Source: Methanococcoides sp. LMO-2
GTDB lineage: Archaea > Halobacteriota > Methanosarcinia > Methanosarcinales > Methanosarcinaceae
Length of the DNA stretch: 64,000 bases
Assembly: GCF_038432375.1 (NCBI RefSeq)
Contig: NZ_JBCAUS010000002.1
Coordinates: 620,001 to 684,000 of the forward strand
Direction of reading: 5' to 3'
Shown in pieces: positions 1 through 64,000 of this stretch (within the stretch, counting starts at the first letter, position 1; every line of letters begins with the position of its first letter). The translations under genes and the position numbers were made by a program. The notes beneath the pieces are model-generated. The model saw only the letters and a program-made list of their open reading frames with translations. It was not told the origin of the DNA and did no database searches.

Positions 1-249
1 CAAAAGGATGCCGAACTCCTCATCGGAATCACTGCCAGGATCATTCATTTCAGGAGGACGTTCAGAATGTGTTCTAGACCTGCTCCTTGGTGTCAATATA
101 ACTGCTTCAATGTCTTCTTCATCAATATCTTGAACACTATCCCCTGATATGGTCGCATCAGGGTTATTTTCAACGGCATTCTTCTGGTCTGCATCTTCAA
201 TGCCATCAGTCCTGCTGTCATTCAGGTTTTTTTCTGCCTCATTCACCAT
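1..249 (-). CDS. Acidic protein of unknown function, N-terminal part only
   Basis: An open frame runs from an ATG at 249 off the left edge of the window without a stop: 83 codons, so only the N-terminus is visible. The peptide is hydrophilic and rich in Asp, Glu, Asn and Ser, with a short basic patch (TPRSRSRTHSERPP, about residues 52-65). I see no membrane segment and recognise no domain; it looks like a disordered N-terminal tail. It is divergent from pheT, with about 220 bases between them. The reading frame is clear, the function is not. Confidence 0.55.
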   Translation of the reverse strand, partial: MVNEAEKNLNDSRTDGIEDADQKNAVENNPDATISGDSVQDIDEEDIEAVILTPRSRSRTHSERPPEMNDPGSDSDEEFGILL

Positions 250-468
250 TGTTACACCGCAAGGAGTCTGTGATCATAACAGACACAAAATGTGTCCTCT
301 ATTATCATAATGATAATTATTATTACACGTTATTAAAGTTATTGCATTTAAAAGAGCACATTGGAAAGAAAATTGATGAAAAATATTAAATCAAAAGCTA
401 CACATGTTCGTTCTATTATCGGTTCAAATTGCTAATGGTCATATAATATGACCGCGGAGATATCCCAC

Positions 469-2091
469 ATGCCAATAATTACCTTACAATATGAGGATCT
501 GGAATCACTCACACGTTCAGACAAGGATACGATCATTGACCGCGTACCAATGATAGGTGCGGACATCGAGCGTATTGAAAAAGAATCCATAGATATTGAG
601 TTCTTCCCCGACCGCCCTGACCTCTACAGTGTGGAAGGAGTAGCAAGGGCCATGCGTGGATTCATGAACATCGAAACCGGCCTTTGCCAGTATGATGTGA
701 CACCATCGGATATTAAGATTGAGCTTGATGACCAGATCGGGAACGTACGTCCGGTACTTGGCTGCGCAGTTGTAAGGGGGATCAAGTTCACATCCAGTTC
801 CATCAAATCCCTGATGGACCTGCAGGAATCCCTCCACTGGGGTCTTGGAAGGAACAGGAAGAAGGTATCCATTGGCGTCCATGATATGGCAAACATCACA
901 CCGCCATTCAAGTACCAGGCAGTAGATCCTGATTTTAAGTTCGTGCCTCTTGACTTCACAGAGCCAATGACAATGGACCAGATCCTTGCCGAGCATCCAA
1001 AGGGAGTCCGCTTTGCCGATATCCTTGAAGGAATGGACAAGTATCCGCTTATCACTGATTCAAAGGGAGATGTCCTTTCATTCCCACCAATCATTAACGG
1101 AACACTCACAAGAGTGGAAGAGAGCACAACAGACCTGTTCATTGATGTGACCGGTCTGGGAGACGCTGTCTATACCGCACTCAACATTGTAGTGACCGCT
1201 CTTGCAGAGAGAGGTGGCAAGGTCGAATCTGTGAATATCGTATATCCTGATGGAACTGAGAAAGTAACCCCTGACATGACACCTCGAGACCTCAAGCTCC
1301 CAAGGGCTGAGATCGATGAACTGATCGGCGTGGAACTTACCAACGAGGAGATCATCAACGAGCTTGAAAGAATGGGATTCGGTGCAAGCCTTGCTGACGA
1401 TGGGGAGAACTTCGACATACAGGTCCCATCATACAGGGCTGACATACTGCACAACTTCGATGTGATCGAGGATATTGCCATAGGATACGGTTTTGACAAG
1501 ATCCAGAGCGAGTTCCCGAAGAATGCCACAGTCGGTAGTGCTCACCCGATCTCACTTACAAGCAGTGCAATGCGTGAGATAATGGTAAGCCTGGGATACT
1601 CAGAAGTAATGCCTTTTACACTCACCAGCCAGAAGGTGCACTTTGAGTGGATGTGCCGTGAAGAGACAGATGATGTTACTTTCGTACTCCACCCCATAAG
1701 CGAGGACCAGACAATGGTCAGAACCACCATCCTGCCAAACCTCATGGAGATCTTCTCCCTGAACCAGCACCATGAGCTGCCACAGCGCATCTTTGAGGTA
1801 GGAGAGGTAGTTGTGAACGCAAAGAACAGGCTCCACCTTTCAGCCGCTTCAATTCATGCGCAGGCAAACTTCACAGAGATCAGGGAAGTCCTGGACGCTG
1901 TGATGAGGGAAAGGGACATCGCATACGAAGTTACCGAATCAACCGACCCTGCATTTATCGAAGGCAGGCGTGCTGACATCATTGTAGATGGCAGGAAGAT
2001 CGGAGCAATGGGCGAACTCTATCCCGGAGTTATCGTCAACTTTGGCCTTGGCCAGCCGGTCGTTGCTTTTGAGATCGACCTTTCAGAATAA
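469..2091 (+). CDS. pheT: Phenylalanyl-tRNA synthetase beta subunit, archaeal type
   Basis: Charges tRNA-Phe with phenylalanine as the beta half of the (alpha-beta)2 enzyme in the cytoplasm. The protein begins [12 protein letters not shown], as archaeal PheT proteins do, then has a B3/B4-type region, a B5 DNA-binding-like fold near residues 280-350 ([14 protein letters not shown]), and a catalytic-core-like C-terminal domain ending near [10 protein letters not shown]. At about 541 residues it has the short archaeal/eukaryotic length rather than the roughly 800 of bacteria. An upstream in-frame ATG at 448 exists, but GGAGA sits 9-10 bases before the ATG at 469, so I choose 469. pheS is not adjacent. 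A perfect-palindrome terminator follows. Confidence 0.95.
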
Positions 2092-2120
2092 CATCAGATA
2101 TTGATACCTGATCATCAGTG

Positions 2121-2151
2121 TTCCCGGAGATCTCCGGGAAATCTCTTTTTT
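2121..2151 (+). terminator. Palindromic terminator after pheT
   Basis: A perfect 20-base palindrome, TTCCCGGAGATCTCCGGGAA (2121-2140), is followed by a T-rich stretch. It lies in the 58-base gap between convergent pheT and the rhomboid-like gene, so it could stop transcription from the left. Archaeal termination mainly needs the T-run; the strong hairpin is extra. Confidence 0.6.
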
Positions 2152-3031
2152 AGAATACCTCATTGAAACGCTCAAGCATAAGAGTGGACAATAACCCGAA
2201 TACATAGCCGGTGTAATGCCCCAGACTATTGATGATACCGGATTCATTTACGACCTCTTCAGGTATCAGCAAAGGCAGACCTATCAGGAAATATAAAAGG
2301 AGCAGATAAACCAGCAGGGCATAGATCACAATAAAATTTGATGAGCTCCGTGTAATGCCGGATCCGAAATACGAATGGAGCTTCGTAGAAACATAATCAA
2401 AAAAAGGCCTGTTGATGTAAGCAGTTACCAGCAGAAGCAGGGAAATTGCCAGATACATGTAAACGGGTACATTCAAATGAAAAAGAACCAGGAATAGGTT
2501 CAGAAAAATTAAGAAATAAATGAACTCATGCCCGATCTTAGGATAATAATATTTCTTGCAATACCTGTAGAAAGCGAACATCAGGTAAGCTACCAGAGCA
2601 CTTACGATCCCTGAATATCCCTGAACAGGAAATGGAAGACCAATGAAATACACCATTGAAAATGAAACAATGAATGGCAGGACAAAAGAAAACAACAGGA
2701 ACGATGTAATGAAAAATCTCCTGTTGGTCTCGAAATTGATAATAAGGAACATAATGACCAAATAAAATATCATATTTCCCATGAGGTGGGAATACGAGGA
2801 ATGGACATAGTTGGACAAAAATAGTGTCTCGATCTTTGGATCCAACGGGAAGAGAATAAAGTGGTCAAACTTCAGGTAATCCGGCAGAATGAACAGGATC
2901 AGAAGAAGAGACGGGATAAAAAGGAACAGAAGAAAGATGTCAGTATCCTTCCACCCTACGTTAAGGAAATGGAATTTGCTGATCTCATCTTTGATTCCAG
3001 ATTTCATAGATGATAATTGTCTGCAAAACAT
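2150..3031 (-). CDS. Rhomboid-like intramembrane serine protease
   Basis: A hydrophobic 293-residue protein with roughly seven membrane segments. Rhomboid landmarks are visible: HSSYSHLMGN at residues 77-86 matches the family's conserved His/Asn patch, GYSG at 138-141 gives the probable nucleophile Ser140, and GHYTGYVFG at 271-279 gives the partner His272. Rhomboids cleave transmembrane substrates within the lipid bilayer. The GxSG and H-x3-G spacing fits the family, but the rest is divergent and there is a hydrophilic N-terminus of about 30 residues. The next gene on its strand is the tRNA-Arg upstream, so it is probably monocistronic. An alternative start is Met9; neither has a clear ribosome site. 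Confidence 0.65.
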   Translation of the reverse strand: MFCRQLSSMKSGIKDEISKFHFLNVGWKDTDIFLLFLFIPSLLLILFILPDYLKFDHFILFPLDPKIETLFLSNYVHSSYSHLMGNMIFYLVIMFLIINFETNRRFFITSFLLFSFVLPFIVSFSMVYFIGLPFPVQGYSGIVSALVAYLMFAFYRYCKKYYYPKIGHEFIYFLIFLNLFLVLFHLNVPVYMYLAISLLLLVTAYINRPFFDYVSTKLHSYFGSGITRSSSNFIVIYALLVYLLLLYFLIGLPLLIPEEVVNESGIINSLGHYTGYVFGLLSTLMLERFNEVF

Positions 3032-3105
3032 TATAAGTTTTTGATAGAATCCGACAAATCAAAAAAGTCAGAGATAAGATCAGAATATAAAAATATCAAA
3101 AAATA

Positions 3106-3202
3106 CGGGCCCGCCGCGATTCGAACACGGGTCAATGGGTCTCTTCGGGGAATATTTTCCACTTCGAAGCCCATGAGGATATCCTGGCTACCCTACGAGC
3201 CC
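3106..3202 (-). tRNA. tRNA-Arg(TCG) with an anticodon-loop intron
   Basis: Read on the minus strand. The acceptor arms GGGCTCG (3202-3196) and CGGGCCC (3113-3107) pair with one G-U, and the discriminator is G at 3106. The D-loop carries AGCCAGGATA, the anticodon stem is ATGGG/CCCAT, and the T-arm is CCGTG-TTCGAAT-CGCGG. The anticodon loop reads C-T-TCG-A and is interrupted after position 37 by about 23 bases (roughly 3141-3163); CTTCG and CGAAG around it can form the bulge-helix-bulge recognised by the archaeal splicing endonuclease. The mature tRNA would be about 74 nt with no encoded CCA. Confidence 0.88.
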
Positions 3203-3337
3203 TTTAAGCTTAGAATTGCGTTGTATCATTGCGATGTTTTGTATTAAATCTTTCTATCATAAAAATGGTGCCATGAAACATAGTTCAGAGGGATGCTTGC
3301 TAATTTTTACCCATCTATAAACCCATTTCTTGACACT

Positions 3338-4114
3338 TTATTTCCCCATGAGGGAATACCGGATCGCCACCGAAATAAGAATTAACACAACACCCAATAT
3401 TCTGCTGAAATAACTCTCAAAGAATATACGAAGCCTTTCATGGCGAAGATACATCAGGCGCGAACCTATCTGACCGCCCACCAGTGCTGTCAGGCCCATT
3501 CCGGCAAGCAAGAAAAGATCGATCTGCAAATTGCCAATATGGGAGAGAAAACCAAAGAGGGATGAGAAAAGGACCACTAGAGCGGATGTGGCTGGTGCTT
3601 CCTTTATTCCAAATCCCAGAAGCAGAAGCGCAGGGACCAGGAATGTACCACCACCGATCCCCAGCATACCTGCAAGGATACCAATGAAAAGCCCGAGAGA
3701 TATGCCAAGGATCAAACGTTTCTTCTGACTGGCTTTTAAACCTCGTTCAGATTTTCCGATCCTCTTCGAGAATATCATGGTAAAACCTGCAAGTGCCACT
3801 ATAAGACTAAACACATTCAGGGTTGTATTTTCAGGAACAGACTGTGATATTAAAGCCCCGAATGGCGCAGCGATGGCCGAAGCTGCGATGAAGGGGGCTG
3901 CAGTGTGAAAATCCACCATCTTTTTTTTGATATAGGTTATGGATGCTGAAAATGTTGTAACCACATTCAACAGCAAAGCGATGGTGATCGCGGTCAAAAG
4001 GTCCATTCCAAGCCAGTATAGAAGCGGTACATAGATTATGGCACCACCCATTCCCAGGAATGAGAAAAGGATAGAAAGGAAGAAAACGATGGCAATGTAG
4101 AAAATTGGGTCCAT
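3338..4114 (-). CDS. TauE/SafE-family sulfite/sulfonate exporter-like permease
   Basis: A 258-residue integral membrane protein with about eight helices in two related halves. Both halves contain the Gly-rich motif typical of TauE/SafE (DUF81) proteins: FSFLGMGGAIIYVPLL near residues 17-32 and AGMLGIGGGTFLVPALLL near 147-164. Members move anions such as sulfite, sulfonates or sulfoacetate across the membrane; the substrate here is not evident. GGTGGA lies upstream of the ATG at 4114. It is on the same strand as the downstream part of the K+-channel cluster, separated by about 70 bases, and may be its own unit. Confidence 0.85.
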   Translation of the reverse strand: MDPIFYIAIVFFLSILFSFLGMGGAIIYVPLLYWLGMDLLTAITIALLLNVVTTFSASITYIKKKMVDFHTAAPFIAASAIAAPFGALISQSVPENTTLNVFSLIVALAGFTMIFSKRIGKSERGLKASQKKRLILGISLGLFIGILAGMLGIGGGTFLVPALLLLGFGIKEAPATSALVVLFSSLFGFLSHIGNLQIDLFLLAGMGLTALVGGQIGSRLMYLRHERLRIFFESYFSRILGVVLILISVAIRYSLMGK

Positions 4115-4186
4115 GAATATATTTCCACCAAAAAGATATCAATTATTTAAATTCCGGTTAGTCCTGATCAGTCCCGCCAATCATAG

Positions 4187-4873
4187 TTAATCCTGTTTAA
4201 TGAAGACATTCCTGAACTTTTCGATCTGCTCCCTGTTTCCAACAACTGCGATGGTATCCCCCACCTCCAGAACGAAGGAAGAAGGAAGAGACGTGGTCAC
4301 AGAGCCACTTCTTTCCACACCTATGATACGGCAGTCGAACTTGCCTACAATATCAAGATAGCCTATGCTATTACCAACCATGGAAGAGCCTTCTTTAAGC
4401 TGGTACTTCTGGATCTCAATGCCTTCGTAGAGCACAATATCCTCATAAAACTGATAGCATTCCGGTTTTGTACAGGTGGATGTGATCTTCGCAAGCAATT
4501 GACCGGCTACAATGGAAAGCGATCCGACATAATCCGCACCGGCCTTGTAGAGCTTATCAATGGAATTCACCGAATTCGCACGGGAGAATATTATGCAATC
4601 AGGCTTGAGACCACGTGCCATAAGAGTTGCAAAGATGGCTTCAGTATCGATATTCAAGGTGATGATCACTGTTGATGCTTCTTCAATGCCTGCCTCTTTG
4701 AGAACAGATTCATCAGTCCCGTCACCAATTACATAATCAAAATTGACGTTTGAAAATCCTGCCCCGGTTTTGTCTACCACTGTGAAATGAACACCGTTCT
4801 CAATAAATACTTCAATTATACGTTTGCCAACGTCACCATAGCCAAGTACGATCAAATGTTCATTGGTTATCAT
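4187..4873 (-). CDS. TrkA-type K+ regulator (RCK_N plus RCK_C)
   Basis: A soluble 228-residue protein with an N-terminal Rossmann NAD-binding domain (LGYGDVGKRIIE near residues 9-20) and a C-terminal TrkA_C/RCK_C domain (about 140-225, ending in VGDTIAVVGNREQIEKF). Such proteins bind nucleotides and gate K+ channels or Trk/Ktr transporters. It begins 12 bases after the stop of the K+ channel gene, behind AAAGGAGT, so the two are almost certainly one operon. It may act as a separate regulatory subunit for that channel, which already has its own RCK module, or serve a transporter elsewhere. Confidence 0.85.
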   Translation of the reverse strand: MITNEHLIVLGYGDVGKRIIEVFIENGVHFTVVDKTGAGFSNVNFDYVIGDGTDESVLKEAGIEEASTVIITLNIDTEAIFATLMARGLKPDCIIFSRANSVNSIDKLYKAGADYVGSLSIVAGQLLAKITSTCTKPECYQFYEDIVLYEGIEIQKYQLKEGSSMVGNSIGYLDIVGKFDCRIIGVERSGSVTTSLPSSFVLEVGDTIAVVGNREQIEKFRNVFIKQD

Positions 4874-4885
4874 GATGTTACTCCT

Positions 4886-5890
4886 TTAATCGGTCAGTTT
4901 ACCCAGTCTCTGAAGCTGTTCCATGGTACCTACTGCAATAATTACAGTGTTCTCTTTAATGATATCAGCAGGGTTGATGTTAAAAGTGAGCTGACCGCCT
5001 TTTCTTAATCCTACAATGGTAGCTCCGGTCTTTTCCTGCACATTTGCCTGTGCAAGCGTCTTTCCGATCAATTCGCTTTTTGAGTAAATAGGGAACTCTA
5101 TGATCCTGCAGCCGTCAAAGAACTCAGTGGTCCCGAAAAGCACACCAAGATAAGGATCAACTGCCTTCTTTGCAAAAAAGCGGCCCAGGACCAGTTTAGG
5201 CGAAATTACACGATCAGCACCCGCATACTTCAGGTACTTTATCTTGGAAGCATCCTCTGCTACGGCAATTATCCTGACCTGACTTACTTTTCTTGCAGTA
5301 AGGACTATGTTCGCATTCTCATTGTCCGACTGGTTCGCAATGAGAAAACGTGCGGAATTTACGTTAGCATTTTCAAGTGTGATCTCATCAGCAGGGTCAC
5401 CATAGATACAGGAGATATTCTCTTTGGTCAGTTTTCGAAGAGCTTCTTCATCTTCCGACACAATGACAAAGCTTGTGTTCTGTTCTCTGAACTCCTCCAC
5501 AAGGGTCTCCACAAGAGGATTATAACCGCATACAATGATATGATCCGAGAACTTCTTTGGCACCTTGACAGCCAGAGGGAGCTTCATGGTCTTCTCGAAC
5601 CATGGGGTAATGACCAGCGTGATCAGTATTCCAAAGAACAATGGAATTCCTGATACCTGAACAATTATGGAAAAGATCTTCCCGATCTCTGACATGAAGA
5701 CTATATCCCCATAACCAACCGTAGTTACGGAAGCAATAACCCAGTAAAGCGCATTTATCAGAGTGGCATACTCATACTGCCCCTCGTACACCATAAGATG
5801 CATGAAGATCAGCATATAGACCACAACAACAGCAATTGACATGCCAATATAAGCTGCAATTGATGAAGTCAGGAATTTTGGATATCTCAT
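4886..5890 (-). CDS. MthK-like two-helix K+ channel with RCK domains
   Basis: A 334-residue channel. Residues 10-33 form the first helix, the pore helix and selectivity filter carry TVGYGD (57-62), and a second helix covers about 70-95. A cytoplasmic Rossmann RCK_N domain follows (DHIIVCGYNPLVETL near 112-126), then RCK_C to the end. This matches ligand-gated archaeal channels such as MthK, which open on Ca2+ or nucleotide binding to a gating ring of RCK domains. The start is backed by AGAGGGGA just upstream. It is followed by a stand-alone TrkA-type protein in the same operon. Confidence 0.9.
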   Translation of the reverse strand: MRYPKFLTSSIAAYIGMSIAVVVVYMLIFMHLMVYEGQYEYATLINALYWVIASVTTVGYGDIVFMSEIGKIFSIIVQVSGIPLFFGILITLVITPWFEKTMKLPLAVKVPKKFSDHIIVCGYNPLVETLVEEFREQNTSFVIVSEDEEALRKLTKENISCIYGDPADEITLENANVNSARFLIANQSDNENANIVLTARKVSQVRIIAVAEDASKIKYLKYAGADRVISPKLVLGRFFAKKAVDPYLGVLFGTTEFFDGCRIIEFPIYSKSELIGKTLAQANVQEKTGATIVGLRKGGQLTFNINPADIIKENTVIIAVGTMEQLQRLGKLTD

Positions 5891-5958
5891 CTCATTTCCC
5901 CTCTGATCTTTTTATGCCATTCTTAATGTATCATAACCTTGTCCCATGCCGTAGACCA

Positions 5959-7701
5959 TCAGAAGCCATGCACAATGTATGGACCGAATATCATGAACAG
6001 GAAGGATATAAGGATCACAAATGTGAAAGTTGCTGCAATAGCTGCTGAGATATTTGCTGCCCTTTCCTCATCCGGTACGATCCTGCCGACAAACGAACGC
6101 AGATAGTCCTTGAATACGTGTCCTCCGTCAAGTGGTACTGCCGGGAGACAATTGAACAGGCCTACATAGAAGTTGAGCCAACCTATCCATAGCAGAGCAT
6201 TTGCGATCCAGAAAACACCTATACCAAGTGGCTCACCCCATCCTACAGGATGGTAGAACTGCGCAAGTGTGCCACTAAATCCAGGGAAACCTTCTCCTGC
6301 AAATCCAACGATCGGAAGTCCCAGAAGAATAATCCAGCCGACAAAACCGGTCATCATTGAAGGTATTGAACGCAGGGCTTCAAGGTATGCCTTTGCGGGG
6401 AACTCACCTACGGTAATACCAAGAGGTGTGATATTAAGTCCGTTGGAACCATAATAAACGCCAAGGAAACCTTTTTCGGTGGCACCGTCAGGATGGGAAA
6501 CCAGTTCTACTTCATAGAAAGCAGACGATCCATTTCCTTTCGGACCATCGACCATAACTGTTTCCACAAGTATGGTCTGACCCACTTTGGTCGAGTTCAT
6601 GAAAAGTACAAAGTCATCTGATGAATTTATTTGGGTACCATCAATTTTGATGATCATCATTCCCTGTTCAATTCCCACTGCTTCAGCAGGTGAATCAGGA
6701 ACAACATCATTCACATAGATACCTTTAACGTCTTCAACAGTATCTTCCCCGACCTGAACATCATAGACCGATACAACACTATCTTTGGCTGCATATACCT
6801 GTACAACAGTACCCGGTTCAACACTACTAACGTATAACAGGATATCGTTTGCTTTTTCAATTGGAGTATCATCGATCTGCGTAATGACCATATTGTCCTG
6901 AATTCCCGCGAAATCTGCCGGAGAGTCAGAAGTAACATTGACTACCATGGCATCACTAAGAGGTGCTATCGCACCAAGCACAGGACCGAACAGCAGTATT
7001 AAAGCAATGGCTGCGACCACGAAATTGGACATGACGCCTGCGGCCAGGATCCTTGCCCTCTGCTCCCTTGTAGCCATCTTACTTTTATCGGGTTCCTTTT
7101 CCAGGCCAAGGATCTTCCTTTCAATAGGTCCTTCAGTGGAGCCTACCTCCTGATCCTTGTTATCCGCCTTTACTCCGAAAAGTTCTTCCTCATCCGGTTC
7201 AGCGAAGCCGCCGATCGGAACAATTGCCAGCAGGATACCCATGGATTTTACCCTGATGCCTTCTACTTTACACAATATGGCGTGTGAGAACTCATGTACC
7301 ACAAGCGTGACAAGAAGAGCTATCACACCCCAGGAAAGAGGTATGAACTCATTAACACCAGGGATCAGGAAAATGTTCCTTGCCTCATTGAACTTCCCGG
7401 GCTCAGGTAGCGTATTGTCCCCTATGGATGAAAGCATGGCGACATCCGATACCACTATGACAAGGAACATGGCAAACATTCCAATGAACATCAACACTAT
7501 CCCGACGTTTGCAAATAATTTCCATGCACTTTTAGGCTTTGCAAGGAAGTCCAGGAGTTTCTGCCCCCTGACAGTCCTTATCATAAGAACAGGGCCATAG
7601 GTAGAGATGTTGTATCGCTCAAGTATGCCCTTTTTGTCGAGGATCGATACGATGACCCAGTACAAAAGGAAGAATGCCATTAAAATTCTGGTTTCTATCA
7701 A
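5959..7701 (-). CDS. Site-2-protease-type membrane zinc metalloprotease with PDZ domains
   Basis: A 580-residue M50-family protease. HEFSH at 136-140 supplies the zinc ligands and catalytic Glu inside a membrane helix, and PAVPLDGGH near 530 supplies the third ligand Asp. Between them lie two PDZ domains (about 240-325 and 325-410) that usually restrict or guide substrates. S2P proteases perform regulated intramembrane proteolysis, often of anti-sigma or membrane-bound regulators; targets here are unknown. The start codon is TTG at 7701, preceded by CCGGAGAA at correct spacing; the first in-frame ATG is at 7680. It is transcribed towards the K+ channel gene, with a gap of about 70 bases. Confidence 0.9.
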   Translation of the reverse strand: MIETRILMAFFLLYWVIVSILDKKGILERYNISTYGPVLMIRTVRGQKLLDFLAKPKSAWKLFANVGIVLMFIGMFAMFLVIVVSDVAMLSSIGDNTLPEPGKFNEARNIFLIPGVNEFIPLSWGVIALLVTLVVHEFSHAILCKVEGIRVKSMGILLAIVPIGGFAEPDEEELFGVKADNKDQEVGSTEGPIERKILGLEKEPDKSKMATREQRARILAAGVMSNFVVAAIALILLFGPVLGAIAPLSDAMVVNVTSDSPADFAGIQDNMVITQIDDTPIEKANDILLYVSSVEPGTVVQVYAAKDSVVSVYDVQVGEDTVEDVKGIYVNDVVPDSPAEAVGIEQGMMIIKIDGTQINSSDDFVLFMNSTKVGQTILVETVMVDGPKGNGSSAFYEVELVSHPDGATEKGFLGVYYGSNGLNITPLGITVGEFPAKAYLEALRSIPSMMTGFVGWIILLGLPIVGFAGEGFPGFSGTLAQFYHPVGWGEPLGIGVFWIANALLWIGWLNFYVGLFNCLPAVPLDGGHVFKDYLRSFVGRIVPDEERAANISAAIAATFTFVILISFLFMIFGPYIVHGF

Positions 7702-7809
7702 ATGAATTCTCCGGAATTATATGTAAGTATAAGACGATGCATTTTCAACTAATCTGGTATCTGTTCGTATAAAAGATATGCTATTAACAGCAAAATTCAA
7801 GCGTTATTG

Positions 7810-8268
7810 TCAGAACATATCAGATGAGAAAGCACCGAATTGCTGGGCAAAGTTCAACTGGTCCACCTCTTCCCAGTCCTCAGCGATCAGGCCATCCTCT
7901 ATACGCGTAATGGTAATACCGGTAAACCGCACCGGCTTGCGTGTGGGGGGTACCCCCTGGAAGTCAGCAAGATGTGTACCGCTGGCAGTCCATCTGGTCA
8001 CAACCCGGTCACCTTCAGCAATTACGTCATTGATAATAAACTGCAGATCAGGAAGCGCTTTATGAATTGATTCCATAAATTCCATAAGAGAATCAAGGTC
8101 CAGGTCTTCGCCACCAAAATGTATCTGGTAGTCCGGGCTGCATTTATCAGTCAGTTGTTTTGGATGCCAACCCTGATCTGAAATTCCCAAAACCAGTTCT
8201 TTGTTCCTTTCTTCAATACTGCGAGGATCGAAGGATGGATCGTTCTCAGGTATAGTTGCCGTCATCAT
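7810..8268 (-). CDS. SnoaL-like (NTF2-fold) ester-cyclase family protein
   Basis: A soluble 152-residue protein of the NTF2-like fold. The run DLQFIINDVIAEGDRVVTRW, then ASGTHLADFQGVPPTRKPVR and GLIAEDWEEVDQL, is typical of SnoaL-like polyketide-cyclase/ester-cyclase proteins. Most prokaryotic members have no known reaction, so the name describes the fold. The gene stands alone between the site-2 protease and the tRNA-Leu promoter. Two adjacent ATGs (8268, 8265) can serve as the start and there is no clear ribosome site. Confidence 0.8.
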   Translation of the reverse strand: MMTATIPENDPSFDPRSIEERNKELVLGISDQGWHPKQLTDKCSPDYQIHFGGEDLDLDSLMEFMESIHKALPDLQFIINDVIAEGDRVVTRWTASGTHLADFQGVPPTRKPVRFTGITITRIEDGLIAEDWEEVDQLNFAQQFGAFSSDMF

Positions 8269-8383
8269 TAAAACAGAATTACCTACTCTTTAATAAATAT
8301 ATTTCAAAGAAAAGCATCATTTTGCGTAAAATATACTATTGAAACCCACTCAGAAGATAAAAAATAATCGAGCGACAGATAAG

Positions 8384-8390
8384 TTTATAA
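8384..8390 (+). promoter_or_regulatory. TATA box of the tRNA-Leu/fumarase transcript
   Basis: AAGTTTATAA (8381-8390) is a good archaeal box A, 37 bases before the tRNA-Leu 5' end. Because only 16 bases separate the tRNA from the fumarase start codon, this is also the only obvious promoter for the fumarase genes. Confidence 0.55.
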
Positions 8391-8426
8391 CAAATACGGC
8401 TATTTTTGGTAACATATTTCTCGAAT

Positions 8427-8512
8427 GCGGGAGTAACCAAGTGGCCAACGGTGGCAGACTCAAGATCTGCTCGTGTAGACGTTCGGGGGTTCGAATCCCT
8501 TCTCCCGCACCA
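8427..8512 (+). tRNA. tRNA-Leu(CAA) with encoded CCA
   Basis: The acceptor arms GCGGGAG (8427-8433) and CTCCCGC (8502-8508) pair perfectly, followed by discriminator A and an encoded CCA (8510-8512). The anticodon arm is GCAGA-CTCAAGA-TCTGC, giving anticodon CAA. A long variable arm (TCGTGTAGACGTTCG region) marks it as a class II tRNA, and the T-arm carries GGTTCGAATCC. The fumarase alpha gene begins 16 bases after the CCA. Confidence 0.93.
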
Positions 8513-8528
8513 TTTAAGGTGATCTTTT

Positions 8529-9368
8529 TTGACCGGCAATATAACTTATGATGCTGTAGTTGAAGCCACTTTTAACATAATAAAGGAAGCTGAGACCATC
8601 CTTCCTGAAGATGTAGTAAAGGCTCTTGAAACAGCAAAAGAGAACGAATCGAGCGATGTTGCAAGATCGCAGATAGAAGCGATCCTTAAGAACATTGAGA
8701 TCGCAGGGAACAATACCATACCACTTTGTCAGGATACAGGCATCCTCATATTCTACGTAGAGATCGGCAGGGAACTTAACATCGACTTTGATATTAAGGG
8801 AGCTATACTGGAAGCCACAAGAACAGCAACCCAACAGGTGCCTTTGCGGCCAAATGCCGTTGACCCGATCACCCGAAGCAACAGCAGCGATAATACAGGC
8901 GAGGGACTTCCGGATATCAAATACGACTTCGTGGTAGGCAACCAGCTGAAGATAACTGTGGCTCCAAAGGGTGCAGGTTCAGAGAACATGAGCACATTGA
9001 AAATGATGAACCCGACTGAACTTGGGAGCATTGAAGATCTCATCGTCGAGACCGTGCTCAACGCCGGAGGAAGACCATGCCCACCTGTTATCGTAGGTGT
9101 TGGAATAGGAGGTTCTTTCGACAAAGCAGCAAGGCTTGCAAAATCCTCACTTTTACGAGATGTGGATGACATGAACGATGACGAGAAGAAGATCCTTGCC
9201 AGGATCAATTCGCTTGGCATCGGACCAATGGGGCTTGGCGGAGATACCACTGCCCTTGCAGTTCACGTTGGAAAATCCTACTGCCATACAGCATCCCTGC
9301 CTGTGGCCATCAATATCCAATGCTGGGCAAACCGGCATGCTTCAGTGATCCTTGGAGGTGAGGAATAA
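8529..9368 (+). CDS. fumA: Fumarate hydratase class I, alpha (N-terminal) subunit
   Basis: The larger half of the two-subunit oxygen-sensitive [4Fe-4S] fumarase that interconverts fumarate and malate in the incomplete reductive TCA pathway of methanogens. Family motifs include [16 protein letters not shown] near residues 60-75, a likely cluster Cys (C63), [16 protein letters not shown] near 180-195, and [14 protein letters not shown] near 236-249. The start is TTG at 8529 with AAGGTGAT just before it; a TGA stop at 8520-8522 is in the same frame, so no earlier start is possible. It follows tRNA-Leu by 16 bases and its stop overlaps the beta gene start (TAATG). Confidence 0.92.
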
Positions 9369-9955
9369 TGGAATATCATCTGGAGACACCTCTTAAGGAA
9401 GAAGACGTCGAACAGCTCAATGCCGGAGATATCGTTTACATCAGCGGCATTGTCCTGACAGCACGTGATGAAGCACATGCACGTATACTTGAAATGCACG
9501 AGGAAGGCCATGAGCTGCCATTCGATCTTGAAGGAGCAGCCATCTACCACTGCGGACCCCTGATGCAGAAGAAAGAAGCAGAGGACGGAGGCGAAGAATG
9601 GACCGTCGTTGCAGCCGGACCCACTACAAGTGACAGGATGTCAAAAATGACGCCCGAGCTGCTCAAGCACTACAATGTCCGCGCTCTTATCGGAAAAGGC
9701 GGAATGAACAATGTGGCTGAAAGCCTGAAAGGGAAATGCATTTACCTTGCATATACGGGCGGTTGCGCAGCTCTTGCAGCAGGTTCCATAAAAAGGGTCC
9801 CAAAAGTTCACTGGTTTGACCTTGGAATGCCGGAAGCTGTATGGGAACTTGAGGTCGATGAATTCGGTCCGCTCATTGTTGGCATTGATACTAAGGCAAA
9901 TGACCTGTTCACTTCTATAAAAGAAAAAGCAAGAGAGTCCTTCTCAAAGAAGTGA
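9368..9955 (+). CDS. fumB: Fumarate hydratase class I, beta (C-terminal) subunit
   Basis: The smaller half (195 residues) of the class I fumarase, matching the C-terminal domain of fused enzymes. Typical segments are [21 protein letters not shown] near residues 15-40, [11 protein letters not shown] near 56-66, [16 protein letters not shown] near 83-99 and IGKGGM near 106-112. It supplies substrate-binding residues to the alpha/beta enzyme. Its ATG overlaps the alpha stop codon by one base, so the two are translationally coupled. After it a T-rich stretch (9968-9997) probably ends the transcript against the convergent secretion genes. Confidence 0.92.
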
Positions 9956-10034
9956 CATCTCTTCATCCTACTTTTTAAATTGATCTGTTTTCTTTTCGTT
10001 CGTTATTGATCGCTCAGCCAGAGGCATCTTCCCA

Positions 10035-11378
10035 TCAAAGTATAAGGAAACTTACCCAGGCGATGAATGTCAGTATGAACGAGTGTTTCAGACCTGCAGA
10101 TATTCGACTCTCTCCCAATTGCCCTGCAACAAGACCACTCATGAATCCCTGTATTACAGATGCATGGTAAAGTACACGAATAAAGTTATCAGGATCGAAA
10201 GAGCCAATAAAGCTACCTCCTGCAGAAGATCCTGCTACTGCCTGACTTGCTTCGAACATTACCGGAACAAACCGTGTGGATAGCATCAATATTACAAAGA
10301 TGAACACAAAGAAAGCAATGTAGCTGATAACTACATAAACTGCCATGTTACCACGGCGTTCCTTCTCAAGTACCTTTAGTTCACTTGCATCCCTTGCAGC
10401 GGCTTCGAGCACGAAAGACACACGACCTCCTGCGCGGCTTGCCTGTGTAATAAGAGCTACTGAACGTGATATGAGCGGAGTGTTCATTCTCTTTGCGAAG
10501 TATTCGATGGTCTCTTCAAAGGAGATACCCCAGGAAACCGAACCATCCATTTTCTTGATCTCACCCGTCATTGCACCATATTCACCTTTTGCCACAGTAC
10601 CCAGTGCTGCCGGGAGAGTAAGACCTGCCCTGCTCATCTCTGCAATATCACGCAGGAAGTTTGGCATGTACTCTTCGACCTTGCCGATGAATTTGTGCTT
10701 CCTATGATAGGTTATTGCCGGCGGTATGATAAACAGCCAGACGGAAAATAGGATTACATGATCAATAGCAGGTGTTCCCCATGTCATCGACAGACCCAGT
10801 GCCAGGAACAACAGGGCAAGAGGGCCACTGAAGAACATAGCATAATAAGGATACCTGTAAAGTGCACCTTTGGGGTCACTCAGGAATTCCTTCACACGAA
10901 CATTCTTCCTCGATTCCCCAAGCCTAATATTGATGACATACTGCTCGATCTTCTCAAGTTCCTCCTCACTCATTCGAGGTATCTCAGCCTCATGGATCAA
11001 AATCGGATCGCCGTTCGCATCCAATGCAATGGTCTCAGCAATTTGACTTTCACCGACTTCAGCAAACTCGTTGGATTCAGAAACTTCAATGCTGCCTTCA
11101 AGGTTATCAGGATCAGCAATATCATTAGATTCAGTAAATTCATCGGAATCAGCAGTATCAACAGATTCAACAATGTCACCAGAATCAGCAGAATCAGCAG
11201 TATCAGCAGTATCAGCAGTATCAACAGATTCAACAATGTCATCGGAATCAGCAGTATCAACAGATTCAACAATGTCATCGGAATCAGCAGTGCCAACAGA
11301 TTCAATAACTTCATCTGATGTGGTCATCTCAATATTCTCATCAACCTCATCAGTTCCAGTATTCTCTCTATCCTTCAT
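10035..11378 (-). CDS. GspF/TadC-type membrane protein with acidic repeat N-terminus
   Basis: A polytopic platform protein of an archaeal type IV-pilus or type II-like secretion machine. The C-terminal two thirds carry the GspF-II domain (about residues 230-370: LRDIAEMSRAGLTLPAALG, then MNTPLISRSVALITQASRAGGRV) and about five membrane helices. The first 130 residues are unlike its partner: Asp/Ser/Val-rich with a 12-residue tandem repeat TADSDDIVESVD, probably disordered and cytoplasmic. It starts three bases after the stop of the second GspF-like gene, behind GGAGGAGTGA, so ATPase and both membrane proteins form one operon. Substrate pilins are not in the window. Confidence 0.85.
   Translation of the reverse strand: MKDRENTGTDEVDENIEMTTSDEVIESVGTADSDDIVESVDTADSDDIVESVDTADTADTADSADSGDIVESVDTADSDEFTESNDIADPDNLEGSIEVSESNEFAEVGESQIAETIALDANGDPILIHEAEIPRMSEEELEKIEQYVINIRLGESRKNVRVKEFLSDPKGALYRYPYYAMFFSGPLALLFLALGLSMTWGTPAIDHVILFSVWLFIIPPAITYHRKHKFIGKVEEYMPNFLRDIAEMSRAGLTLPAALGTVAKGEYGAMTGEIKKMDGSVSWGISFEETIEYFAKRMNTPLISRSVALITQASRAGGRVSFVLEAAARDASELKVLEKERRGNMAVYVVISYIAFFVFIFVILMLSTRFVPVMFEASQAVAGSSAGGSFIGSFDPDNFIRVLYHASVIQGFMSGLVAGQLGESRISAGLKHSFILTFIAWVSFLIL
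11139..11303 (-). repeat. In-frame 36-base tandem repeat in the GspF-like gene
   Basis: The bases encoding residues 26-80 consist of near-identical 36-base units (12 residues, TADSDDIVESVD) plus a run of shorter TAD/SAD units of 9-12 bases. All units keep the frame, so copy-number change would only lengthen or shorten the acidic tail. Confidence 0.85.
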
Positions 11379-11381
11379 ATC

Positions 11382-12305
11382 TCACTCCTCCGGCGTCATT
11401 GAACTGATAAGAACCAGGAACATAAGAGTTCCAATTGGGATCAGACCATATACCATCAGATAAAGGAACATCATATCTGCTCCACCCATCAGTGCTACGA
11501 TGGATATTACAACAATCAGGAAAAGAGGACCTGCGACAAATGCAGTAACATAGGTCTCACCCATCAGGCCAAGTGTTTCAAGGAATTCCTTTTGCTTCTG
11601 CCTGTTATCGATAAGATACTGATCGGCCTTGATCTTGAAATAAGGTTCCAGGTCACCACCGGATGTTACAACAGTGATCGCACCCTGCAGGAATTCCTGC
11701 ATCATTGGAGAAGGTGTATGTGTTGCAAGATTTTTCATTGCAGTCACGAGATTATCACCCAATACCTCAAGATCACGTACTAGATATCTTGCCTCCACAG
11801 CAACCTCACCATATATCTCATTGGCTGCAAGAGAACGGAACAGATCTACCGGAAGGACACCTGCTCCTGAAAGGGCAGACATGTAGTTGATACCATATGG
11901 AAGGATCTGTTCGATCTTACGTTTCCTGTCACCTGCCACAATATTGGGATAGAACATCCCAAAATAATATACACTGCTAAAACAGAGAACTGCAAATCCA
12001 ATACCACCGATCAGGCGGATAGCAAGAAGTTTGTAAGCAGCATATTTTGCGGTCCACACAGGGAAACCAAGTGCAATTCCAGAAATATCAGGGATCGGAA
12101 TAATTGCCAGAAGGACATTGACCAGGATAGACAATAGTAACGTAGTCAGGATAGCCGTTAAAAGGACACCTGAGAGATACATGTCATATCCGACGTTGAT
12201 CCTGGCCTTCATCAGGTTCTGCCTGAGTGAAAAATACTTAGACCTTTTGTTCACATAGTATTTGCCAAAAATGGCAAATGCAATGCTAAAGTATGAATTA
12301 TCCAT
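11382..12305 (-). CDS. GspF/TadB-type membrane protein of the pilus/secretion operon
   Basis: A 307-residue integral membrane protein with a GspF-II domain in the middle (about residues 135-250: KIEQILPYGINYMSALSGAGVLPVDLF, MMQEFLQGAITVVTSGGDLEPYF) flanked by paired membrane helices. It pairs with the neighbouring second GspF-like protein, the arrangement seen in Tad-like and some archaeal pilus systems with two platform proteins. Its ATG lies inside the last codons of the ATPase gene (8-base overlap, ATGGATAA), showing tight coupling. Expected role: anchoring the hexameric ATPase to the membrane and pulling pilin subunits. Confidence 0.85.
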   Translation of the reverse strand: MDNSYFSIAFAIFGKYYVNKRSKYFSLRQNLMKARINVGYDMYLSGVLLTAILTTLLLSILVNVLLAIIPIPDISGIALGFPVWTAKYAAYKLLAIRLIGGIGFAVLCFSSVYYFGMFYPNIVAGDRKRKIEQILPYGINYMSALSGAGVLPVDLFRSLAANEIYGEVAVEARYLVRDLEVLGDNLVTAMKNLATHTPSPMMQEFLQGAITVVTSGGDLEPYFKIKADQYLIDNRQKQKEFLETLGLMGETYVTAFVAGPLFLIVVISIVALMGGADMMFLYLMVYGLIPIGTLMFLVLISSMTPEE

Positions 12306-14262
12306 TCAGATCCTGCCTTATAACTTTCAGTAATGTTTCCGGTTCACGTTTGTACGCAACCACGATCTTGGAGAAGTCCTTGTAGTTCGTGATGTTCTTT
12401 GAGCGTGCCCACTCAATGACATCCTGGCGCTGTTGTAACTCCTCTCTTACCTGAGCTTCACTCCAGCCTCTCGCTTCCATTACGCCCTCAATGACATAGG
12501 AACGACCAGAGTACTGGAACAGGTCCTTTGAAGCATTCCACGAGAATACCTCGTTGGTCAGCAACTCACCGGTCCTTGGATCAACACCAACGATCTCTGT
12601 AAGCGCTTTGCACCGCCTTACCCTATCTTCCCCGATCTTTACCTGGGTCTGCAGGGATACAATGTCAAGTGCCTGTATCATGATCCTTGGAATATTGATA
12701 GGTGGGTTCTCAAGCCTGTGTACAAGAGACTGCACGGAGTCAGCATGCAATGTGGAGAACGTTGTGTGTCCTGTTGACATTGCCTGGAAAAGTACATAGG
12801 CTTCAGCACCTCTTACTTCACCCACAAGGATATATTCAGGACGCTGCCTGAGTGATGCCCTCAACAATTCGTACATCTCAATGGAACCTTTGGACTCCCC
12901 GCTAAATGATTCACGGGTCACACCAGGGATCCAGTTGGGGTGATCAAGGTTCAATTCCCTTGTATCTTCAATGGAAACGATCTTCATTTCCGGCTGGATG
13001 AATATAGAAATTGCGTTCATAGCAGAGGTCTTTCCTGAAGCAGTACCTCCTGAGAAAATAACACTCTTGCTGGAATCAACTGCAAGCCACATGTATGCCA
13101 GCATTGCGGTAGAGAACGTATGATAATTGATAAGGTCCGTAGGTGTAATCGGATCCTCGTTGAACCTTCGTATGGTAAAAGTACTACCCCTTGTAGTGAT
13201 CTCCCTTCCAAGCGTCAGCTGGATACGGGAACCATCCGGCAATGTCGCATCAAGCAATGGGTTCGCTATGGAGATATGTTTTCCACATATCTGGGCGAGC
13301 CTGATGGACAGTGGGTCCAGATCATCATCCGTTGGGAATATCACATTCGAAGGAATGGATTCGAATGTCTTGTGGTATATGTAAACCGGCGTATCAGGAC
13401 CATCACATGAGATATCCTCGATCAGAGGATCACGCATCATGGCATCGATCGGACCATATCCGAGATAATCACGAACGATGAAGTACATGATCTTTTCACG
13501 AGTAAGCGTAGTGAGCCTTATCCTGTAATCAACGAGGAATTTGTTGACGTTCTCACGCAAGTATTCTTCTGCCACATCTCGTGTCATACTTTTCAGGTGC
13601 GCATGAAGAACTTCAGCTATGCGTTCCTTGATCATCCTGAAAAGTTTGAGCTCTTCTTCTTCGAACTCAGGTTCAATTACCTGGTATTGATACTCATGGA
13701 GATCAGGGTTGTAGGAAACACGGACATAGCAATAAGGAGGATTGGGCTCAAAGAACTCGATCTCATTATAGCCAGACTCCTCGTCAAGCGTAGTATCTAC
13801 AAGAGGACCATGGATAGACAGATCGTATTCTTCCACCTCATATTCATTTGGCTTAAAAGCATTAATTACCCTTTTATGGAAAGGTTCTTTCTTGAAGATG
13901 AACATAGGAGTCTCTTCATACTCATCGATATCCTCATCCTCTTCCACCACTTCTTCTGAGATCTCTTTTAATGTCTTTTCCCACAGGGATTCGATCTCCT
14001 CTGGCAATTGACCCTCTTCCTCACTTTCATCATCTCCCTCAGGTGAAGGAACCTCAAGATCCCCAACATTGTCCGTCTCACCATTGTTTTCATCGGTGGA
14101 TGTGACTTCCAGAACCTCATCCAGAACGTCAGGATCATCTGCGAGAAGTTCTTCCGAAAGCGGATCATCTTCAACTATATCTACTATGTCAATTATGCCT
14201 TCTTCCACAGACTCTAGTTCGTCTTTCTTCTCGGCACTTTGAGGATTCAAATTTTCAACCAT
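12298..14262 (-). CDS. GspE/FlaI-type secretion or pilus assembly ATPase
   Basis: A 654-residue hexameric AAA+-like ATPase that powers pilus assembly or type II-like secretion. Walker A is SGGTASGKTS with the key Lys at residue 411; Asp-box and Walker B regions follow (SIEDTRELNLDHPNW; RQRPEYILVGEVRGAEAY), then the His box HTTFSTLHADS. The first 120 residues are strongly acidic and low-complexity, a tail not needed for catalysis and similar in character to that of the GspF-like partner. The N-domain (about 140-330) ends with YLGYGPIDAMMRDPLIEDI. It is first in the three-gene operon; pilin and prepilin peptidase genes are not nearby. Confidence 0.92.
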   Translation of the reverse strand: MVENLNPQSAEKKDELESVEEGIIDIVDIVEDDPLSEELLADDPDVLDEVLEVTSTDENNGETDNVGDLEVPSPEGDDESEEEGQLPEEIESLWEKTLKEISEEVVEEDEDIDEYEETPMFIFKKEPFHKRVINAFKPNEYEVEEYDLSIHGPLVDTTLDEESGYNEIEFFEPNPPYCYVRVSYNPDLHEYQYQVIEPEFEEEELKLFRMIKERIAEVLHAHLKSMTRDVAEEYLRENVNKFLVDYRIRLTTLTREKIMYFIVRDYLGYGPIDAMMRDPLIEDISCDGPDTPVYIYHKTFESIPSNVIFPTDDDLDPLSIRLAQICGKHISIANPLLDATLPDGSRIQLTLGREITTRGSTFTIRRFNEDPITPTDLINYHTFSTAMLAYMWLAVDSSKSVIFSGGTASGKTSAMNAISIFIQPEMKIVSIEDTRELNLDHPNWIPGVTRESFSGESKGSIEMYELLRASLRQRPEYILVGEVRGAEAYVLFQAMSTGHTTFSTLHADSVQSLVHRLENPPINIPRIMIQALDIVSLQTQVKIGEDRVRRCKALTEIVGVDPRTGELLTNEVFSWNASKDLFQYSGRSYVIEGVMEARGWSEAQVREELQQRQDVIEWARSKNITNYKDFSKIVVAYKREPETLLKVIRQDLNG

Positions 14263-14542
14263 TATACCACGCCTTTGGTAATGCCATTCCTTACTGATAA
14301 CAACAATAAGAACCTATTAGGCCCCCATGCCTGTCCTCTATTGTTGTCAAAAAGAGTATGCTCCTACGGCTTATATAGTTACCGCAGATACTACCCCATT
14401 CTCATCATTATAATTATTATAATTTTGCTTATAAAAGTATATTGGTCATACCAGACAAAATAATTGAACAATATACGGCGTTACCAATGTAAATCTATTT
14501 ATCCACAAAAACAAAAGTAGCACAGAGTTAAAGGTGAAAGCA

Positions 14543-16063
14543 ATGCAACTAAAAGTACAACCTATTGATATCAAGGTCGGTAAATACAAAGTTATCCTGA
14601 ATACCATCGATGCAAAGGAACTCGGCGTAAATGAAGGAGACCGTGTCCGAATAAAGAATCATGAAACACTTACTGCTATCGTGGATTTTACCGAGGATAT
14701 GATTTCACCGGGAATGATCGGCCTTTACCATGAGGTAAAAGAGGCAATGCAAAGGGAATGGACCGAGACCATCGAGGTATTTCCTGCAGAAAGGCCAAGA
14801 TCAACATATATAATCAAAAAGGTCATGGACGGCAACAAGCTTACCCAGGAAGAAGTCGAGATACTTGTGAAGGATATTGTAGAGGAGAACCTCAGTGAGA
14901 TCGAACTTGCAGCTTTCCTTACTTCAACATATATCAACGACATGACAGATGATGAGACTGAATGGCTTACGAGATCCATGATCGAGACAGGAGACAAACT
15001 TGAGTTCGACTCACAGGTCATCATGGACAAACATTCCATAGGTGGCGTACCCGGAAACAAGATCTCACTGCTGATCGTACCGATAGTTGCAGCCAACGGA
15101 CTGATAATACCAAAGACCAGCTCAAGAGCAATAACGGGTGCCGGTGGAACTGCTGACCTGATGGAAATACTTGCACCTGTAGAGTTCGATGCGGATGAGA
15201 TCAAGAGGATGACGGAAGAAGTAGGAGGAGTACTTGTATGGGGAGGAGCAACAAACATTGCACCTGCTGATGACAAGCTCATTAAGGTCGAATACCCGCT
15301 TTCCATTGACCCTCACTGCCAGATGCTGGCTTCCATTATGGCTAAAAAAGGCGCCATTGGTGCTACCCACGTCGTCATGGACATACCTACCGGTCCCGGC
15401 ACAAAGATAAAGAACGTCCAGGAAGGAAGAAAGCTTGCAAGGGACCTGATCAACCTTGGAGACAGGCTCGGAATGGATGTGGACTGTGCTCTGACCTATG
15501 GAGCATCACCGGTAGGACGCACAATTGGTCCTGCTCTTGAGGTTATCGAGGCCCTGAAGGTCCTTGAGAACTTTGATGGCCCTAACAGTCTTATCGAAAA
15601 GAGTGCATCCCTTGCAGGAATGCTCCTCGAGATGGGAGGAGTAGCCATGAAGAACCAGGGATACGACCTTGCTATCGAGACCCTGAAGAACGGAAAAGCA
15701 CTTGAAAAGTTCAAGCAGATCATCGAGGTACAGGGCGGAAACCCAAACGTTACTCACAAGGACATCTCTGTGGGCGAATTTAACAAAGACATCATTGCAC
15801 CAACCAACGGATATATCCTGGAACTTGACAACAAGAGACTCGTCCAGATCGCAAGGCTTGCCGGTGCTCCAAATGACAAAGGAGCGGGACTTGTACTGCA
15901 CAAAAAGCAGGGCGAACCGATCAAAGAAGGAGAGAAGATCCTGACTATCTACGCAGAGAAAGAGGGTAAAATGGACACTGCTTTCCAGAGTGCAAATACA
16001 AGACCACCATTCATAGCAGAAGGAATGCTCCTGGAACGCATCCAGAGCTTCAAGGAGATATGA
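14543..16063 (+). CDS. deoA: AMP phosphorylase (archaeal DeoA family)
   Basis: Phosphorolyses AMP (also CMP/UMP) to base and ribose 1,5-bisphosphate, the first step of the archaeal pathway that feeds ribulose bisphosphate to type III RuBisCO. The protein has an N-terminal domain (MQLKVQPIDIKVGKYKV, about 1-85) absent from bacterial thymidine phosphorylase, then the phosphate-binding segment DKHSIGGVPGNK near 166-177 and SSRAITGAGGTADLME near 193-208. A GTG at 14534 is in frame, but it lies in the GGTG ribosome site for the ATG at 14543, giving the usual length of about 506. It is followed after 5 bases by aTrm56. Confidence 0.93.
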   Translation: MQLKVQPIDIKVGKYKVILNTIDAKELGVNEGDRVRIKNHETLTAIVDFTEDMISPGMIGLYHEVKEAMQREWTETIEVFPAERPRSTYIIKKVMDGNKLTQEEVEILVKDIVEENLSEIELAAFLTSTYINDMTDDETEWLTRSMIETGDKLEFDSQVIMDKHSIGGVPGNKISLLIVPIVAANGLIIPKTSSRAITGAGGTADLMEILAPVEFDADEIKRMTEEVGGVLVWGGATNIAPADDKLIKVEYPLSIDPHCQMLASIMAKKGAIGATHVVMDIPTGPGTKIKNVQEGRKLARDLINLGDRLGMDVDCALTYGASPVGRTIGPALEVIEALKVLENFDGPNSLIEKSASLAGMLLEMGGVAMKNQGYDLAIETLKNGKALEKFKQIIEVQGGNPNVTHKDISVGEFNKDIIAPTNGYILELDNKRLVQIARLAGAPNDKGAGLVLHKKQGEPIKEGEKILTIYAEKEGKMDTAFQSANTRPPFIAEGMLLERIQSFKEI

Positions 16064-16068
16064 GATAA

Positions 16069-16605
16069 ATGCCAAGAGTGGTAATACTCCGCCTGGGACA
16101 CCGTCCAGAGAGAGATAAGAGAATAACAACTCACGTAGGACTGACCGCCCGGGCACTTGGTGCAGAGGGAATGCTCCTTGCATCCAACGATAAAGGCATC
16201 AAGAATGCTATCGAAGATGTTGCCGATCGCTGGGGAGGAAACTTTTACGTTGAGAACGATGTCAGCTGGAAGGGCGAGATCAAAAAATGGAAAGAACAGG
16301 GAGGCAAGGTCTGCCACCTTTCCATGTATGGAATAAATCTTCCCGATGCAACCGAGGAGATCAAAGGCTGCGAGAAATTAATGATCGTAGTTGGTGCTGA
16401 GAAAGTGCCTTCTGAAATATATGATCTGGCCGACTGGAACGTTGCTGTTGGAAACCAACCTCACTCAGAAGTAGCTGCAGTTGCCCTTACTATGGACAGG
16501 ATCGCACAGGAAGAACCACTCAAGAAGGAGTTCGGTGATGCGGAACTGACCATCGTACCGATGGAATGCGGAAAAAGAGTTATTGACAACAAGAAAAAAG
16601 AATAA
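16069..16605 (+). CDS. trm56: tRNA (cytidine-56-2'-O)-methyltransferase
   Basis: Archaeal SPOUT-class methyltransferase that adds a 2'-O-methyl group to C56 in the T-loop of tRNAs, using S-adenosylmethionine. The N-terminus VVILRLGHRPERDKRITTHV and the knot segment MIVVGAEKVPSEIYDLADWNVAVGNQPHSE (about residues 107-136) are diagnostic of aTrm56. At 178 residues it has the short full-length form. It is 5 bases behind the AMP phosphorylase gene and so co-transcribed. A T-rich inverted repeat follows in the convergent gap. Confidence 0.92.
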   Translation: MPRVVILRLGHRPERDKRITTHVGLTARALGAEGMLLASNDKGIKNAIEDVADRWGGNFYVENDVSWKGEIKKWKEQGGKVCHLSMYGINLPDATEEIKGCEKLMIVVGAEKVPSEIYDLADWNVAVGNQPHSEVAAVALTMDRIAQEEPLKKEFGDAELTIVPMECGKRVIDNKKKE

Positions 16606-16614
16606 TTCCAAAAG

Positions 16615-16677
16615 TTCAAAAGATGTGAAAGAGGAAAATGAATCAATAGATGAATCCTTTCTTCCATCTTTTTTGAA
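16615..16677. terminator. Possible bidirectional terminator between convergent genes
   Basis: TTCAAAAGATG (16615-16625) pairs with CATCTTTTTTGAA (16665-16677) except for two extra T residues, leaving a 39-base loop. It fills the gap between trm56 and the convergent small acidic gene; T-runs on both strands could terminate either transcript. Confidence 0.35.
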
Positions 16678-16679
16678 TT

Positions 16680-16892
16680 TTAGTTCTGCTTTTCTTTTTC
16701 ACTCTTTGCGTTATCAGAATCAGAACTCACCGAAACCCCACGATTAACAGCAGGCTTATCAAACTTGCCATAGCCCCTATGCTTTTTGCAACCAGGGGTT
16801 TTAGACTGCTGCATCATCAACTCATCCAACTCATCGTCAGTCATCTCCTCTTCTGGCACTTCGACTTCATCTAATTCTTCTTTTGAGCTCAT
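16680..16892 (-). CDS. Small acidic protein of unknown function, coupled to NIF3
   Basis: A 70-residue protein: an acidic first half (LDEVEVPEEEMTDDELDELM, residues 7-26) followed by a basic, Cys-containing segment (TPGCKKHRGYGKFDKP) and a Ser/Asp/Lys-rich tail. No domain is recognised. Evidence that it is real: its ATG is one base past the NIF3 stop codon and GGAGTGATC lies 8 bases upstream, inside the end of the NIF3 gene. Such spacing implies translational coupling and suggests a functional link to the NIF3 protein, though none is known to me. Confidence 0.6.
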   Translation of the reverse strand: MSSKEELDEVEVPEEEMTDDELDELMMQQSKTPGCKKHRGYGKFDKPAVNRGVSVSSDSDNAKSEKEKQN

Positions 16893-16893
16893 T

Positions 16894-17634
16894 TTAGATC
16901 ACTCCGATAAACGGATCGTTATCAATGAATTCCACATCGATGTTAAGCATGTTCTTGAGACGCTCACAGAGCTCTTCCATTGCAGGGTTCTCGGTGGCAT
17001 AGTGGGTTGCATCCACAAGCAGGATGTCATCGTAATTGCGCAGCACATCATGCTTAAGCTCGGCAGAAACATAGGCATCCACATCGTTCTCCCTTGCTAT
17101 TTCAAGGAAATCATCCTTGAATCCGCTTCCACCAAAGACCATCACGTTCTTTATGGAATCTTTCTCTCCCACATACTGCAGATGGGTGTTGAGGCTTTTT
17201 GAAACGTGATTCACGAAAACATCTGCAGAGCATTCATCGATCCTGCCGACCCTGCCCATACCAACATCCTTCACGTCAACAAGACCAAGGCGACGGGCCA
17301 GCACATCATTGACACCACCTTCGGCACGGTCGTAGTTCGTGTGCATGGAATAAAGGGAAATACCATTATCAAGAGCTAGTTTTAAGAGACCTGCAAGCTC
17401 TTTTGAGATAAGGTTAACAGAATGGAATATCAGTGTGTGGTGAGTGATAAGCAGATCTGCATCGATCTGGGCTGCACGTTCCAATACATATTCCGTAGGA
17501 TCAAGAGCAACTGCGATCCTTTTGACATCATTGTCCAGGTCAAGGGTCAGGCCGATCCTTCCAATATCGAACTCCTCTGCAAGCTCAGGGGGTGCGATCT
17601 CTTCCAGTATTCCTACTATTTCTGATAGTTCCAT
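16894..17634 (-). CDS. NIF3-like dinuclear metal centre protein
   Basis: Member of the NIF3/YbgI/YqfO family, whose structures form toroidal hexamers with a two-metal site; the enzymatic role is unsettled, though some are reported as GTP cyclohydrolase-like. Metal-site motifs are visible: DLLITHHTLIFHS near residues 62-74 (His-His), SMHTNYDRAEGGVNDVLA near 97-114, and DATHYATENPAMEEL near 206-221. An upstream in-frame ATG at 17685 would add 17 residues, but a TATA-like TTATAAG at about 17702-17708 would put the transcript start near 17680, so I prefer 17634, where MELSEIVGILEEIAPPELAEEFD matches the family start. Confidence 0.88.
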   Translation of the reverse strand: MELSEIVGILEEIAPPELAEEFDIGRIGLTLDLDNDVKRIAVALDPTEYVLERAAQIDADLLITHHTLIFHSVNLISKELAGLLKLALDNGISLYSMHTNYDRAEGGVNDVLARRLGLVDVKDVGMGRVGRIDECSADVFVNHVSKSLNTHLQYVGEKDSIKNVMVFGGSGFKDDFLEIARENDVDAYVSAELKHDVLRNYDDILLVDATHYATENPAMEELCERLKNMLNIDVEFIDNDPFIGVI

Positions 17635-18225
17635 GCTATAGCAATAATTTTTTGGAAATATCAATTTGTCGGAAAAATAGACCATCGTTCAATCGATAAA
17701 CTTATAACCGATATGTTCATTCATACATATCGAAGACATAACGCTTTGAACAGGACATGATCAAAATGAAATAATGATCCGAATGTCCCATCTAGCATTA
17801 AGATGACAAGGCCGGAATTTCTTCTGTCTTTCACATGCCACTCGTCTGCACTCGTACACCATCTACTCCGTAACTCGGGGAGCATACTGATCGACATGTT
17901 GACAGGACCGGAAAAAAACAAACATCACTTATGAAGAAATACCGGAATATCTGGCGTGCTTGCTGCCGGATATCCGGCTATCTTCATATCTGCCAGCTTT
18001 TCCGGACCGCGTAGTCAGTCAGACTGAATTAAAATCCCAACTACTGTTTTGAATTGTAATTCTTTTATTCTCCTGATCGCCAGACTGTGTCGAATAATTA
18101 TGTAACGCCGTTAATTTCAGAGAAAGTTAACAACATTTTTATAGACTCCCTGATATTGCCACGCATATAGCAGACTCCATAAAACAGGCTACTGGCTACA
18201 TCAATCTATAACAACAGGTGAAAGG
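17635..18225. other. 590-base intergenic region with palindromes and two promoters
   Basis: No convincing gene. Near the left end lie a minus-strand TATA box for NIF3 (about 17702-17708) and the inverted repeat CGATATG (17709-17715) / CATATCG (17726-17732). In the middle is a perfect 14-base palindrome GCCGGATATCCGGC (17965-17978) with a related CCGGAATATCTGG at 17942-17954. Near the right end TTTTTATAG (about 18137-18145) is a plausible box A for the modD-like gene, whose ATG is preceded by AGGTGAAAGG. A 66-codon minus frame at 17721-17921 has no supporting feature. Confidence 0.5.
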
Positions 18226-19017
18226 ATGATAGAAGAATTCGAACATTATTTACTTGAAGATTGTCCCTATGGGGATGAGACAACCGAACTCCTGGAGATC
18301 GAGGGAGAAGGAACAATAAAGATCATGTCAAGAGATGCAGGCATTTCAGCCTGTGCAGACGACCTTGCAGAGTTCCATGAGAAAAAGGGACTGAAGGTGA
18401 CCTCATATCGGGACAATGGGGAGAAGTTTGACGAAAATTCCATACTGTTCGAGGCAGAAGGCGACCTCAGGACTATCTTCAAACTCTGGAGAATATCCCA
18501 GACCTTCCTTTCCATGACCTGTGCCATTGCAACAAAGACAAAAATGATCTCTGATGCTGCAAAGGCAGTGAACCCTGATGTGATAATTGCAACCAGCAGG
18601 AAGACACACCCGGGTTTCCGCAAGTATGAACTTAAGGCCGTAAAAGCAGGAGACGGAGATCACCACCGCAACTCACTGAGCGATTCAGTCCTGATAACAC
18701 AAAATCACTTTAACGTTGTCGGAACTTTTGGAAAACTCAACTCAATGAGGAAGATCGAGATCGAGCCAAGGACAAGGGATGAATTTTTCGAATATGCCCC
18801 GATCGCGGATGTACTGCTTCTTGATCACTACACACCAGAAGAGCTAAAGGAAGTTGCTCCTGAGCTTCGCAAGATCAATCCGAAACTTGAGATCGCAGTG
18901 GGAGGCATCGAGTTCAAGGACATACCAGCATATGCAGAAGCTGTTGATATCGTCGTAACAACTGCACCATACTATGCAAAGCCTTTTGACCTTACAACAA
19001 AGATAGACAGGGTCTGA
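18226..19017 (+). CDS. modD: ModD-like phosphoribosyltransferase (NadC superfamily)
   Basis: A 263-residue protein of the quinolinate/nicotinate phosphoribosyltransferase fold. The N-terminus LLEDCPYGDETTELLEI and the segment TSRKTHPGFRKYELKAVKAG plus HHRNSLSDSVLI match ModD, a branch of the NadC family often beside molybdate transport genes, rather than NadC itself. The substrate of ModD is unknown; a phosphoribosyl-transfer or decarboxylation role is inferred from fold. It is the first of three genes in one direction, followed by a DUF364 putative metal-chelation protein, which fits a link to molybdenum or tungsten handling. AGGTGAAAGG supports the start. Confidence 0.8.
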   Translation: MIEEFEHYLLEDCPYGDETTELLEIEGEGTIKIMSRDAGISACADDLAEFHEKKGLKVTSYRDNGEKFDENSILFEAEGDLRTIFKLWRISQTFLSMTCAIATKTKMISDAAKAVNPDVIIATSRKTHPGFRKYELKAVKAGDGDHHRNSLSDSVLITQNHFNVVGTFGKLNSMRKIEIEPRTRDEFFEYAPIADVLLLDHYTPEELKEVAPELRKINPKLEIAVGGIEFKDIPAYAEAVDIVVTTAPYYAKPFDLTTKIDRV

Positions 19018-19056
19018 GAAAGAGATAAAAGGACAAAATCTCCAGGCGGAACGAAG

Positions 19057-19854
19057 ATGGGAAATAATTCATTAATGACAATGCTACTTGAGCAGATCAG
19101 GCAGGAACTCGACGAAGCACTTGATGATATCTACGTGGAAGATGTCAGGGTTGGTGTCGTCTACAGTGGCGTGAAGATCACAGGTGGTTACGGAGGGATT
19201 GCAGCCACACAGCCCCAATCACCACAATCAAATTCAGCTCACTGTTCTACACTGCCAAAAGCAGGAGATATGACAGGAAAGCCTGCGTCAGAGATCATGG
19301 AAATGGCACTTTCGGATAACACTCTCAAATCTGTTGTCGGAGTGGCAACGATAAATGCACTGGCAACCATGATATGCGACCGCCATCCTGAGAAGTACAC
19401 ATTCTCCGATACCGATGTACTTGACCTTATAAAGCCAGGCGACAAAGTTGGAATGGTAGGCCATTTCAGCCCTATGATACCAAGGATACTGAAGATCACT
19501 GACAGCCTGACAGTTATCGAAAAGAAGGACATATTTGATGACCGAATAAATGTTGTTCAGGAGCACGAGGCTGCCGAAGTACTCTCAGGATCAGATGTTG
19601 TCATAATCACTGCCAGTACACTGGTGAACGGAACAACAGAAGAACTGATATCCATGAAAGGAAATGCACGTGAGGCAGTCCTTCTCGGCCCTTCTGCAGT
19701 GATGCTGCCGCAGCCATTTTATGAAAAGGGGTTCACTGCGGTGATGGGAACACGAATAAACGATACCGACACTATGTTAAAGGTCGTCAGTGAAGCAGGC
19801 GGCACGAAACATTTGCTCAAAAAATGCGGTGAGAAGTTCTCGTTTGTGAAGTAA
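19057..19854 (+). CDS. DUF4213/DUF364 putative heavy-metal chelation protein
   Basis: A 265-residue protein with an N-terminal DUF4213 region (about 1-95, including VYSGVKITGGYGGIAATQP) and a C-terminal Rossmann-like DUF364 domain (about 115-255: VGMVGHFSPMIPRI, VVIITASTLVNGTTEELI, AVLLGPSAVMLP). The family is annotated as possible heavy-metal chelation or cofactor-related on structural grounds; no reaction is established. It begins 39 bases after the ModD-like gene. Pairing with ModD supports a shared role with a metal or pterin-type cofactor, which is an inference. Confidence 0.82.
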   Translation: MGNNSLMTMLLEQIRQELDEALDDIYVEDVRVGVVYSGVKITGGYGGIAATQPQSPQSNSAHCSTLPKAGDMTGKPASEIMEMALSDNTLKSVVGVATINALATMICDRHPEKYTFSDTDVLDLIKPGDKVGMVGHFSPMIPRILKITDSLTVIEKKDIFDDRINVVQEHEAAEVLSGSDVVIITASTLVNGTTEELISMKGNAREAVLLGPSAVMLPQPFYEKGFTAVMGTRINDTDTMLKVVSEAGGTKHLLKKCGEKFSFVK

Positions 19855-19898
19855 GACAAAATTAGAGAGAATCTCCGCCGGAAAAGGAATTACAGAGA

Positions 19899-20639
19899 AT
19901 GGATACATTCAGGTTCTACACAAGAGAAGATACACCAGCTGAAACGATCAGGCAGATCGTCGACTCACTGGAGAACATCAGGGACAGCCATCAATGCAAC
20001 TTTGAGATACTGGCCATAGAGGACCTCAGGGATGACGAAAAGGACGAACTTATCGAAGCCATCCGGGTGATCAGTAGAAAGAAAGCAATCGGTGTTGTCA
20101 GCAAAGGCAGGGGTTCACTACCAATCTCACGCAAAAAGAACCTGAGCAATGTAGGCATTCTCATCCATTCCCGGGATGGGAAGGATATTTCAGTCCACCC
20201 GAATGTGAAGAACAACAAATTAACAACCGCTGCCCAGTACCTAAACCTTATCATTAATTCATCCAGTGTAGAAGATGCACTGGACTCGAACCATATTACT
20301 GAAGATGATATCTCAAGGATGATCACCAGCCTACCGGAGTTGATCGAATCTGGCCTGACATTCAAAGAGATCGAAGTTGAGGTCGATGGCGGCAGGATCG
20401 ATGCGGTCTTTATTGACGAGCAGGGAAAGCACTTCTTGATAGAGATCGAGATCAACGCAAGGGACAATGCCATTGGCCAGGTGCAGAGGTTCAATCTGCC
20501 TTATGCTGAAAAGTACGGAGTTGATCCGAAGGATATACGACTGGGAATCGTCTGTGCCAGTATTGACAACAGCAGGATGACAGCATGTCGTGGTGCGGGG
20601 ATCGAGGTATATTGTCTTTGTCTGAAGAAAATGGAATGA
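19899..20639 (+). CDS. NucS-like PD-(D/E)XK-fold protein, possible altered active site
   Basis: A 246-residue protein in two parts. The N-terminal 110 residues are not recognised. The C-terminal part (about 155-245) reads like the nuclease domain of NucS/DUF91 proteins: EVEVDGGRIDAVFID, then HFLIEIEINARDNAIGQVQRF. D168 and E182 match the catalytic acids, and GQVQRF the family's downstream motif, but the lysine of ExK is replaced by Glu184. The protein could be an inactive binder, use a migrated basic residue such as R188, or belong to a distinct branch. It follows the DUF364 gene by 44 bases with AAAGGAA upstream. Confidence 0.55.
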   Translation: MDTFRFYTREDTPAETIRQIVDSLENIRDSHQCNFEILAIEDLRDDEKDELIEAIRVISRKKAIGVVSKGRGSLPISRKKNLSNVGILIHSRDGKDISVHPNVKNNKLTTAAQYLNLIINSSSVEDALDSNHITEDDISRMITSLPELIESGLTFKEIEVEVDGGRIDAVFIDEQGKHFLIEIEINARDNAIGQVQRFNLPYAEKYGVDPKDIRLGIVCASIDNSRMTACRGAGIEVYCLCLKKME

Positions 20640-20702
20640 AAGAAATTGATTGAAAAAACAGATCATACGTAATCGATGGGAACAGCAATTTTTTTGTCCA
20701 TC

Positions 20703-21317
20703 TTACAATGAAACAGTGATCTTGTTCGTGTTCCCATAAGGCTTTCTTTCGATCAGTGATTTATCTTCAAGCTTTTTAAGAATACGGCTTACCTTCACTT
20801 TGGTAAATCCGGATTCCAGAACCAGTTCACTCTGGAGGATCTCTTCTTTTTCAGCTATTATCCTATACAGCTTTCGAGAATCACCATCAAGAACCCTTGC
20901 AACAAGGTCCTTTTTGTGTTCAGTGTCATCTGGCTTTTCAACATTACTGACCGGATCGACAGATAATGATATGTCAGTGGCTGAATTATGCAATTCCGGG
21001 ATTGGGCCAGTATCATTGAACGATTCGGAGCTGACAATCGAATCAGAAAGATACTCCCCCGCTTCAGGCAGATTCTTTTTATCCGAACTGAATATGTCCG
21101 ATGTGAACATCGTAGCACAATAGGTTGCAACTGACGCCATTATAAGCATCAGGAATACCGAATTAATCGGGAACATAAGAGGCACTTCCACTCCGACGGT
21201 GCTTCCGTCCTTCAGGGAAACAGAAAGATCTGACATACCCTGTGAAAAAAGAAGCAATGATAATGAGAACAGGGATACTGCAAGGATTATCGCAAAAAAT
21301 GTATCTTTCTTTTCCAT
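20703..21317 (-). CDS. Membrane-anchored winged-HTH regulator
   Basis: A 204-residue protein with two N-terminal membrane helices (about residues 5-25 and 47-72), a variable acidic linker, and a C-terminal MarR/IclR-like winged helix (about 140-204: KLYRIIAEKEEILQSELV, then GFTKVKVSRILKKLEDKSLI as the recognition helix). Such architecture is common in Methanosarcinales and suggests a transcription factor tethered to the membrane, sensing an envelope signal. A TTG 15 bases earlier is in frame, but GAGGGG is best placed for the ATG at 21317. It lies just downstream of the exported protein gene 21340-22224, probably its partner. Confidence 0.8.
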   Translation of the reverse strand: MEKKDTFFAIILAVSLFSLSLLLFSQGMSDLSVSLKDGSTVGVEVPLMFPINSVFLMLIMASVATYCATMFTSDIFSSDKKNLPEAGEYLSDSIVSSESFNDTGPIPELHNSATDISLSVDPVSNVEKPDDTEHKKDLVARVLDGDSRKLYRIIAEKEEILQSELVLESGFTKVKVSRILKKLEDKSLIERKPYGNTNKITVSL

Positions 21318-21339
21318 GCCAGATCCCCTCAATGTAAGT

Positions 21340-22224
21340 TCAGACCCATCCTACATCGGTAGTGGTACCAATTTCTATAATACCTGTGGTCACTGAAAAA
21401 TTGTTCATGTTCTCAAGTACCGAGCTGAAGTGTTCGATCGTTTCTTCATCGCCTTCGATCAGCTTTTCAAGTTCATCGTAGGAAAGCACAACAAACCTTC
21501 CATCTTCAAACGCATCAACTTTGATCAATGAATTCCTGTTATAGAAATATGTATAATCTTCCGAATACAACAGATTATCATCTTCATAGACGTTCAATGT
21601 GACAGTTTCTCCAGAAACTTTGGCCTGATCCCACCCGAAGCTTGATCCGGTCGAGAAATAAAGCTTGTTGAAGTCATTTATTGGCAACCTTCCGGAGATT
21701 ATGATAGGATCGTCGGATGTATCGATAGCATCATCATAAGTTGAATTTAGCTCAACTAGTATGGAACTGATGTTCTCATTCAGGAAGCTTTCCGGAATAA
21801 ACAACTTTTCAGTGATAGTATCGTCAGAAAGGTAATATTTGGTCAGGTCCTGAGAGTATTTGATATTGCCATCACTTACAATATATTCAATTCCAACAGG
21901 AGCTGCAACCTGAATTTCATTAAACCTAACTCTATCGGTAAAATAGAATTCATCGAATTCAGATACAGCTGAACCCTTAAGTATAAATCCTTCCTCTACT
22001 ACCACAACATTGTCCGGATCTGAACTCTCCAGATCCTTAATAATTATCCCGACATCATCATTCACAAGAGAAACGGGAATTCGTAGTTCTTCTTTAACAG
22101 GATTATCGGAATTGTCGTCATCCAGAAGGAACTGGCTGGCTGCGGCTCCTGCGATCGCAGCTAGTATGCACATCGTGATCAGTAGAACAGCCGTTTTTCC
22201 ATTATTGAGATCCATCATAGGCAT
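21340..22224 (-). CDS. Exported/anchored protein with internal duplication, unknown function
   Basis: A 294-residue protein with one N-terminal helix (about residues 11-31) followed by an extracytoplasmic part. Residues 48-135 and 142-228 are two copies of one module: each begins IP-x-S, has I-I near 60 or 155, then a GR/GS turn, F-x-x-Y/LYF, and ends Y-S-x-D-x-T-x-Y-Y/F. The module is not one I recognise. The gene shares direction with, and is 22 bases upstream of, the membrane HTH regulator, suggesting a sensor-regulator pair. ATGs at 22224, 22218 and 22215 are all possible; AAGGGGT is best spaced for the later two. Confidence 0.6.
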   Translation of the reverse strand: MPMMDLNNGKTAVLLITMCILAAIAGAAASQFLLDDDNSDNPVKEELRIPVSLVNDDVGIIIKDLESSDPDNVVVVEEGFILKGSAVSEFDEFYFTDRVRFNEIQVAAPVGIEYIVSDGNIKYSQDLTKYYLSDDTITEKLFIPESFLNENISSILVELNSTYDDAIDTSDDPIIISGRLPINDFNKLYFSTGSSFGWDQAKVSGETVTLNVYEDDNLLYSEDYTYFYNRNSLIKVDAFEDGRFVVLSYDELEKLIEGDEETIEHFSSVLENMNNFSVTTGIIEIGTTTDVGWV

Positions 22225-22366
22225 AAACCCCTTTTATTTTATAATATATAAGACAATGTGTTTGAACAACTGAATCATTATTTCAAGAAGATACATCCAG
22301 AGCAAGTGAGCGAGAAACATTTGGAACGCCTCAACATTTACTTTTTTGATCCCGGATTAAATTGAA

Positions 22367-22404
22367 CCGTTATGACCATAACAGAGTCCGAGGACTAATA
22401 ACGG
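22367..22404. other. Nested hairpin in intergenic DNA
   Basis: CCGTTAT (22367-22373) pairs with ATAACGG (22398-22404), and inside lies AGTCC-GA-GGACT (22385-22396). It sits between the end of the ABC permease operon (minus strand, stop at 22493) and the start of the exported protein gene at 22224. It could be a small structured RNA, part of the 3' end of the ABC transcript, or an operator. Confidence 0.35.
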
Positions 22405-22438
22405 AAAGAAACCATGCCGCCATTAGCCCTTGATCTCT

Positions 22439-22471
22439 ATCAATCAATCAATCAATCAATCATTCATTCAA
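22439..22471 (+). repeat. ATCA tetranucleotide repeat
   Basis: About six tandem ATCA units followed by two ATTC units, 20 bases beyond the stop codon of the ABC permease. A related but less regular GATT/TGAT stretch occurs at 53185-53203, also just past the ends of genes. No function is evident. Confidence 0.7.
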
Positions 22472-22492
22472 GCAAGAAATCAATCGATCATA

Positions 22493-23533
22493 TCACCTGA
22501 TGTCCTGTCTCATAAAAACATAATAAGTCGCGATGAGAGAAACTATTGCCCAGAGGAACATGCTAACCAGATTTGTCATTTTACCCATGAGAATCTCAAA
22601 GACCGAAAGGTCTTGTGTCGGATCATTGACCATAAGTGAAAATTTATCTCCCGAACTTCCCAGAATAGCATTTGCTACCTCCTCATAATTCAGACTGGGC
22701 GAGATCAAAGCTTCGATCATTTTCTGGACCTTCCACTTCTTTTCATAACTATCAAATCTATCCATCCCAATCCCCTGGGACGCATCTTCGAAGTCTGACA
22801 TGTCAGTATCTCCAGATACGATGAAAGTTAAGCCATTACCACCCTGAGCTTCCGGAACCATGGTGTCTGCAACTAAACCCGAAACCGAGGTGATCAGTAT
22901 TGCACTGATGATCCAGAACATAAATGAGTTCAGCATCGAGCTGGTCTCATTTTTGGAAACAGTTGAAAAGAAGATGCTTATTCCCAAGAATGTTACAAGA
23001 TAGACTATGGAAACAGCCATGAACAACATCAGTTTTATGATGTCATCAACTGTCGGAACCAGACCCATGACCAATGCAACAGATACCGATATAAGGGCGG
23101 TTATCATCAGTGTCATGACAAGTACTGCGATCTTTCCAAGGAACTTTCCATTGATAACATCGTCCCTGTAAAGAGGATAGGACAACAGTAATTTCAGGTT
23201 ACCTCTTTCTTTTTCACCGGAAATTGCATTATATCCAAGCATTATTGCCAGTATCGCACCCATCACTGCAATGTTAGATACGATATTTCCAAATAGTACA
23301 GACATCAGTTCCGGTTCGGGAAATGATAAGAATTTATCACTGCTTTTCATATTCCCAAAACTTGCCATGGTTTCCTGATAACTCTGAAGATCTTCATTAT
23401 ATTGATTTACACCGGCAATTGAAGATGTCAACATCAGCACTAAAAAAATTCCAAATACGATTACAAAAGACCTGCTCTTTACACTATCAAAGAACTCTTT
23501 TTTTGCTATGGTCTTTATTTTGTCGAAGTTCAT
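22493..23533 (-). CDS. ABC-2 type membrane permease
   Basis: A 346-residue permease with an N-terminal cytoplasmic start (FDKIKTIAKKEFFDSVKSRSF, typical ABC-2 opening), a first helix at about 22-42, a large external loop, and five more helices in the second half ending with ATYYVFMRQDIR. It contains GEKERGNLKLLLSYPLYRDDVINGKFLG (about 108-135), the hallmark of NosY/ABC-2 permeases. With the adjacent ATPase it should form an exporter. Its ATG directly follows the TAA of the ATPase gene, with GGTGG upstream. The transported substrate is unknown; the NEW3 protein upstream is likely its external partner. Confidence 0.88.
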   Translation of the reverse strand: MNFDKIKTIAKKEFFDSVKSRSFVIVFGIFLVLMLTSSIAGVNQYNEDLQSYQETMASFGNMKSSDKFLSFPEPELMSVLFGNIVSNIAVMGAILAIMLGYNAISGEKERGNLKLLLSYPLYRDDVINGKFLGKIAVLVMTLMITALISVSVALVMGLVPTVDDIIKLMLFMAVSIVYLVTFLGISIFFSTVSKNETSSMLNSFMFWIISAILITSVSGLVADTMVPEAQGGNGLTFIVSGDTDMSDFEDASQGIGMDRFDSYEKKWKVQKMIEALISPSLNYEEVANAILGSSGDKFSLMVNDPTQDLSVFEILMGKMTNLVSMFLWAIVSLIATYYVFMRQDIR

Positions 23534-24436
23534 TTAATCCACCTTATAATATTTCTTAAAAATGTCGAAAAGGTCCTCAGTTTCATACCTGAGGTTCAAA
23601 ATAATAACACCCATCCTGTTCAATTCCGAACTGATACGTTCCCTGACATCCTCTTCAGAAGTTATCCTGAAGATATTGCCTTCACGAACAAATTTGATAG
23701 AATCGACCGAACTGAGGACTTCCACTGTGGTCTCCGGATCCTTTGTCTCCAGCAGAAAGACATTGCTATTTTCTTTTCTGCAGAGATTCTCAAGAGTATC
23801 AAAAGCAACAAGCTTACCCTGTTTCATGATAGCGATCTTTGAGCAAATATCCTTGATCTCCGATAGTACATGGGAAGAAATTACTATCGCAATTCCTCTT
23901 TCATTAAGTTTCTTTAAAAGCTGGTTCATCTCGACCCTTGCTTCGGGATCAAGACCTGCTGTCGGTTCATCAAGGAAGATAACTTTAGGGTCCTTTACAA
24001 GAGCCTGTGCGAATCCTATCCTTTGAACCATTCCCTTGGAAAATTCACCGACTTTCTTGTCTGCCCACTTGCTCATCCCAACGAGCTCAAGAAGCTCCGG
24101 GACCTTAGAACGATCAGCATCCGCCAGATCGCAGAAATACTCCAGATTCTCTTTTGCTGTCAGGTTCTCATAATAAAGTGTGTTATCCGGAAGGAAGCTG
24201 ATGTTCTCCTTTAACATCATTATATTCTTCTCGATATCCTCACCCAGTAACTTTATGCTCCCAGAGGTTGGTATTGTAAGCCCTGTGAGCATTACAAAAA
24301 GGGTTGTCTTTCCTGCACCGTTGTGGCCAAGGAGGCCTATAAGATCCCCCTCATTAATATCAAGGGACACATTATCAACGGCTGTAAAGTTATCATATCT
24401 TTTTGTCAGATCCTGTATTTCAAGTACCTTTTCCAT
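23534..24436 (-). CDS. ABC transporter ATPase of the ABC-2 exporter
   Basis: A 300-residue nucleotide-binding protein of the NosF/CcmA-like family. Walker A is GHNGAGKTT, the signature is FSKGMVQRIGFAQAL, Walker B is VIFLDEPTAGLDPEAR, followed by the H-loop SSHVL. A C-terminal extension of about 80 residues with a regulatory-looking fold follows. An ATG at 24442 overlaps the upstream stop, but GGAGGAG touches it, so the ATG at 24436 is the better-spaced start. It stands between the NEW3 protein and the permease in a three-gene operon. Confidence 0.92.
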   Translation of the reverse strand: MEKVLEIQDLTKRYDNFTAVDNVSLDINEGDLIGLLGHNGAGKTTLFVMLTGLTIPTSGSIKLLGEDIEKNIMMLKENISFLPDNTLYYENLTAKENLEYFCDLADADRSKVPELLELVGMSKWADKKVGEFSKGMVQRIGFAQALVKDPKVIFLDEPTAGLDPEARVEMNQLLKKLNERGIAIVISSHVLSEIKDICSKIAIMKQGKLVAFDTLENLCRKENSNVFLLETKDPETTVEVLSSVDSIKFVREGNIFRITSEEDVRERISSELNRMGVIILNLRYETEDLFDIFKKYYKVD

Positions 24437-24438
24437 TT

Positions 24439-25620
24439 TCATCTCCTCCCATATTTTTTAGCTGCAAGGACAAGACCTGCAACCAGAAGTATAATAATCA
24501 ACAATCCGATCCATGCTGAGTTCGAGCTGCTTTTGACATTGACACGCAACTTCACCTCATCAGCTTCAACATCCCCGGATTCAGCATTGATATCCACAAA
24601 ATAATCACCATTCTCGGCTTCTGAAGGGATCCTGATCCTTAGATCGACATTCATGTACTCTTCAGAATTGATCTTTTCAATCTTATCTTCTGAAAACTCC
24701 AGGTCCCAGTTATTTCCAGGAGAATCCGTTTCAAGATCAATATCTTCAAGATTGACATTACCAGAGTTGAGCACCCTTACAGGTACAATTATTTCAGATC
24801 CCGCTTCACCGGAAACATAGAGACTTGAGAGCTGCATCTTAAGTTCCGGGTCAATTGTAGCATTCAGGTCCTCTATAACGCTAAAAGGTAAGTACAAAGT
24901 ATCTGAACTTCTTCCTGAAGCGCTTACACTTAAATTGTAATCCCCGGCTGGACAATTCTTATCGATGTGAAGACTGAGGTCCAGGTTTTCCACATCCCCA
25001 GGTTCCACACTTATTCTGGATACCTTGTAGCCATTAGAAATAAATTCATAAGAATAAAACCCATCACCAGTTATCTCCAGATCAAATATTTCATCAATAG
25101 AACCTGAGTTGTTTATCTCCAGAGGAATGTTAATTGATTCGTCTTTATAGAACTGGACGAATTCAGGAACATCCGTTGAAATCCCAACATCCGAAAAGAC
25201 ATCTTCTTTTGACCAGACTGTCAGCTTAAGCTCACCATCCTCGACTTCATTAATCCTGAATGCCAGAGATGAACGTTCAATAAAGATGACCTTGCCTTTG
25301 AGATCATAAATATCTTCATGACCACTGAAATGTGCTATCTGATAGAAACCCTCATTTCCAGCAGCATCTGTCCGATTTTCCTGAACGGTTAGATCTACAA
25401 CAAAGAAACCACCATTTAGAAGATAAATGTAATTCAAAGTGTAGTTCCCAAGTTTGACTTCCTCATTAGCTGATAGCTCGATCTCCTCTTTGAACCAGCC
25501 TTCATAGTCGATATCATCCAGATCAGACACTTCTACAGAATTAGTTGCAGCCAGTGAAGGAACGGCAAGTACAAAAGTTGTCACAATAAATGATAACAAT
25601 ACTATCTTTCTGTCTATCAA
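24439..25620 (-). CDS. NEW3-domain surface protein of the ABC-2 exporter operon
   Basis: An exported protein with an N-terminal signal peptide (DRKIVLLSFIVTTFVLAVPSLAA, split here as about residues 3-25), an Asp/Glu-rich ectodomain of beta-sandwich type, two NEW3/CARDB-like units (about 165-255 and 285-365: NNSGSIDEIFDLEITGDG, NSGNVNLEDIDLETDSPG) and a C-terminal membrane helix with KKYGRR. It is first in the operon with the ABC-2 ATPase and permease and may hold substrate or anchor it to the envelope. A longer frame to an ATG at 25722 runs through a duplicated non-coding leader, so I choose the TTG at 25620, just before the signal peptide and behind GGGGGTT. Confidence 0.75.
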   Translation of the reverse strand: MIDRKIVLLSFIVTTFVLAVPSLAATNSVEVSDLDDIDYEGWFKEEIELSANEEVKLGNYTLNYIYLLNGGFFVVDLTVQENRTDAAGNEGFYQIAHFSGHEDIYDLKGKVIFIERSSLAFRINEVEDGELKLTVWSKEDVFSDVGISTDVPEFVQFYKDESINIPLEINNSGSIDEIFDLEITGDGFYSYEFISNGYKVSRISVEPGDVENLDLSLHIDKNCPAGDYNLSVSASGRSSDTLYLPFSVIEDLNATIDPELKMQLSSLYVSGEAGSEIIVPVRVLNSGNVNLEDIDLETDSPGNNWDLEFSEDKIEKINSEEYMNVDLRIRIPSEAENGDYFVDINAESGDVEADEVKLRVNVKSSSNSAWIGLLIIILLVAGLVLAAKKYGRR

Positions 25621-25623
25621 ACC

Positions 25624-25817
25624 TGAACCCCCGGGGAAATTGCCAGGAAAATCGAGTAAGATCGTTTTTCCAATAACGTGTGATTTTGATCCATTTAATT
25701 CATCCTTGTCAGTTTTAATCAAACCACAATAGGATGAAACGGTATTTTGAATTAGCCTGAAACACGTTGCATGAATGCGAAAAATTGTAATTGGTAATCG
25801 ATACAGTATTTAAGTGA
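25624..25817 (-). repeat. Duplicated leader, copy 1 (upstream of NEW3/ABC operon)
   Basis: About 190 bases that align end to end, at roughly 80% identity by eye, with 27437-27632 upstream of the short lipoprotein gene. The copy runs from the translation start region back to a TATA-like element (TTAAATACTG on the minus strand, about 25806-25815). The reading frame through both copies gives very different peptides despite the base identity, so the conserved signal is not coding. It probably holds the promoter and 5' untranslated region. Confidence 0.8.
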
Positions 25818-26067
25818 AATAATTATACTCGGAAAAATAGAAAGAACTCAGATATTTGGCCGTTGTTCCAATACACACCACATTTTATTTTTCCATAAGC
25901 AACTGATTTTATGAGAATATGCTCAAAAACAAAGGCTTACAATTGAAAAGACTTACTTACTCAGAACACCAATCCAGAGAAATTCAGAAAATCGATTGAA
26001 TATACAAATATTAAGACTTTACGACAAGTTGGCAAGTAATCAGATAGGGCAAAATTCACCCCTCACA

Positions 26068-26150
26068 AAAAACAATATGCTGCGACTATTAAATAAAGAA
26101 GGTTTCACTATATTGAAACCGATTTCATCACTGATAAGCCTCCGAAATGA
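26068..26150 (+). repeat. Diverged upstream repeat with GTTTCA palindrome, copy 1
   Basis: A stretch aligning at about two thirds identity with 27894-27980. Both copies contain GTTTCA-N6-TGAAAC (here 26102-26119, as part of GGTTTCACTATATTGAAACC) followed by TTTCA and AAGCC-x-CCGAAA. It lies beyond the leader copies, on the far side from the genes. The remaining bases between 25818 and 26216 show no gene I can support. Confidence 0.45.
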
Positions 26151-26216
26151 AAATGTGCCCCATACATCGCCATTATAACTGATGGTAAGAACAATAATCC
26201 AACAGATTACGACTAA

Positions 26217-26707
26217 TCATGCAGTATCAAAGGTAATCCCATAATATTCATCCCCACCTTAATCACTTACGACCCCTTTTCTTCAAGGAACGCAATTGTT
26301 CGCCTCCATTCACTGGGACTTGCTTTTATATAGGCCCGAGTCTCGATGATTTTCTTCGGGGAAGAGTAAGCGTTAAACTTCTCTTCTGTTACAACAACAA
26401 AGACCTCAGGAACATAATTTGATCGATCAGAATCTATCGATTTAGAATGCATGTGATTATATGCACCCAAGAAAAAAACGATATATATATCAGAAGTAAA
26501 TCCACAAACGATATTAAAAATGCATTTAAGGTAAAAATACAGGATCTTTCTCTGCTAACTATCACACAGTAATAAAAATTACCAGAAAATAAGCCACATC
26601 AAATAGATGTCCTCTGGTGGATGGAAGCCTTTTAGAACATAACCGTTCATGAAGAATTCATAATGGTAATGAACATATTTATAGTAAATGGCAAATAATT
26701 TTTGATT
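26217..26707 (-). pseudogene. Decayed copy of the 169-residue membrane protein gene
   Basis: The minus strand carries, in two broken frames, the same protein as 29173-29682: GYVLKGFHPPEDIYLM near 26630 matches GYVLRGFHPPQNIYLM, and SKSID...VTEEKFNAY...IETRAYIKASPSEWRRTI-FLEEKGS near 26270-26440 matches the C-terminal part. A stop follows LIFW at 26579 and frameshifts or small indels remove the helices in between. Base-level similarity continues through the stop codon of the intact copy. The small 75-residue gene that precedes the intact copy is missing here. Confidence 0.85.
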
Positions 26708-26715
26708 ACTATTTG

Positions 26716-26763
26716 TGTCCATTTCATCGAACTGAAAAGTAATACAATTCGATGAAAAGGACA
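26716..26763. repeat. Hairpin element downstream of the short lipoprotein gene
   Basis: TGTCCATTTCATCGAA (26716-26731) pairs with TTCGATGAAAAGGACA (26748-26763), 15 of 16 positions. It lies 17 bases past the stop of the short lipoprotein gene. The same element follows the long paralogue at 29969-30020, and its left half recurs at 31211-31241. Confidence 0.85.
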
Positions 26764-26780
26764 TGGAAAACTTTGTCAGC

Positions 26781-27386
26781 TCAGGCCATTGATTCAGCCA
26801 TATTCACAAGCTCATCTTTATCGATCTTCCCCGTTATGCTCAGTTCCAGATCATTTGTTGTCCATCGTAGAATATTGGTTTTAGGATGAGATAAAAATTG
26901 TCCATCAGAACCATTAATGCTAACTGTTTCTACATCACCCTCCGGAAGCATTTCTGAAAATTCAGTTCCAGAAAATACTTGTGATATATGAAGCCATTCG
27001 GCACCATTTTTGTAGACTAAAGTAACAGTTTCATAAATGTTGTCTTCAGACGTAGCACCATTACTATAAACCAGTGCATGATCGAACTCATGTCCTTCCG
27101 GAATGTATGAAGGCAAAAGTATTTCAAAACCGACAATATCTTTTGCTTCATCTAATGTTAGCTCTTCCGGCTCTTCCGGAATTGGAATGTCATCATCTTG
27201 ATCAGTGACTTGTATCAACCAATCCGAACTTTCAAATTCATCATTCTTCTGCTTCTCGAAATCATCAAGTTTCTGTTGCACTTGCTCTTCAATCTCTTCT
27301 TCCGGGAACTGCTCATCAACACATCCCATTGAGAAAAATGCAGAACACAGCAAGAGCAACACAAGTATATTTTTAATCCTTGTCAA
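26781..27386 (-). CDS. Short lipoprotein with a DUF4367-like domain
   Basis: A 201-residue paralogue of the lipoprotein at 30039-31133. The signal peptide ends in a lipobox (FFSMGC, Cys22), so it is probably lipid-anchored outside the membrane. The C-terminal 125 residues (LTLDEAKDIVGFEILLPSYIPEGHEFDHA onward) match the DUF4367-like domain of the long form, but the LolA-like domain between lipobox and this domain is missing and replaced by an acidic linker of about 30 residues. The start is TTG at 27386 behind GGAGGAT, the same arrangement as the long copy. It has a duplicated leader upstream and a hairpin downstream. Confidence 0.8.
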   Translation of the reverse strand: MTRIKNILVLLLLCSAFFSMGCVDEQFPEEEIEEQVQQKLDDFEKQKNDEFESSDWLIQVTDQDDDIPIPEEPEELTLDEAKDIVGFEILLPSYIPEGHEFDHALVYSNGATSEDNIYETVTLVYKNGAEWLHISQVFSGTEFSEMLPEGDVETVSINGSDGQFLSHPKTNILRWTTNDLELSITGKIDKDELVNMAESMA

Positions 27387-27436
27387 TTATTTCATCCTCC
27401 AATTTATTGATATAATCAAGCCTATGGAATTTCTAC

Positions 27437-27632
27437 ACCGAACCCCCGGAAAATTGCCAGGAAGAACAAGTAAGATCATTTTTCCAATGACTTGTGATTT
27501 TGACCAATTTTATGCCATCCTTGACATTTATGATCAAAACACAATAAGCTGAAACGGTATTTTGAATTCGCCTGAAACATGTTGCAGCAATGCGAAATTT
27601 GATTGTTGGAGAGCGATACAGTATATAAAGAA
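27437..27632 (-). repeat. Duplicated leader, copy 2 (upstream of the short lipoprotein)
   Basis: The second copy of the leader described at 25624-25817. On the minus strand it begins with CTTTATATACTGTATCG, a better TATA box than copy 1, and runs to AACCCCCGG, about 50 bases before the TTG start. A transcript starting near 27597 would have an untranslated leader of about 210 nt. Confidence 0.8.
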
Positions 27633-28170
27633 AGATTTTTTTACCAAAAACATCATCGAAGACAGCAGAATAATCCGACAATTTATTCACTGTTTCAAAC
27701 AACATTACATTTTGATGGATCTCAAGAAGCGGATCTAATATTCAGATACTAAAAACAGAAGCTAACAAGTGTGTAAAATATCTTTATTTTTGTACGAAAT
27801 AAGTCATAGATAAGTATTAGAAAAGAACAAAAATGCAAGAACCAGATCTTTCGAGTTAACTTAGCAGGGCAACTAACAAGACAAAGTGACCGAATTAAAA
27901 AACAAAACGCTCCAGCATATTAAAGGCAAAAGTTTCACAATAATGAAACGTGTTTCAGCAATCAATAAGCCCCGAAAAAGATCATTATACATCAAATATA
28001 GAGATTTTGAAGAAACAGTATCAAATGACTCTCAAATTATTATAGTCCACAAATCGCCGTATTAAGAGGAATAAAAGGTATTCAATCTATTTGCTCAAGC
28101 ATCTCAATGATTACAGGAAAACTTCGTGTAACTTCAGAAACAATAAAGGAATAGCAAATTTATCCATATT
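27633..28170. other. AT-rich intergenic region with a diverged repeat
   Basis: No supported gene in about 540 bases. The part at 27894-27980 aligns weakly with 26068-26150 and carries GTTTCA-N6-TGAAAC (27932-27949). A plus-strand frame through both repeats gives similar short peptides (SFTIMK and GFTILK), so an old coding remnant is possible, but stops lie close by. The remainder is AT-rich spacer next to the lipoprotein gene ending at 28171. Confidence 0.5.
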
Positions 28171-29082
28171 TCATACAACATCCATCCCGAATTCAAGTTT
28201 ATCCACAAGCCCTGCATCATGTCCAATGTTTTCGAACATGACTTTAAGAACAACTCTCCCATCTTCAAGTGAGAAGCTATCGTGCCCGGGGTTAATTTCC
28301 ACATTCAATCTGCCCATGTCATCGATCATGATCACATATTCAGTATTTCCCGCATTGTGAGTTATTTTTGCGTACCCTGTATGAACATAGAGACTTCCGG
28401 CTGACCTGGATCCATAAGGTAGAGATGAATTGTAAAAATCGACTACATAATAGCCGCTTCCAAGAGGATTGGAATTTAGATCCCCTCTTTCGTTCAGGTG
28501 ACCAACGATCGCCCCAATATCAGGTTGATGTGGGATGAACATTGGTTCATATGCTATTATGTCATCCTCCAAACCGGCATTTCTCTTGTTGGTATCCATG
28601 ATATTTTCACCGAACTTTTCGGCATATTTACCAGCCTCCTCATCCGATATATTGAACGACAGTTTTATCGTATCAGCAACATAGTCCTGCGGATAAGTAC
28701 TGTTACTTCGGGGAAGCGAATACCAGCCCATGTTAGTAAATTCCTGCTCAGCAAAGAGTACAAAAAACTCAGGATTGTCATCATCGGTCATTTTTTTATC
28801 AGCCGGGACCAGTACTTTCATGCTGTTAATAACATATTCCGTGTTGAACTGCGAGTTCAACAACTCAACATTTGTAGAAGTTACACCACCTCCCGGAAAA
28901 ACCTCTTCAACAGAATAGTGTTGTGAAGCCTGTGTTTTCACATCCGCAATGGTCAGGTTATTTGCTTCGAATTTGACATCAATAACTGATGAATCATAAT
29001 TCACTACTCCCGTATCAAAGCATCCGGCAGTAAGTATGGTGCAAAGTATAATAGCTCCAGTAACAAGATTCAGACGATTCAT
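28171..29082 (-). CDS. Lipoprotein of unknown function
   Basis: A 303-residue protein with a signal peptide and lipobox (ILTAGC, Cys21), predicted to sit on the outside of the cell membrane. The mature part is hydrophilic and mostly beta-like, with GYYVVDFYNSSLPYGSRSAGS and HTGYAKITHNAGNTEYVIMI in the second half; I recognise no domain. AAGGGAC lies before the ATG. It is in the same direction as the lipoprotein genes on both sides but is not related to them by sequence that I can see. Confidence 0.6.
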   Translation of the reverse strand: MNRLNLVTGAIILCTILTAGCFDTGVVNYDSSVIDVKFEANNLTIADVKTQASQHYSVEEVFPGGGVTSTNVELLNSQFNTEYVINSMKVLVPADKKMTDDDNPEFFVLFAEQEFTNMGWYSLPRSNSTYPQDYVADTIKLSFNISDEEAGKYAEKFGENIMDTNKRNAGLEDDIIAYEPMFIPHQPDIGAIVGHLNERGDLNSNPLGSGYYVVDFYNSSLPYGSRSAGSLYVHTGYAKITHNAGNTEYVIMIDDMGRLNVEINPGHDSFSLEDGRVVLKVMFENIGHDAGLVDKLEFGMDVV

Positions 29083-29172
29083 AATAGTTGTCCCTTAGAG
29101 TTCATCATATCATGTTACCTAACATTTTATCTAAAGTTTATTGTTTCATTATGTTAAACTAATTTGCTGTAC

Positions 29173-29682
29173 TCACGCAGTCGCAAAGCTGATCCTATAA
29201 TATTCATTCCCCACCTTAATTTCATAGGATCCCTTTTCTTCAAGGAACTCAATCGTTTGCCTCCATTCACCGGGACTTGCTTTCACATATCTCTGGGTTT
29301 CGATGGTTTCCTTCAGGGCAGGGTAGTCGTTCAGCTCCTCTTCCGTTATAGTGACAAAATCCTCAGGAGTATAGTCTAACAGGTCAGCACTTATCGATTT
29401 AGAATTCATATGCCCATATGCACTCCATGCAAAAAAACCTGCAGAGATCAGAAGTAAAGCCACAAAAGATATTACGAATGCATTTACGACAAAAACACTG
29501 GATCTTTCCTTGCTGAACAGTATCCCGATACCGAATAGTATCCCGTAGATAAGAAGCATCAAATAGATGTTCTGAGGTGGATGGAAACCTCTGAGAACAT
29601 AACCACTGAGATAGAACGTGAAAATTCCAATGAAGAAGAAAAATATGTATTTCTTTTGTATATCAGTTAAATTGTCCATCAT
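29173..29682 (-). CDS. Membrane protein of unknown function (intact copy)
   Basis: A 169-residue protein with four helices in the first 100 residues and a C-terminal soluble part (about 105-169) containing TPEDFVTITEEELNDYPALKE and KASPGEWRQTIEFLEEKGSYEIKVGNEYYRI. No known family is recognised. A TTG five codons earlier is in frame, but GGAG is correctly placed for the ATG at 29682. It starts one base after the stop of the 75-residue membrane protein gene. A decayed copy lies at 26217-26707, showing that the pair lipoprotein plus this gene was once duplicated. Confidence 0.7.
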   Translation of the reverse strand: MMDNLTDIQKKYIFFFFIGIFTFYLSGYVLRGFHPPQNIYLMLLIYGILFGIGILFSKERSSVFVVNAFVISFVALLLISAGFFAWSAYGHMNSKSISADLLDYTPEDFVTITEEELNDYPALKETIETQRYVKASPGEWRQTIEFLEEKGSYEIKVGNEYYRISFATA

Positions 29683-29683
29683 C

Positions 29684-29911
29684 TTACAATTCTCCAAAAG
29701 ATTCCCTTACAAAAAATATTGATGCTACCAGAAGTACAAAGCCGATACCAAAAGCTGTCCAGCTAAGAAGCGGTCCAAAAAGATATTCCTGGTAAAAGAT
29801 GTTTGATGTCAGCATTTGTCCAATGGAAGCCAGAAATAGATTTGCACCAACGACTGCACATACAAATGCATATAGTATGTAATTCAGCTGTATTTTACCA
29901 GGATTATTCAT
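29684..29911 (-). CDS. Small two-helix membrane protein
   Basis: A 75-residue protein with helices at about residues 8-32 and 46-68. No family is recognised. It is coupled to the following 169-residue membrane protein gene (stop and start one base apart, with the ribosome site inside its last codons), which argues that it is translated. It is absent from the decayed copy of this locus at 26.2-26.8 kb. Confidence 0.55.
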   Translation of the reverse strand: MNNPGKIQLNYILYAFVCAVVGANLFLASIGQMLTSNIFYQEYLFGPLLSWTAFGIGFVLLVASIFFVRESFGEL

Positions 29912-29961
29912 AAGGTCATCATTCTACTTTTTTTAATAATTATAACGATAAATTTGGTATT

Positions 29962-30020
29962 AATTGTTTATGTCCATTTCATCGAACTGAAAGGTAACAA
30001 AGTCCGATGAAATAGACATA
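29962..30020. repeat. Hairpin element downstream of the long lipoprotein gene
   Basis: TATGTCCATTTCATCGAA (29969-29986) pairs with TCCGATGAAATAGACATA (30003-30020) at 16 of 18 positions, with a 16-base loop. Bases 29962-29992 are identical over 31 bases to 31211-31241, on the other side of the lipoprotein gene, so the gene is bracketed by direct repeats. The element starts 19 bases past the stop codon. Confidence 0.88.
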
Positions 30021-30038
30021 AAAAACAACTTAATCAGA

Positions 30039-31133
30039 TCAGACCATGGATTCCGCCACTTTCACGATCTCATCTTTATCCTCCATCCCAAGTATGCTCA
30101 GTTCAATATCCCCTGTTGTCCATCTTAAGAGATTGGTTTGAACAAAAGCCACAAATTCCCCCTCGGAACCATTGATATCAACTGTTTCCGCATCATCTAA
30201 GTCAGATATATCCGAAGAACCGGTTTCATAGACCACTTCTGATATACGGATACAGTCATCTCCCTTATTGTATACCAATGTGACCTTTTCAAAAATATCT
30301 TCTTCAAAGGTAGCACTATTGTTAAAGATCAGTGCTCTATCAAACTCATAGCCTTCCGGAATATATGAAGGTAAAAGTAAGTCAAAACCTGCAGTATCCT
30401 TAGCTTCCTCCAATGTTACCTCTTCCGGAGCTGCAATTTCATTTATATCAATAGGATCAATGACCTCCACCTCTGCACCTTCTGGTATTTTAAACTCGAA
30501 TTCATCATCTGAAATGCCGGTGTTCACCTTCAGGTTCCGAATCTCATATGAGAGCATCGGATTTTCATCCTCATCGTACCTTTCATATTTTAGCGGCACC
30601 CAGGTTTCTTTATCAATCCAGGCTTTTCCGTTACTTCCAAAGAGAGGGGTTTCATCCTCTTCTTTTGGAATCAGACCGATCACATAAACATCCCTGTTAT
30701 CAAACTCTTCAAAACCCAAAAATGAAACATCATTCTCATTCAGGACATCTCCGATCATTCCGACATAATCCATATGACCAAACTCCGAAATATCAGGCAT
30801 TCCCTTTTGCACGACCTTGTTCTCATGTGAAAGATACATCCAGAGGGTCTCTCCGTCTGAAACTACAAGACTTCCTGCCTTCTCGGCAGGTTGTATTACA
30901 ACTGACCTCATCTTACGTGGCTTTTTAAAGAGCATTTCATATACCACCACAGTATCCTCTTCGCCTAACGAAGATGTGATGTACATAGTACACGAGTAGT
31001 CCTCAATGCTATCTTCTTTCTGTTGCATTTGCTCTGCTATCTCTTCTGCCGTGACCTGCTCATCCACACAGCCCACTGAGAAAAATGCAGAACACATCAA
31101 GAGCAATAAAAGTAAAATCTTAGTCCTTTTCAA
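30039..31133 (-). CDS. Lipoprotein with LolA-like and DUF4367-like domains
   Basis: A 364-residue lipid-anchored protein (lipobox FFSVGC, Cys22). Residues 40-220 resemble the LolA/MucB/RseB-type fold found in many archaeal outer-leaflet lipoproteins (DYSCTMYITS, VVSDGETLWMYLSHENKVVQK, KAWIDKETWVPLKYE), and residues 240-364 a DUF4367-like domain (LLLPSYIPEGYEFDRA). Its biochemical role is unknown; LolA-fold domains bind lipids or monitor envelope components. The start is TTG at 31133 behind GGAGGAT. It is upstream of two small membrane protein genes on the same strand and diverges from a membrane HTH regulator at 31331. Confidence 0.8.
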   Translation of the reverse strand: MKRTKILLLLLLMCSAFFSVGCVDEQVTAEEIAEQMQQKEDSIEDYSCTMYITSSLGEEDTVVVYEMLFKKPRKMRSVVIQPAEKAGSLVVSDGETLWMYLSHENKVVQKGMPDISEFGHMDYVGMIGDVLNENDVSFLGFEEFDNRDVYVIGLIPKEEDETPLFGSNGKAWIDKETWVPLKYERYDEDENPMLSYEIRNLKVNTGISDDEFEFKIPEGAEVEVIDPIDINEIAAPEEVTLEEAKDTAGFDLLLPSYIPEGYEFDRALIFNNSATFEEDIFEKVTLVYNKGDDCIRISEVVYETGSSDISDLDDAETVDINGSEGEFVAFVQTNLLRWTTGDIELSILGMEDKDEIVKVAESMV

Positions 31134-31210
31134 ATACCTTATCCTCCAATTATCAACATGTGATGACCTACTAAATTTTTATAATGTAACCGATGTAACA
31201 TTCTTTTATA

Positions 31211-31241
31211 AATTGTTTATGTCCATTTCATCGAACTGAAA
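31211..31241 (+). repeat. Third copy (left half) of the hairpin element
   Basis: Thirty-one bases identical to 29962-29992, but without the right arm, so no hairpin forms. It lies 78 bases upstream of the long lipoprotein gene, giving direct repeats around that gene about 1.25 kb apart. Confidence 0.85.
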
Positions 31242-31330
31242 AATATACACAAAAATCAGAGAGATTCTTTTTTGGCAATTATTTTAAATTTAAGAAATGT
31301 TTATACATTATAAAATCTTATTTGCACTAA

Positions 31331-32080
31331 ATGAATAAATGGATACTAGCAATCCTGATCTTATTTTTAGTACCACTTCTGGCATGCGGGATCGTATATG
31401 TGGAATCCGAATACAATACAGACACAGGTGAATACATCGTAGTGCCAGCCAGCGAGGAGATGTATGAACCAGGTTACAATTATGAAGGAGCAGACGGAAC
31501 CTTAACTTTCTGGGAACTTCCTTTAAAATTACAGATGATACATATCTTTACCGTATTCCTGGCAGTGGTAGGCCTTGCCAAACTATCCCCCCTTATACTG
31601 GCACAGTTCAATCTGATATTTGCAAATAAGAACAGGAACGATGTTTTTGATCATATCGTAAGTAATCCAGGATGCAGTGTAGCTGATATATCACATGGTC
31701 TTGAGCTAAACCGAGGTACTGTGAAGTACCATCTGAAAAAGCTGCACAACGAACACAAGATCATAGTATCAGATCATGGAAGCTCTCCAAGGTTCTTTCA
31801 GAACAATTCGAACTACAGCGATCAAGCCCGGATCATAGCTCCCTTTTTGCAGGATGAGAATCAGAAACGTATCCTCCTGATGATCAGAGATAAGCCGGGC
31901 ATGACAAACAACGAGATATCACAGGCCCTGAGCATCACCAACAGCACCGTCTCATACCACCTGAAAAAGATGACCACAAACGAACTGTTGCTGGCAGAAA
32001 AGGACGGAAGATACAGAAGATATTCTCTGGACCCACGGATGGAATCAGAACTTGACACGGTGATTCATGCTGAAATATGA
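31331..32080 (+). CDS. Membrane-anchored regulator with two winged-HTH domains
   Basis: A 249-residue protein. A helix at residues 4-23 and another at about 68-92 bracket an external loop; two ArsR-like winged helices follow (about 105-160 and 180-245). Recognition segments are DISHGLELNRGTVKYHLKKL and EISQALSITNSTVSYHLKKM. The duplicated HTH with a membrane domain suggests control of envelope genes. It diverges from the long lipoprotein gene and precedes a surface propeller gene, so these are likely targets. The ATG at 31331 lies close behind TTTATACATTATAAAA with no ribosome site, so the transcript may be nearly leaderless. Confidence 0.85.
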   Translation: MNKWILAILILFLVPLLACGIVYVESEYNTDTGEYIVVPASEEMYEPGYNYEGADGTLTFWELPLKLQMIHIFTVFLAVVGLAKLSPLILAQFNLIFANKNRNDVFDHIVSNPGCSVADISHGLELNRGTVKYHLKKLHNEHKIIVSDHGSSPRFFQNNSNYSDQARIIAPFLQDENQKRILLMIRDKPGMTNNEISQALSITNSTVSYHLKKMTTNELLLAEKDGRYRRYSLDPRMESELDTVIHAEI

Positions 32081-32134
32081 GAAGATCGACTGAATTAATC
32101 GGAATGCTATCATAAAATATAGGAACGAAAATAC

Positions 32135-33196
32135 ATGAAACTAAAAGTATGCTTTGCTATTAGTATTCTGGTTCTGGCAATGATTGCAGGAATAGCCGCA
32201 GCCGATGTTCCTCCACTAAAGTATAAAGATCCTGATTATCAGGGGCAGCCAGCCATCTATGAGAACAGGGTTGTATGGCACGATTACCGCAATGGGAGTA
32301 TGGACATATACATGTATGATCTTGCCACAGGTATAGAGAAGCCCATATGTACAGCTGCTGGTTATCAGGGGAATCCCGAAATCGATACGAACTACATCGT
32401 TTGGGAAGATCATCGCACTGGAAATTATGACATCTACATGTATGACATTTCTACACAATCAGAGACTCCAATATGTACTGATCCCGGTGATCAGGAAAAC
32501 CCTGCAATCCATGGAAACCATATTGTCTGGCAGGATAGCCGAAATGGACAATGGGACATTTACATGTTTGACCTTGATACTGGAACAGAAACACAAATTT
32601 GCATTGCTGCCGGTGATCAGGAAGAAACCGCAATAAGTGGTAATTATATTGTATGGACAGATCGTCGCAATAGAAGCCATTCTGACATATATATGTACGA
32701 TATTTCTACAGGAACGGAGAAGCAACTAACGGATATGACCTCTAGCAGACACCCTGCAATTCATGGTAACTATGTTGTATGGCAGTCCTGGGGACACGAA
32801 GATGAAGACTACTGGAATGTTTGCATATATGATATTTCCGCAGGGAAAGTAGAAGAGATCACCTTAACTGGATCTCAAAATGATCCTGCAATCTATGGCA
32901 ACTATGTCGTGTGGCATGATCAAACAAACAGAAACAATGCTATCTTCATGTATAACATATCTACCGAGGTAACAAAATCGATCGATGATTCCGGTTACCA
33001 CAGACATCCAGTGATATATGGTAACAACATCGTATGGAAGAACGAGCACAATGATGTTTACATGTATGATATTTCCACGGATACAAAAACCACGGTCTCA
33101 AAGGAAACCCGGATAAGCTCTTTCTTTATGACCAGTGTCTTCGTTATTTTCTGTATAGCAGCAATTTTGTATCTCAGGAAAAGGGGTCAGGAATAA
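32135..33196 (+). CDS. Exported TolB-like seven-bladed beta-propeller protein
   Basis: A 353-residue protein with a signal peptide (about 1-24), seven repeats of about 43 residues, and a C-terminal helix plus basic end (about 330-353). Each repeat contains VVWxDxRNGxxDIYMYDISTGTE; the YMYD-type core occurs seven times, enough for one propeller. Similar repeats are frequent in surface proteins of Methanosarcinales; they bind partners rather than catalyse. The gene follows the membrane HTH regulator by 54 bases on the same strand and ends one base before the convergent membrane protein gene. Confidence 0.8.
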   Translation: MKLKVCFAISILVLAMIAGIAAADVPPLKYKDPDYQGQPAIYENRVVWHDYRNGSMDIYMYDLATGIEKPICTAAGYQGNPEIDTNYIVWEDHRTGNYDIYMYDISTQSETPICTDPGDQENPAIHGNHIVWQDSRNGQWDIYMFDLDTGTETQICIAAGDQEETAISGNYIVWTDRRNRSHSDIYMYDISTGTEKQLTDMTSSRHPAIHGNYVVWQSWGHEDEDYWNVCIYDISAGKVEEITLTGSQNDPAIYGNYVVWHDQTNRNNAIFMYNISTEVTKSIDDSGYHRHPVIYGNNIVWKNEHNDVYMYDISTDTKTTVSKETRISSFFMTSVFVIFCIAAILYLRKRGQE

Positions 33197-33197
33197 C

Positions 33198-33560
33198 TCA
33201 AAAAAGAGAGAATAGATAAATTCCTGCCAAAAAGGAAGCAATATTACAGATGAAGGAGAAGAAAAGTGCTTTGTCCATTCTGACCTTCAACACAAAATAA
33301 TAGATCACAGCTTCCACAAGGACCACTGAAACCTCTCCAATCGCAACCAGATGAGAATATGTTCTGATGAACATTGGCAGTACGAACCAGAGGTACGGAA
33401 GTGTTGAAAATGAACAAAATGTTCCTGTAAATAACAACAATGAATCAGGGATCAGGTTTCGGTTTATTTTGAAGAGATAACGTACAGTGGCAAAGAGTAT
33501 CGTTAACTCCATCATCACCGTAACAAGCAATGCAATTAGAAAGTGGTACTCATAGATCAT
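33198..33560 (-). CDS. Four-helix membrane protein, unknown function
   Basis: A 120-residue integral membrane protein with helices at about 6-28, 40-58, 66-88 and 96-118. I recognise no family. It begins 5 bases after the stop of the exported protein gene at 33566-34258, with GGTAAGTGA upstream, so the two are coupled. The topology alone suggests a small channel-like or chaperone-like protein, but nothing in the sequence proves it. Confidence 0.6.
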   Translation of the reverse strand: MIYEYHFLIALLVTVMMELTILFATVRYLFKINRNLIPDSLLLFTGTFCSFSTLPYLWFVLPMFIRTYSHLVAIGEVSVVLVEAVIYYFVLKVRMDKALFFSFICNIASFLAGIYLFSLF

Positions 33561-33565
33561 TCATG

Positions 33566-34258
33566 TCACTTACCATTAAACAGACCTTTAAGAAAACAAA
33601 TTATGGAATCCAGAATACCCTCATCTTTTACTTTATCCCCATCCTGAACCGACCCTTCATCTGTAGGCAGATCATCATCTATAGAAGGTATATTGTCTTC
33701 ATCAGAAGAGGTATTTTCTTTTATCGACAGCCTGATACCCGGAATATCAGGTTCTTCAAATATTTCAACCCGATCCGGAGTGCCATCATTATATTTTGAA
33801 ACTTTTCTTGAAATATAGATGATTAGCTTGTCCTCTGAAAACCCGGCAATCGAATATTCGATGTCTTCCCTGATAAGCGGATCTTCCTCATTCACAACAT
33901 CCCATTCAGGATTTATTTCAACTTCATAGGAGTACAGGTTCGGATCTGTTTCAAGATCGATATTCTCAAGCCCTTTGGCCTCCAGATAATCTTTGTCTAT
34001 CGCATAGATCGTCAGGTCATTGGCCTTATAAAATTTAGTCAGGCACTCATCAGAACTGATTATGTAAGGATTCTCACACTGTATGACCGGACCAGTGATG
34101 TGTCCTACAAGGACAATTTCCGGGAATTCATCAAGATTCACTATTTTAACGCATCTTTCCATCCCTCGTGTACCGGGAAATAATACATCTGCACAGGCAT
34201 TTGCTGTAAGTGCGGATAGAATTAGAAGACAGATTATAATTTTAACATTTACTTTCAT
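33566..34258 (-). CDS. Exported protein of unknown function
   Basis: A 230-residue protein with a signal peptide (about 1-23, ending near ANACADV). The ectodomain has MERCVKIVNLDEFPEIVLVGHI and a Cys pair region (QCENPYIISSDECLTKFY), followed by an acidic Asp-rich linker (about 190-215) and a hydrophobic C-terminus (SIICFLKGLFNGK). No family is recognised. AGGAGTT precedes the ATG. It is the first gene of a pair with the four-helix membrane protein. Confidence 0.6.
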   Translation of the reverse strand: MKVNVKIIICLLILSALTANACADVLFPGTRGMERCVKIVNLDEFPEIVLVGHITGPVIQCENPYIISSDECLTKFYKANDLTIYAIDKDYLEAKGLENIDLETDPNLYSYEVEINPEWDVVNEEDPLIREDIEYSIAGFSEDKLIIYISRKVSKYNDGTPDRVEIFEEPDIPGIRLSIKENTSSDEDNIPSIDDDLPTDEGSVQDGDKVKDEGILDSIICFLKGLFNGK

Positions 34259-34307
34259 GAGATCAACTCCTGTTTACACATTACATCAAATTCTCCAATA
34301 GATAGCA

Positions 34308-35219
34308 TTAGAATGCCATACCCCGCATTTTGCGCATTATAAATAGAACAAACACTGCTGAAAACAGGATCAGAGTAATTGAGATATTAAAAGATCTTTC
34401 TTCCTTTTCCTCTCGAAATGTGACCTCATTATTGGAGATGTTATTCACAGCAGTACCATCTGACTCAATATCTTTCAAATTGTTAGAAAGAGAGTTGTTC
34501 GTTATTATGTTGCCCTGACTAAACGAAACCAGATCGATACCGACCCCATTTTGGGATATACGATTATTGTCCAGGGTATTATTACCGGATATCTGGAGAG
34601 AAATGCCCATATCATTATTTGAATTTACAACATTGTTGGACAGAATATTGTTATCCGAGAGATAGAGCTTGATGCCGATATCAGCCGGATTATGGCCGGA
34701 GGAGCTAAACACCTCATAGTTATCCGGATTAATAGTGTTGCCAGCAATTGTATTGTTACTGGAATTTAACAGACAAATACCATACTTCAAGATCAAAACA
34801 TCATTATTTCCAATTACATTTCCGGAAACCTCATCGAGAAATATTCCTGTCTGGTCAAATTCTTCAACACCCAATAATGCAAACCCGCGGATAATAACAT
34901 TATCTGCGTTTATATGGATAACAGGATCATCGGGATTGGTTGCATAGACATAGACTTCATCATGGTCGTTTGCTTCCGATGTCAATTTAATTTCTTTATC
35001 AATATACAAGTTTCCGACATACGAACCGGGATAGACCACGATCGTATCTCCATTTTTTGAAGAGTTAACAGCATCCTGTATTAAAACAAAATCTGCAGGT
35101 CCGTTATCATCCACAGTGATCGTGGCCGCATTAACGGTCAATGGCACTATCATAAAAACCAGAGTCATTACAAGACAAATTATTATAGTCAGACATGTTC
35201 TCCCCTTCAATAGTTCCAT
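34308..35219 (-). CDS. NosD-like right-handed beta-helix surface protein
   Basis: A 303-residue surface protein: signal peptide (about 1-30), then a parallel beta-helix built of repeats such as SSNNTIAGNTI, SDNNILSNNVVNSNNDMGI and SGNNTLDNNRISQNGVGI, and a C-terminal helix with basic end (about 280-303). The fold is that of NosD/periplasmic copper-binding and pectate-lyase-like proteins; in methanogens it is usually structural or polysaccharide-related. The ATG at 35219 has GGTGG at the right distance; an earlier one at 35252 is possible. Its 5' end overlaps the preceding gene by about 90 bases in another frame. Confidence 0.8.
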   Translation of the reverse strand: MELLKGRTCLTIIICLVMTLVFMIVPLTVNAATITVDDNGPADFVLIQDAVNSSKNGDTIVVYPGSYVGNLYIDKEIKLTSEANDHDEVYVYATNPDDPVIHINADNVIIRGFALLGVEEFDQTGIFLDEVSGNVIGNNDVLILKYGICLLNSSNNTIAGNTINPDNYEVFSSSGHNPADIGIKLYLSDNNILSNNVVNSNNDMGISLQISGNNTLDNNRISQNGVGIDLVSFSQGNIITNNSLSNNLKDIESDGTAVNNISNNEVTFREEKEERSFNISITLILFSAVFVLFIMRKMRGMAF

Positions 35220-35574
35220 TATCATCGCCACCGAGTCTAGTATAGAAATCATCTATCATTATTTTTTTTATATCTTCTGGATAGTTATCCGGTAAGTTTT
35301 CTAAATCCTCAAGACTTTCGATCCGCACCGGATGAATCTTTCTACTTTCTTCGACCAGTTTCCGTACGGTCTCGTTTTGTTCGGCAAGAGCAAGAAGTTC
35401 ATCCGCACTAAGCCGATTCAAGTCATCGACTCCTTCGATACAGGGTGCCTCAGCATGCTCATTTTTGTTATCTTCAACAACATCCTGTGCGTCCATTGAT
35501 ACTACAATCACCATACTTATCAGTAGAATTGCAATGAACAGCATGGGCATCCAATATCTTTCAATTAGTTTCAT
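35131..35574 (-). CDS. Small anchored protein with acidic ectodomain, unknown
   Basis: A 148-residue protein with one N-terminal helix (about 8-28) and an acidic outside part containing LNRLSADELLALAEQNETVRKL and LEDLENLPDNYPEDIKKIMIDD. The frame extends 55 codons further upstream, but AAAGGTGA lies directly before the ATG at 35574, and MKLIERYWMP is a typical signal-anchor start. The last 29 codons overlap the NosD-like gene. The overlap raises some doubt about the C-terminus, but the ribosome site and protein-like composition support the gene. Confidence 0.6.
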   Translation of the reverse strand: MKLIERYWMPMLFIAILLISMVIVVSMDAQDVVEDNKNEHAEAPCIEGVDDLNRLSADELLALAEQNETVRKLVEESRKIHPVRIESLEDLENLPDNYPEDIKKIMIDDFYTRLGGDDNGTIEGENMSDYNNLSCNDSGFYDSAIDR

Positions 35575-35838
35575 ACTGTCACCTTTATTTTCATTCAGGA
35601 TCGGCTTTTCTCTATTAAAACTCTGGATCTTCAACCGGACGATTGTCCAGATTATTGCCAAAGCGGCTGTGCTTAAATTTAAGCGAATCGCTTGCGGGGA
35701 GTATAAATCATTTCCTAGTTTGCATATGAAAATAAGCATTCCAACTATATAAATTTTTAACTTTATACTTAAAAATAAACAAAGTTTGAGTGAAAATTAG
35801 AAAATGAACTCATAAAGAAAAGAAACTTCAAACAATAC

Positions 35839-36687
35839 TCAGATAATCCTCTCGATGCCATTATAGACATACATGTTCGGAGGACGGACAAAACCAACCA
35901 GTGTCAGGCCTGTTGCCCTTGCAAGATCGATCCCTTCATTTATCGGACCTGCCTTGCTGGCAAGTACGGAAACTCCTGCATTGATGGCCTTGGAGACCAT
36001 TGTGACCGACAGCCTTCCGGTAGCTACAAGTGCACAATTTGACATTTCAACACCTGAAAGGGCTGCTTTGCCAACTGCTTTATCCACAGCTGAGGCCCTG
36101 CTTACGTCTTCACAGAATGCAAGTATCTCGCCCTGGTTGTCACAGACGATCACCGAATGTGTACCTCCGGTACGTCTCCATGTCTTTGCATCCTTTTTGA
36201 GGTGTTCGACTGCCTTGAAGAAAATCTTCCTGTCAAATTTGAAATCAGTTTCGCTTCCGATCTTTTTCCCGCATGGCCTGGAGCCGATGGCACAACTGCA
36301 AAAGTCGAACCTTGAATCCGGATCAATGTCCCGTCTGGTCTTTTTGATGCGGTCCGGGCAGATATCCGCATGGCATATCAGTTTGTCATCTTCGACCTCA
36401 ACTGAGAGGAGATCAATAGCATGATCGATAAAACCTTCACATAATAAGAATCCCGTTGCGAGTTCCCTATACTCTCTCGGGGTAGCAAAAAAAGAAGCAA
36501 TTGGGACATCATTGAGGGAAAGATGGAATTCTTTCTCAACGATGACGTCCACGTCTATTTCGTTACTGCCATCTTCCGTAAGCTCGACACATCTGTAAGG
36601 AAGATAAGGAGCGGAAGCATCCCTCTCCTCATCCCGCCAGAAGTTGTTCTGGGCAGTTTTCCTCTCGACGTGCCAATCCAACGGCAT
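35839..36687 (-). CDS. fdhD: FdhD-family sulfurtransferase for the molybdopterin enzyme
   Basis: FdhD passes sulfur from a cysteine desulfurase to the bis-molybdopterin guanine dinucleotide cofactor of formate dehydrogenase-type enzymes. The protein (282 residues) has TPREYRELATGFLLCEGFID near residues 68-87, a Cys-rich loop FCSCAIGSRPC near 130-140 that would hold the persulfide Cys, and TGGTHSVIV plus EDVSRASAVDKAVG, close to the family EDVGRHNALDK. It starts 2 bases after the stop of fmdB, as the last gene of the fmd operon, which links it directly to sulfuration of the Mo cofactor in FmdB. Confidence 0.9.
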   Translation of the reverse strand: MPLDWHVERKTAQNNFWRDEERDASAPYLPYRCVELTEDGSNEIDVDVIVEKEFHLSLNDVPIASFFATPREYRELATGFLLCEGFIDHAIDLLSVEVEDDKLICHADICPDRIKKTRRDIDPDSRFDFCSCAIGSRPCGKKIGSETDFKFDRKIFFKAVEHLKKDAKTWRRTGGTHSVIVCDNQGEILAFCEDVSRASAVDKAVGKAALSGVEMSNCALVATGRLSVTMVSKAINAGVSVLASKAGPINEGIDLARATGLTLVGFVRPPNMYVYNGIERII

Positions 36688-36689
36688 GG

Positions 36690-37997
36690 TTATGCAATTT
36701 CCTTGATCTTTGCGAAGAGCTGCTTGAGTGTGTCTTCGTTGCTCTGGGTAAACTCGAATGGAGAGCTTGTGAATGGCTTGAAGTACATTGGCACGTTGTC
36801 GAGCCTGTAGAATGTACCATCATTCTCCATTGCGTCAATGACACCAGGAAGAACAACATCTGAAGCAGTGACTGTTGGACATGGTGCAATATCCAGGCAG
36901 GTCATTGGGATGTCTGCCAGGTATTTTGCAGCGTCTGCAGGGATGTGGTTGACAAGGTCAGCACACATTACGAATGCAGCGTCTACGTCCTTCTCCCTCA
37001 GAACGTCCACACAGGTGGTCTCTCCAGGGTTGTACCTTGGATAGCCTCTTGAGAAGTCGATACCGAATGGGTATCCGTAGAGGTATGATGCGATCTGGTT
37101 GAAACCTGCTACGTTACAGTGACCTCTCAGTGCACCGAGTACGAACTTTGTTCCGTGGTTGTTGTTGAGCTCCTTGACAAGGTTAAGTCCGAGTTCAACG
37201 TTCCTGTGCTTACCGATTGAGGAACCAAGACCAAGACCTACTGAAATGCTACCGAAGTTTGCATTCATCATTGTCTCGACCATCTCGTCCATCACGGAGA
37301 TAGGTACACCGGTGATCTGCTCGACAGATGGGTGTGGCCTCTTACCGTTGATGATGGTCAGCAGTGCGCTGAAAAGTTCATAGTCGGTGTTAGGGTTGAG
37401 CTGGACGTGAAGGTCTGATGCTACTGCAGTGTCGGTTCTCCTTGGGTCGACTGTGATGACCTTACGATCGAACCTTCCTCTCTTGGACCAGTATCCTCTT
37501 GGGAACACAGCATACTTTGACATGTGTCTTGGCATGGATGCCAGAGGGTTACTTCCCCAGTAGATGTTAACGTCACTTCTGTTCTTGGTCTGACCTGCTG
37601 TTGCTGCAGGACATCCGCTTTCCTGGATACCCATCACAGTAGGACCGTGGCAGATGGTAGCGTTGGAATCAGCTACACCACCGAGGTACTCTGCAATGTG
37701 AAGACCTACTTCCTGTGCTTCACAGGAGGTCTCACTTCCGAGGAAGAAGAGAGGTCTCTCAGCATTTACAAGCATCTCTGCTGCCTTTGTAAGTGCCTCG
37801 TCCCATGCAGCTTTCTGAAGCTTTCCTTCTTTCCTGACCTGTGGGTCCTTGAGACGGTGTGTGCTTACGATCTCCTGGAACTTACCATTACCCATCTTAC
37901 ATGCGTTCTTAACGGTGATCTCGCCGTCGCCGAGCTCTACCTGAATGTCGTCACATGATGCTCCGCAAACCGGACACATGATGTTCTTAAAAACCAT
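36690..37997 (-). CDS. fmdB: Formylmethanofuran dehydrogenase subunit B (catalytic, Mo-pterin)
   Basis: Catalytic subunit for reversible CO2 reduction to formate, the first step of methanogenesis from CO2 and the last oxidative step in methylotrophic growth. At 435 residues it opens with a [4Fe-4S] motif (CPVCGASCDD, then NAC), and carries TICHGPTVMG near 114-123, whose Cys116 matches the Cys/Sec metal ligand of formate dehydrogenases (U-HGP). It therefore uses Cys, not Sec. A longer frame starts at 38033, but the ATG at 37997, two bases after the fmdD stop and behind GGGAGGTAAC, is the evident start. fdhD follows. Confidence 0.95.
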   Translation of the reverse strand: MVFKNIMCPVCGASCDDIQVELGDGEITVKNACKMGNGKFQEIVSTHRLKDPQVRKEGKLQKAAWDEALTKAAEMLVNAERPLFFLGSETSCEAQEVGLHIAEYLGGVADSNATICHGPTVMGIQESGCPAATAGQTKNRSDVNIYWGSNPLASMPRHMSKYAVFPRGYWSKRGRFDRKVITVDPRRTDTAVASDLHVQLNPNTDYELFSALLTIINGKRPHPSVEQITGVPISVMDEMVETMMNANFGSISVGLGLGSSIGKHRNVELGLNLVKELNNNHGTKFVLGALRGHCNVAGFNQIASYLYGYPFGIDFSRGYPRYNPGETTCVDVLREKDVDAAFVMCADLVNHIPADAAKYLADIPMTCLDIAPCPTVTASDVVLPGVIDAMENDGTFYRLDNVPMYFKPFTSSPFEFTQSNEDTLKQLFAKIKEIA

Positions 37998-37998
37998 A

Positions 37999-38394
37999 TC
38001 AGTTACCTCCCATGTACAGTTGAAGGACAACATCCTCTGCGCTTAGTACCTCGCCTTCAGCAGCCTCGATGGTTACAGGATTACCCTTATAGAGAGGGGA
38101 ACCTGTTGAGAATGTGTCAGGGTCGATGACCACGTTGGACCAGATAGCCCTTGGCATGAATACATCTCCTTCCATTACAACATCTGTGCATTTTGTGAAC
38201 ACAATGATGGAATGTTTTTCGTCCTTACTTGTTACTTTTACTTTTTCCGGGCTTCCAAGTGCTTCAAAATCGCATGGTGAAATCCAGCATACAGCACATT
38301 CCTGCCTGTAATCCTCTGTATATTTGTCACCGCCTTTTGCAAGCCTGCCCTCGTCAATGGTACTTCCTGTGTTAAGTAATACTCTCATCATCAC
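37999..38394 (-). CDS. fmdD: Formylmethanofuran dehydrogenase subunit D
   Basis: The 131-residue molybdopterin-dinucleotide-binding domain that complements FmdB. Characteristic stretches are LNTGSTIDEGRLAKGGDKYTEDY near residues 6-28 and CWISPCDFEALG near 35-46, plus the C-terminal NPVTIEAAEGEVLSAEDVVLQ. It folds as the double-psi barrel that clamps the cofactor. It sits between fmdC (3-base gap) and fmdB (1-base gap), the tight spacing of the whole operon. Confidence 0.93.
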   Translation of the reverse strand: MMMRVLLNTGSTIDEGRLAKGGDKYTEDYRQECAVCWISPCDFEALGSPEKVKVTSKDEKHSIIVFTKCTDVVMEGDVFMPRAIWSNVVIDPDTFSTGSPLYKGNPVTIEAAEGEVLSAEDVVLQLYMGGN

Positions 38395-38397
38395 ACC

Positions 38398-39207
38398 TCA
38401 CAGATCCATGTTTGCAGCCTGGTTAACATAGAGTGAACCTTTTGGCCTCTTTGTGATCGCATTGTCACCGAGGAACTTCATGAACTCACCCGGACATTCT
38501 ATGTCATCGAACTTAAGGTCGCTTTCATTTGCCACGTATTCGAATCCTGGAGAGAACCTTTCAATGGTTCCGTTAACGACCATTGTACCGGCTGTCATCT
38601 CTGCAGCAACTGCGCGGATAGCATTGCCCTTTACAGCGATAAGTCCGCCGTTCTGGCGAATACCACAGTAGTGACCGACGTTTCCGCCGACGATGATCTC
38701 GCCGCCGCTGATTCCGCCACCAAGGTTGTTGTTTGCGTTTCCGTCGAGGACGATACGTCCACCGGACATTCCTACCCACTTACCACGGTATGCGCAACCA
38801 ACGTGGTCCTTTGCATTACCTTCGATGTGGAGGAGTCCGCCTTTCATCTCCATTCCTGCCCAGGAATCTGCGTCGCCCTTTACAAGGATCTCGCCGCCTT
38901 CCATCTGGGAACCTACGTGCATGCTAACAGATCCCTCCACGGTGATCTTGCCTGCTGTCATCTTTTCACCGATGCGCTTTACTCTGGAAGTGTCACCTTT
39001 GATGACAATGGAAGTGTCCTCTGCGGAACTTCCTGCATCACCCTCTACATCGAAAAATGCAGAGAGAGGAAGCTGTTTTGGTCCCTGCCATACCTGAAGG
39101 GACTCAATATCGCTCTTGTTCTTGCCGGCGAATGCATCAGGAGTGATGACATCTGCCTCTACTTTGATACCGATCTCGGTATTTACTGTAAGAATAACTT
39201 CTGCCAT
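38398..39207 (-). CDS. fmdC: Formylmethanofuran dehydrogenase subunit C
   Basis: A 269-residue beta-helix protein resembling the C-terminal domain of glutamate synthase. It is built of repeats with the pattern G-G-x-I/L-x-V/I-x-G-x-A (MEGGEILVKGDA, MKGGLLHIEGNA, MSGGRIVLDGNA, ISGGEIIVGGNV, QNGGLIAVKGNA). It holds FmdA and FmdB together near the internal tunnel. A longer frame begins at 39354 but overlaps fmdA; the ATG at 39207 (MAEVILTVNTEIG) behind CGGAG is the family start, 4 bases after the fmdA stop. Confidence 0.94.
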   Translation of the reverse strand: MAEVILTVNTEIGIKVEADVITPDAFAGKNKSDIESLQVWQGPKQLPLSAFFDVEGDAGSSAEDTSIVIKGDTSRVKRIGEKMTAGKITVEGSVSMHVGSQMEGGEILVKGDADSWAGMEMKGGLLHIEGNAKDHVGCAYRGKWVGMSGGRIVLDGNANNNLGGGISGGEIIVGGNVGHYCGIRQNGGLIAVKGNAIRAVAAEMTAGTMVVNGTIERFSPGFEYVANESDLKFDDIECPGEFMKFLGDNAITKRPKGSLYVNQAANMDL

Positions 39208-39211
39208 GATA

Positions 39212-40966
39212 TCACTGCTCCGTGTTGAGCTTGATCGCTGTTGGGTTCTTGAGGTAAGACTCAGGTGTTGGATAGTGGTTGAATCCGTGTGAATAGTACC
39301 TGAACCATTCCTGGACATCCTTGAGCATTTCCTTCTCGTTTGCGTCAGGAACACTCACGTCAGTGTAGTAGGTTCTCCTGTCTGCGATCTTTGTGATCTC
39401 ACCATTGTGGCAGACAATGTCTCCGTCCTTGATGGTGTATTCAGCGGTGCTGAACTTGTTGATCAGATCGGAGTATTCCCTTGTGTCGATCTTGCTTGGG
39501 TCAATGTCATAGATGGTCACATCACCATCTGCACCGATACCAAAGCTTCCCTTCCTGTGTGCCATACCGATTGTCTTAGCTGTGTTGGCACGGGTAAGGA
39601 TCGCGATGTCGTAAAGGGACATTTCCCTGTCCACTCCACCGAGTGTGCTTCTGTCGTTTGCCCATGGGTGACATTCGCTGAATGTCTGGTCCCTGAACTT
39701 CTCGGACATAAGCCAGCTCATAACGAGTGGATACTTGGTGAAAGGACCACCGTTAGGACTGTCGGTTGTCATGATTACCTTCCATGGATCATCGACCAGG
39801 AGCAGGCATTCAAGACCCATTGCCCACTGGGTACTGTGGACCGGGTTGCTCTTAAGGTATGTGAACGGACAGACACCGGAACCACATTCGAGTTCAACAT
39901 CGGTGTTTGACCATTTTCCACCGGTAAGCACAGACAGATCGTGGATGGACGGACCATCACCAGTCATACATGTTGCTTCACCGAATGGGACACAACCACT
40001 GTCAATTACAACGTGGTCGGTGCTGTTGATATAATCTGTAAGAGGCTTGACACCGGACTCGAAGTCACGCCAGGATGTACCGCCAAATGCGTTGAACATC
40101 ATGTGTGTAAGATACACGGACTGGTCCCTGCTTGCATCGATCTTTGTCTCTGCCCACTCTACACCCATGTCCTGGTTTGGTTTCACGTTGCTGGAGATCT
40201 TCATGGACTCCTTTGTGGTCTCGAAGTTTCCAGGGTGACCAAGGTTGTTTGCGTGAAGGTGCATTGACATTGGCATACCGAGCATTTCATTGACCTCGGT
40301 AAGGCCTTCGATCATCTCTCTTGGAGTTACCTCGAAGTGGATGTTTGCCTCGTCAAGGGAAGATACGTTCTTACCCCATCCCCAGTTCTCTACACCAGCC
40401 GGGTTGACACACTTGATACCGTATGTCTTGTGGGTCTTCATCATCCAGGAAACGTATGCTGCTGCCTTTTCGATGTCGCCTTCCTTGAGGTAGCGCATCA
40501 TGAACCAGTTGTTACCGAGAACAAGATATCCACCCATGTCGAGCATTGGGATAGAGCGCATCTCTTCGTGTGTGTGGCGTGCTTCCATTGGAGGAACAGC
40601 TGCCTCGAAGACGGTTGTGTATCCCATCTGTGAGTACTCGTATCCTTCCATGTAGACTGATGGTACGGTCTCTCCTGATCCGGAGTGTGCAATATCGGTC
40701 TTTGCCATAGTTGCCTTGTAACCGTCCTCAGGACGCATCATCCTACCTGCGTTGACCTTTGCACCAGCAATGTGTGAGTGAGAGTCAACACCACCAGGCA
40801 TTACGGTCTTGCCTGTTGCATCAATGATCTTAGCGTCTTTCATGTCAGCATCTGAGAGTTCAGATACGACCTTACCATTTTTGATGAAAATGTCCTGTTT
40901 CTCACCGTTCACTTCGTTGAGCGGGTCGTAAACAGATCCATTCTTAATTACAATAGTTCCAACCAT
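39212..40966 (-). CDS. fmdA: Formylmethanofuran dehydrogenase subunit A (amidohydrolase)
   Basis: The 584-residue subunit that joins formate, arriving through a tunnel from FmdB, to methanofuran. It is an amidohydrolase-superfamily enzyme with a two-metal site: HSH at residues 63-65, the likely carboxylated Lys in YGIKCVNP near 176-183, His ligands in MSMHLHANNLGHP, and a catalytic Asp in DSPNGGPF. Its ATG overlaps the stop of fmdF (TAATG). Length and motifs match the known archaeal enzyme throughout, with no sign of damage. Confidence 0.95.
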   Translation of the reverse strand: MVGTIVIKNGSVYDPLNEVNGEKQDIFIKNGKVVSELSDADMKDAKIIDATGKTVMPGGVDSHSHIAGAKVNAGRMMRPEDGYKATMAKTDIAHSGSGETVPSVYMEGYEYSQMGYTTVFEAAVPPMEARHTHEEMRSIPMLDMGGYLVLGNNWFMMRYLKEGDIEKAAAYVSWMMKTHKTYGIKCVNPAGVENWGWGKNVSSLDEANIHFEVTPREMIEGLTEVNEMLGMPMSMHLHANNLGHPGNFETTKESMKISSNVKPNQDMGVEWAETKIDASRDQSVYLTHMMFNAFGGTSWRDFESGVKPLTDYINSTDHVVIDSGCVPFGEATCMTGDGPSIHDLSVLTGGKWSNTDVELECGSGVCPFTYLKSNPVHSTQWAMGLECLLLVDDPWKVIMTTDSPNGGPFTKYPLVMSWLMSEKFRDQTFSECHPWANDRSTLGGVDREMSLYDIAILTRANTAKTIGMAHRKGSFGIGADGDVTIYDIDPSKIDTREYSDLINKFSTAEYTIKDGDIVCHNGEITKIADRRTYYTDVSVPDANEKEMLKDVQEWFRYYSHGFNHYPTPESYLKNPTAIKLNTEQ

Positions 40967-41988
40967 TATTCCACCTCTCTCTTCTCAAGCCATATTGCAG
41001 ATGTCGGGCAGATCAGTGCGCATGCACCGCATGAGCCACATGCTTCCTGGTCAAGGACCTTAACACTACCGTTCCTTACCTCAAGCAAAGGCTTCTCATC
41101 AAGATCGTTGAGTGCACCAGCTGCCAGGAACTTTGAAGAGTTAGCATTGACAGGACACATGATGACACAGTTTCCACAGCCAAGGCAGGCATCTTCGTCT
41201 GTCTTGAGCACGGATGTCAGAACAGGTGTTGCTGATGGCTTGTTGAGCAGCTTCTTTTCGAAGACGGTCTTCTTTTCCATAGCTGTAAGGATCTCGGTCT
41301 TCTGCACGTCAATAGCCTGTACAGGACATGCGACTGCGCATGCACCACAGTAGAGACATGCATCTGGACGCTGTGCAACCTTGTCGACCCTCTCACCAAT
41401 ATCCCATTCAGGGTTGAAGAGTGCATTGCATGGGCAGACATCAACACATGTGCGGCATGCCTGACAGGTGTCCTCTTCGCGTGTCCATGTGCCTGCGAAA
41501 GGCTTCTGGACAGTGATAGCGTCCTTTGGACATACCTCAGCACACCATCCACAGTGTACACAATTGTCGTTGTCGATGATTGTCTTACCATCCACACGTG
41601 CGCTGTTATCATTTGACAACCACTGCTGGACCTCGATAGCTCCCTGTGGACAGATCTGTTCACAGAGACCACAGTGCACACAGTCATCGTTCACGGTTGT
41701 TGGTGCGATGGTGCTGCAGAGGAAATTATCGTTGCATACAGGCTTTCCATCCTCTCTCATCTCAAGAGCGCCTGTTGGGCAAATCTTGGTACACATTCCA
41801 CATGTGATGCAGGTGTCTGTAATTTCCAGGAACTCCTTGTTGATGAGTCCTCTGGCAACAGGTCCTACGGAACCAATGATCAGTGTGTCCTTAGGACAGA
41901 CCATTGTACAGGTTCCACAACCAATGCACTTGTGTGGCATGTAGACCACTTGCTTGTTATCTTTTGTCGAAACCACTATTTCGTTCAT
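40966..41988 (-). CDS. fmdF: Polyferredoxin subunit F of formylmethanofuran dehydrogenase
   Basis: A 340-residue electron carrier with eight [4Fe-4S] motifs in tandem: CIGCGTCTMVCP, CITCGMCTKICP, CVHCGLCEQICP, CVHCGWCAEVCP, CQACRTCVDVCP, CLYCGACAVACP, CLGCGNCVIMCP and CGSCGACALICP. It conducts electrons into the Mo active site of FmdB from ferredoxin or other partners. The gene lies between fmdE and fmdA in the E-F-A-C-D-B order seen in Methanosarcina molybdenum operons, which is why I use the fmd name. Confidence 0.95.
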   Translation of the reverse strand: MNEIVVSTKDNKQVVYMPHKCIGCGTCTMVCPKDTLIIGSVGPVARGLINKEFLEITDTCITCGMCTKICPTGALEMREDGKPVCNDNFLCSTIAPTTVNDDCVHCGLCEQICPQGAIEVQQWLSNDNSARVDGKTIIDNDNCVHCGWCAEVCPKDAITVQKPFAGTWTREEDTCQACRTCVDVCPCNALFNPEWDIGERVDKVAQRPDACLYCGACAVACPVQAIDVQKTEILTAMEKKTVFEKKLLNKPSATPVLTSVLKTDEDACLGCGNCVIMCPVNANSSKFLAAGALNDLDEKPLLEVRNGSVKVLDQEACGSCGACALICPTSAIWLEKREVE

Positions 41989-42004
41989 CTAATCTACTCC
42001 GTAA

Positions 42005-42598
42005 TTATTGCTCATGTCTGCATGCTTCACAAAGCGCTTCGCCCTCGTACCAGACAAAGCTCTCTCCACACTTGTCACAAAGCTTTACTTGCTTGCGTTT
42101 CTTGATCGGTACTTCGATCTCTGTAAAAGAATAAGAATAAATGCTCTCTCCCGCCTCAAGGACGATCGGAACAACTACCTCATGCGGCACTTTTTCAGTG
42201 TTCATGTACCATGCATAAAGTTTCGGGTATGCCTTTGTCTTTTCAGGATCAAGATATATCCTGACAGCAGGCATTGTTTTCTCACCCGGTGCACCACGCT
42301 TGTTGACAGTCACAGCCATCTTCCCGTAGTCATTCACCTTCAGTCCCTTGTTACCGGTGGTAGCACCTTCAAGTATCTGGAAAGGATCAGGAACACAGTT
42401 GTATGTCTCTGCTGTAGCGTAGATACGTTCACCTTCCTTAACATCAAGGAGTCTCTTTGACATATTGAGCATCTGAAGACCAATAAGTGCCCCTGTGCTC
42501 AAATAGCCGTGGAAAGGAATGATCTTCTCCACCTGTAAAAATAGCTCTGGATCTTGTTCTTTAATCTGTTTTAGAATATTATCCATTTCATCATCCAT
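42005..42598 (-). CDS. fmdE: FmdE-family protein with C-terminal zinc ribbon
   Basis: First gene of the operon (197 residues). The FmdE domain covers about 15-150, with HGYLSTGALIGLQM near 30-43 (metal-binding His) and AETYNCVPDPFQILEGATTGNKGL near 63-86. The C-terminus LCDKCGESFVWYEGEALCEACR is a C-x2-C...C-x2-C zinc ribbon. FmdE proteins co-purify with or assist formylmethanofuran dehydrogenase but are not part of the catalytic core; the exact role is open. AGAGGTC precedes the ATG at 42598. The gap to fmdF is 16 bases. Confidence 0.9.
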   Translation of the reverse strand: MDDEMDNILKQIKEQDPELFLQVEKIIPFHGYLSTGALIGLQMLNMSKRLLDVKEGERIYATAETYNCVPDPFQILEGATTGNKGLKVNDYGKMAVTVNKRGAPGEKTMPAVRIYLDPEKTKAYPKLYAWYMNTEKVPHEVVVPIVLEAGESIYSYSFTEIEVPIKKRKQVKLCDKCGESFVWYEGEALCEACRHEQ

Positions 42599-42700
42599 TT
42601 GAAGACCTCTTGAATATGAAAGTATAGCATAGGATCGGCCGGATCCTTAAGAGATAGTTCTATAACATCGTCTCTAATGCTAAGGAACATAATGGTGAAA

Positions 42701-42714
42701 ATTATATATAGTTT
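42701..42714 (-). promoter_or_regulatory. TATA box of the fmd operon
   Basis: On the minus strand AAACTATATATAAT is a strong archaeal TATA box about 105 bases before the fmdE start, implying an untranslated leader of about 80 bases. A second TATA-like element (CTTTATATACTC) lies at about 42773-42784. The rest of the gap to 42862 shows no gene. Confidence 0.55.
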
Positions 42715-42862
42715 ATCGTTGCCGGTAAAAACGTGGCAGGGGTGCTTAAATACTCATGAATAGAGTTAATGAAGAGTATATAAAGAAAATCGAAATTTGT
42801 CAATATGTAAGAAAAAAAAGATTTTGTGCTGTACTCCCAAAAACAGTAATCTTAACACAACC

Positions 42863-43150
42863 TTATTCCACAAGCTCAGCGATCCTGCCCAGCAACCCTT
42901 TCGCAGCTTCCTTACTGGGAGCATGTCTGACAGTGATCTTGCCACTCTTATAGACCAGAACCATCATAGCACCGGAAGTGAAACGAATCGCTCCAAGCTC
43001 CTCCGAACATCTCAGGAACTTGATGACATCTTCACCCTCTGTTTTCAAAGACTCACATGCTTTTGATATGTCTATCTCATTATCAAGTTGTGCTATTACA
43101 TGCTGGATATCCGGACCGCTCTTGCAGGGAGTAATAGATCGTATTTCCAT
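42863..43150 (-). CDS. Small conserved-looking protein of the Fe-S gene cluster, unknown
   Basis: A 95-residue soluble protein (MEIRSITPCKSGPDIQHVIAQL...). It has three Cys (residues 9, 33 and 49) and an alpha/beta pattern ending in GLLGRIAELVE; SGAMMVLVYKSGKITVRHAPSKEAA is the most distinctive stretch. I do not recognise the family. It follows the IscU-like gene by 70 bases on the same strand, so it may belong to that unit. A TTG three codons earlier is in frame; I prefer the ATG at 43150. Confidence 0.6.
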   Translation of the reverse strand: MEIRSITPCKSGPDIQHVIAQLDNEIDISKACESLKTEGEDVIKFLRCSEELGAIRFTSGAMMVLVYKSGKITVRHAPSKEAAKGLLGRIAELVE

Positions 43151-43220
43151 GGTAACCAAAAACCCGTTTTAAATTTAACATAAAGAATGAAGCTAAAAAT
43201 AAAAGATCAAAAAGAAAGTA

Positions 43221-43856
43221 TCAGGAGATGAAATCAACCGTGACACTTTCAACATCCCAGAGAGCTTCCAGCTTCTCGATGATGTCCTCTTTTATTGCAG
43301 CTGCGAACTGATGGTGGGACGGCAGGTCGATAACCACGCGCACGTTGCCTTCATTAACCTCAATTTTCATCACGAGCTCGGTCCTGATGATGTCAAGTCC
43401 CTTGATCGGGTTCATCACATGTTTCAGGCGCCTTTTGATAACTTCCTCGTCGGTGGGCTCGTCCTCCACCACCATTCCGTGCTTTTCCTCATAATCACGG
43501 ATAGCGGAACGAAGTCCCTCTACAGCCAGCACAGAACAGTGTGCTTTCACCGCAGGAAGTCCTCCAAGTGCTTCTGCCGCTTCCTTCCATGTGATCTTCT
43601 TGGCATCTTCAAGGGTCTTGCCCTTTGCAAGCTCAGTAATAATGGAAGCTGTGGCAATGTTGGATGCACAACCATAGGATTCGAAAGAGATATCCTCAAT
43701 AATAAGGGTATCCGGGTTCACCTTCAGGTAAACCGCAACCATGTCCCCACAGGCTGCACTGCCTTCAAGACCCTTTCCGTCAGGGTCCTCCATCTTACCC
43801 ACGTTATGCGGGTTTCTGAAATGCTCAAGTACCTCTTTACTATATGGAAATGTCAT
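43221..43856 (-). CDS. iscU: IscU-type Fe-S scaffold fused to a MIP18-like domain
   Basis: Residues 1-130 are an IscU/NifU scaffold: the cluster ligands are Cys36 (in ACGD, with the usual Asp38), Cys63 (YGCAS) and Cys107 (KAHCSV). Residues 137-211 are an extra domain resembling MIP18/SufT (DUF59): MNPIKGLDIIRTELVMKIEV, then VRVVIDLPSHHQFAAAIKEDI and ALWDVESVTVDF. The position where many MIP18 proteins have TSPGCP is replaced by LPSHHQ. It assembles or hands over Fe-S clusters with the upstream desulfurase-like protein, 30 bases away. GTG four codons earlier is in frame; AGAGGTGA fits the ATG at 43856. Confidence 0.85.
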   Translation of the reverse strand: MTFPYSKEVLEHFRNPHNVGKMEDPDGKGLEGSAACGDMVAVYLKVNPDTLIIEDISFESYGCASNIATASIITELAKGKTLEDAKKITWKEAAEALGGLPAVKAHCSVLAVEGLRSAIRDYEEKHGMVVEDEPTDEEVIKRRLKHVMNPIKGLDIIRTELVMKIEVNEGNVRVVIDLPSHHQFAAAIKEDIIEKLEALWDVESVTVDFIS

Positions 43857-43886
43857 AAAACCACTCACCTCTTCCTCTTTATTGGT

Positions 43887-45056
43887 TTAATCGTCTGCTG
43901 ACAGCGGGCTGATAGCCCTGAGATTTTCAACAACTTCCTTCAATGCATCAATGATGGCATCTGCATCTTCCATGGTGTTGAACCTTCCGAAACTGAAGCG
44001 CAATGAACCATGGGCCCGCTCGTGATCGCCGCCGATACCAAGGATCACGTGACTTGCCTCAAGGGAACGACTGAAACATGCTGATCCGGTGCTCACGGCA
44101 AATCCCATCATATCCAGATGTAATGTGATGGATTCACCTTCGACATAATGGAAGGTCAGGTTAGCGTTCTGTGGCAACCTGCTGGTAGCACTGCCATTAA
44201 GAGTGACATGTGAGATCTCGGACTGTACTCTTTCAATAATGCGATCCCTCATGGCTTTGAGCTGTTCGTTCTCCTCAGGAGTAACCAGCTCAACGGCCGT
44301 TGCAAAACCCACGGCACCCGGGATATTCTCAATACCCGCACGCAGGTCGAACTCTTGGAAGCCACCATCCATCCACTTGTTGATAGGGGTGCCTTCTCTA
44401 ATATACAGTGCACCAACACCACGCGGGCCATGGATAGTATGGGCTGAGACCGTCACAAGGTCAACAGAGACCTGGCTTACATCGAGTGGAAGCCTTGTAA
44501 AACTATGAGTAGCATCAGTATGAAGCAATACACCCTTTTCCTTACAGATGTCTGCTATTGCCTTGATGTCCTGTACAGTACCTATCTCCTGGTTTGCATA
44601 CTGGATGGATACCAGTGCTGTCTGCGGGGTGATAGCAGCCTTGAGCATCTCAAGGTCAAGGACACCTTCACTGTCAACATCTATGAAATCGACCTTGTAG
44701 CCCTGTTTCTCAAGCATCTTTGCAGTGTTCAACACATCAAAGTCTTCCAGACGGGATACGATGAGATGATCATCCTTCTTGCCCTTCAATGCAGAAAGGA
44801 CTCCTTTTATGGCCATATTGCTCGATTCGGTGCTTCCCGAAGTGAACACGATCTCATTGGCATCCGCCCCAAGAGCCGATGCAATTACCTTCCTTGATCT
44901 TTCAAGACCTTCCTTGGATTCAATTCCCATGGAATAACCAAACTCGGAAGTAGCAACTGCATAAGTATCAAAAAAATACGGTTTCATTGCCTCAAGCACC
45001 CTTTCATCCAGGCGGGTACTGGCAGCATTGTCAAGATATACTGTCTTATCGAACAT
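43887..45056 (-). CDS. IscS/NifS-like protein lacking the PLP-binding lysine
   Basis: A 389-residue fold-type I aminotransferase-like protein of the NifS/IscS family, with YLDNAASTRLDERVLEAM at the start, SLRFSFGRFNT near the end, and the persulfide Cys327 in STGSACFSRSLEASHV. The PLP site is altered: the segment that is SAHKxxGPKG in desulfurases reads SAHTIHGPRG, with Thr207 (codon ACT) at the lysine position; the stacking His of TEH is Asp (LED); and DAxQ is DATH. It probably cannot form the PLP aldimine. A similar Lys loss is known in Archaeoglobus IscS, which still binds IscU. It is upstream of the iscU gene. Confidence 0.88.
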   Translation of the reverse strand: MFDKTVYLDNAASTRLDERVLEAMKPYFFDTYAVATSEFGYSMGIESKEGLERSRKVIASALGADANEIVFTSGSTESSNMAIKGVLSALKGKKDDHLIVSRLEDFDVLNTAKMLEKQGYKVDFIDVDSEGVLDLEMLKAAITPQTALVSIQYANQEIGTVQDIKAIADICKEKGVLLHTDATHSFTRLPLDVSQVSVDLVTVSAHTIHGPRGVGALYIREGTPINKWMDGGFQEFDLRAGIENIPGAVGFATAVELVTPEENEQLKAMRDRIIERVQSEISHVTLNGSATSRLPQNANLTFHYVEGESITLHLDMMGFAVSTGSACFSRSLEASHVILGIGGDHERAHGSLRFSFGRFNTMEDADAIIDALKEVVENLRAISPLSADD

Positions 45057-45120
45057 CTGGCAAACACCTCTTTGATCAAATAAATTCTAATGTCGGACAT
45101 ACTCTGCCGAAATACAACAG

Positions 45121-45142
45121 ATGGCTGAAATAAAACAGCCAT
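45121..45142 (-). promoter_or_regulatory. Hairpin in the leader of the iscS-like operon
   Basis: ATGGCTG (45121-45127) and CAGCCAT (45136-45142) form a perfect 7-bp stem with an 8-base AT loop, 65-85 bases before the iscS-like start. A TATA-like CAATATAATC lies about 30 bases further upstream, so the hairpin would be at the very 5' end of the mRNA or overlap the transcription start. Confidence 0.4.
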
Positions 45143-45312
45143 AGCAGAGAGTAAATGATATACAGAGATTATATTGGCAACTGTATAAAGCGTTAACCAT
45201 TTACTGTTAAGTTAATACCGGAGAGGAAGGGTAAGATATTGGAAACGAATCATTTAACTGGTGGGAAGGGATAGAGAAGAATAAGCAGTAATTACTGCTT
45301 ATGCATAAGGTA

Positions 45313-46104
45313 TCATCTGGACCTTACGATCTCTTCGGCTATCTTTGCAGCTTTTACACCGGACTCCAACATTCCACCAAATGTAGGACCCATTCTGGAA
45401 AGACCAAAGCATGTAGCTGCAGCCATTCCCGTAACTACGAGTCCCGGGTAAAGCTCTGACGTGTTGTTTACCACAGCATCCTCGGAATTATCAACATCCA
45501 TTCCTAAGAAGCCTTTAAGGTCCACAAGACCACGGTCTGCCAGGGAGTTAGCTACAACTGCATCATGACCTGTCGCATCAATAACGCATTTTGTCTCAAT
45601 GGCCACCGGATCAACACAGGTGATAGCACGTGGAAGGGCTGATACTGGCGTCCAGTTCGTAACAGCACCGCAAACACGACCGTCCCTGAGGACCACATCA
45701 TCGAACTTGTTCATGTTAAGCATGAAAGCACCTGCATCACAGGCAGCTGAGATCAGCTTGGAACACGCAGAAGGAGCATCTGCAACATAGAGACCTTCCT
45801 TTATGTCCGGAACTTCCTTGTAAGGAACCCCTAGCTGGTCAAATATTTTCTGGGCAGGTGCCCTGACTGTGACCTTGTTCATCAGGTACCCACCTAGCCA
45901 AAAACCGCCACCAAAGTAATTGTTGCTCTCAAGTACAACGGTCTTTAAACCACTGGAAGCAAGATCACGTGCTGCTACAAGACCACTTGGACCGCCGCCA
46001 ACAATGATCACATCACTTTCAATGTGATTAAGGAAATCTCCAAGGAATTCTTCAACTATCGAACGAGTAATATCTTTTTCAGTTGCTTGTGCGAATTGAT
46101 TCAT
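45313..46104 (-). CDS. thi4: Thi4-type thiazole synthase
   Basis: Makes the thiazole precursor of thiamine from NAD and glycine with iron and a sulfur donor. At 263 residues it has the FAD-like Rossmann start DVIIVGGGPSGLVAARDLA (31-49), ESNNYFGGGFWLGGYLMN, and the C-terminal MGPTFGGMLESGVKAAKIAEEI. At the active-site position before the conserved DP (TCVDPVAIE) it has Cys163, as in yeast and plant suicide enzymes, whereas Methanocaldococcus-type enzymes have His. A longer frame reaches 46191, but GGTGAAGAA directly precedes the ATG at 46104. tRNA-Cys lies 87 bases upstream on the same strand. Confidence 0.9.
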   Translation of the reverse strand: MNQFAQATEKDITRSIVEEFLGDFLNHIESDVIIVGGGPSGLVAARDLASSGLKTVVLESNNYFGGGFWLGGYLMNKVTVRAPAQKIFDQLGVPYKEVPDIKEGLYVADAPSACSKLISAACDAGAFMLNMNKFDDVVLRDGRVCGAVTNWTPVSALPRAITCVDPVAIETKCVIDATGHDAVVANSLADRGLVDLKGFLGMDVDNSEDAVVNNTSELYPGLVVTGMAAATCFGLSRMGPTFGGMLESGVKAAKIAEEIVRSR

Positions 46105-46191
46105 TTCTTCACCTGTTTTATAGGATGATAGGGAAGTGCAGGAGATGCAAAGCAGAAAAGTAAAAGGATTCAGCCCTACACCTAATTCCAA

Positions 46192-46262
46192 AGGCCGGAG
46201 TGAGAATCGAACTCACATACTCCGATCTGCAGTCGGACGCATAACCACTCTGCCATCCAGCC
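46192..46262 (-). tRNA. tRNA-Cys(GCA)
   Basis: On the minus strand GGCTGGA and TCCGGCC form a 7-bp acceptor with one T-G pair and discriminator U; the D-arm is GCAGAGTGGTTATGC, the anticodon arm TCCGA-CTGCAGA-TCGGA gives anticodon GCA, and the T-arm is GTGAG-TTCGATT-CTCAC. No CCA is encoded and there is no intron. A palindromic site lies 12-41 bases upstream and thi4 starts 87 bases downstream. Confidence 0.93.
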
Positions 46263-46273
46263 AATTGGCGATA

Positions 46274-46303
46274 ATTCACTATTGTGAATCACAATCGTGA
46301 ATA
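46274..46303. promoter_or_regulatory. Palindromic operator-like site at the tRNA-Cys promoter
   Basis: ATTCAC-TATT-GTGAAT (46274-46289) is a perfect inverted repeat with a 4-base spacer, followed by a second overlapping half-palindrome TCAC-AATC-GTGA (46288-46299 region). The TATA box of tRNA-Cys (CTATAAATAG, minus strand, 46314-46323) is just upstream, so the sites would cover the transcription start. The same 15 bases occur at 49354-49368. Confidence 0.6.
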
Positions 46304-46603
46304 TATGACGATACTATTTATAGATTATGTTGTGAGCAAAATAAGGGAAATTCAACAAATGAAGTTTTAAACAAATCTAATTAGACATATACGGAATAGA
46401 AGATTAATTGTTTGGCATAAGAATAATATCTGAATATTGCTAAATAATAACCTATCGATATTTCAAAAATTTTAAGCATATACAGCGATACTACTGATAT
46501 CTTTTTATGGAATATACAAATTAATATAATTAGCTAAGTTATACTTTAACAATTATTAAATTGATCCGCCGTAAACAGGAAGTTCTAAGAAGGAGTTTGC
46601 TGA
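46304..46603. other. AT-rich intergenic DNA before the histidine kinase
   Basis: Contains the tRNA-Cys TATA box at its left end (46314-46323) and presumably the kinase promoter further right, where several AT-rich TATA-like stretches occur. AAGGAG at about 46590 is the ribosome site of the kinase. I see no gene in it. Confidence 0.4.
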
Positions 46604-48883
46604 ATGAATCTAAAAGATATCACATTGAGAAAAAGACTCACAATGTATATTGTTATTGGAACATTCCTTGTTTTCATTGCATCAACTTCAGTTATAATCT
46701 CAACCACAACATCACAACATGAAGAACTTGCATATCAACAATCCATAGAAATAGCAAGAAAGCATGCAAATGAGTTCAATGCAGATCAGGTAAAATATCA
46801 TACCGCGTCAAAGATCATCGCAGACATGATTTCTGATAGCCTTATATGTGACCGAAACGAAGCAAACATGATTCTAAGAGAGATTCTTACAAAGAATCCA
46901 GAGATCGTGGGCACATACGTTTGTTTTGAACCTGATGCATACGATGGCGAAGATATAAAATATGCAAACACCTATGGCCATGATTCTACAGGGAGATTCA
47001 TACCATACTGGAACAAGCTGGATGGAAATATAACCCTTGATCCTTTACACGACTATGAGGAACTTGACTACTACAGATTACCAAAAGAAACGGGAGAGTA
47101 TGTACTCACCGAGCCATATTGGTATGAAGATAAGATCATTATAAGTCATTCAACACCGATCTTCAATGAGGATGAGTTCATTGGGATAGGTGGTGTTGAT
47201 GTTACACTTAATGGAATGGACAGCGTTGTAAGTAACGTAACCGCCTTTAATGCAGGATATGCCATATTGAGCAGTAACCAGGGCGTTATTCTTTCGCACC
47301 CTACTAAAAAAGAATGGATAGGTGAGAAGACACTCTATGAATTCAATGATGACATCGCTAAAATGGCACTTGATATCAAAGAAGGAAAAAGCGGTCACAT
47401 TGAAACTATCGATCCGGTTACAGGAAAAGAAGTTGTTGCATTCTACGAACCTACAAAAGAAGGAAATTATTCATTCATACTCGTGGTTCCGGAAGAAGAC
47501 ATGCTCGAAGGTGTTGTGAACCTGAGGAACGAACTTATCTCAATATCAGTAATAGCAATATTGTTCATGGGACTGGTTGCATTCTTCACGGCAAACTCTC
47601 TGAGCAAAAACATAGGCAATATTCTTGATGATTTCGAAGACATCTCTGAATCCGCCCTGAAAGGTAATTTTGATGCAAGAGCGAAAACTGAAACCGATGT
47701 TGATTTCAAGCAATTTACGAAAAGATTGAATCAGCTGCTTGACAATCTTCAGAGTTCAAATGAACTGAACGAACAGATGATATACGTCATCGACCACAGT
47801 CCGGTGACCGTCTTCAAATGGAAGAATGAAAAGGGCTGGCCTGTTGAGGTCGTATCAGGTAACATAAAGCAATTTGGATATGTTGCTAATGATTTCATCT
47901 CAAAGGAAATCGATTATGCAGATATAATTCATCCAGATGATGTAAAGAGAGTAGAAGAAACGCTTTCAAAGAGACTTGAAGAAGGCATACCACATTTTAC
48001 CAGTCAATATCGCATAATAACAAAAAACGGAGAGCACCGTTGGGTTGAAGAACAAACACTTTTGCAGGTCGACAAGAAGACGAACATGAAGTACCTGCTG
48101 GGAATTATCGTTGATATCACAGATAGAAAGATCGCACAGGATCAGATAATTAAAGCTAAAATGGCTGCAGAAGCTGCTAATCAGACAAAAAGCGAATTCC
48201 TGGCAAATATGAGCCATGAGCTGCGAACGCCACTCAATTCAATAATCGGTTTTTCAGACATATTGATCGAGAATATTCCAGGCCCAACCAACGAAAAACA
48301 ACTAAAGTACATTACTAACATAAAGAACAGCGGAGAACATCTATTAGACCTGATCAATGGAATTCTTGACCTTTCTAAGGTCGAAGCTGGAAAAATGGAA
48401 GTCCTATATGAAGAATTCAACTTCAAAGAAGTGACCGATGAAGTAGTAATGATAATAAAACCACTTGCATTGAAGAAAAATATCGGATTGCAAGTCAATA
48501 TTGAACCTTGCCTATCAACAATAAATGCAGACAGGACAAAACTCAAACAGATACTTTACAATCTTCTTAGCAATGCGATCAAGTTCACATCTGAAAAAGG
48601 AGAAATTCGACTGTTAGCAACAATATCCTACGACATTCTTAGAGTAGATGTTATAGACAACGGAATTGGAATTGATCCTAGAGATATTGAGAAATTATTC
48701 CAGCCTTTCAGTCAGATCGATTCAGATAGTTCCAGAAATTACCAGGGAACCGGACTCGGATTGGCCCTTGTGAAGAATTTTGTCGAATTGCATGGCGGAA
48801 GTGTCAACATCGACAGCAAGAAAGGATCAGGAAGTACATTCTCATTTAAAATACCTTCCAAAGGAATGAAGGATCATGAATAA
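46604..48883 (+). CDS. Membrane sensor histidine kinase with Cache and PAS domains
   Basis: A 759-residue kinase. A helix at about 12-34 and another at about 306-328 enclose a double-Cache-like sensor domain (IVGTYVCFEPDAYDGED, YVLTEPYWYEDKIIISHSTPI). A HAMP-like segment follows, then a PAS domain (about 395-510: YVIDHSPVTVFKWKNE, ending in LLGIIVDITDRKIAQ), HisKA with phospho-acceptor His538 in FLANMSHELRTPLN, and HATPase_c with NAIKFTSEKG and GTGLGLALVKNFVELHGG. It likely senses a small molecule outside the cell. No response regulator is adjacent; the nearest regulator is the small HTH gene at 48957. Confidence 0.92.
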   Translation: MNLKDITLRKRLTMYIVIGTFLVFIASTSVIISTTTSQHEELAYQQSIEIARKHANEFNADQVKYHTASKIIADMISDSLICDRNEANMILREILTKNPEIVGTYVCFEPDAYDGEDIKYANTYGHDSTGRFIPYWNKLDGNITLDPLHDYEELDYYRLPKETGEYVLTEPYWYEDKIIISHSTPIFNEDEFIGIGGVDVTLNGMDSVVSNVTAFNAGYAILSSNQGVILSHPTKKEWIGEKTLYEFNDDIAKMALDIKEGKSGHIETIDPVTGKEVVAFYEPTKEGNYSFILVVPEEDMLEGVVNLRNELISISVIAILFMGLVAFFTANSLSKNIGNILDDFEDISESALKGNFDARAKTETDVDFKQFTKRLNQLLDNLQSSNELNEQMIYVIDHSPVTVFKWKNEKGWPVEVVSGNIKQFGYVANDFISKEIDYADIIHPDDVKRVEETLSKRLEEGIPHFTSQYRIITKNGEHRWVEEQTLLQVDKKTNMKYLLGIIVDITDRKIAQDQIIKAKMAAEAANQTKSEFLANMSHELRTPLNSIIGFSDILIENIPGPTNEKQLKYITNIKNSGEHLLDLINGILDLSKVEAGKMEVLYEEFNFKEVTDEVVMIIKPLALKKNIGLQVNIEPCLSTINADRTKLKQILYNLLSNAIKFTSEKGEIRLLATISYDILRVDVIDNGIGIDPRDIEKLFQPFSQIDSDSSRNYQGTGLGLALVKNFVELHGGSVNIDSKKGSGSTFSFKIPSKGMKDHE

Positions 48884-48956
48884 GTGAGAAATTAAGAATG
48901 GGTCATAAAGACAAAAAAGGAATAGTGAATTCCGAATATCTCCGGTTAAAAGACCA

Positions 48957-49277
48957 TCACTCATCTGCAGGGCAGGCGCCCTCACCTCTTCTTAAGTACC
49001 TGCAGATCTCACAGATCTTTGCAGCCACATTGTCCACCTTGCCTTCCTGTATCTCAAGAGCGAGATTTGCTATCGACTCTTTCACATCGTCATCGAACTC
49101 TATGCGGTAACCTCGTTTTTTCGTCAGGTACTGGGATACGGCAGATGGGGCCATGCCAAACATCTTTGCAACTTCCTTCTGTGAGATCCCGTTCTTTACA
49201 AGTTCCATTGCAAGAGCCGCACGGATCGCAGGAAGAATATCCCACACAACTGCCTGACAGGGAGTTTCCAGATTCAT
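48957..49277 (-). CDS. Small archaeal HTH regulator with C-terminal Cys motif
   Basis: A 106-residue protein of the COG2522-like predicted regulators. An XRE-type helix-turn-helix covers about 25-60 (ELVKNGISQKEVAKMFGMAPSAVSQYLTKKRG). The rest contains CEIC near 87-90 plus single Cys residues near both ends (ETPCQ, GACPADE), which could hold a metal or Fe-S cluster or form a thiol switch. It is convergent with the kinase gene. A palindrome identical to that at the tRNA-Cys promoter lies immediately upstream of its TATA box, which suggests autoregulation. Confidence 0.8.
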   Translation of the reverse strand: MNLETPCQAVVWDILPAIRAALAMELVKNGISQKEVAKMFGMAPSAVSQYLTKKRGYRIEFDDDVKESIANLALEIQEGKVDNVAAKICEICRYLRRGEGACPADE

Positions 49278-49342
49278 GATATCACTAACAGAATTGTAGC
49301 CATTACAGTTTCGAATGGCATTTATAGGATATACCTTCGTAA

Positions 49343-49369
49343 CATATATAGGTATTCACTATTGTGAAA
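49343..49369 (-). promoter_or_regulatory. Promoter and palindromic operator of the HTH regulator
   Basis: On the minus strand CCTATATATG (about 49343-49352) is a TATA box some 66-75 bases before the ATG. Directly upstream, overlapping the expected TFB-binding element, is ATTCAC-TATT-GTGAA (49354-49368 on the plus strand). A protein bound there would block TFB, the usual mode of archaeal repressors. The rest of the gap to 49549 is AT-rich with the surface protein promoter. Confidence 0.6.
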
Positions 49370-49549
49370 TTCTAAAGAATAGATTATATAAATAAAAGAT
49401 GTATGTAATGGTAGGCACTCTTAGACGTATTCGTATTGTCTGCAACATAGGTATAAGAGTTAAATAAAATATGATATTATATATTGTCTATTGATAAATA
49501 AAAATTAGAATTCAATAATCACAATGATTAGTTATTAAAGAGGGGTCTC

Positions 49550-51142
49550 ATGTTCAGGAAAGCTTTGATCATATTACTTATGGTATTTTGTGTGTTCTCA
49601 CTTACGGCATCTGCATACACACTTGATGATATCGAATGGAAATCGACAGAAACAGCCACACTTCACTGGGGACATAGCTTCGAGAACGGGGAAGCAAAAG
49701 ATGACTCTTATGACACATATGTTATCAAAGCAGAAGATTTTTCAGTTGATGGATTTGTTTCCCTGTCCCTATCAAAAGATGGGCAGATCAAAGATATTGC
49801 ATCCCTTGGCATGGCTGACAGCTGGGAATACAGGGATGAAGAGAATGGTCAGGATGTAAAACTCTTTATCAAGGAAATTAAGACCAATGTTGACCAGTGG
49901 ACAGGTAATATGGAAGACCCTACTGTGAAGGTCGAAGTATATAGAAGAGGTGTCCCTGAATTTGACATTAAGATCGAAACGGAACAAAATGAGTACGACC
50001 CAAGATCACCAAGCAATCCAAAAGAAGTTGTCACTACAATAACTGTCAAAAATAAAGGATATGCGGAAGCAGAAGATGTTGAGGTCATTGTTGATCCTGC
50101 AGGAATGGAGCTTGCCGATGGAGATCTCAAGACCAGAATAACAAGTTTAGCTAAAGATGAGACAGCTGAAGTAATTGAGGTCGAACTTGAAGTACCCCAC
50201 CTCTGGGAAGAAACTGATCTTGATATTGAAGTAACTGTAAGAGCTAAAGACATCAACGGCGACATACACGAAGACATTGAGGATAAGGAAATAACCGTGA
50301 TGCCAAAAGCTGAACTAATTGTTACAAAAACAATTACTGAGGAGATCTACATGGATGAGACCGCATATGTCTCGGTAGCTATCCGCAATTATGGCATTTA
50401 CAGCATGAATTCTGTAACAATAAAAGACACTGTACTTTCCAGTATGGAGCTTAAAGACAGTGTAACACTTGAAAAAACGGTATCATTCAAGCCCGGGGAA
50501 ACAATTGAAGTATTCTCCTATGCACTAAAGCCTATCAAGCCAGGAACATATACATCACCTGAAGTAGTTGCAACCTATGTCGCTTCTAACGGTAAAACAT
50601 ACACTTATGATTCTGAGGAACCAAAGATAGAGATTAACGGCCCATACGTAGTCCTATCACAGAGCGTGGACAAAACAAACGTACAACCTGGAACAGAAGT
50701 TAAGGTCACGGTTTCCACCAAGAACGAAGGTAATAGGGATGCAAGCACCAGAGTATCATCTACTGACTTCCCCGAAGGTACAACCTTTGTAAGCGGTGAT
50801 ACTTCTTTTGACAAAGTACTTGGCAAAGGAGAATCCGGAAGCTATTCCTACGTCTTGAAGATGAACGACGAAGGAACGTTCAAACTGCCAGCAGCAACTG
50901 CAACATTCATTGATATGGAAAGCTACAAAGGAGAGAAGATCTCCAATATGCCTGAGATAACGGTCAAGATCCCGGAGCCTGAGCAAAGCGAATCTTCATC
51001 AAGTACAAGCAACCCATCCAGTGACAGCACCTCCCAGCCAGGAACAGAATCCAATGAAGAGGTTGTTGAACCAGGCTTTGAATCGATCTTTGCAATTGCC
51101 GCACTTGCTGGCGTTTACATCGCAATAAGAAGGAGAAGATAA
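49550..51142 (+). CDS. S-layer-type surface protein with PGF-CTERM sorting signal
   Basis: A 530-residue exported protein: signal peptide (about 1-22), a TLHWGHSFENGE-containing N-domain, then several CARDB/DUF11-like beta-sandwich repeats (about 140-230, 240-350 and 360-480), a Ser/Thr-rich linker (SSSSTSNPSSDSTSQPG), and the C-terminal motif EPGFESIFAIAALAGVYIAIRRRR. That end is a PGF-CTERM signal, processed by archaeosortase A, which would anchor the protein to a lipid. GAGGGG precedes the start. The next gene is a paralogue sharing the N-domain but without the sorting signal. Confidence 0.85.
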   Translation: MFRKALIILLMVFCVFSLTASAYTLDDIEWKSTETATLHWGHSFENGEAKDDSYDTYVIKAEDFSVDGFVSLSLSKDGQIKDIASLGMADSWEYRDEENGQDVKLFIKEIKTNVDQWTGNMEDPTVKVEVYRRGVPEFDIKIETEQNEYDPRSPSNPKEVVTTITVKNKGYAEAEDVEVIVDPAGMELADGDLKTRITSLAKDETAEVIEVELEVPHLWEETDLDIEVTVRAKDINGDIHEDIEDKEITVMPKAELIVTKTITEEIYMDETAYVSVAIRNYGIYSMNSVTIKDTVLSSMELKDSVTLEKTVSFKPGETIEVFSYALKPIKPGTYTSPEVVATYVASNGKTYTYDSEEPKIEINGPYVVLSQSVDKTNVQPGTEVKVTVSTKNEGNRDASTRVSSTDFPEGTTFVSGDTSFDKVLGKGESGSYSYVLKMNDEGTFKLPAATATFIDMESYKGEKISNMPEITVKIPEPEQSESSSSTSNPSSDSTSQPGTESNEEVVEPGFESIFAIAALAGVYIAIRRRR

Positions 51143-51155
51143 ACAGGTAATGCAA

Positions 51156-52400
51156 ATGAGAATACACGTTTGCCTGATCGTATTATTTGCCATAGCAATA
51201 TGTGCAAATACTGCCATTGCCGCCTCCGACGAGGATCCGGACTGGAACAAATCGGTCAACTACACCCTTTACTGGGGAGATAGTATAGAAGTGGATGGCT
51301 TCCTGATCAAGGCGAACGATTTCTCAAAGGCAAGAGCATTTGATGTCGAGACTGACTACGTAATGCTTACCATCGCCTCCGATGGATCAGATGAATGGAG
51401 TGCTCTTCTTGCGGTAAATAACTCCCAGATACCTGACAGTGGCATCTTCGGCGAAAGGATGAACATAACTGCTTTTGAGGTCGTGACAGGCAACGATATC
51501 CCTGCACCATATACAAAGATAGGAGTATCGACCCTGAACATTACAGAAGAAGAGACCGGCAGCTGGATCAACAACACGATCTCCGTTTCAAAGACGATAT
51601 ACAAAGATACCTATATCGATGAAAGGGTCTTTATCGCTGTTCAGGTCGAAAATCTCCGAAATCTTGAGTTCCGGAATGTCACAATAAACGAAACGTTACC
51701 TGAAAATGTTCTGGCTGACCCCGATATAGAAGTGGACCAGATCATAGATATCAGCCCATATTCAAAAAATACCATCCAGTACTCCGTCAAAGCCCTGAGA
51801 CCGGGAAATTATACCATCCCACCTACGGAAATAGAACTTGAATATAGAGGAGTAAAATATCACCAGTATACAAATTCAACAAAACTGGTAGTATACGGCC
51901 CGGACATCATTGCTGAAAAAACGGCCACCGTTGATGAAAATGACCCACAGGTCCTTGATATCAGCATCAAAATTGAAAATAAGGGCAACAGGGCCGCTTA
52001 TGTGAAAATTAAGGATGAGATGTTGACGGGCTGTGTCCTTAAAGAGGGAAAAACATCAACCGAATTGGTCATATTCCCGAACAAGGTCAAAAAGATGGAG
52101 TACTCGGTAACTAGCGAAGATCTCAGAGCTAATACAATAGTGCCTTCAGCAGAGATCTACTTCTCAGATTCAAAAGGATATTCTGATACATTCACAACGA
52201 AAAAATTCTATATACTTGAAGAAGAGGAAGAAGAGGTCCTGGAACCTGATGTAAATATTAATGAAGAAGTCCAGGAAACCGAAGAACCGGCTATTTCCGA
52301 AGAAGACATTGAATATCCGAAGTTCGGACCAATAAGGTCAGTCAGAGATATCATCGATAATACCATGAGGATTATCAATGAAGCACTTGAATACAAATAA
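51156..52400 (+). CDS. Secreted paralogue of the surface protein, no sorting signal
   Basis: A 414-residue exported protein related to its neighbour: signal peptide (about 1-22), then the shared region NYTLYWGDSIEVDGFLIKANDFS and CARDB-like repeats (YIDERVFIAVQVENLRNLEFRNVTI; AEKTATVDENDPQVLDISIKIENKGN). The C-terminus is an acidic stretch (LEEEEEEVLEPDVNINEEVQE) and an amphipathic end, with neither PGF-CTERM nor a membrane helix, so it may be released or held by the first protein. The gene starts 14 bases after its partner; GGTA suits the ATG at 51156 better than that at 51150. Confidence 0.75.
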   Translation: MRIHVCLIVLFAIAICANTAIAASDEDPDWNKSVNYTLYWGDSIEVDGFLIKANDFSKARAFDVETDYVMLTIASDGSDEWSALLAVNNSQIPDSGIFGERMNITAFEVVTGNDIPAPYTKIGVSTLNITEEETGSWINNTISVSKTIYKDTYIDERVFIAVQVENLRNLEFRNVTINETLPENVLADPDIEVDQIIDISPYSKNTIQYSVKALRPGNYTIPPTEIELEYRGVKYHQYTNSTKLVVYGPDIIAEKTATVDENDPQVLDISIKIENKGNRAAYVKIKDEMLTGCVLKEGKTSTELVIFPNKVKKMEYSVTSEDLRANTIVPSAEIYFSDSKGYSDTFTTKKFYILEEEEEEVLEPDVNINEEVQETEEPAISEEDIEYPKFGPIRSVRDIIDNTMRIINEALEYK

Positions 52401-52469
52401 TCTTTTTTTTGAGCACTCAGAACGAAATCTATTTAGCTATTTCAATGGTTTGGACTACGGGAATGAAAT

Positions 52470-53093
52470 ATGAAAAAAGACCAGAGCTTTGAAAAAGCCA
52501 AGTTCGAGATAATTCTTTCAGGGCGATCAAATGTTGGAAAATCATCCATCATAAGAGAACTGACCGGCAAGAAAGTAAAGGTAGGAAAAAGACCCGGAGT
52601 TACCTTAAAACCTGCACACACCCTGCGATCAGACCTGCTGGTGACCGATCTGCCCGGATTCGGTTTCATGAGTGGTGTAAAGGACCGCAAGCAGGATATT
52701 GTAAAAGACCAGATCGTGCGCTATATCGAGAACAATGCAGACAGGATCAAGGTCGCAGTCCTTGTAACTGATGCTGTATCATTCGTTGACGTGGTTGAAC
52801 GCTGGGAGAGCCGCAATGAGATCCCTATTGACATCGAGATGTTCGATTTTTTCAATGAGCTTGGATTTGACACCATCATTGCCATAAATAAAATGGACAG
52901 GATAAAAGATTCCGAGCGCGAAGAAAGGCTCGATGCTATCGTTGAAAAGCTTGGACTGACCCCTCCATGGAACCAGTGGAATTACATAGTCGCACCCACC
53001 AGTGCAAAAAAGGGAGATATCAAATCACTCAAGGGTCTATTGAGAAAGCGCCTTCATGATGAAAAAAGGGATGACCTTTTTAAGTATATTTGA
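52470..53093 (+). CDS. engB: EngB-type GTP-binding protein
   Basis: A 207-residue TRAFAC GTPase. The G1 motif is GRSNVGKSS (18-26), G3 is DLPGFG, G4 is NKMD near 132-135, and the G5-like TSAKKGD is near 173-179. Bacterial EngB/YsxC acts in late assembly of the large ribosomal subunit; the archaeal form is presumed to act similarly. The gene follows the surface-protein pair after 69 bases that include a T-run, so it is probably transcribed separately. Confidence 0.9.
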   Translation: MKKDQSFEKAKFEIILSGRSNVGKSSIIRELTGKKVKVGKRPGVTLKPAHTLRSDLLVTDLPGFGFMSGVKDRKQDIVKDQIVRYIENNADRIKVAVLVTDAVSFVDVVERWESRNEIPIDIEMFDFFNELGFDTIIAINKMDRIKDSEREERLDAIVEKLGLTPPWNQWNYIVAPTSAKKGDIKSLKGLLRKRLHDEKRDDLFKYI

Positions 53094-53208
53094 AAGCAAT
53101 CGAAGCTAAATCCGGAAAACTTCGGGATCAAAAAACAAAGTGATCGGATGTTGAAATTCAGAAGAGGTTGAAGTAAGAAAAATCGATTGATTAATTGATT
53201 GATCTATG

Positions 53209-53271
53209 GAACGAGCGATGAATGAAAACTCATTAATTCCTTCATTCATCCAGCCATTCATCCATTCGTTC
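53209..53271. terminator. Long imperfect hairpin between convergent genes
   Basis: GAACGA (53209-53214) pairs with TCGTTC (53266-53271) and GATGAATG (53217-53224) with CATTCATC (53255-53262), separated by small internal loops. It lies directly before the end of the radical SAM gene and after engB, so it could end both transcripts. A GATT-rich repeat precedes it (53185-53203). Confidence 0.4.
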
Positions 53272-53273
53272 TA

Positions 53274-53894
53274 TCACCTTACGTGAAAATCAGCACCTAT
53301 CTCCTGTGCAATCTCTTCACATTTTTTAATGTCAATATCATTAAAGCCCACAACGGTCATACGTGTCTGGATTCCTGCTGCGATAGCGTTCCTTGTGAAA
53401 TCCAGCATTGCATCATATGAACCCTCAAAAGCAGGCCTGCATATCTCATTGTACTTGCTTTCGGATTCGGCATTCAGGCTTACGGATACTTCATCAAGGC
53501 CGGCTTCTTTCAGTTCTGCCACAACATCCCTTTCAGGATAAAGTAACTGCGCATGCCCGTTCGTATCAAGCCTCGTCCTGACACCCCTTTCCCTGAGCCA
53601 GTGAGTGATCTTAAGAAGAACATCAAAACGGAGTGTTGCCTCCCCAAAACCTGTGAAAACGACCTCCCTGTACTTCCCCAGGTCCAGAGTACTGAGCTTT
53701 TCCAGCATATCCTCAAGAGAAGGTTCCTTTTTGAGGCGCAGGTCGTAACCGTAAACGCCGTCTGAGACATCACGTATGCAGAAAACACAACTTGCACTGC
53801 ACCTGTTGGTTATGTTAAGGTATAGGTTATCGTGTCCCTCATAACATAGAGTGCCAACATCCTCGAGTTCCCCGTTAAATTTGTCTTCTGTCAT
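53274..53894 (-). CDS. Radical SAM protein of the TatD-associated family
   Basis: A 206-residue radical S-adenosylmethionine protein. The cluster-binding motif is CSASCVFC (Cys32, Cys36, Cys39), preceded by NLYLNITNR and followed by VVFTGFGEATLRFDVLLKI, typical of the family often fused to or beside TatD DNases. The fold covers only the core barrel, as in that family. The substrate is unknown. TatD is not adjacent here. AGAGGCGA supports the start; the gene stands alone, transcribed away from the GGCT/GGR pair. Confidence 0.85.
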   Translation of the reverse strand: MTEDKFNGELEDVGTLCYEGHDNLYLNITNRCSASCVFCIRDVSDGVYGYDLRLKKEPSLEDMLEKLSTLDLGKYREVVFTGFGEATLRFDVLLKITHWLRERGVRTRLDTNGHAQLLYPERDVVAELKEAGLDEVSVSLNAESESKYNEICRPAFEGSYDAMLDFTRNAIAAGIQTRMTVVGFNDIDIKKCEEIAQEIGADFHVR

Positions 53895-53946
53895 TTGTCG
53901 CCTCTTTTCTGTAGGAAAATATGATGCTCTACAAGATAATATTCAT

Positions 53947-54318
53947 TTAATATTTATCTTCGCTTACAGGATGATCCATCCAGTTTCCCGATCCGATCAC
54001 AGGATACCTCTCACAGGGAACTTCCGCGGAAAGGAAATACATCGCAGCCTTAGAGCCATTGCCCAGCAATACATCTTCCCTGTAGAACCATTTCCCTTCA
54101 AACTCATCCAGCACATCCAGTGTTTCATTGACCACATCATAAACTTCACCTGATATCCTTGAAACAGGTTTTCCTTTTACGACACCTGGAAAATATTCAA
54201 GGTTCAGCATCCTGAAACGATCCTCTGTAAAAGCCTCAGAAACAGGAACCGAATTTTCGAGCAGGTGATGGTTGCAACACCCTTTCTTCAAAGTTCCATA
54301 AACAAATAGAAGGCTCAT
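53947..54318 (-). CDS. Gamma-glutamylcyclotransferase-like (AIG2/GGCT) protein
   Basis: A 123-residue protein of the GGCT fold: LLFVYGTLKKGCCNHHLL (3-20) is the substrate-binding loop and LDVLDEFEGKWFYREDV (67-83) holds the conserved acid Glu74 and downstream Tyr/Arg. The family cleaves gamma-glutamyl amines or peptides to 5-oxoproline; the archaeal substrate is unknown. It overlaps the end of the geranylgeranyl reductase gene by 4 bases and is co-transcribed with it, although the two activities have no obvious link. Confidence 0.85.
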   Translation of the reverse strand: MSLLFVYGTLKKGCCNHHLLENSVPVSEAFTEDRFRMLNLEYFPGVVKGKPVSRISGEVYDVVNETLDVLDEFEGKWFYREDVLLGNGSKAAMYFLSAEVPCERYPVIGSGNWMDHPVSEDKY

Positions 54319-55505
54319 CTTATCCCGAAGTTCATCTTAAGCAGTCCTTTCCTCACCGCATCCGGAAGCTGTCCGCACTGTAATGCTTTCATGTGCTCAG
54401 GATCGATCATCTTGATAGCTGCTGACATCATTGAGTCGGAGCGCATGAGGTTATCCATCAGTTTTCTTACATAAACTGCCGTCTTGATCTCAAGGCCCAT
54501 CTCCTTCCTCCAGCGCTCATCATAGTCTTCCAGTTTGCATTTTCCTTCGAGGAAATCAACCGCAGTCTGACCGGCTATCTTCCCGCCGACCATTGCAGTG
54601 GATATACCTCCGCCATTGGTAGCTATGATATGGCCTGCTGCATCACCGGCAACAAGGGTATCTTTGGTAGCGGTCACTTTCGGAGCACCCCCAACCGGTA
54701 CAAGACCGGAAACTACTGAAACGATGGAACCACCTTCAAGCTTCTTACTGGCTATCGGGTGCTCGTACATGAACTTCTCAAGATAGTCCCTTGCAGACAT
54801 CCCGTTCCTGAAAAGGATCTCCCTTATACCGACACCGATATTGGCTGTATCGCCTCCCTGGGAGATAACCCAGGCATAACCACCGGGAACATAATCCTTC
54901 CCGAAGAACATCTCAACGGCATCCCTGTCAACGTCCACACCGCTTATTTCATACTCAAATGCAGTTCCTGTGCCCATGGGATCGGGATCACGAACGAGTC
55001 CCTTTGCTTTTCCAACAATGGAATTCGGTCCATCGGCACCGATCAGAACTTTTCCGCGTATAGTGTGTTCTCCGAAGACACCATCTACCTCGACAGTAGT
55101 ACCATTAACTTCAAGGACATTGGTACCTGCCATCAGCTTTGCGCCGCATTTGCCTGCCTCTTTTGCAAGATACTTGTCAAACCTGCGCCTGTCGATGGCA
55201 TCAGCATCGACCTCAAATTCCTTGGAATACCCATTGGGAGCGATAAAACGCTGTACACTGCTTGAAGCATGGATACATTCCGAAGGTATTGACTCAAGAG
55301 TATAAGGAAGCTCTGCACTTGGAACAAGCTCCTGCAGAGTGTCGAGATGAGGAAGGAAACCTCCGCATTGAAGAGGAATTCCGATATCCTTCTTCTTATC
55401 AATAAGCAGGACGGATGCACCTGCCTCTGCTGCATACGCTGCAGCTGTGGAACCGGCAGGTCCTGCACCGACAATGATGAGATCATATGAGTTTTCAGGC
55501 TTCAT
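54315..55505 (-). CDS. Geranylgeranyl reductase family flavoprotein
   Basis: A 396-residue FAD enzyme of the GGR family, expected to saturate the isoprenoid chains of archaeal membrane lipids (digeranylgeranylglycerophospholipid reductase) or a related quinone tail. The N-terminal DLIIVGAGPAGSTAAAYAAEAG (9-30) binds FAD; VLIGADGPNSIVGKAKG near 152-168 and DAAGHIIATNGGGI near 289-302 are family hallmarks, and a Cys-containing LQCGGF near 45-50 is also present. Substrate is inferred from family. It overlaps the GGCT-like gene downstream. Confidence 0.88.
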   Translation of the reverse strand: MKPENSYDLIIVGAGPAGSTAAAYAAEAGASVLLIDKKKDIGIPLQCGGFLPHLDTLQELVPSAELPYTLESIPSECIHASSSVQRFIAPNGYSKEFEVDADAIDRRRFDKYLAKEAGKCGAKLMAGTNVLEVNGTTVEVDGVFGEHTIRGKVLIGADGPNSIVGKAKGLVRDPDPMGTGTAFEYEISGVDVDRDAVEMFFGKDYVPGGYAWVISQGGDTANIGVGIREILFRNGMSARDYLEKFMYEHPIASKKLEGGSIVSVVSGLVPVGGAPKVTATKDTLVAGDAAGHIIATNGGGISTAMVGGKIAGQTAVDFLEGKCKLEDYDERWRKEMGLEIKTAVYVRKLMDNLMRSDSMMSAAIKMIDPEHMKALQCGQLPDAVRKGLLKMNFGIR

Positions 55506-55723
55506 GAGGATGTCTTCTATAATAGTGATATATTATAAATCTGTTTCAACCGCTCAGCCATTCATCTAACGGAATGGATAAGTTTATGGCCAGACGAGAG
55601 CAAAAGAGGCAATATTAGAAGTTAAAAGCCAAAGCTGGCAAATGATAAGAAATGACGGAAGAAAAAACGTTGTGTAAAAGAATAGATCGCTCTATTCCCT
55701 ACATTAAAAAAGAAGCTGAGTAA

Positions 55724-55918
55724 TTACTCAGCTACTTCGCCGAAAGCGAACTTGCGCATTACTTTGGTTACCTTGATGGTAACTTCGTCGCCGACGGAGG
55801 TGCCAGGTACAAAGATGACGAATCCGCTTACTCTTGCGATGCCGTCTCCTTCCCTTGCGATATCTTCAATTGTTACGTCGTATGTTTCACCAGCTTCTAC
55901 TGGTGCAGTTGATTCCAT
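55724..55918 (-). CDS. Single-TRAM-domain RNA-binding protein
   Basis: A small basic-acidic protein consisting of one TRAM domain: GETYDVTIEDIAREGDGIARVSGFVIFVPGTSVGDEVTIKVTKVMRKFAFGEV. In Methanococcoides such stand-alone TRAM proteins (Ctr family) bind tRNA and 5S rRNA and behave as RNA chaperones induced by cold. The frame also allows GTG at 55939 and TTG at 55930; AAAGGA is best spaced for the TTG, which would give 69 residues, so the N-terminus is uncertain. It is monocistronic. Confidence 0.85.
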   Translation of the reverse strand: MESTAPVEAGETYDVTIEDIAREGDGIARVSGFVIFVPGTSVGDEVTIKVTKVMRKFAFGEVAE

Positions 55919-56124
55919 GTTGTTGAACAAATATTTCACATCCTTTTGTGATGCTTGAAAGAACTAACTAAGCTGAAAAACATAATGGAAAAAGCAGCAC
56001 ATACGTGAGTAAATACTATTTAATACCTTACGTTCGAAGCAAGAAGTTTACTTTAAAGCAAACGATAGATAGTATGTATTAGATATAAGGATTCTGGTAT
56101 AGGTAAGGAAAAACAACAGAGGGT

Positions 56125-56583
56125 TTAGTACCCCCCTCCAACCTGCAAAAGCTCGAAATCCAGCTCCTCAGGAACATTTGCCTTGAATACGAACACATTG
56201 CATCTCATATTCCGGGCCTCTGTAATGGCACGCTTCTGAGTATCTGTGATCTCACCATCGGACGTAGTAATGCAGAACATCTTCCTGTCGTTGTTGCTCA
56301 CAAGGAAATCGAAATCCTCGGAATATGCCTTAAGGAAATCAACGAACTCCTTAAGCTCGTCCCATTTGTTGCACAGGTGGATGTTCTTTGATGCGGAGTT
56401 CTCCACATACCAGTCCCTGCTCATGTACGGATAGGCATTGTACTGGTCCACAAGCTCATCAAAGCTTTTGTAGATCCGATCCACATCACGCTTGAGACTT
56501 ATCCATTTCCAGTTCTGTTGTGCAAAGTACCTTGCTGCCAGAATCTCAACAATTGCTTTTTTATCATCAATATCCAGTTTCAT
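56125..56583 (-). CDS. Conserved-looking protein of unknown function
   Basis: A 152-residue soluble protein. The first part is alpha-helical with many aromatics (AARYFAQQNWKWISLKRDVDRIYKSF), the second part reads as alpha/beta (DFLVSNNDRKMFCITTSDGEITDTQKRAITEARNMRCNVFVFKANVPEELDFELL). The second half has the look of a nuclease-like or NTP-binding fold, but I cannot name it. It shares direction with the DHPS-like gene and begins 31 bases after it. A GTG three codons earlier and two adjacent ATGs are possible starts. Confidence 0.6.
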   Translation of the reverse strand: MKLDIDDKKAIVEILAARYFAQQNWKWISLKRDVDRIYKSFDELVDQYNAYPYMSRDWYVENSASKNIHLCNKWDELKEFVDFLKAYSEDFDFLVSNNDRKMFCITTSDGEITDTQKRAITEARNMRCNVFVFKANVPEELDFELLQVGGGY

Positions 56584-56613
56584 CATAAACACCCGGAAAT
56601 AAAAACTAAAAGA

Positions 56614-58080
56614 TCAAATATCATCATCCTGTGAATAGCTCCTTCCAAGACGAAGGGCTATTTCAGCTTTTTCAAGCTCGCATCCCAGATAAGATGCATG
56701 GTCCACCTTTGATATGAGCTCCATCCTCATAATAGTGTCCATTATATCCCTTGCACTCTTTCCCACAATGGTCGCCTTCTCATGCTGTGCGACGATAACA
56801 CCACCATTGTCGTCTGCAGATATCCCGATCCTGAAAGGACCAAGTGGATCAAGAGTCCAACCCGCAAACTTCTGTGCCACCACATGCTTCTCCGGCACCT
56901 CGACTTCCGGACGGCGGCGTTTCTCCTTAAGACGAAGAAGATCGATCCCAAGATCCTTCGGGGAACTTCCCCTCTCCTTTGCCAGTATCATCATGCTGGC
57001 CGCTGTGTTCAGCTCGCTTATGGTACCACGTGTCTTTTCACTGAACTCCGGCGTGAACAGGATACATGAACCCACATCTACAGCAATGCCACACAGAGTT
57101 GCATTGACACCCACGGAATCTGCATCGATCAGTTCAGTAACATTACCCACACCAAAGAAGACAGGTATATCCGGATACTTTCCATGGAACCTGGAATATC
57201 TTACAATGGATCCGGTTATCCCATGACCGATCGGATCGAGCACAGGATCTGCGATTATATTGCTAATGCCTGCAGACCTGGCGGCATCAATATTTGCAAC
57301 CAGGCTCTCAAAGCCCTCCCCTGCATCGGGGATCACAACCGCTGCAACATCGGCACCCGCGACTTCCCCTGCAACAGCATCAATATTGCTGGAATTCAAA
57401 CTCAGCACAAGATCAACACCTTCTTCCAGTGCAGCCCTGATTAACGCAGGTTCCAGCGTATCAATGCTTATGGGAACAGTTGAAACCTCACGGGCTGTGC
57501 GGACAGCCCTCCTTATATCATCAGGAGATGCAGTCAGGGAAGCACCAAGATCGATTATGTCTGCACCTTTTTTAATAAAGGAAGCAATCCTCCCGGAAAG
57601 CTCATCCTCACCAAAACCGGTTGCATCCACTACTTCAGCCATCACCTTCATCCGCGAGCCGCCACCAAGCTTTACACTTCCAAGCATCATGATAGGTTCA
57701 GCGTCCTTCTCGATCTCAGCAAGGGTTTCCAGGGCAATGTCCCTCCACACATCAGTTAGAAGCTCGCATGCCGGAACCTCCAGAGAGAATTCCATTTCAC
57801 CAACAAAGCGGAGCACATTGCTAAGATCATAAGCATGTTTGGGGCCCAGGTATATCTTGCACCCCAGTTCCTCTGCAACCAGTGAAAAATCCCCGGAACA
57901 AAGGCCAGGTACAAAGATCACATCATACTTCTTCTGCTGCTTTTTTAGTTCAGAGAGCAGCCTGTGAGGAGTTAGAAAGGCAGCTACTTCAATATCCAGA
58001 ACAAGAACATCGGCGTTGTCAACTACAGAGAAACGAACGGTATTCTCTGCAAGCTTGCCTGTTGCGACCAGGATTTCCAT
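56614..58080 (-). CDS. Dihydropteroate synthase-like protein (methanopterin pathway)
   Basis: A 488-residue protein of the archaeal DHPS-related family. The central TIM-barrel (about 150-390) contains GADIIDLGAS and ISIDTLEPALI, matching the pterin-binding motifs of DHPS; N- and C-terminal extensions (about 1-145 and 395-488) are specific to the archaeal form. In Methanocaldococcus the homologue joins the pterin diphosphate to beta-ribofuranosyl-aminobenzene phosphate on the way to tetrahydromethanopterin. The same role is expected here. TTAGGTC precedes the ATG. Confidence 0.85.
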   Translation of the reverse strand: MEILVATGKLAENTVRFSVVDNADVLVLDIEVAAFLTPHRLLSELKKQQKKYDVIFVPGLCSGDFSLVAEELGCKIYLGPKHAYDLSNVLRFVGEMEFSLEVPACELLTDVWRDIALETLAEIEKDAEPIMMLGSVKLGGGSRMKVMAEVVDATGFGEDELSGRIASFIKKGADIIDLGASLTASPDDIRRAVRTAREVSTVPISIDTLEPALIRAALEEGVDLVLSLNSSNIDAVAGEVAGADVAAVVIPDAGEGFESLVANIDAARSAGISNIIADPVLDPIGHGITGSIVRYSRFHGKYPDIPVFFGVGNVTELIDADSVGVNATLCGIAVDVGSCILFTPEFSEKTRGTISELNTAASMMILAKERGSSPKDLGIDLLRLKEKRRRPEVEVPEKHVVAQKFAGWTLDPLGPFRIGISADDNGGVIVAQHEKATIVGKSARDIMDTIMRMELISKVDHASYLGCELEKAEIALRLGRSYSQDDDI

Positions 58081-58239
58081 GACCTAAGATTAGCTGCATC
58101 GTAAAAAAGAATATCCATTGATTAAAATAAGATCAAAAAAGCAGATCAAAAAGTTGTAAAATAGTGATGTTAAAAAGTGGTCTAAAAAAGTGGTGGAATA
58201 GGACCGGTGGTATTTCACACCAGCCCCATAGAACAGAAC

Positions 58240-59433
58240 TTACTGAATTATGTCAATTATGGAACCACCGTGTGATCCCTGGGAACCGATCGGTTCAACG
58301 ACCGTTCTTCGTCCCCGCTCGGCCCGAGAAAAAGAGGAGGACCTCGTGTTGGTGTTTGTGTTTGTTGATGTGTTCTCAACAATACCTGATTGGAACTGAG
58401 GACCAAGTACCTGTGCAGACTGCACACCGGTCATGATAGCCATGACACGTACCTTTCCTTCGTAATCGTCCCTGATACGTGCTCCCCAGATGACATTTGC
58501 ATTTGGTGAAAGCTCATAGGTAAGGGATGCTGCGATCTCTTCTGCTTCCTTCAGGCTAAGGTCTGGACCTCCTGTGATGTGTACAAGGCTGCCTGTTGCA
58601 CCTCTGTAGTCAACATCAAGGAGTGGGTGATTGAGTGCTGTGCGAACAACATCGTTGCTCTTGTCCTGATTCTTGCTGTCTCCAACAAGCATGACAGCAA
58701 CGCCACCGCAGCCCATGATAGCACGGATATCTGCGTAGTCAAGGTTGATAAGAGATGGCTGTGTGATAGTCTCAGTGATTCCTTTTACGGTCTCAGCGAT
58801 AAGCTGGTCCATAACGGAGAATGCCTGCTCGATAGGCAGGTTTGGAACGTAATCAAGAAGCCTGTTGTTGTCAAGAACGATAACTGTGTCAGCTGCCCTG
58901 CGGAAGTCCTCAAGACCTTCTTCTGCCTTTACGGTACGTGCGCGCTCTACCCTGAACGGACTGGACACCATACCTACTACGATAGCTCCCTGTTCCTTTG
59001 CGATCTCTGCAACAACAGGTGCTACACCGGTACCGGTTCCTCCACCCATACCAGCTGTTACGAAAACAAGGTCACTTTCCTTGAAGATCTCTTCAAGGGT
59101 ACCGCGTGCAAGCTCTGCAGCTTTTGCACCAACTTCAGGATAACCGCCAGCACCAAGACCTCTTGTAAGGGTCTTACCGACAAGGATCTTCTTGTCAGCA
59201 CGGATGTGATCCAGATGCTGTTTATCGGTATTAATAGCAATAGTCTCTGCACCTTCGATACCGATGTTGTACAATCGGTTGATGGTGTTGTTTCCAGCAC
59301 CGCCACAACCAACGATGGTGATCCGAGGCATTCCGAATCCTTCAAACTGGTCGTCTGCTGATACTGACTGTCTGTACTCTCTTTCTTTTTCTGAGTGTTT
59401 TAATGCTTCCTGTACTATAGACTGCACGTTCAT
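58240..59433 (-). CDS. ftsZ: Cell division GTPase FtsZ
   Basis: Tubulin-like GTPase that forms the division ring. A 397-residue protein with [19 protein letters not shown], the tubulin signature [24 protein letters not shown], and the T7 loop [18 protein letters not shown] Thr/Asn/Ser-rich linker follows and the end GGSIIDIIQ resembles the conserved peptide that binds the membrane anchor. I choose the ATG at 59433 ([12 protein letters not shown]), with GAGAGG upstream; an ATG 7 codons earlier is possible. A long structured region precedes the gene. Confidence 0.95.
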
Positions 59434-60070
59434 CCCCTCTCTTGGATATCGCATTCTACTGCAATTTACGTGTTTCCACGCCGACTGTATTCAGATTAAT
59501 ATTATTCTCCTTTCAATAATGTCAGGAGATCTTCCTCTCTTGTCCGCAAGCATCCTTGCGGCCGTCCGTGTTGTAAGCGAACGGTTATGTTCCGGCAAAA
59601 ATGAAGTTGTATAGAGTAGTCACTACACACATTAGTAACTACTATCGGAAACCCGATAATATTCTTCACATCGCCCTCTCTTGCTGCCAGAAATAAATCT
59701 GGCATATGGAACAGACATTATCGACAAATATCCAAACATAAATATTTACCGGATCCATTCCAAGTATGACTGTCGTCTGAAAATACTATTTATAGATATT
59801 AATATATAAGGCTATCGACAATTGTCGCAAACGTCTTGGACATCACTGCAATCGATTTGTGTTTCAGCACGATCCAAACTTAGAATATTGTCGAATTTTA
59901 TCGATCATGCAGGAATAATAGAGCAGACAAAAATCCCAGGTATAATTAAAAGATAGGACGATAAGATATTTTAAATATATTTAATGTTTTGAATACATAG
60001 GAATTATTCCAGACCGGGGGAAGATCTGGACCGGACAATAGAAAGTTGAAACATCAAAGGACATGATAGC
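59434..60070. other. Structured region between divergent ftsZ and AIM24 genes
   Basis: No supported gene in about 640 bases. Three hairpins lie on the ftsZ side: CCGCAAG-CATC-CTTGCGG (59544-59561), TATCGG-AAAC-CCGATA (59644-59659) and TGCCAGA-AATAAA-TCTGGCA (59685-59704). A minus-strand TATA box (ATCTATAAATAGTA, about 59787-59800) would start a leader of about 340 bases containing all three. Further right, TCGACAAT-type motifs recur at 59720-59729, 59816-59827 (perfect palindrome CGACAATTGTCG) and 59886-59894. AIM24 has AAAGGAC before its start. Confidence 0.5.
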
Positions 60071-60769
60071 ATGGGAAGATATTCAATAGAAGAATTTATC
60101 GATCAGACTGGCCAGAGAGACCTAGGAGAAGGATTATTCGAACTTGAAAGGGACAGGATGCTTGAGCTTAATCTCAATGGCAGGGTCTGGACAAAACGCG
60201 GTTCAATGATCGCCTACCTTGGCGATGTAAAGTTCACAAGGGAAGGGGTTCTCGAACACGGTGTTGGCAAGATGCTGAAAAAAGCAGTCACTGGAGAGGG
60301 AGTCAGCCTTACCAAAGCAGAAGGAAGGGGAAAAGTATACCTTGCTGACGAAGGTAAGAAGATCTCTATCCTCAAACTGGACAATGATTCCATCTTTGTC
60401 AACGGCAATGACCTGCTTGCATTTGAAGACGGGATAAACTGGGACATCAAGATAATGAAGAAGGTCACTGGAATGCTTGCCGGAGGACTTTTCAACGTCA
60501 AACTTGAGGGAAGCGGAATGGTTGCCATCACTACACACTATGACCCACTTACACTCCAGGTGACAAAGGACAGACCGGTATTCACCGACCCTAACGCAAC
60601 GGTCGCATGGTCAGGAAATCTTAAGCCGGACCTTAAAACAGACGTCTCCCTGAAGACATTTGTCGGACGATCAAGCGGAGAAAGTGTACAGATGGCCTTT
60701 AAAGGCGAAGGATTTGTCGTGATACAGCCATACGAGGAATTACCATTCCAGACGGCACCTCCGGCCTGA
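60071..60769 (+). CDS. AIM24-family protein
   Basis: A 232-residue protein of the AIM24/DUF124 family, built of double-stranded beta-helix repeats: [19 protein letters not shown] near 38-56, [19 protein letters not shown] near 80-98 and [19 protein letters not shown] near 140-158. The family is widespread; in mitochondria it affects inner-membrane organisation, in prokaryotes the role is unknown. There is no signal peptide. The gene is divergent from ftsZ and closed by a strong terminator. Confidence 0.85.
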
Positions 60770-60796
60770 AGTTCAATAACAATAGCAACTTAAAAT

Positions 60797-60830
60797 GAAG
60801 GTGCAACAATGCACCTTCCAGACTTTTTCT
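60797..60830 (+). terminator. Terminator after the AIM24 gene
   Basis: GAAGGTGCA (60797-60805) and TGCACCTTC (60810-60818) form a perfect 9-bp stem with a 4-base loop, followed by CAGACTTTTTCT. It lies 28 bases after the AIM24 stop, in the convergent gap before the COG2122 gene. Confidence 0.75.
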
Positions 60831-60867
60831 AACTAAATACTTGATGAAATGCACCTGCGAGCCAGGT

Positions 60868-61581
60868 TCATCCTTTTGTTATACACTCATAACGTACATC
60901 GGCCCGGCTTATTTTTGGCACATCGCCCCACATTCCCATATACTCGCCCTGTACCAGAAGAGCACCGTCAATTCCCGGAACATCCTTCACAACATCAAAA
61001 GCCTTCTCCACAGCACCCCTGCCAATATCTGTGGCATTCGACAGGGCAGTTGCTGCAGAATCTGCCAGGGATACATCATCTGAAAAAATCACAGCAGCAT
61101 CCGCCATACCAAAACTTATGGACGGCCCCACGGTACCCGAAGAAGTGCAGATCCCACGAATTCCGGAGGAAGGTTCGATAACAAGTCCGATATCCTTAAT
61201 GGAAGAATTACCTGCATAGATCCCAATGATTACCTCCCGGTCATTGATCATGGCAATATCCCCGCCATTATCAACAATGGCATAGGAAGCACCTGCCTCG
61301 ACCATGGCCTCTACGGCAAGTGACGATATCGTACCTGCGACCGCGCTCATGGGACCAATACCCATGGCATTACCTGCCCTTACAAGCCTTTTGACGACCT
61401 CAGGTGCATCATCACTGCATTTGTGAGGCTCCAGTGTTATCTTAAAGTAAGGATCACGAAGGATGTAACTCTCCAGTTTTGCCCTGTGAAGTGCAATAGC
61501 ATCCTTTGCTGCCTTAATATGAGACCCCTCATCACCTACTATGGTGACAATGGTCTCCTTAAGCTGGAAATGTTCTTTCAT
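60868..61581 (-). CDS. UPF0280/COG2122 protein, sulfide assimilation
   Basis: A 237-residue ApbE-like protein. Family stretches are [40 protein letters not shown] (about 69-108) and [23 protein letters not shown] (about 147-169). From the literature I recall that the Methanosarcina acetivorans COG2122 protein MA1715 makes sulfide use for cysteine and homocysteine efficient. Here it is the third gene of an operon with the DUF39 and NIL-ferredoxin genes, 9 bases after the latter, which supports the same pathway. It has one Cys pair position (KCSD and GICTSSG). Confidence 0.85.
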
Positions 61582-61590
61582 AGACAGATA

Positions 61591-61977
61591 TTAGTGACCG
61601 AGTGTCAAAGCGTTATGCGGGCACATCTTAATGCAGGTACCACACTGGATACACTTGTCTGAATCTACCTCAAGGCTCCAGTCATCTGCAAATGAGAATA
61701 CCTTTACAGGGCACACAGAGATACAAGCGCCGCATTCCACACATTCTTCCTCATCCCTGCTGATCGGAGTGTCAAGCACAAGCACCTCAGCGCCCTTGCC
61801 AACAAGAGAGTCCTTTATCTTCCGGAACTGGTCGGAAGTTATCTCTGCCACGACCTCACCACGGGTAGGGTCGAAATGTGCCTGAGAAATGTTCAACAGT
61901 GCACCGGTCTCCATAATTGATTCTGCAAGTATGGGCTTTGTAACGATGTCCGCAGCTATGTTTATCTTTATCATCAT
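61591..61977 (-). CDS. Ferredoxin with N-terminal NIL domain
   Basis: A 128-residue protein. Residues 1-75 form a NIL domain (a small ligand-binding fold seen in MetN ABC proteins that bind methionine), and residues 76-128 are a 2[4Fe-4S] ferredoxin with CVECGACISVCP and CIQCGTCIKMCP. The Methanosarcina homologue (MA1822) is needed with the DUF39 protein for making homocysteine from sulfide and aspartate semialdehyde; it probably delivers electrons. It begins 2 bases after the DUF39 stop behind AGGAGGC, confirming the operon. Confidence 0.9.
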   Translation of the reverse strand: MMIKINIAADIVTKPILAESIMETGALLNISQAHFDPTRGEVVAEITSDQFRKIKDSLVGKGAEVLVLDTPISRDEEECVECGACISVCPVKVFSFADDWSLEVDSDKCIQCGTCIKMCPHNALTLGH

Positions 61978-61979
61978 GA

Positions 61980-63482
61980 TTAGTGCCTCCTTGCAAGCAG
62001 TTTGCTGATATCATCACTTGTGACTATACCCACCACATGCCTGTTTGAATCGATAACCGGGAGTGCAGAGACATTGTTGCTGTCCAGCTTGAAAGCTGAG
62101 ACGTCCACGGCCTCATCCGGGCTTGCAGTAACGACCTTCCGCGTCATTATGTCCTTTACAAGATTATGTTCATCCTTTGCAACTGCCTTTGAGATATCCC
62201 ATGCGGTTACAATACCAACAAGGTGATTGCCACTATCCACCACAGGCAGGTGGTTGAACTGTTTTTCCATAATTACCTTGGCAGCATCATGGAAACCTGC
62301 ATCCTCCCGGATTGTTGTCACATCAGAGGACATGATATCCATCACATGCGGATTGGCATTGGTCTGTTTCATTGCATTGCAGGCGGTATCCCGGGGAAGA
62401 CGCTCCACAGGCATGCTTACAAAGAACTCACCGTTACGGATCCATTGCTTTAGTTCATTGGCTATCTCACGGGATTTCTTGAAGCTTGACATTGGAGAGG
62501 TCGGAACCTCTTTACCATTGATATCTATGGAACCTGAGCGAAGTTCACCATATGTTACTGTCCTGAGAACCGGACGGTCCCTGCTCGGGACACCATAATC
62601 CAGGACATTTGTAACAATATCATCATCTGTTACAGCAGTAGCTTTTGCAATATCCTCGTTGAGGACAGGGATAGGAATACCCATTCCAACATAGAGTGAT
62701 GAGCCATAACCTTTAAAAGTTGCAGCACGGATGTATTCAGGACTCATCTCCTTGAGGTCACCTTTGAGCATCAGAGTACCAAAGCCTGCTGCAGGTGAGT
62801 GCTGAGTACCTTCTCCTACAACATAACCCTGAGTCCCTCCGAGGAAGATACGTGTACCTGTACCGATGGTCTCATAGTTTGGATCATTATGCATCGGCGA
62901 AAGGACACCGGCACCGGAGTAAGTTACATTTCCGTTATGGGGCAGCAAAGCGCCCATATAAGTGTGCAGAGTGTGGTTTGTGCTGTTGGTCGCAGCATTA
63001 TACTTCTGGTATGAGTTACGAGGATTGAGCATGATCGCCTGATTCAGGTCATATATGTTGATGGTCGTATCAATGACCTTCCTGGGATAGCAGTCAGTTC
63101 CGGGGGAAATCCCGTGTATATCAATGGAATTGCCACGGACAAGGTCCTCTATTACATGAGCACCACCATAGTCCATTCCCTTTGACTGGGATTGCTGGGT
63201 CGCACCTATGTAGGCATCCACGGCAGCAACACCGGAATACGCTTCCACGTCATTGAGCCACATTTTGCTTATCCTGATAGGAGGTTCCGAGTGACCAAAG
63301 TTCAACCATACGCCTGATGAGCACATGGCGCCAAAGGTACCTGTAGTTACAACATCCACTTCCTTAGCGGCACCTTCTGCCCCCAATTCGCCAACAATAT
63401 CGACCATTTCTTCGGCAGTTACAACATTAACACTGCCATCACGTATCCTGTCATTGATCTCATGAATTGTTTTTTTGACCAT
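61980..63482 (-). CDS. DUF39 homocysteine-forming protein with two CBS domains
   Basis: A 500-residue COG1900 protein. Residues 1-370 are DUF39; residues 385-500 hold two CBS domains (IMSSDVTTIREDAGFHDAA; IMTRKVVTASPDEAVDVSA). In Methanosarcina acetivorans the homologue MA1821 converts aspartate semialdehyde and sulfide to homocysteine with its ferredoxin partner; as I recall Cys54 and Cys131 matter there. Counting from my start, Cys occur at exactly 54 (AMCSSG) and 131 (TDCYPRK). The frame extends 25 codons upstream, but AGAGGTA fits the ATG at 63482. The CBS pair may sense adenosyl ligands such as SAM. Confidence 0.92.
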   Translation of the reverse strand: MVKKTIHEINDRIRDGSVNVVTAEEMVDIVGELGAEGAAKEVDVVTTGTFGAMCSSGVWLNFGHSEPPIRISKMWLNDVEAYSGVAAVDAYIGATQQSQSKGMDYGGAHVIEDLVRGNSIDIHGISPGTDCYPRKVIDTTINIYDLNQAIMLNPRNSYQKYNAATNSTNHTLHTYMGALLPHNGNVTYSGAGVLSPMHNDPNYETIGTGTRIFLGGTQGYVVGEGTQHSPAAGFGTLMLKGDLKEMSPEYIRAATFKGYGSSLYVGMGIPIPVLNEDIAKATAVTDDDIVTNVLDYGVPSRDRPVLRTVTYGELRSGSIDINGKEVPTSPMSSFKKSREIANELKQWIRNGEFFVSMPVERLPRDTACNAMKQTNANPHVMDIMSSDVTTIREDAGFHDAAKVIMEKQFNHLPVVDSGNHLVGIVTAWDISKAVAKDEHNLVKDIMTRKVVTASPDEAVDVSAFKLDSNNVSALPVIDSNRHVVGIVTSDDISKLLARRH

Positions 63483-63699
63483 TTCTAGTACCTCTGCATT
63501 ATATTCGGTAATAATCGCAGTTGCATATATTACTTCCGGTAATTTACAGCCATGCATAATATGACCTGAAGATCAAAACCGATCATGAAAAAAGAACATC
63601 GTTGCAGAAATATCGGATGCTGAAGCTAAAATAGAATCTGAACTCAAAAAAGAAAAAAAGAAAAATGGTCACAGGATTGTAAAAAGATAGTGGAAGAGA

Positions 63700-64000
63700 T
63701 TACTTTGGCAATGTGATATGCACAGTAGTGCCAAACCCTTCCAGACTCTTCAGCCAGATCTTACCGTTGTGGACATCAATGATCCTCTTGGTAACATGCA
63801 GACCCAGACCGGTACCGCCATAGACCCTTGTAAGAGAGCCATCCACCTGGTAAAAACTGTCAAAGACCTTATCAACTTCATCTTTGGGAATTCCAATACC
63901 ATTATCCTTCACACGAATGTGGATCTGATCCGGTTCATCCTGGACAGAAACAGTGACCTCCCCTTCGGACATGAACTTGACCGCATTATCAATAATATTG
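63700..64000 (-). CDS. Sensor histidine kinase, C-terminal ATPase domain only
   Basis: The frame enters from the right edge of the window and ends at 63700; only about 100 codons of the C-terminus are visible. They are a HATPase_c domain: the N-box NIIDNAVKFMSEGE at the very edge, then HIRVKDNGIGIPKDEVDKVFDSFYQVDGS, the G2 box GGTGLGLHVTKRIIDVHNG and the end FGTTVHITLPK. The sensor and HisKA parts lie outside. The next gene downstream is not on this strand nearby, so it is probably transcribed alone. Confidence 0.88.
   Translation of the reverse strand, partial: NIIDNAVKFMSEGEVTVSVQDEPDQIHIRVKDNGIGIPKDEVDKVFDSFYQVDGSLTRVYGGTGLGLHVTKRIIDVHNGKIWLKSLEGFGTTVHITLPK

Follow-up and report, generated by a model that had tools for sequence, protein, structure and literature searches.

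The iscS1 gene raises the question of what a homolog of the cysteine desulfurases IscS and NifS may do beside an IscU scaffold when it lacks the PLP-binding lysine. Canonical IscS proteins use PLP chemistry to release sulfur from cysteine and then pass this sulfur to IscU or TusA. The gene lies in the window, a 64,000-nucleotide stretch of the Methanococcoides sp. LMO-2 genome (coordinates are given in the table below). The lysine loss itself is already published, since Deere et al. (2020, PMC7585200) described the PLP-binding residues of M. acetivorans IscS1, including the lysine, as missing and suggested an A. fulgidus-like function. The M. acetivorans proteins IscS1/IscU1 (MA0808/MA0807) are direct orthologs of the window pair, and both IscS1 proteins have the STGSACFS loop, the missing lysine, and a 24-kDa IscU1 partner. 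On balance we favor, with moderate confidence, a reading in which IscS1 is no cysteine desulfurase and acts as a Cys-loop protein that would pass persulfide sulfur from TusA/DsrE2 to IscU1. The gene associations behind this reading are observed, and its chemistry is predicted.

Features of the iscS1-iscU1 locus in the window
Feature	Position	Strand	Basis
iscS1, lysine-less IscS/NifS homolog, 389 aa	43887..45056	-	ORF listing, profile matches, alignment, structure comparison
Thr207 (ACT) at the PLP-lysine position	44436..44438	-	codon read directly; 81/81 sequences
Asp105 (GAC) at the PLP-stacking His position	44742..44744	-	codon read; 81/81
His184 (CAT) at the Gln of DAxQ, here DATH	44505..44507	-	codon read; 81/81
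Cys327 (TGT), persulfide Cys in the mobile loop STGSACFSRSLE	44076..44078	-	codon read; 81/81
Residues 33-44, AVATSEFGYSMG, in place of the NPSSxH loop, two residues longer	44925..44960	-	alignment with lysine-bearing IscS
iscU1, IscU scaffold (PF01592) with C-terminal MIP18 domain (PF01883)	43221..43868	-	profile matches
MIP18/FeS_assembly_P domain, IscU1 residues 142-211	43236..43445	-	profile match
98-aa ORF downstream of iscU1	42863..43159	-	only in Methanococcoides loci

Alignment with lysine-bearing IscS revealed none of the Schiff-base lysine, the PLP-stacking His, and the DAxQ Gln in IscS1. The earlier note had read the lysine of SAHK as Thr207, the stacking His as Asp, and DAxQ as DATH, and direct reading of the codons bears out all of these replacements. 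A further change, absent from that note, is the swap of the NPSSxH loop for VATSEFGYSMG, and a bulky Phe39, present in 81/81 T-type sequences, is inserted in the pocket. Retained, by comparison with lysine-bearing IscS across the phylum, are T76, N155, D181, S204, H206, C327, and R353 (codon CGC). Canonical IscS/NifS proteins (E. coli IscS, human Nfs1, and M. acetivorans IscS2) share with IscS1 the fold and the persulfide Cys loop but have the lysine, the stacking His, the Gln, and the NPSSxH motif, all four of which IscS1 lacks. The class V aminotransferase fold was recognized by PF00266 (E 2.6e-72), and the protein fell below the curated cut-offs for NifS (438.3 vs 530.75 bits) and IscS (363 vs 643.2 bits). 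An AlphaFold model built from 44 sequences (pLDDT 87.9), used in place of one from 18 close homologs (pLDDT 52.7), matched human Nfs1, E. coli IscS, and A. fulgidus IscS with Z 50-53 and rmsd 1.5-1.9, in keeping with the earlier claim that Cys327 and the rest of the fold are intact. Judged from these residues, PLP chemistry is very probably gone from IscS1. The T-type clade is also fixed (99%) for Cys171 (44544-44546, minus strand), where lysine-bearing IscS mostly has Ala.

A sequencing error at the ACT codon, which the earlier note had named as one way its reading could fail, was rejected. In the alignment with homologs that it had proposed, T207 was present in 30/30 Methanosarcinaceae orthologs, together with D105, H184, N155, D181, and C327, and T207, D105, H184, and C327 were invariant in a set of 81 archaeal and bacterial sequences. 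The patterns that fetched this set covered residues 32-39 and about 151-158; positions 105, 184, 207, and 327 lie outside them and are fixed all the same, which argues against error or chance. Pairwise dN/dS among IscS1 orthologs was 0.02-0.12, indicating strong purifying selection, and together with the invariant residues this rules out a sequencing error or a pseudogene. The same values, and the invariance across domains, make it scarcely credible that IscS1 is a non-functional, decaying paralog, a view raised by Deere et al. and fed by the finding that M. acetivorans IscS1 formed only inclusion bodies in E. coli (PMC7585200). A footnote to Table 1 of that paper also lists IscS1 among the proteins detected in M. 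acetivorans by proteomics, although its text names only IscS2/U2 as consistently detected.

At sixteen columns the T-type clade is fixed for a residue other than the one fixed in lysine-bearing IscS, and many of these columns are pocket positions (34, 36, 39, 105, 152, 156, 183, 184, and 207). The pattern of substitution suggests that the pocket is re-specialized rather than lost. Nearly all members of the 81-sequence set retain T76, N155, D181, H206, and R353, so the site looks used, not empty. ColD is a lysine-less PMP enzyme, and the retained residues would suit a comparable protein that holds PLP or PMP with no internal aldimine and catalyzes another reaction. We give this only a slim chance, given that IscS1 has neither the stacking His nor Gln184 nor the NPSSxH loop and has the bulky Phe39 inserted.

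In the phylum sample, T-type IscS was found in 55 of 393 genomes, from 6 genera of a single family. Restriction to the Methanosarcinaceae, which holds in this sample, proved false in a wider scan of 84,980 species genomes that yielded 195 relatives. The best 80 of these 195 include bacterial and archaeal groups at 66-72% identity: among the bacteria, Chloroflexota (Dehalococcoidia and Anaerolineae), Thermodesulfobacteriota (Syntrophales), Atribacterota, WOR-3, Actinomycetota, and Deltaproteobacteria labelled Myxococcota, and among the archaea, Altiarchaeales, Methanofastidiosum, Methanomassiliicoccaceae, and Heimdallarchaeota. Many of the relatives are metagenome-assembled genomes, so single taxon assignments may be wrong, although the spread is broad in any case. 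The viral contigs searched contained no relative. In three loci (L176, L184, and L190), a canonical iscSU pair adjoins the T-type cluster. With its occurrence in bacteria and other archaea, the T-type protein is not specific to methanogens. The window gene itself combines T207, D105, H184, and VATSEF with an adjoining iscU1, the signature of the M. acetivorans IscS1-type family.

An all-against-all comparison of neighbors recovered one conserved order, tusA-dsrE2-iscS1-iscU1(MIP18), in archaea and bacteria, including Methanolobus, Methanosarcina, Methanohalophilus, other archaea, and numerous bacteria. The neighbor that varies least is IscU1, and in the window iscU1 starts 18 nt downstream of iscS1; its ligands C40, D42, C67, and C111 (three Cys and one Asp) are invariant in 74 homologs. 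The CPxP cysteine of TusA and the DsrE2 cysteine are conserved across the clusters. No tusA-dsrE2 pair lies beside the window iscS1. In Methanococcoides, a genus that differs in this from M. acetivorans, the relay genes are unlinked from iscS1, and in the window's genome they are found 110 kb away, still paired (tusA, C2:775015-775224, PF01206, 2.8e-22; dsrE2, C2:775266-775676, PF13686, 5.6e-36). Strong dsrE2 matches were obtained in 20 of 60 relatives searched, all 20 of which have IscS1; only two of the 60 have IscS1 without dsrE2, namely, G366 (76% complete) and the near-complete G089, in which neither tusA nor dsrE2 was found. Two Methanosarcina loci from metagenome-assembled genomes (L182 and L192) have no tusA or dsrE2 nearby. 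A supposed further neighbor family, C3, proved to be an antisense ORF over tusA.

The presence of relay genes was scored against the lysine state of IscS, counting tusA or dsrE on the same strand within 1.8 kb of iscS in non-redundant loci. None of the 59 lysine-bearing iscS genes (about 20 families) had such a neighbor, in contrast to 111 of 127 lysine-less genes, comprising 82/96 of the T-type (the exceptions being mostly Methanococcoides, plus G089, L182, and L192) and 29/31 of the D-type, which is A. fulgidus-like. The Fisher p of 5e-34 treats the sequences as independent, which they are not; with so few lysine-less lineages, two or three evolutionary events, and not 127, underlie the association. 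A third clade (L083-L085, family f16), with the order dsrE-tusA-iscS-iscU and relay genes in 3/3 loci, keeps the lysine and carries Q184->D, R353->L, and HPSI for NPSS. We found no earlier publication on the spread of the T-type lineage beyond methanogens, on tusA-dsrE2-iscS-iscU(-MIP18) as its usual arrangement, or on the occurrence of the K->D clade in tusA-dsrE-iscS-iscU clusters as against 0/59 for lysine-bearing IscS. A search of titles and abstracts, with most subscription journals outside its reach, found no report of TusA, DsrE2, IscS, and IscU together. PMC7585200 places MA0808/MA0807 in a cluster with four genes to which it assigns no function, and the text consulted gives no tusA/dsrE2 identity, bacterial presence, or conserved pocket for IscS1.

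A. fulgidus IscS (PDB 4eb5, 4eb7, 4hvk, and 4r5f) resembles IscS1 in its lysine-less fold, Cys loop, IscU neighbor, and upstream tusA-dsrE. In the A. fulgidus genome, which has a 100% match to 4eb5, tusA, dsrE, iscS, and iscU are adjacent and collinear at one locus (L284). At the copy encoding the crystallized IscS, the start of the upstream dsrE (L285:2476-2826) looks damaged and no tusA match precedes it. The two types differ in their pockets: the A. fulgidus type has K->D (SSND), H206->N, Q184->A, and R353->L/V but keeps the stacking His and NPSSxH, both gone in the T-type, whereas IscS1 has SAHT and R353. The A. fulgidus IscU is also a shorter form (about 150 aa), and its IscS falls in a separate clade. 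The analogy with A. fulgidus drawn in the earlier note is apt for a lysine-less, IscU-partnered protein, but the differences in clade and pocket residues caution against supposing that both proteins work in the same way. In trees computed without the trait columns, lysine-bearing IscS lay between the T- and D-types, each of which formed a starred clade of its own, and the union of the two types appeared in 0% of bootstrap trees. A single origin of both losses is disfavored by the trees and not rejected by AU tests of the union (p 0.147 and 0.159). The two types differ in the residues that they carry at shared sites, which favors separate losses, and the lysine was likely lost separately in the two types.

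In E. coli, IscS binds TusA (solved complex 3lvj), and both the IscS-TusA-TusBCD system and the rhd-tusA-dsrE2 genes of sulfur oxidizers represent carrier relays fed by IscS or rhodanese. Those relays begin with a PLP desulfurase or a rhodanese, whereas the desulfurase site of IscS1 is lost. We propose that the PLP site of IscS1 was rebuilt with loss of cysteine desulfuration and that the protein, keeping its fold and mobile Cys327 loop, would partner IscU1(-MIP18) in sulfur transfer and cluster assembly. TusA (at the CPxP Cys) and DsrE2 (at its conserved Cys) would carry persulfide sulfur derived ultimately from sulfide or some other inorganic compound, and this sulfur would move to Cys327 or directly to IscU1; sulfur on Cys327 would then reach C40/D42/C67/C111 of IscU1, where the Fe-S cluster would form. 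Flow in canonical IscS is outward to TusA and IscU, and in IscS1 sulfur would instead enter from TusA/DsrE; donor, recipient, and direction are all predicted here from gene context. Several facts count against the relay: the association goes back to few lineages, G089 has IscS1 with neither tusA nor dsrE2, L182 and L192 have neither nearby, Methanococcoides has the genes unlinked, gene neighborhood gives no direction of flow, so that IscS1 could load TusA, and the third clade has tusA-dsrE yet keeps the lysine.

The main rival is a passive partner, in which IscS1 would only lend Cys327 to IscU1 as a cluster ligand or gate and free sulfide would be the source; the earlier note leaned this way, and the same role has been published for A. 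fulgidus IscS. Such a role is favored by A. fulgidus IscS, which is inactive and ligates a [2Fe-2S] cluster in IscU (as summarised in PMC7585200), by the feeding of IscU by H2S without IscS in E. coli under anaerobic conditions (PMC13015791), and by G089, which has IscS1 and no relay genes. It leaves unexplained why tusA/dsrE lie near lysine-less iscS and near 0/59 of the lysine-bearing genes, and we regard it as unlikely. The carrier relay is better supported than free sulfide by the apparent operon with tusA and dsrE2 in nearly every genome, including those of the A. fulgidus type. The earlier proposal of a Cys-bearing IscU partner without desulfurase chemistry fits these data, and its phrase "using sulfide" is the part without direct support.

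TusA and DsrE families serve tRNA thiolation, molybdopterin, and thiazole routes in other systems. An IscS1 relay could likewise serve one of these targets rather than IscU1, or sulfur could run from IscU1 through IscS1 to TusA, and the adjacency of iscS1 to thi4 in Methanococcoides might be taken to point that way. We consider this improbable, in that IscU1 is the most constant neighbor and keeps all its cluster ligands, and the thi4 adjacency is limited to Methanococcoides. In most Methanococcoides loci, the gene directly upstream of iscS1 encodes Thi4, of the sulfide-dependent ADP-thiazole synthase family (45313-46116, minus strand), and takes the place held by tusA-dsrE2 in other genera.

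For the relay from TusA/DsrE2 to IscU1, the wider setting is that the sulfur source and machinery of methanogen Fe-S clusters are open questions, for which IscS1U1 with TusA-DsrE2 offers a concrete candidate. SIGNIFICANCE M. acetivorans lacking both sufCB copies (PMC10500019) and M. acetivorans lacking iscSU2 (PMC7585200) show little change in growth or Fe-S content, and IscS1U1 could supply what is missing. A search of the window's genome found no IscS that has the lysine. That genome encodes a SufS-type desulfurase with the lysine (L002) and a SufB-family protein, so cysteine desulfuration may still take place in the cell. The TusA-DsrE link would also account for the ability of A. fulgidus IscS to do without the catalytic lysine, and the same is predicted for Dehalococcoidia, Syntrophales, and other anaerobes, where similarity alone would say cysteine desulfurase. 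More tentatively, and at somewhat less than an even chance, strict anaerobes may widely share an ISC system that has no desulfurase, with at least two origins (T-type and D-type), that combines loss of PLP chemistry in IscS with a dedicated TusA-DsrE relay and takes inorganic sulfur through persulfide to IscU; the third clade, which retains the lysine and has lost the substrate Arg, has the relay as well.

Other neighbors in the window were also recorded. In Methanococcoides, iscS1-iscU1 and the 98-aa ORF immediately precede a formylmethanofuran dehydrogenase-like operon (36690-42598, minus strand) that encodes FmdE, a polyferredoxin, and FwdA/C/D/B-like proteins, an order kept in Methanococcoides loci only. 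A 106-aa HTH protein (48957-49277, minus strand) contains C7 and, in its tail, CxxC-x9-C (AAKICEICRYLRRGEGACP); on visual comparison it resembles a 113-aa HTH protein adjoining A. fulgidus iscU (L284:1204-1542), and it clusters with one beside an iscSU pair in L190. It is a candidate Fe-S-sensing regulator of isc genes.
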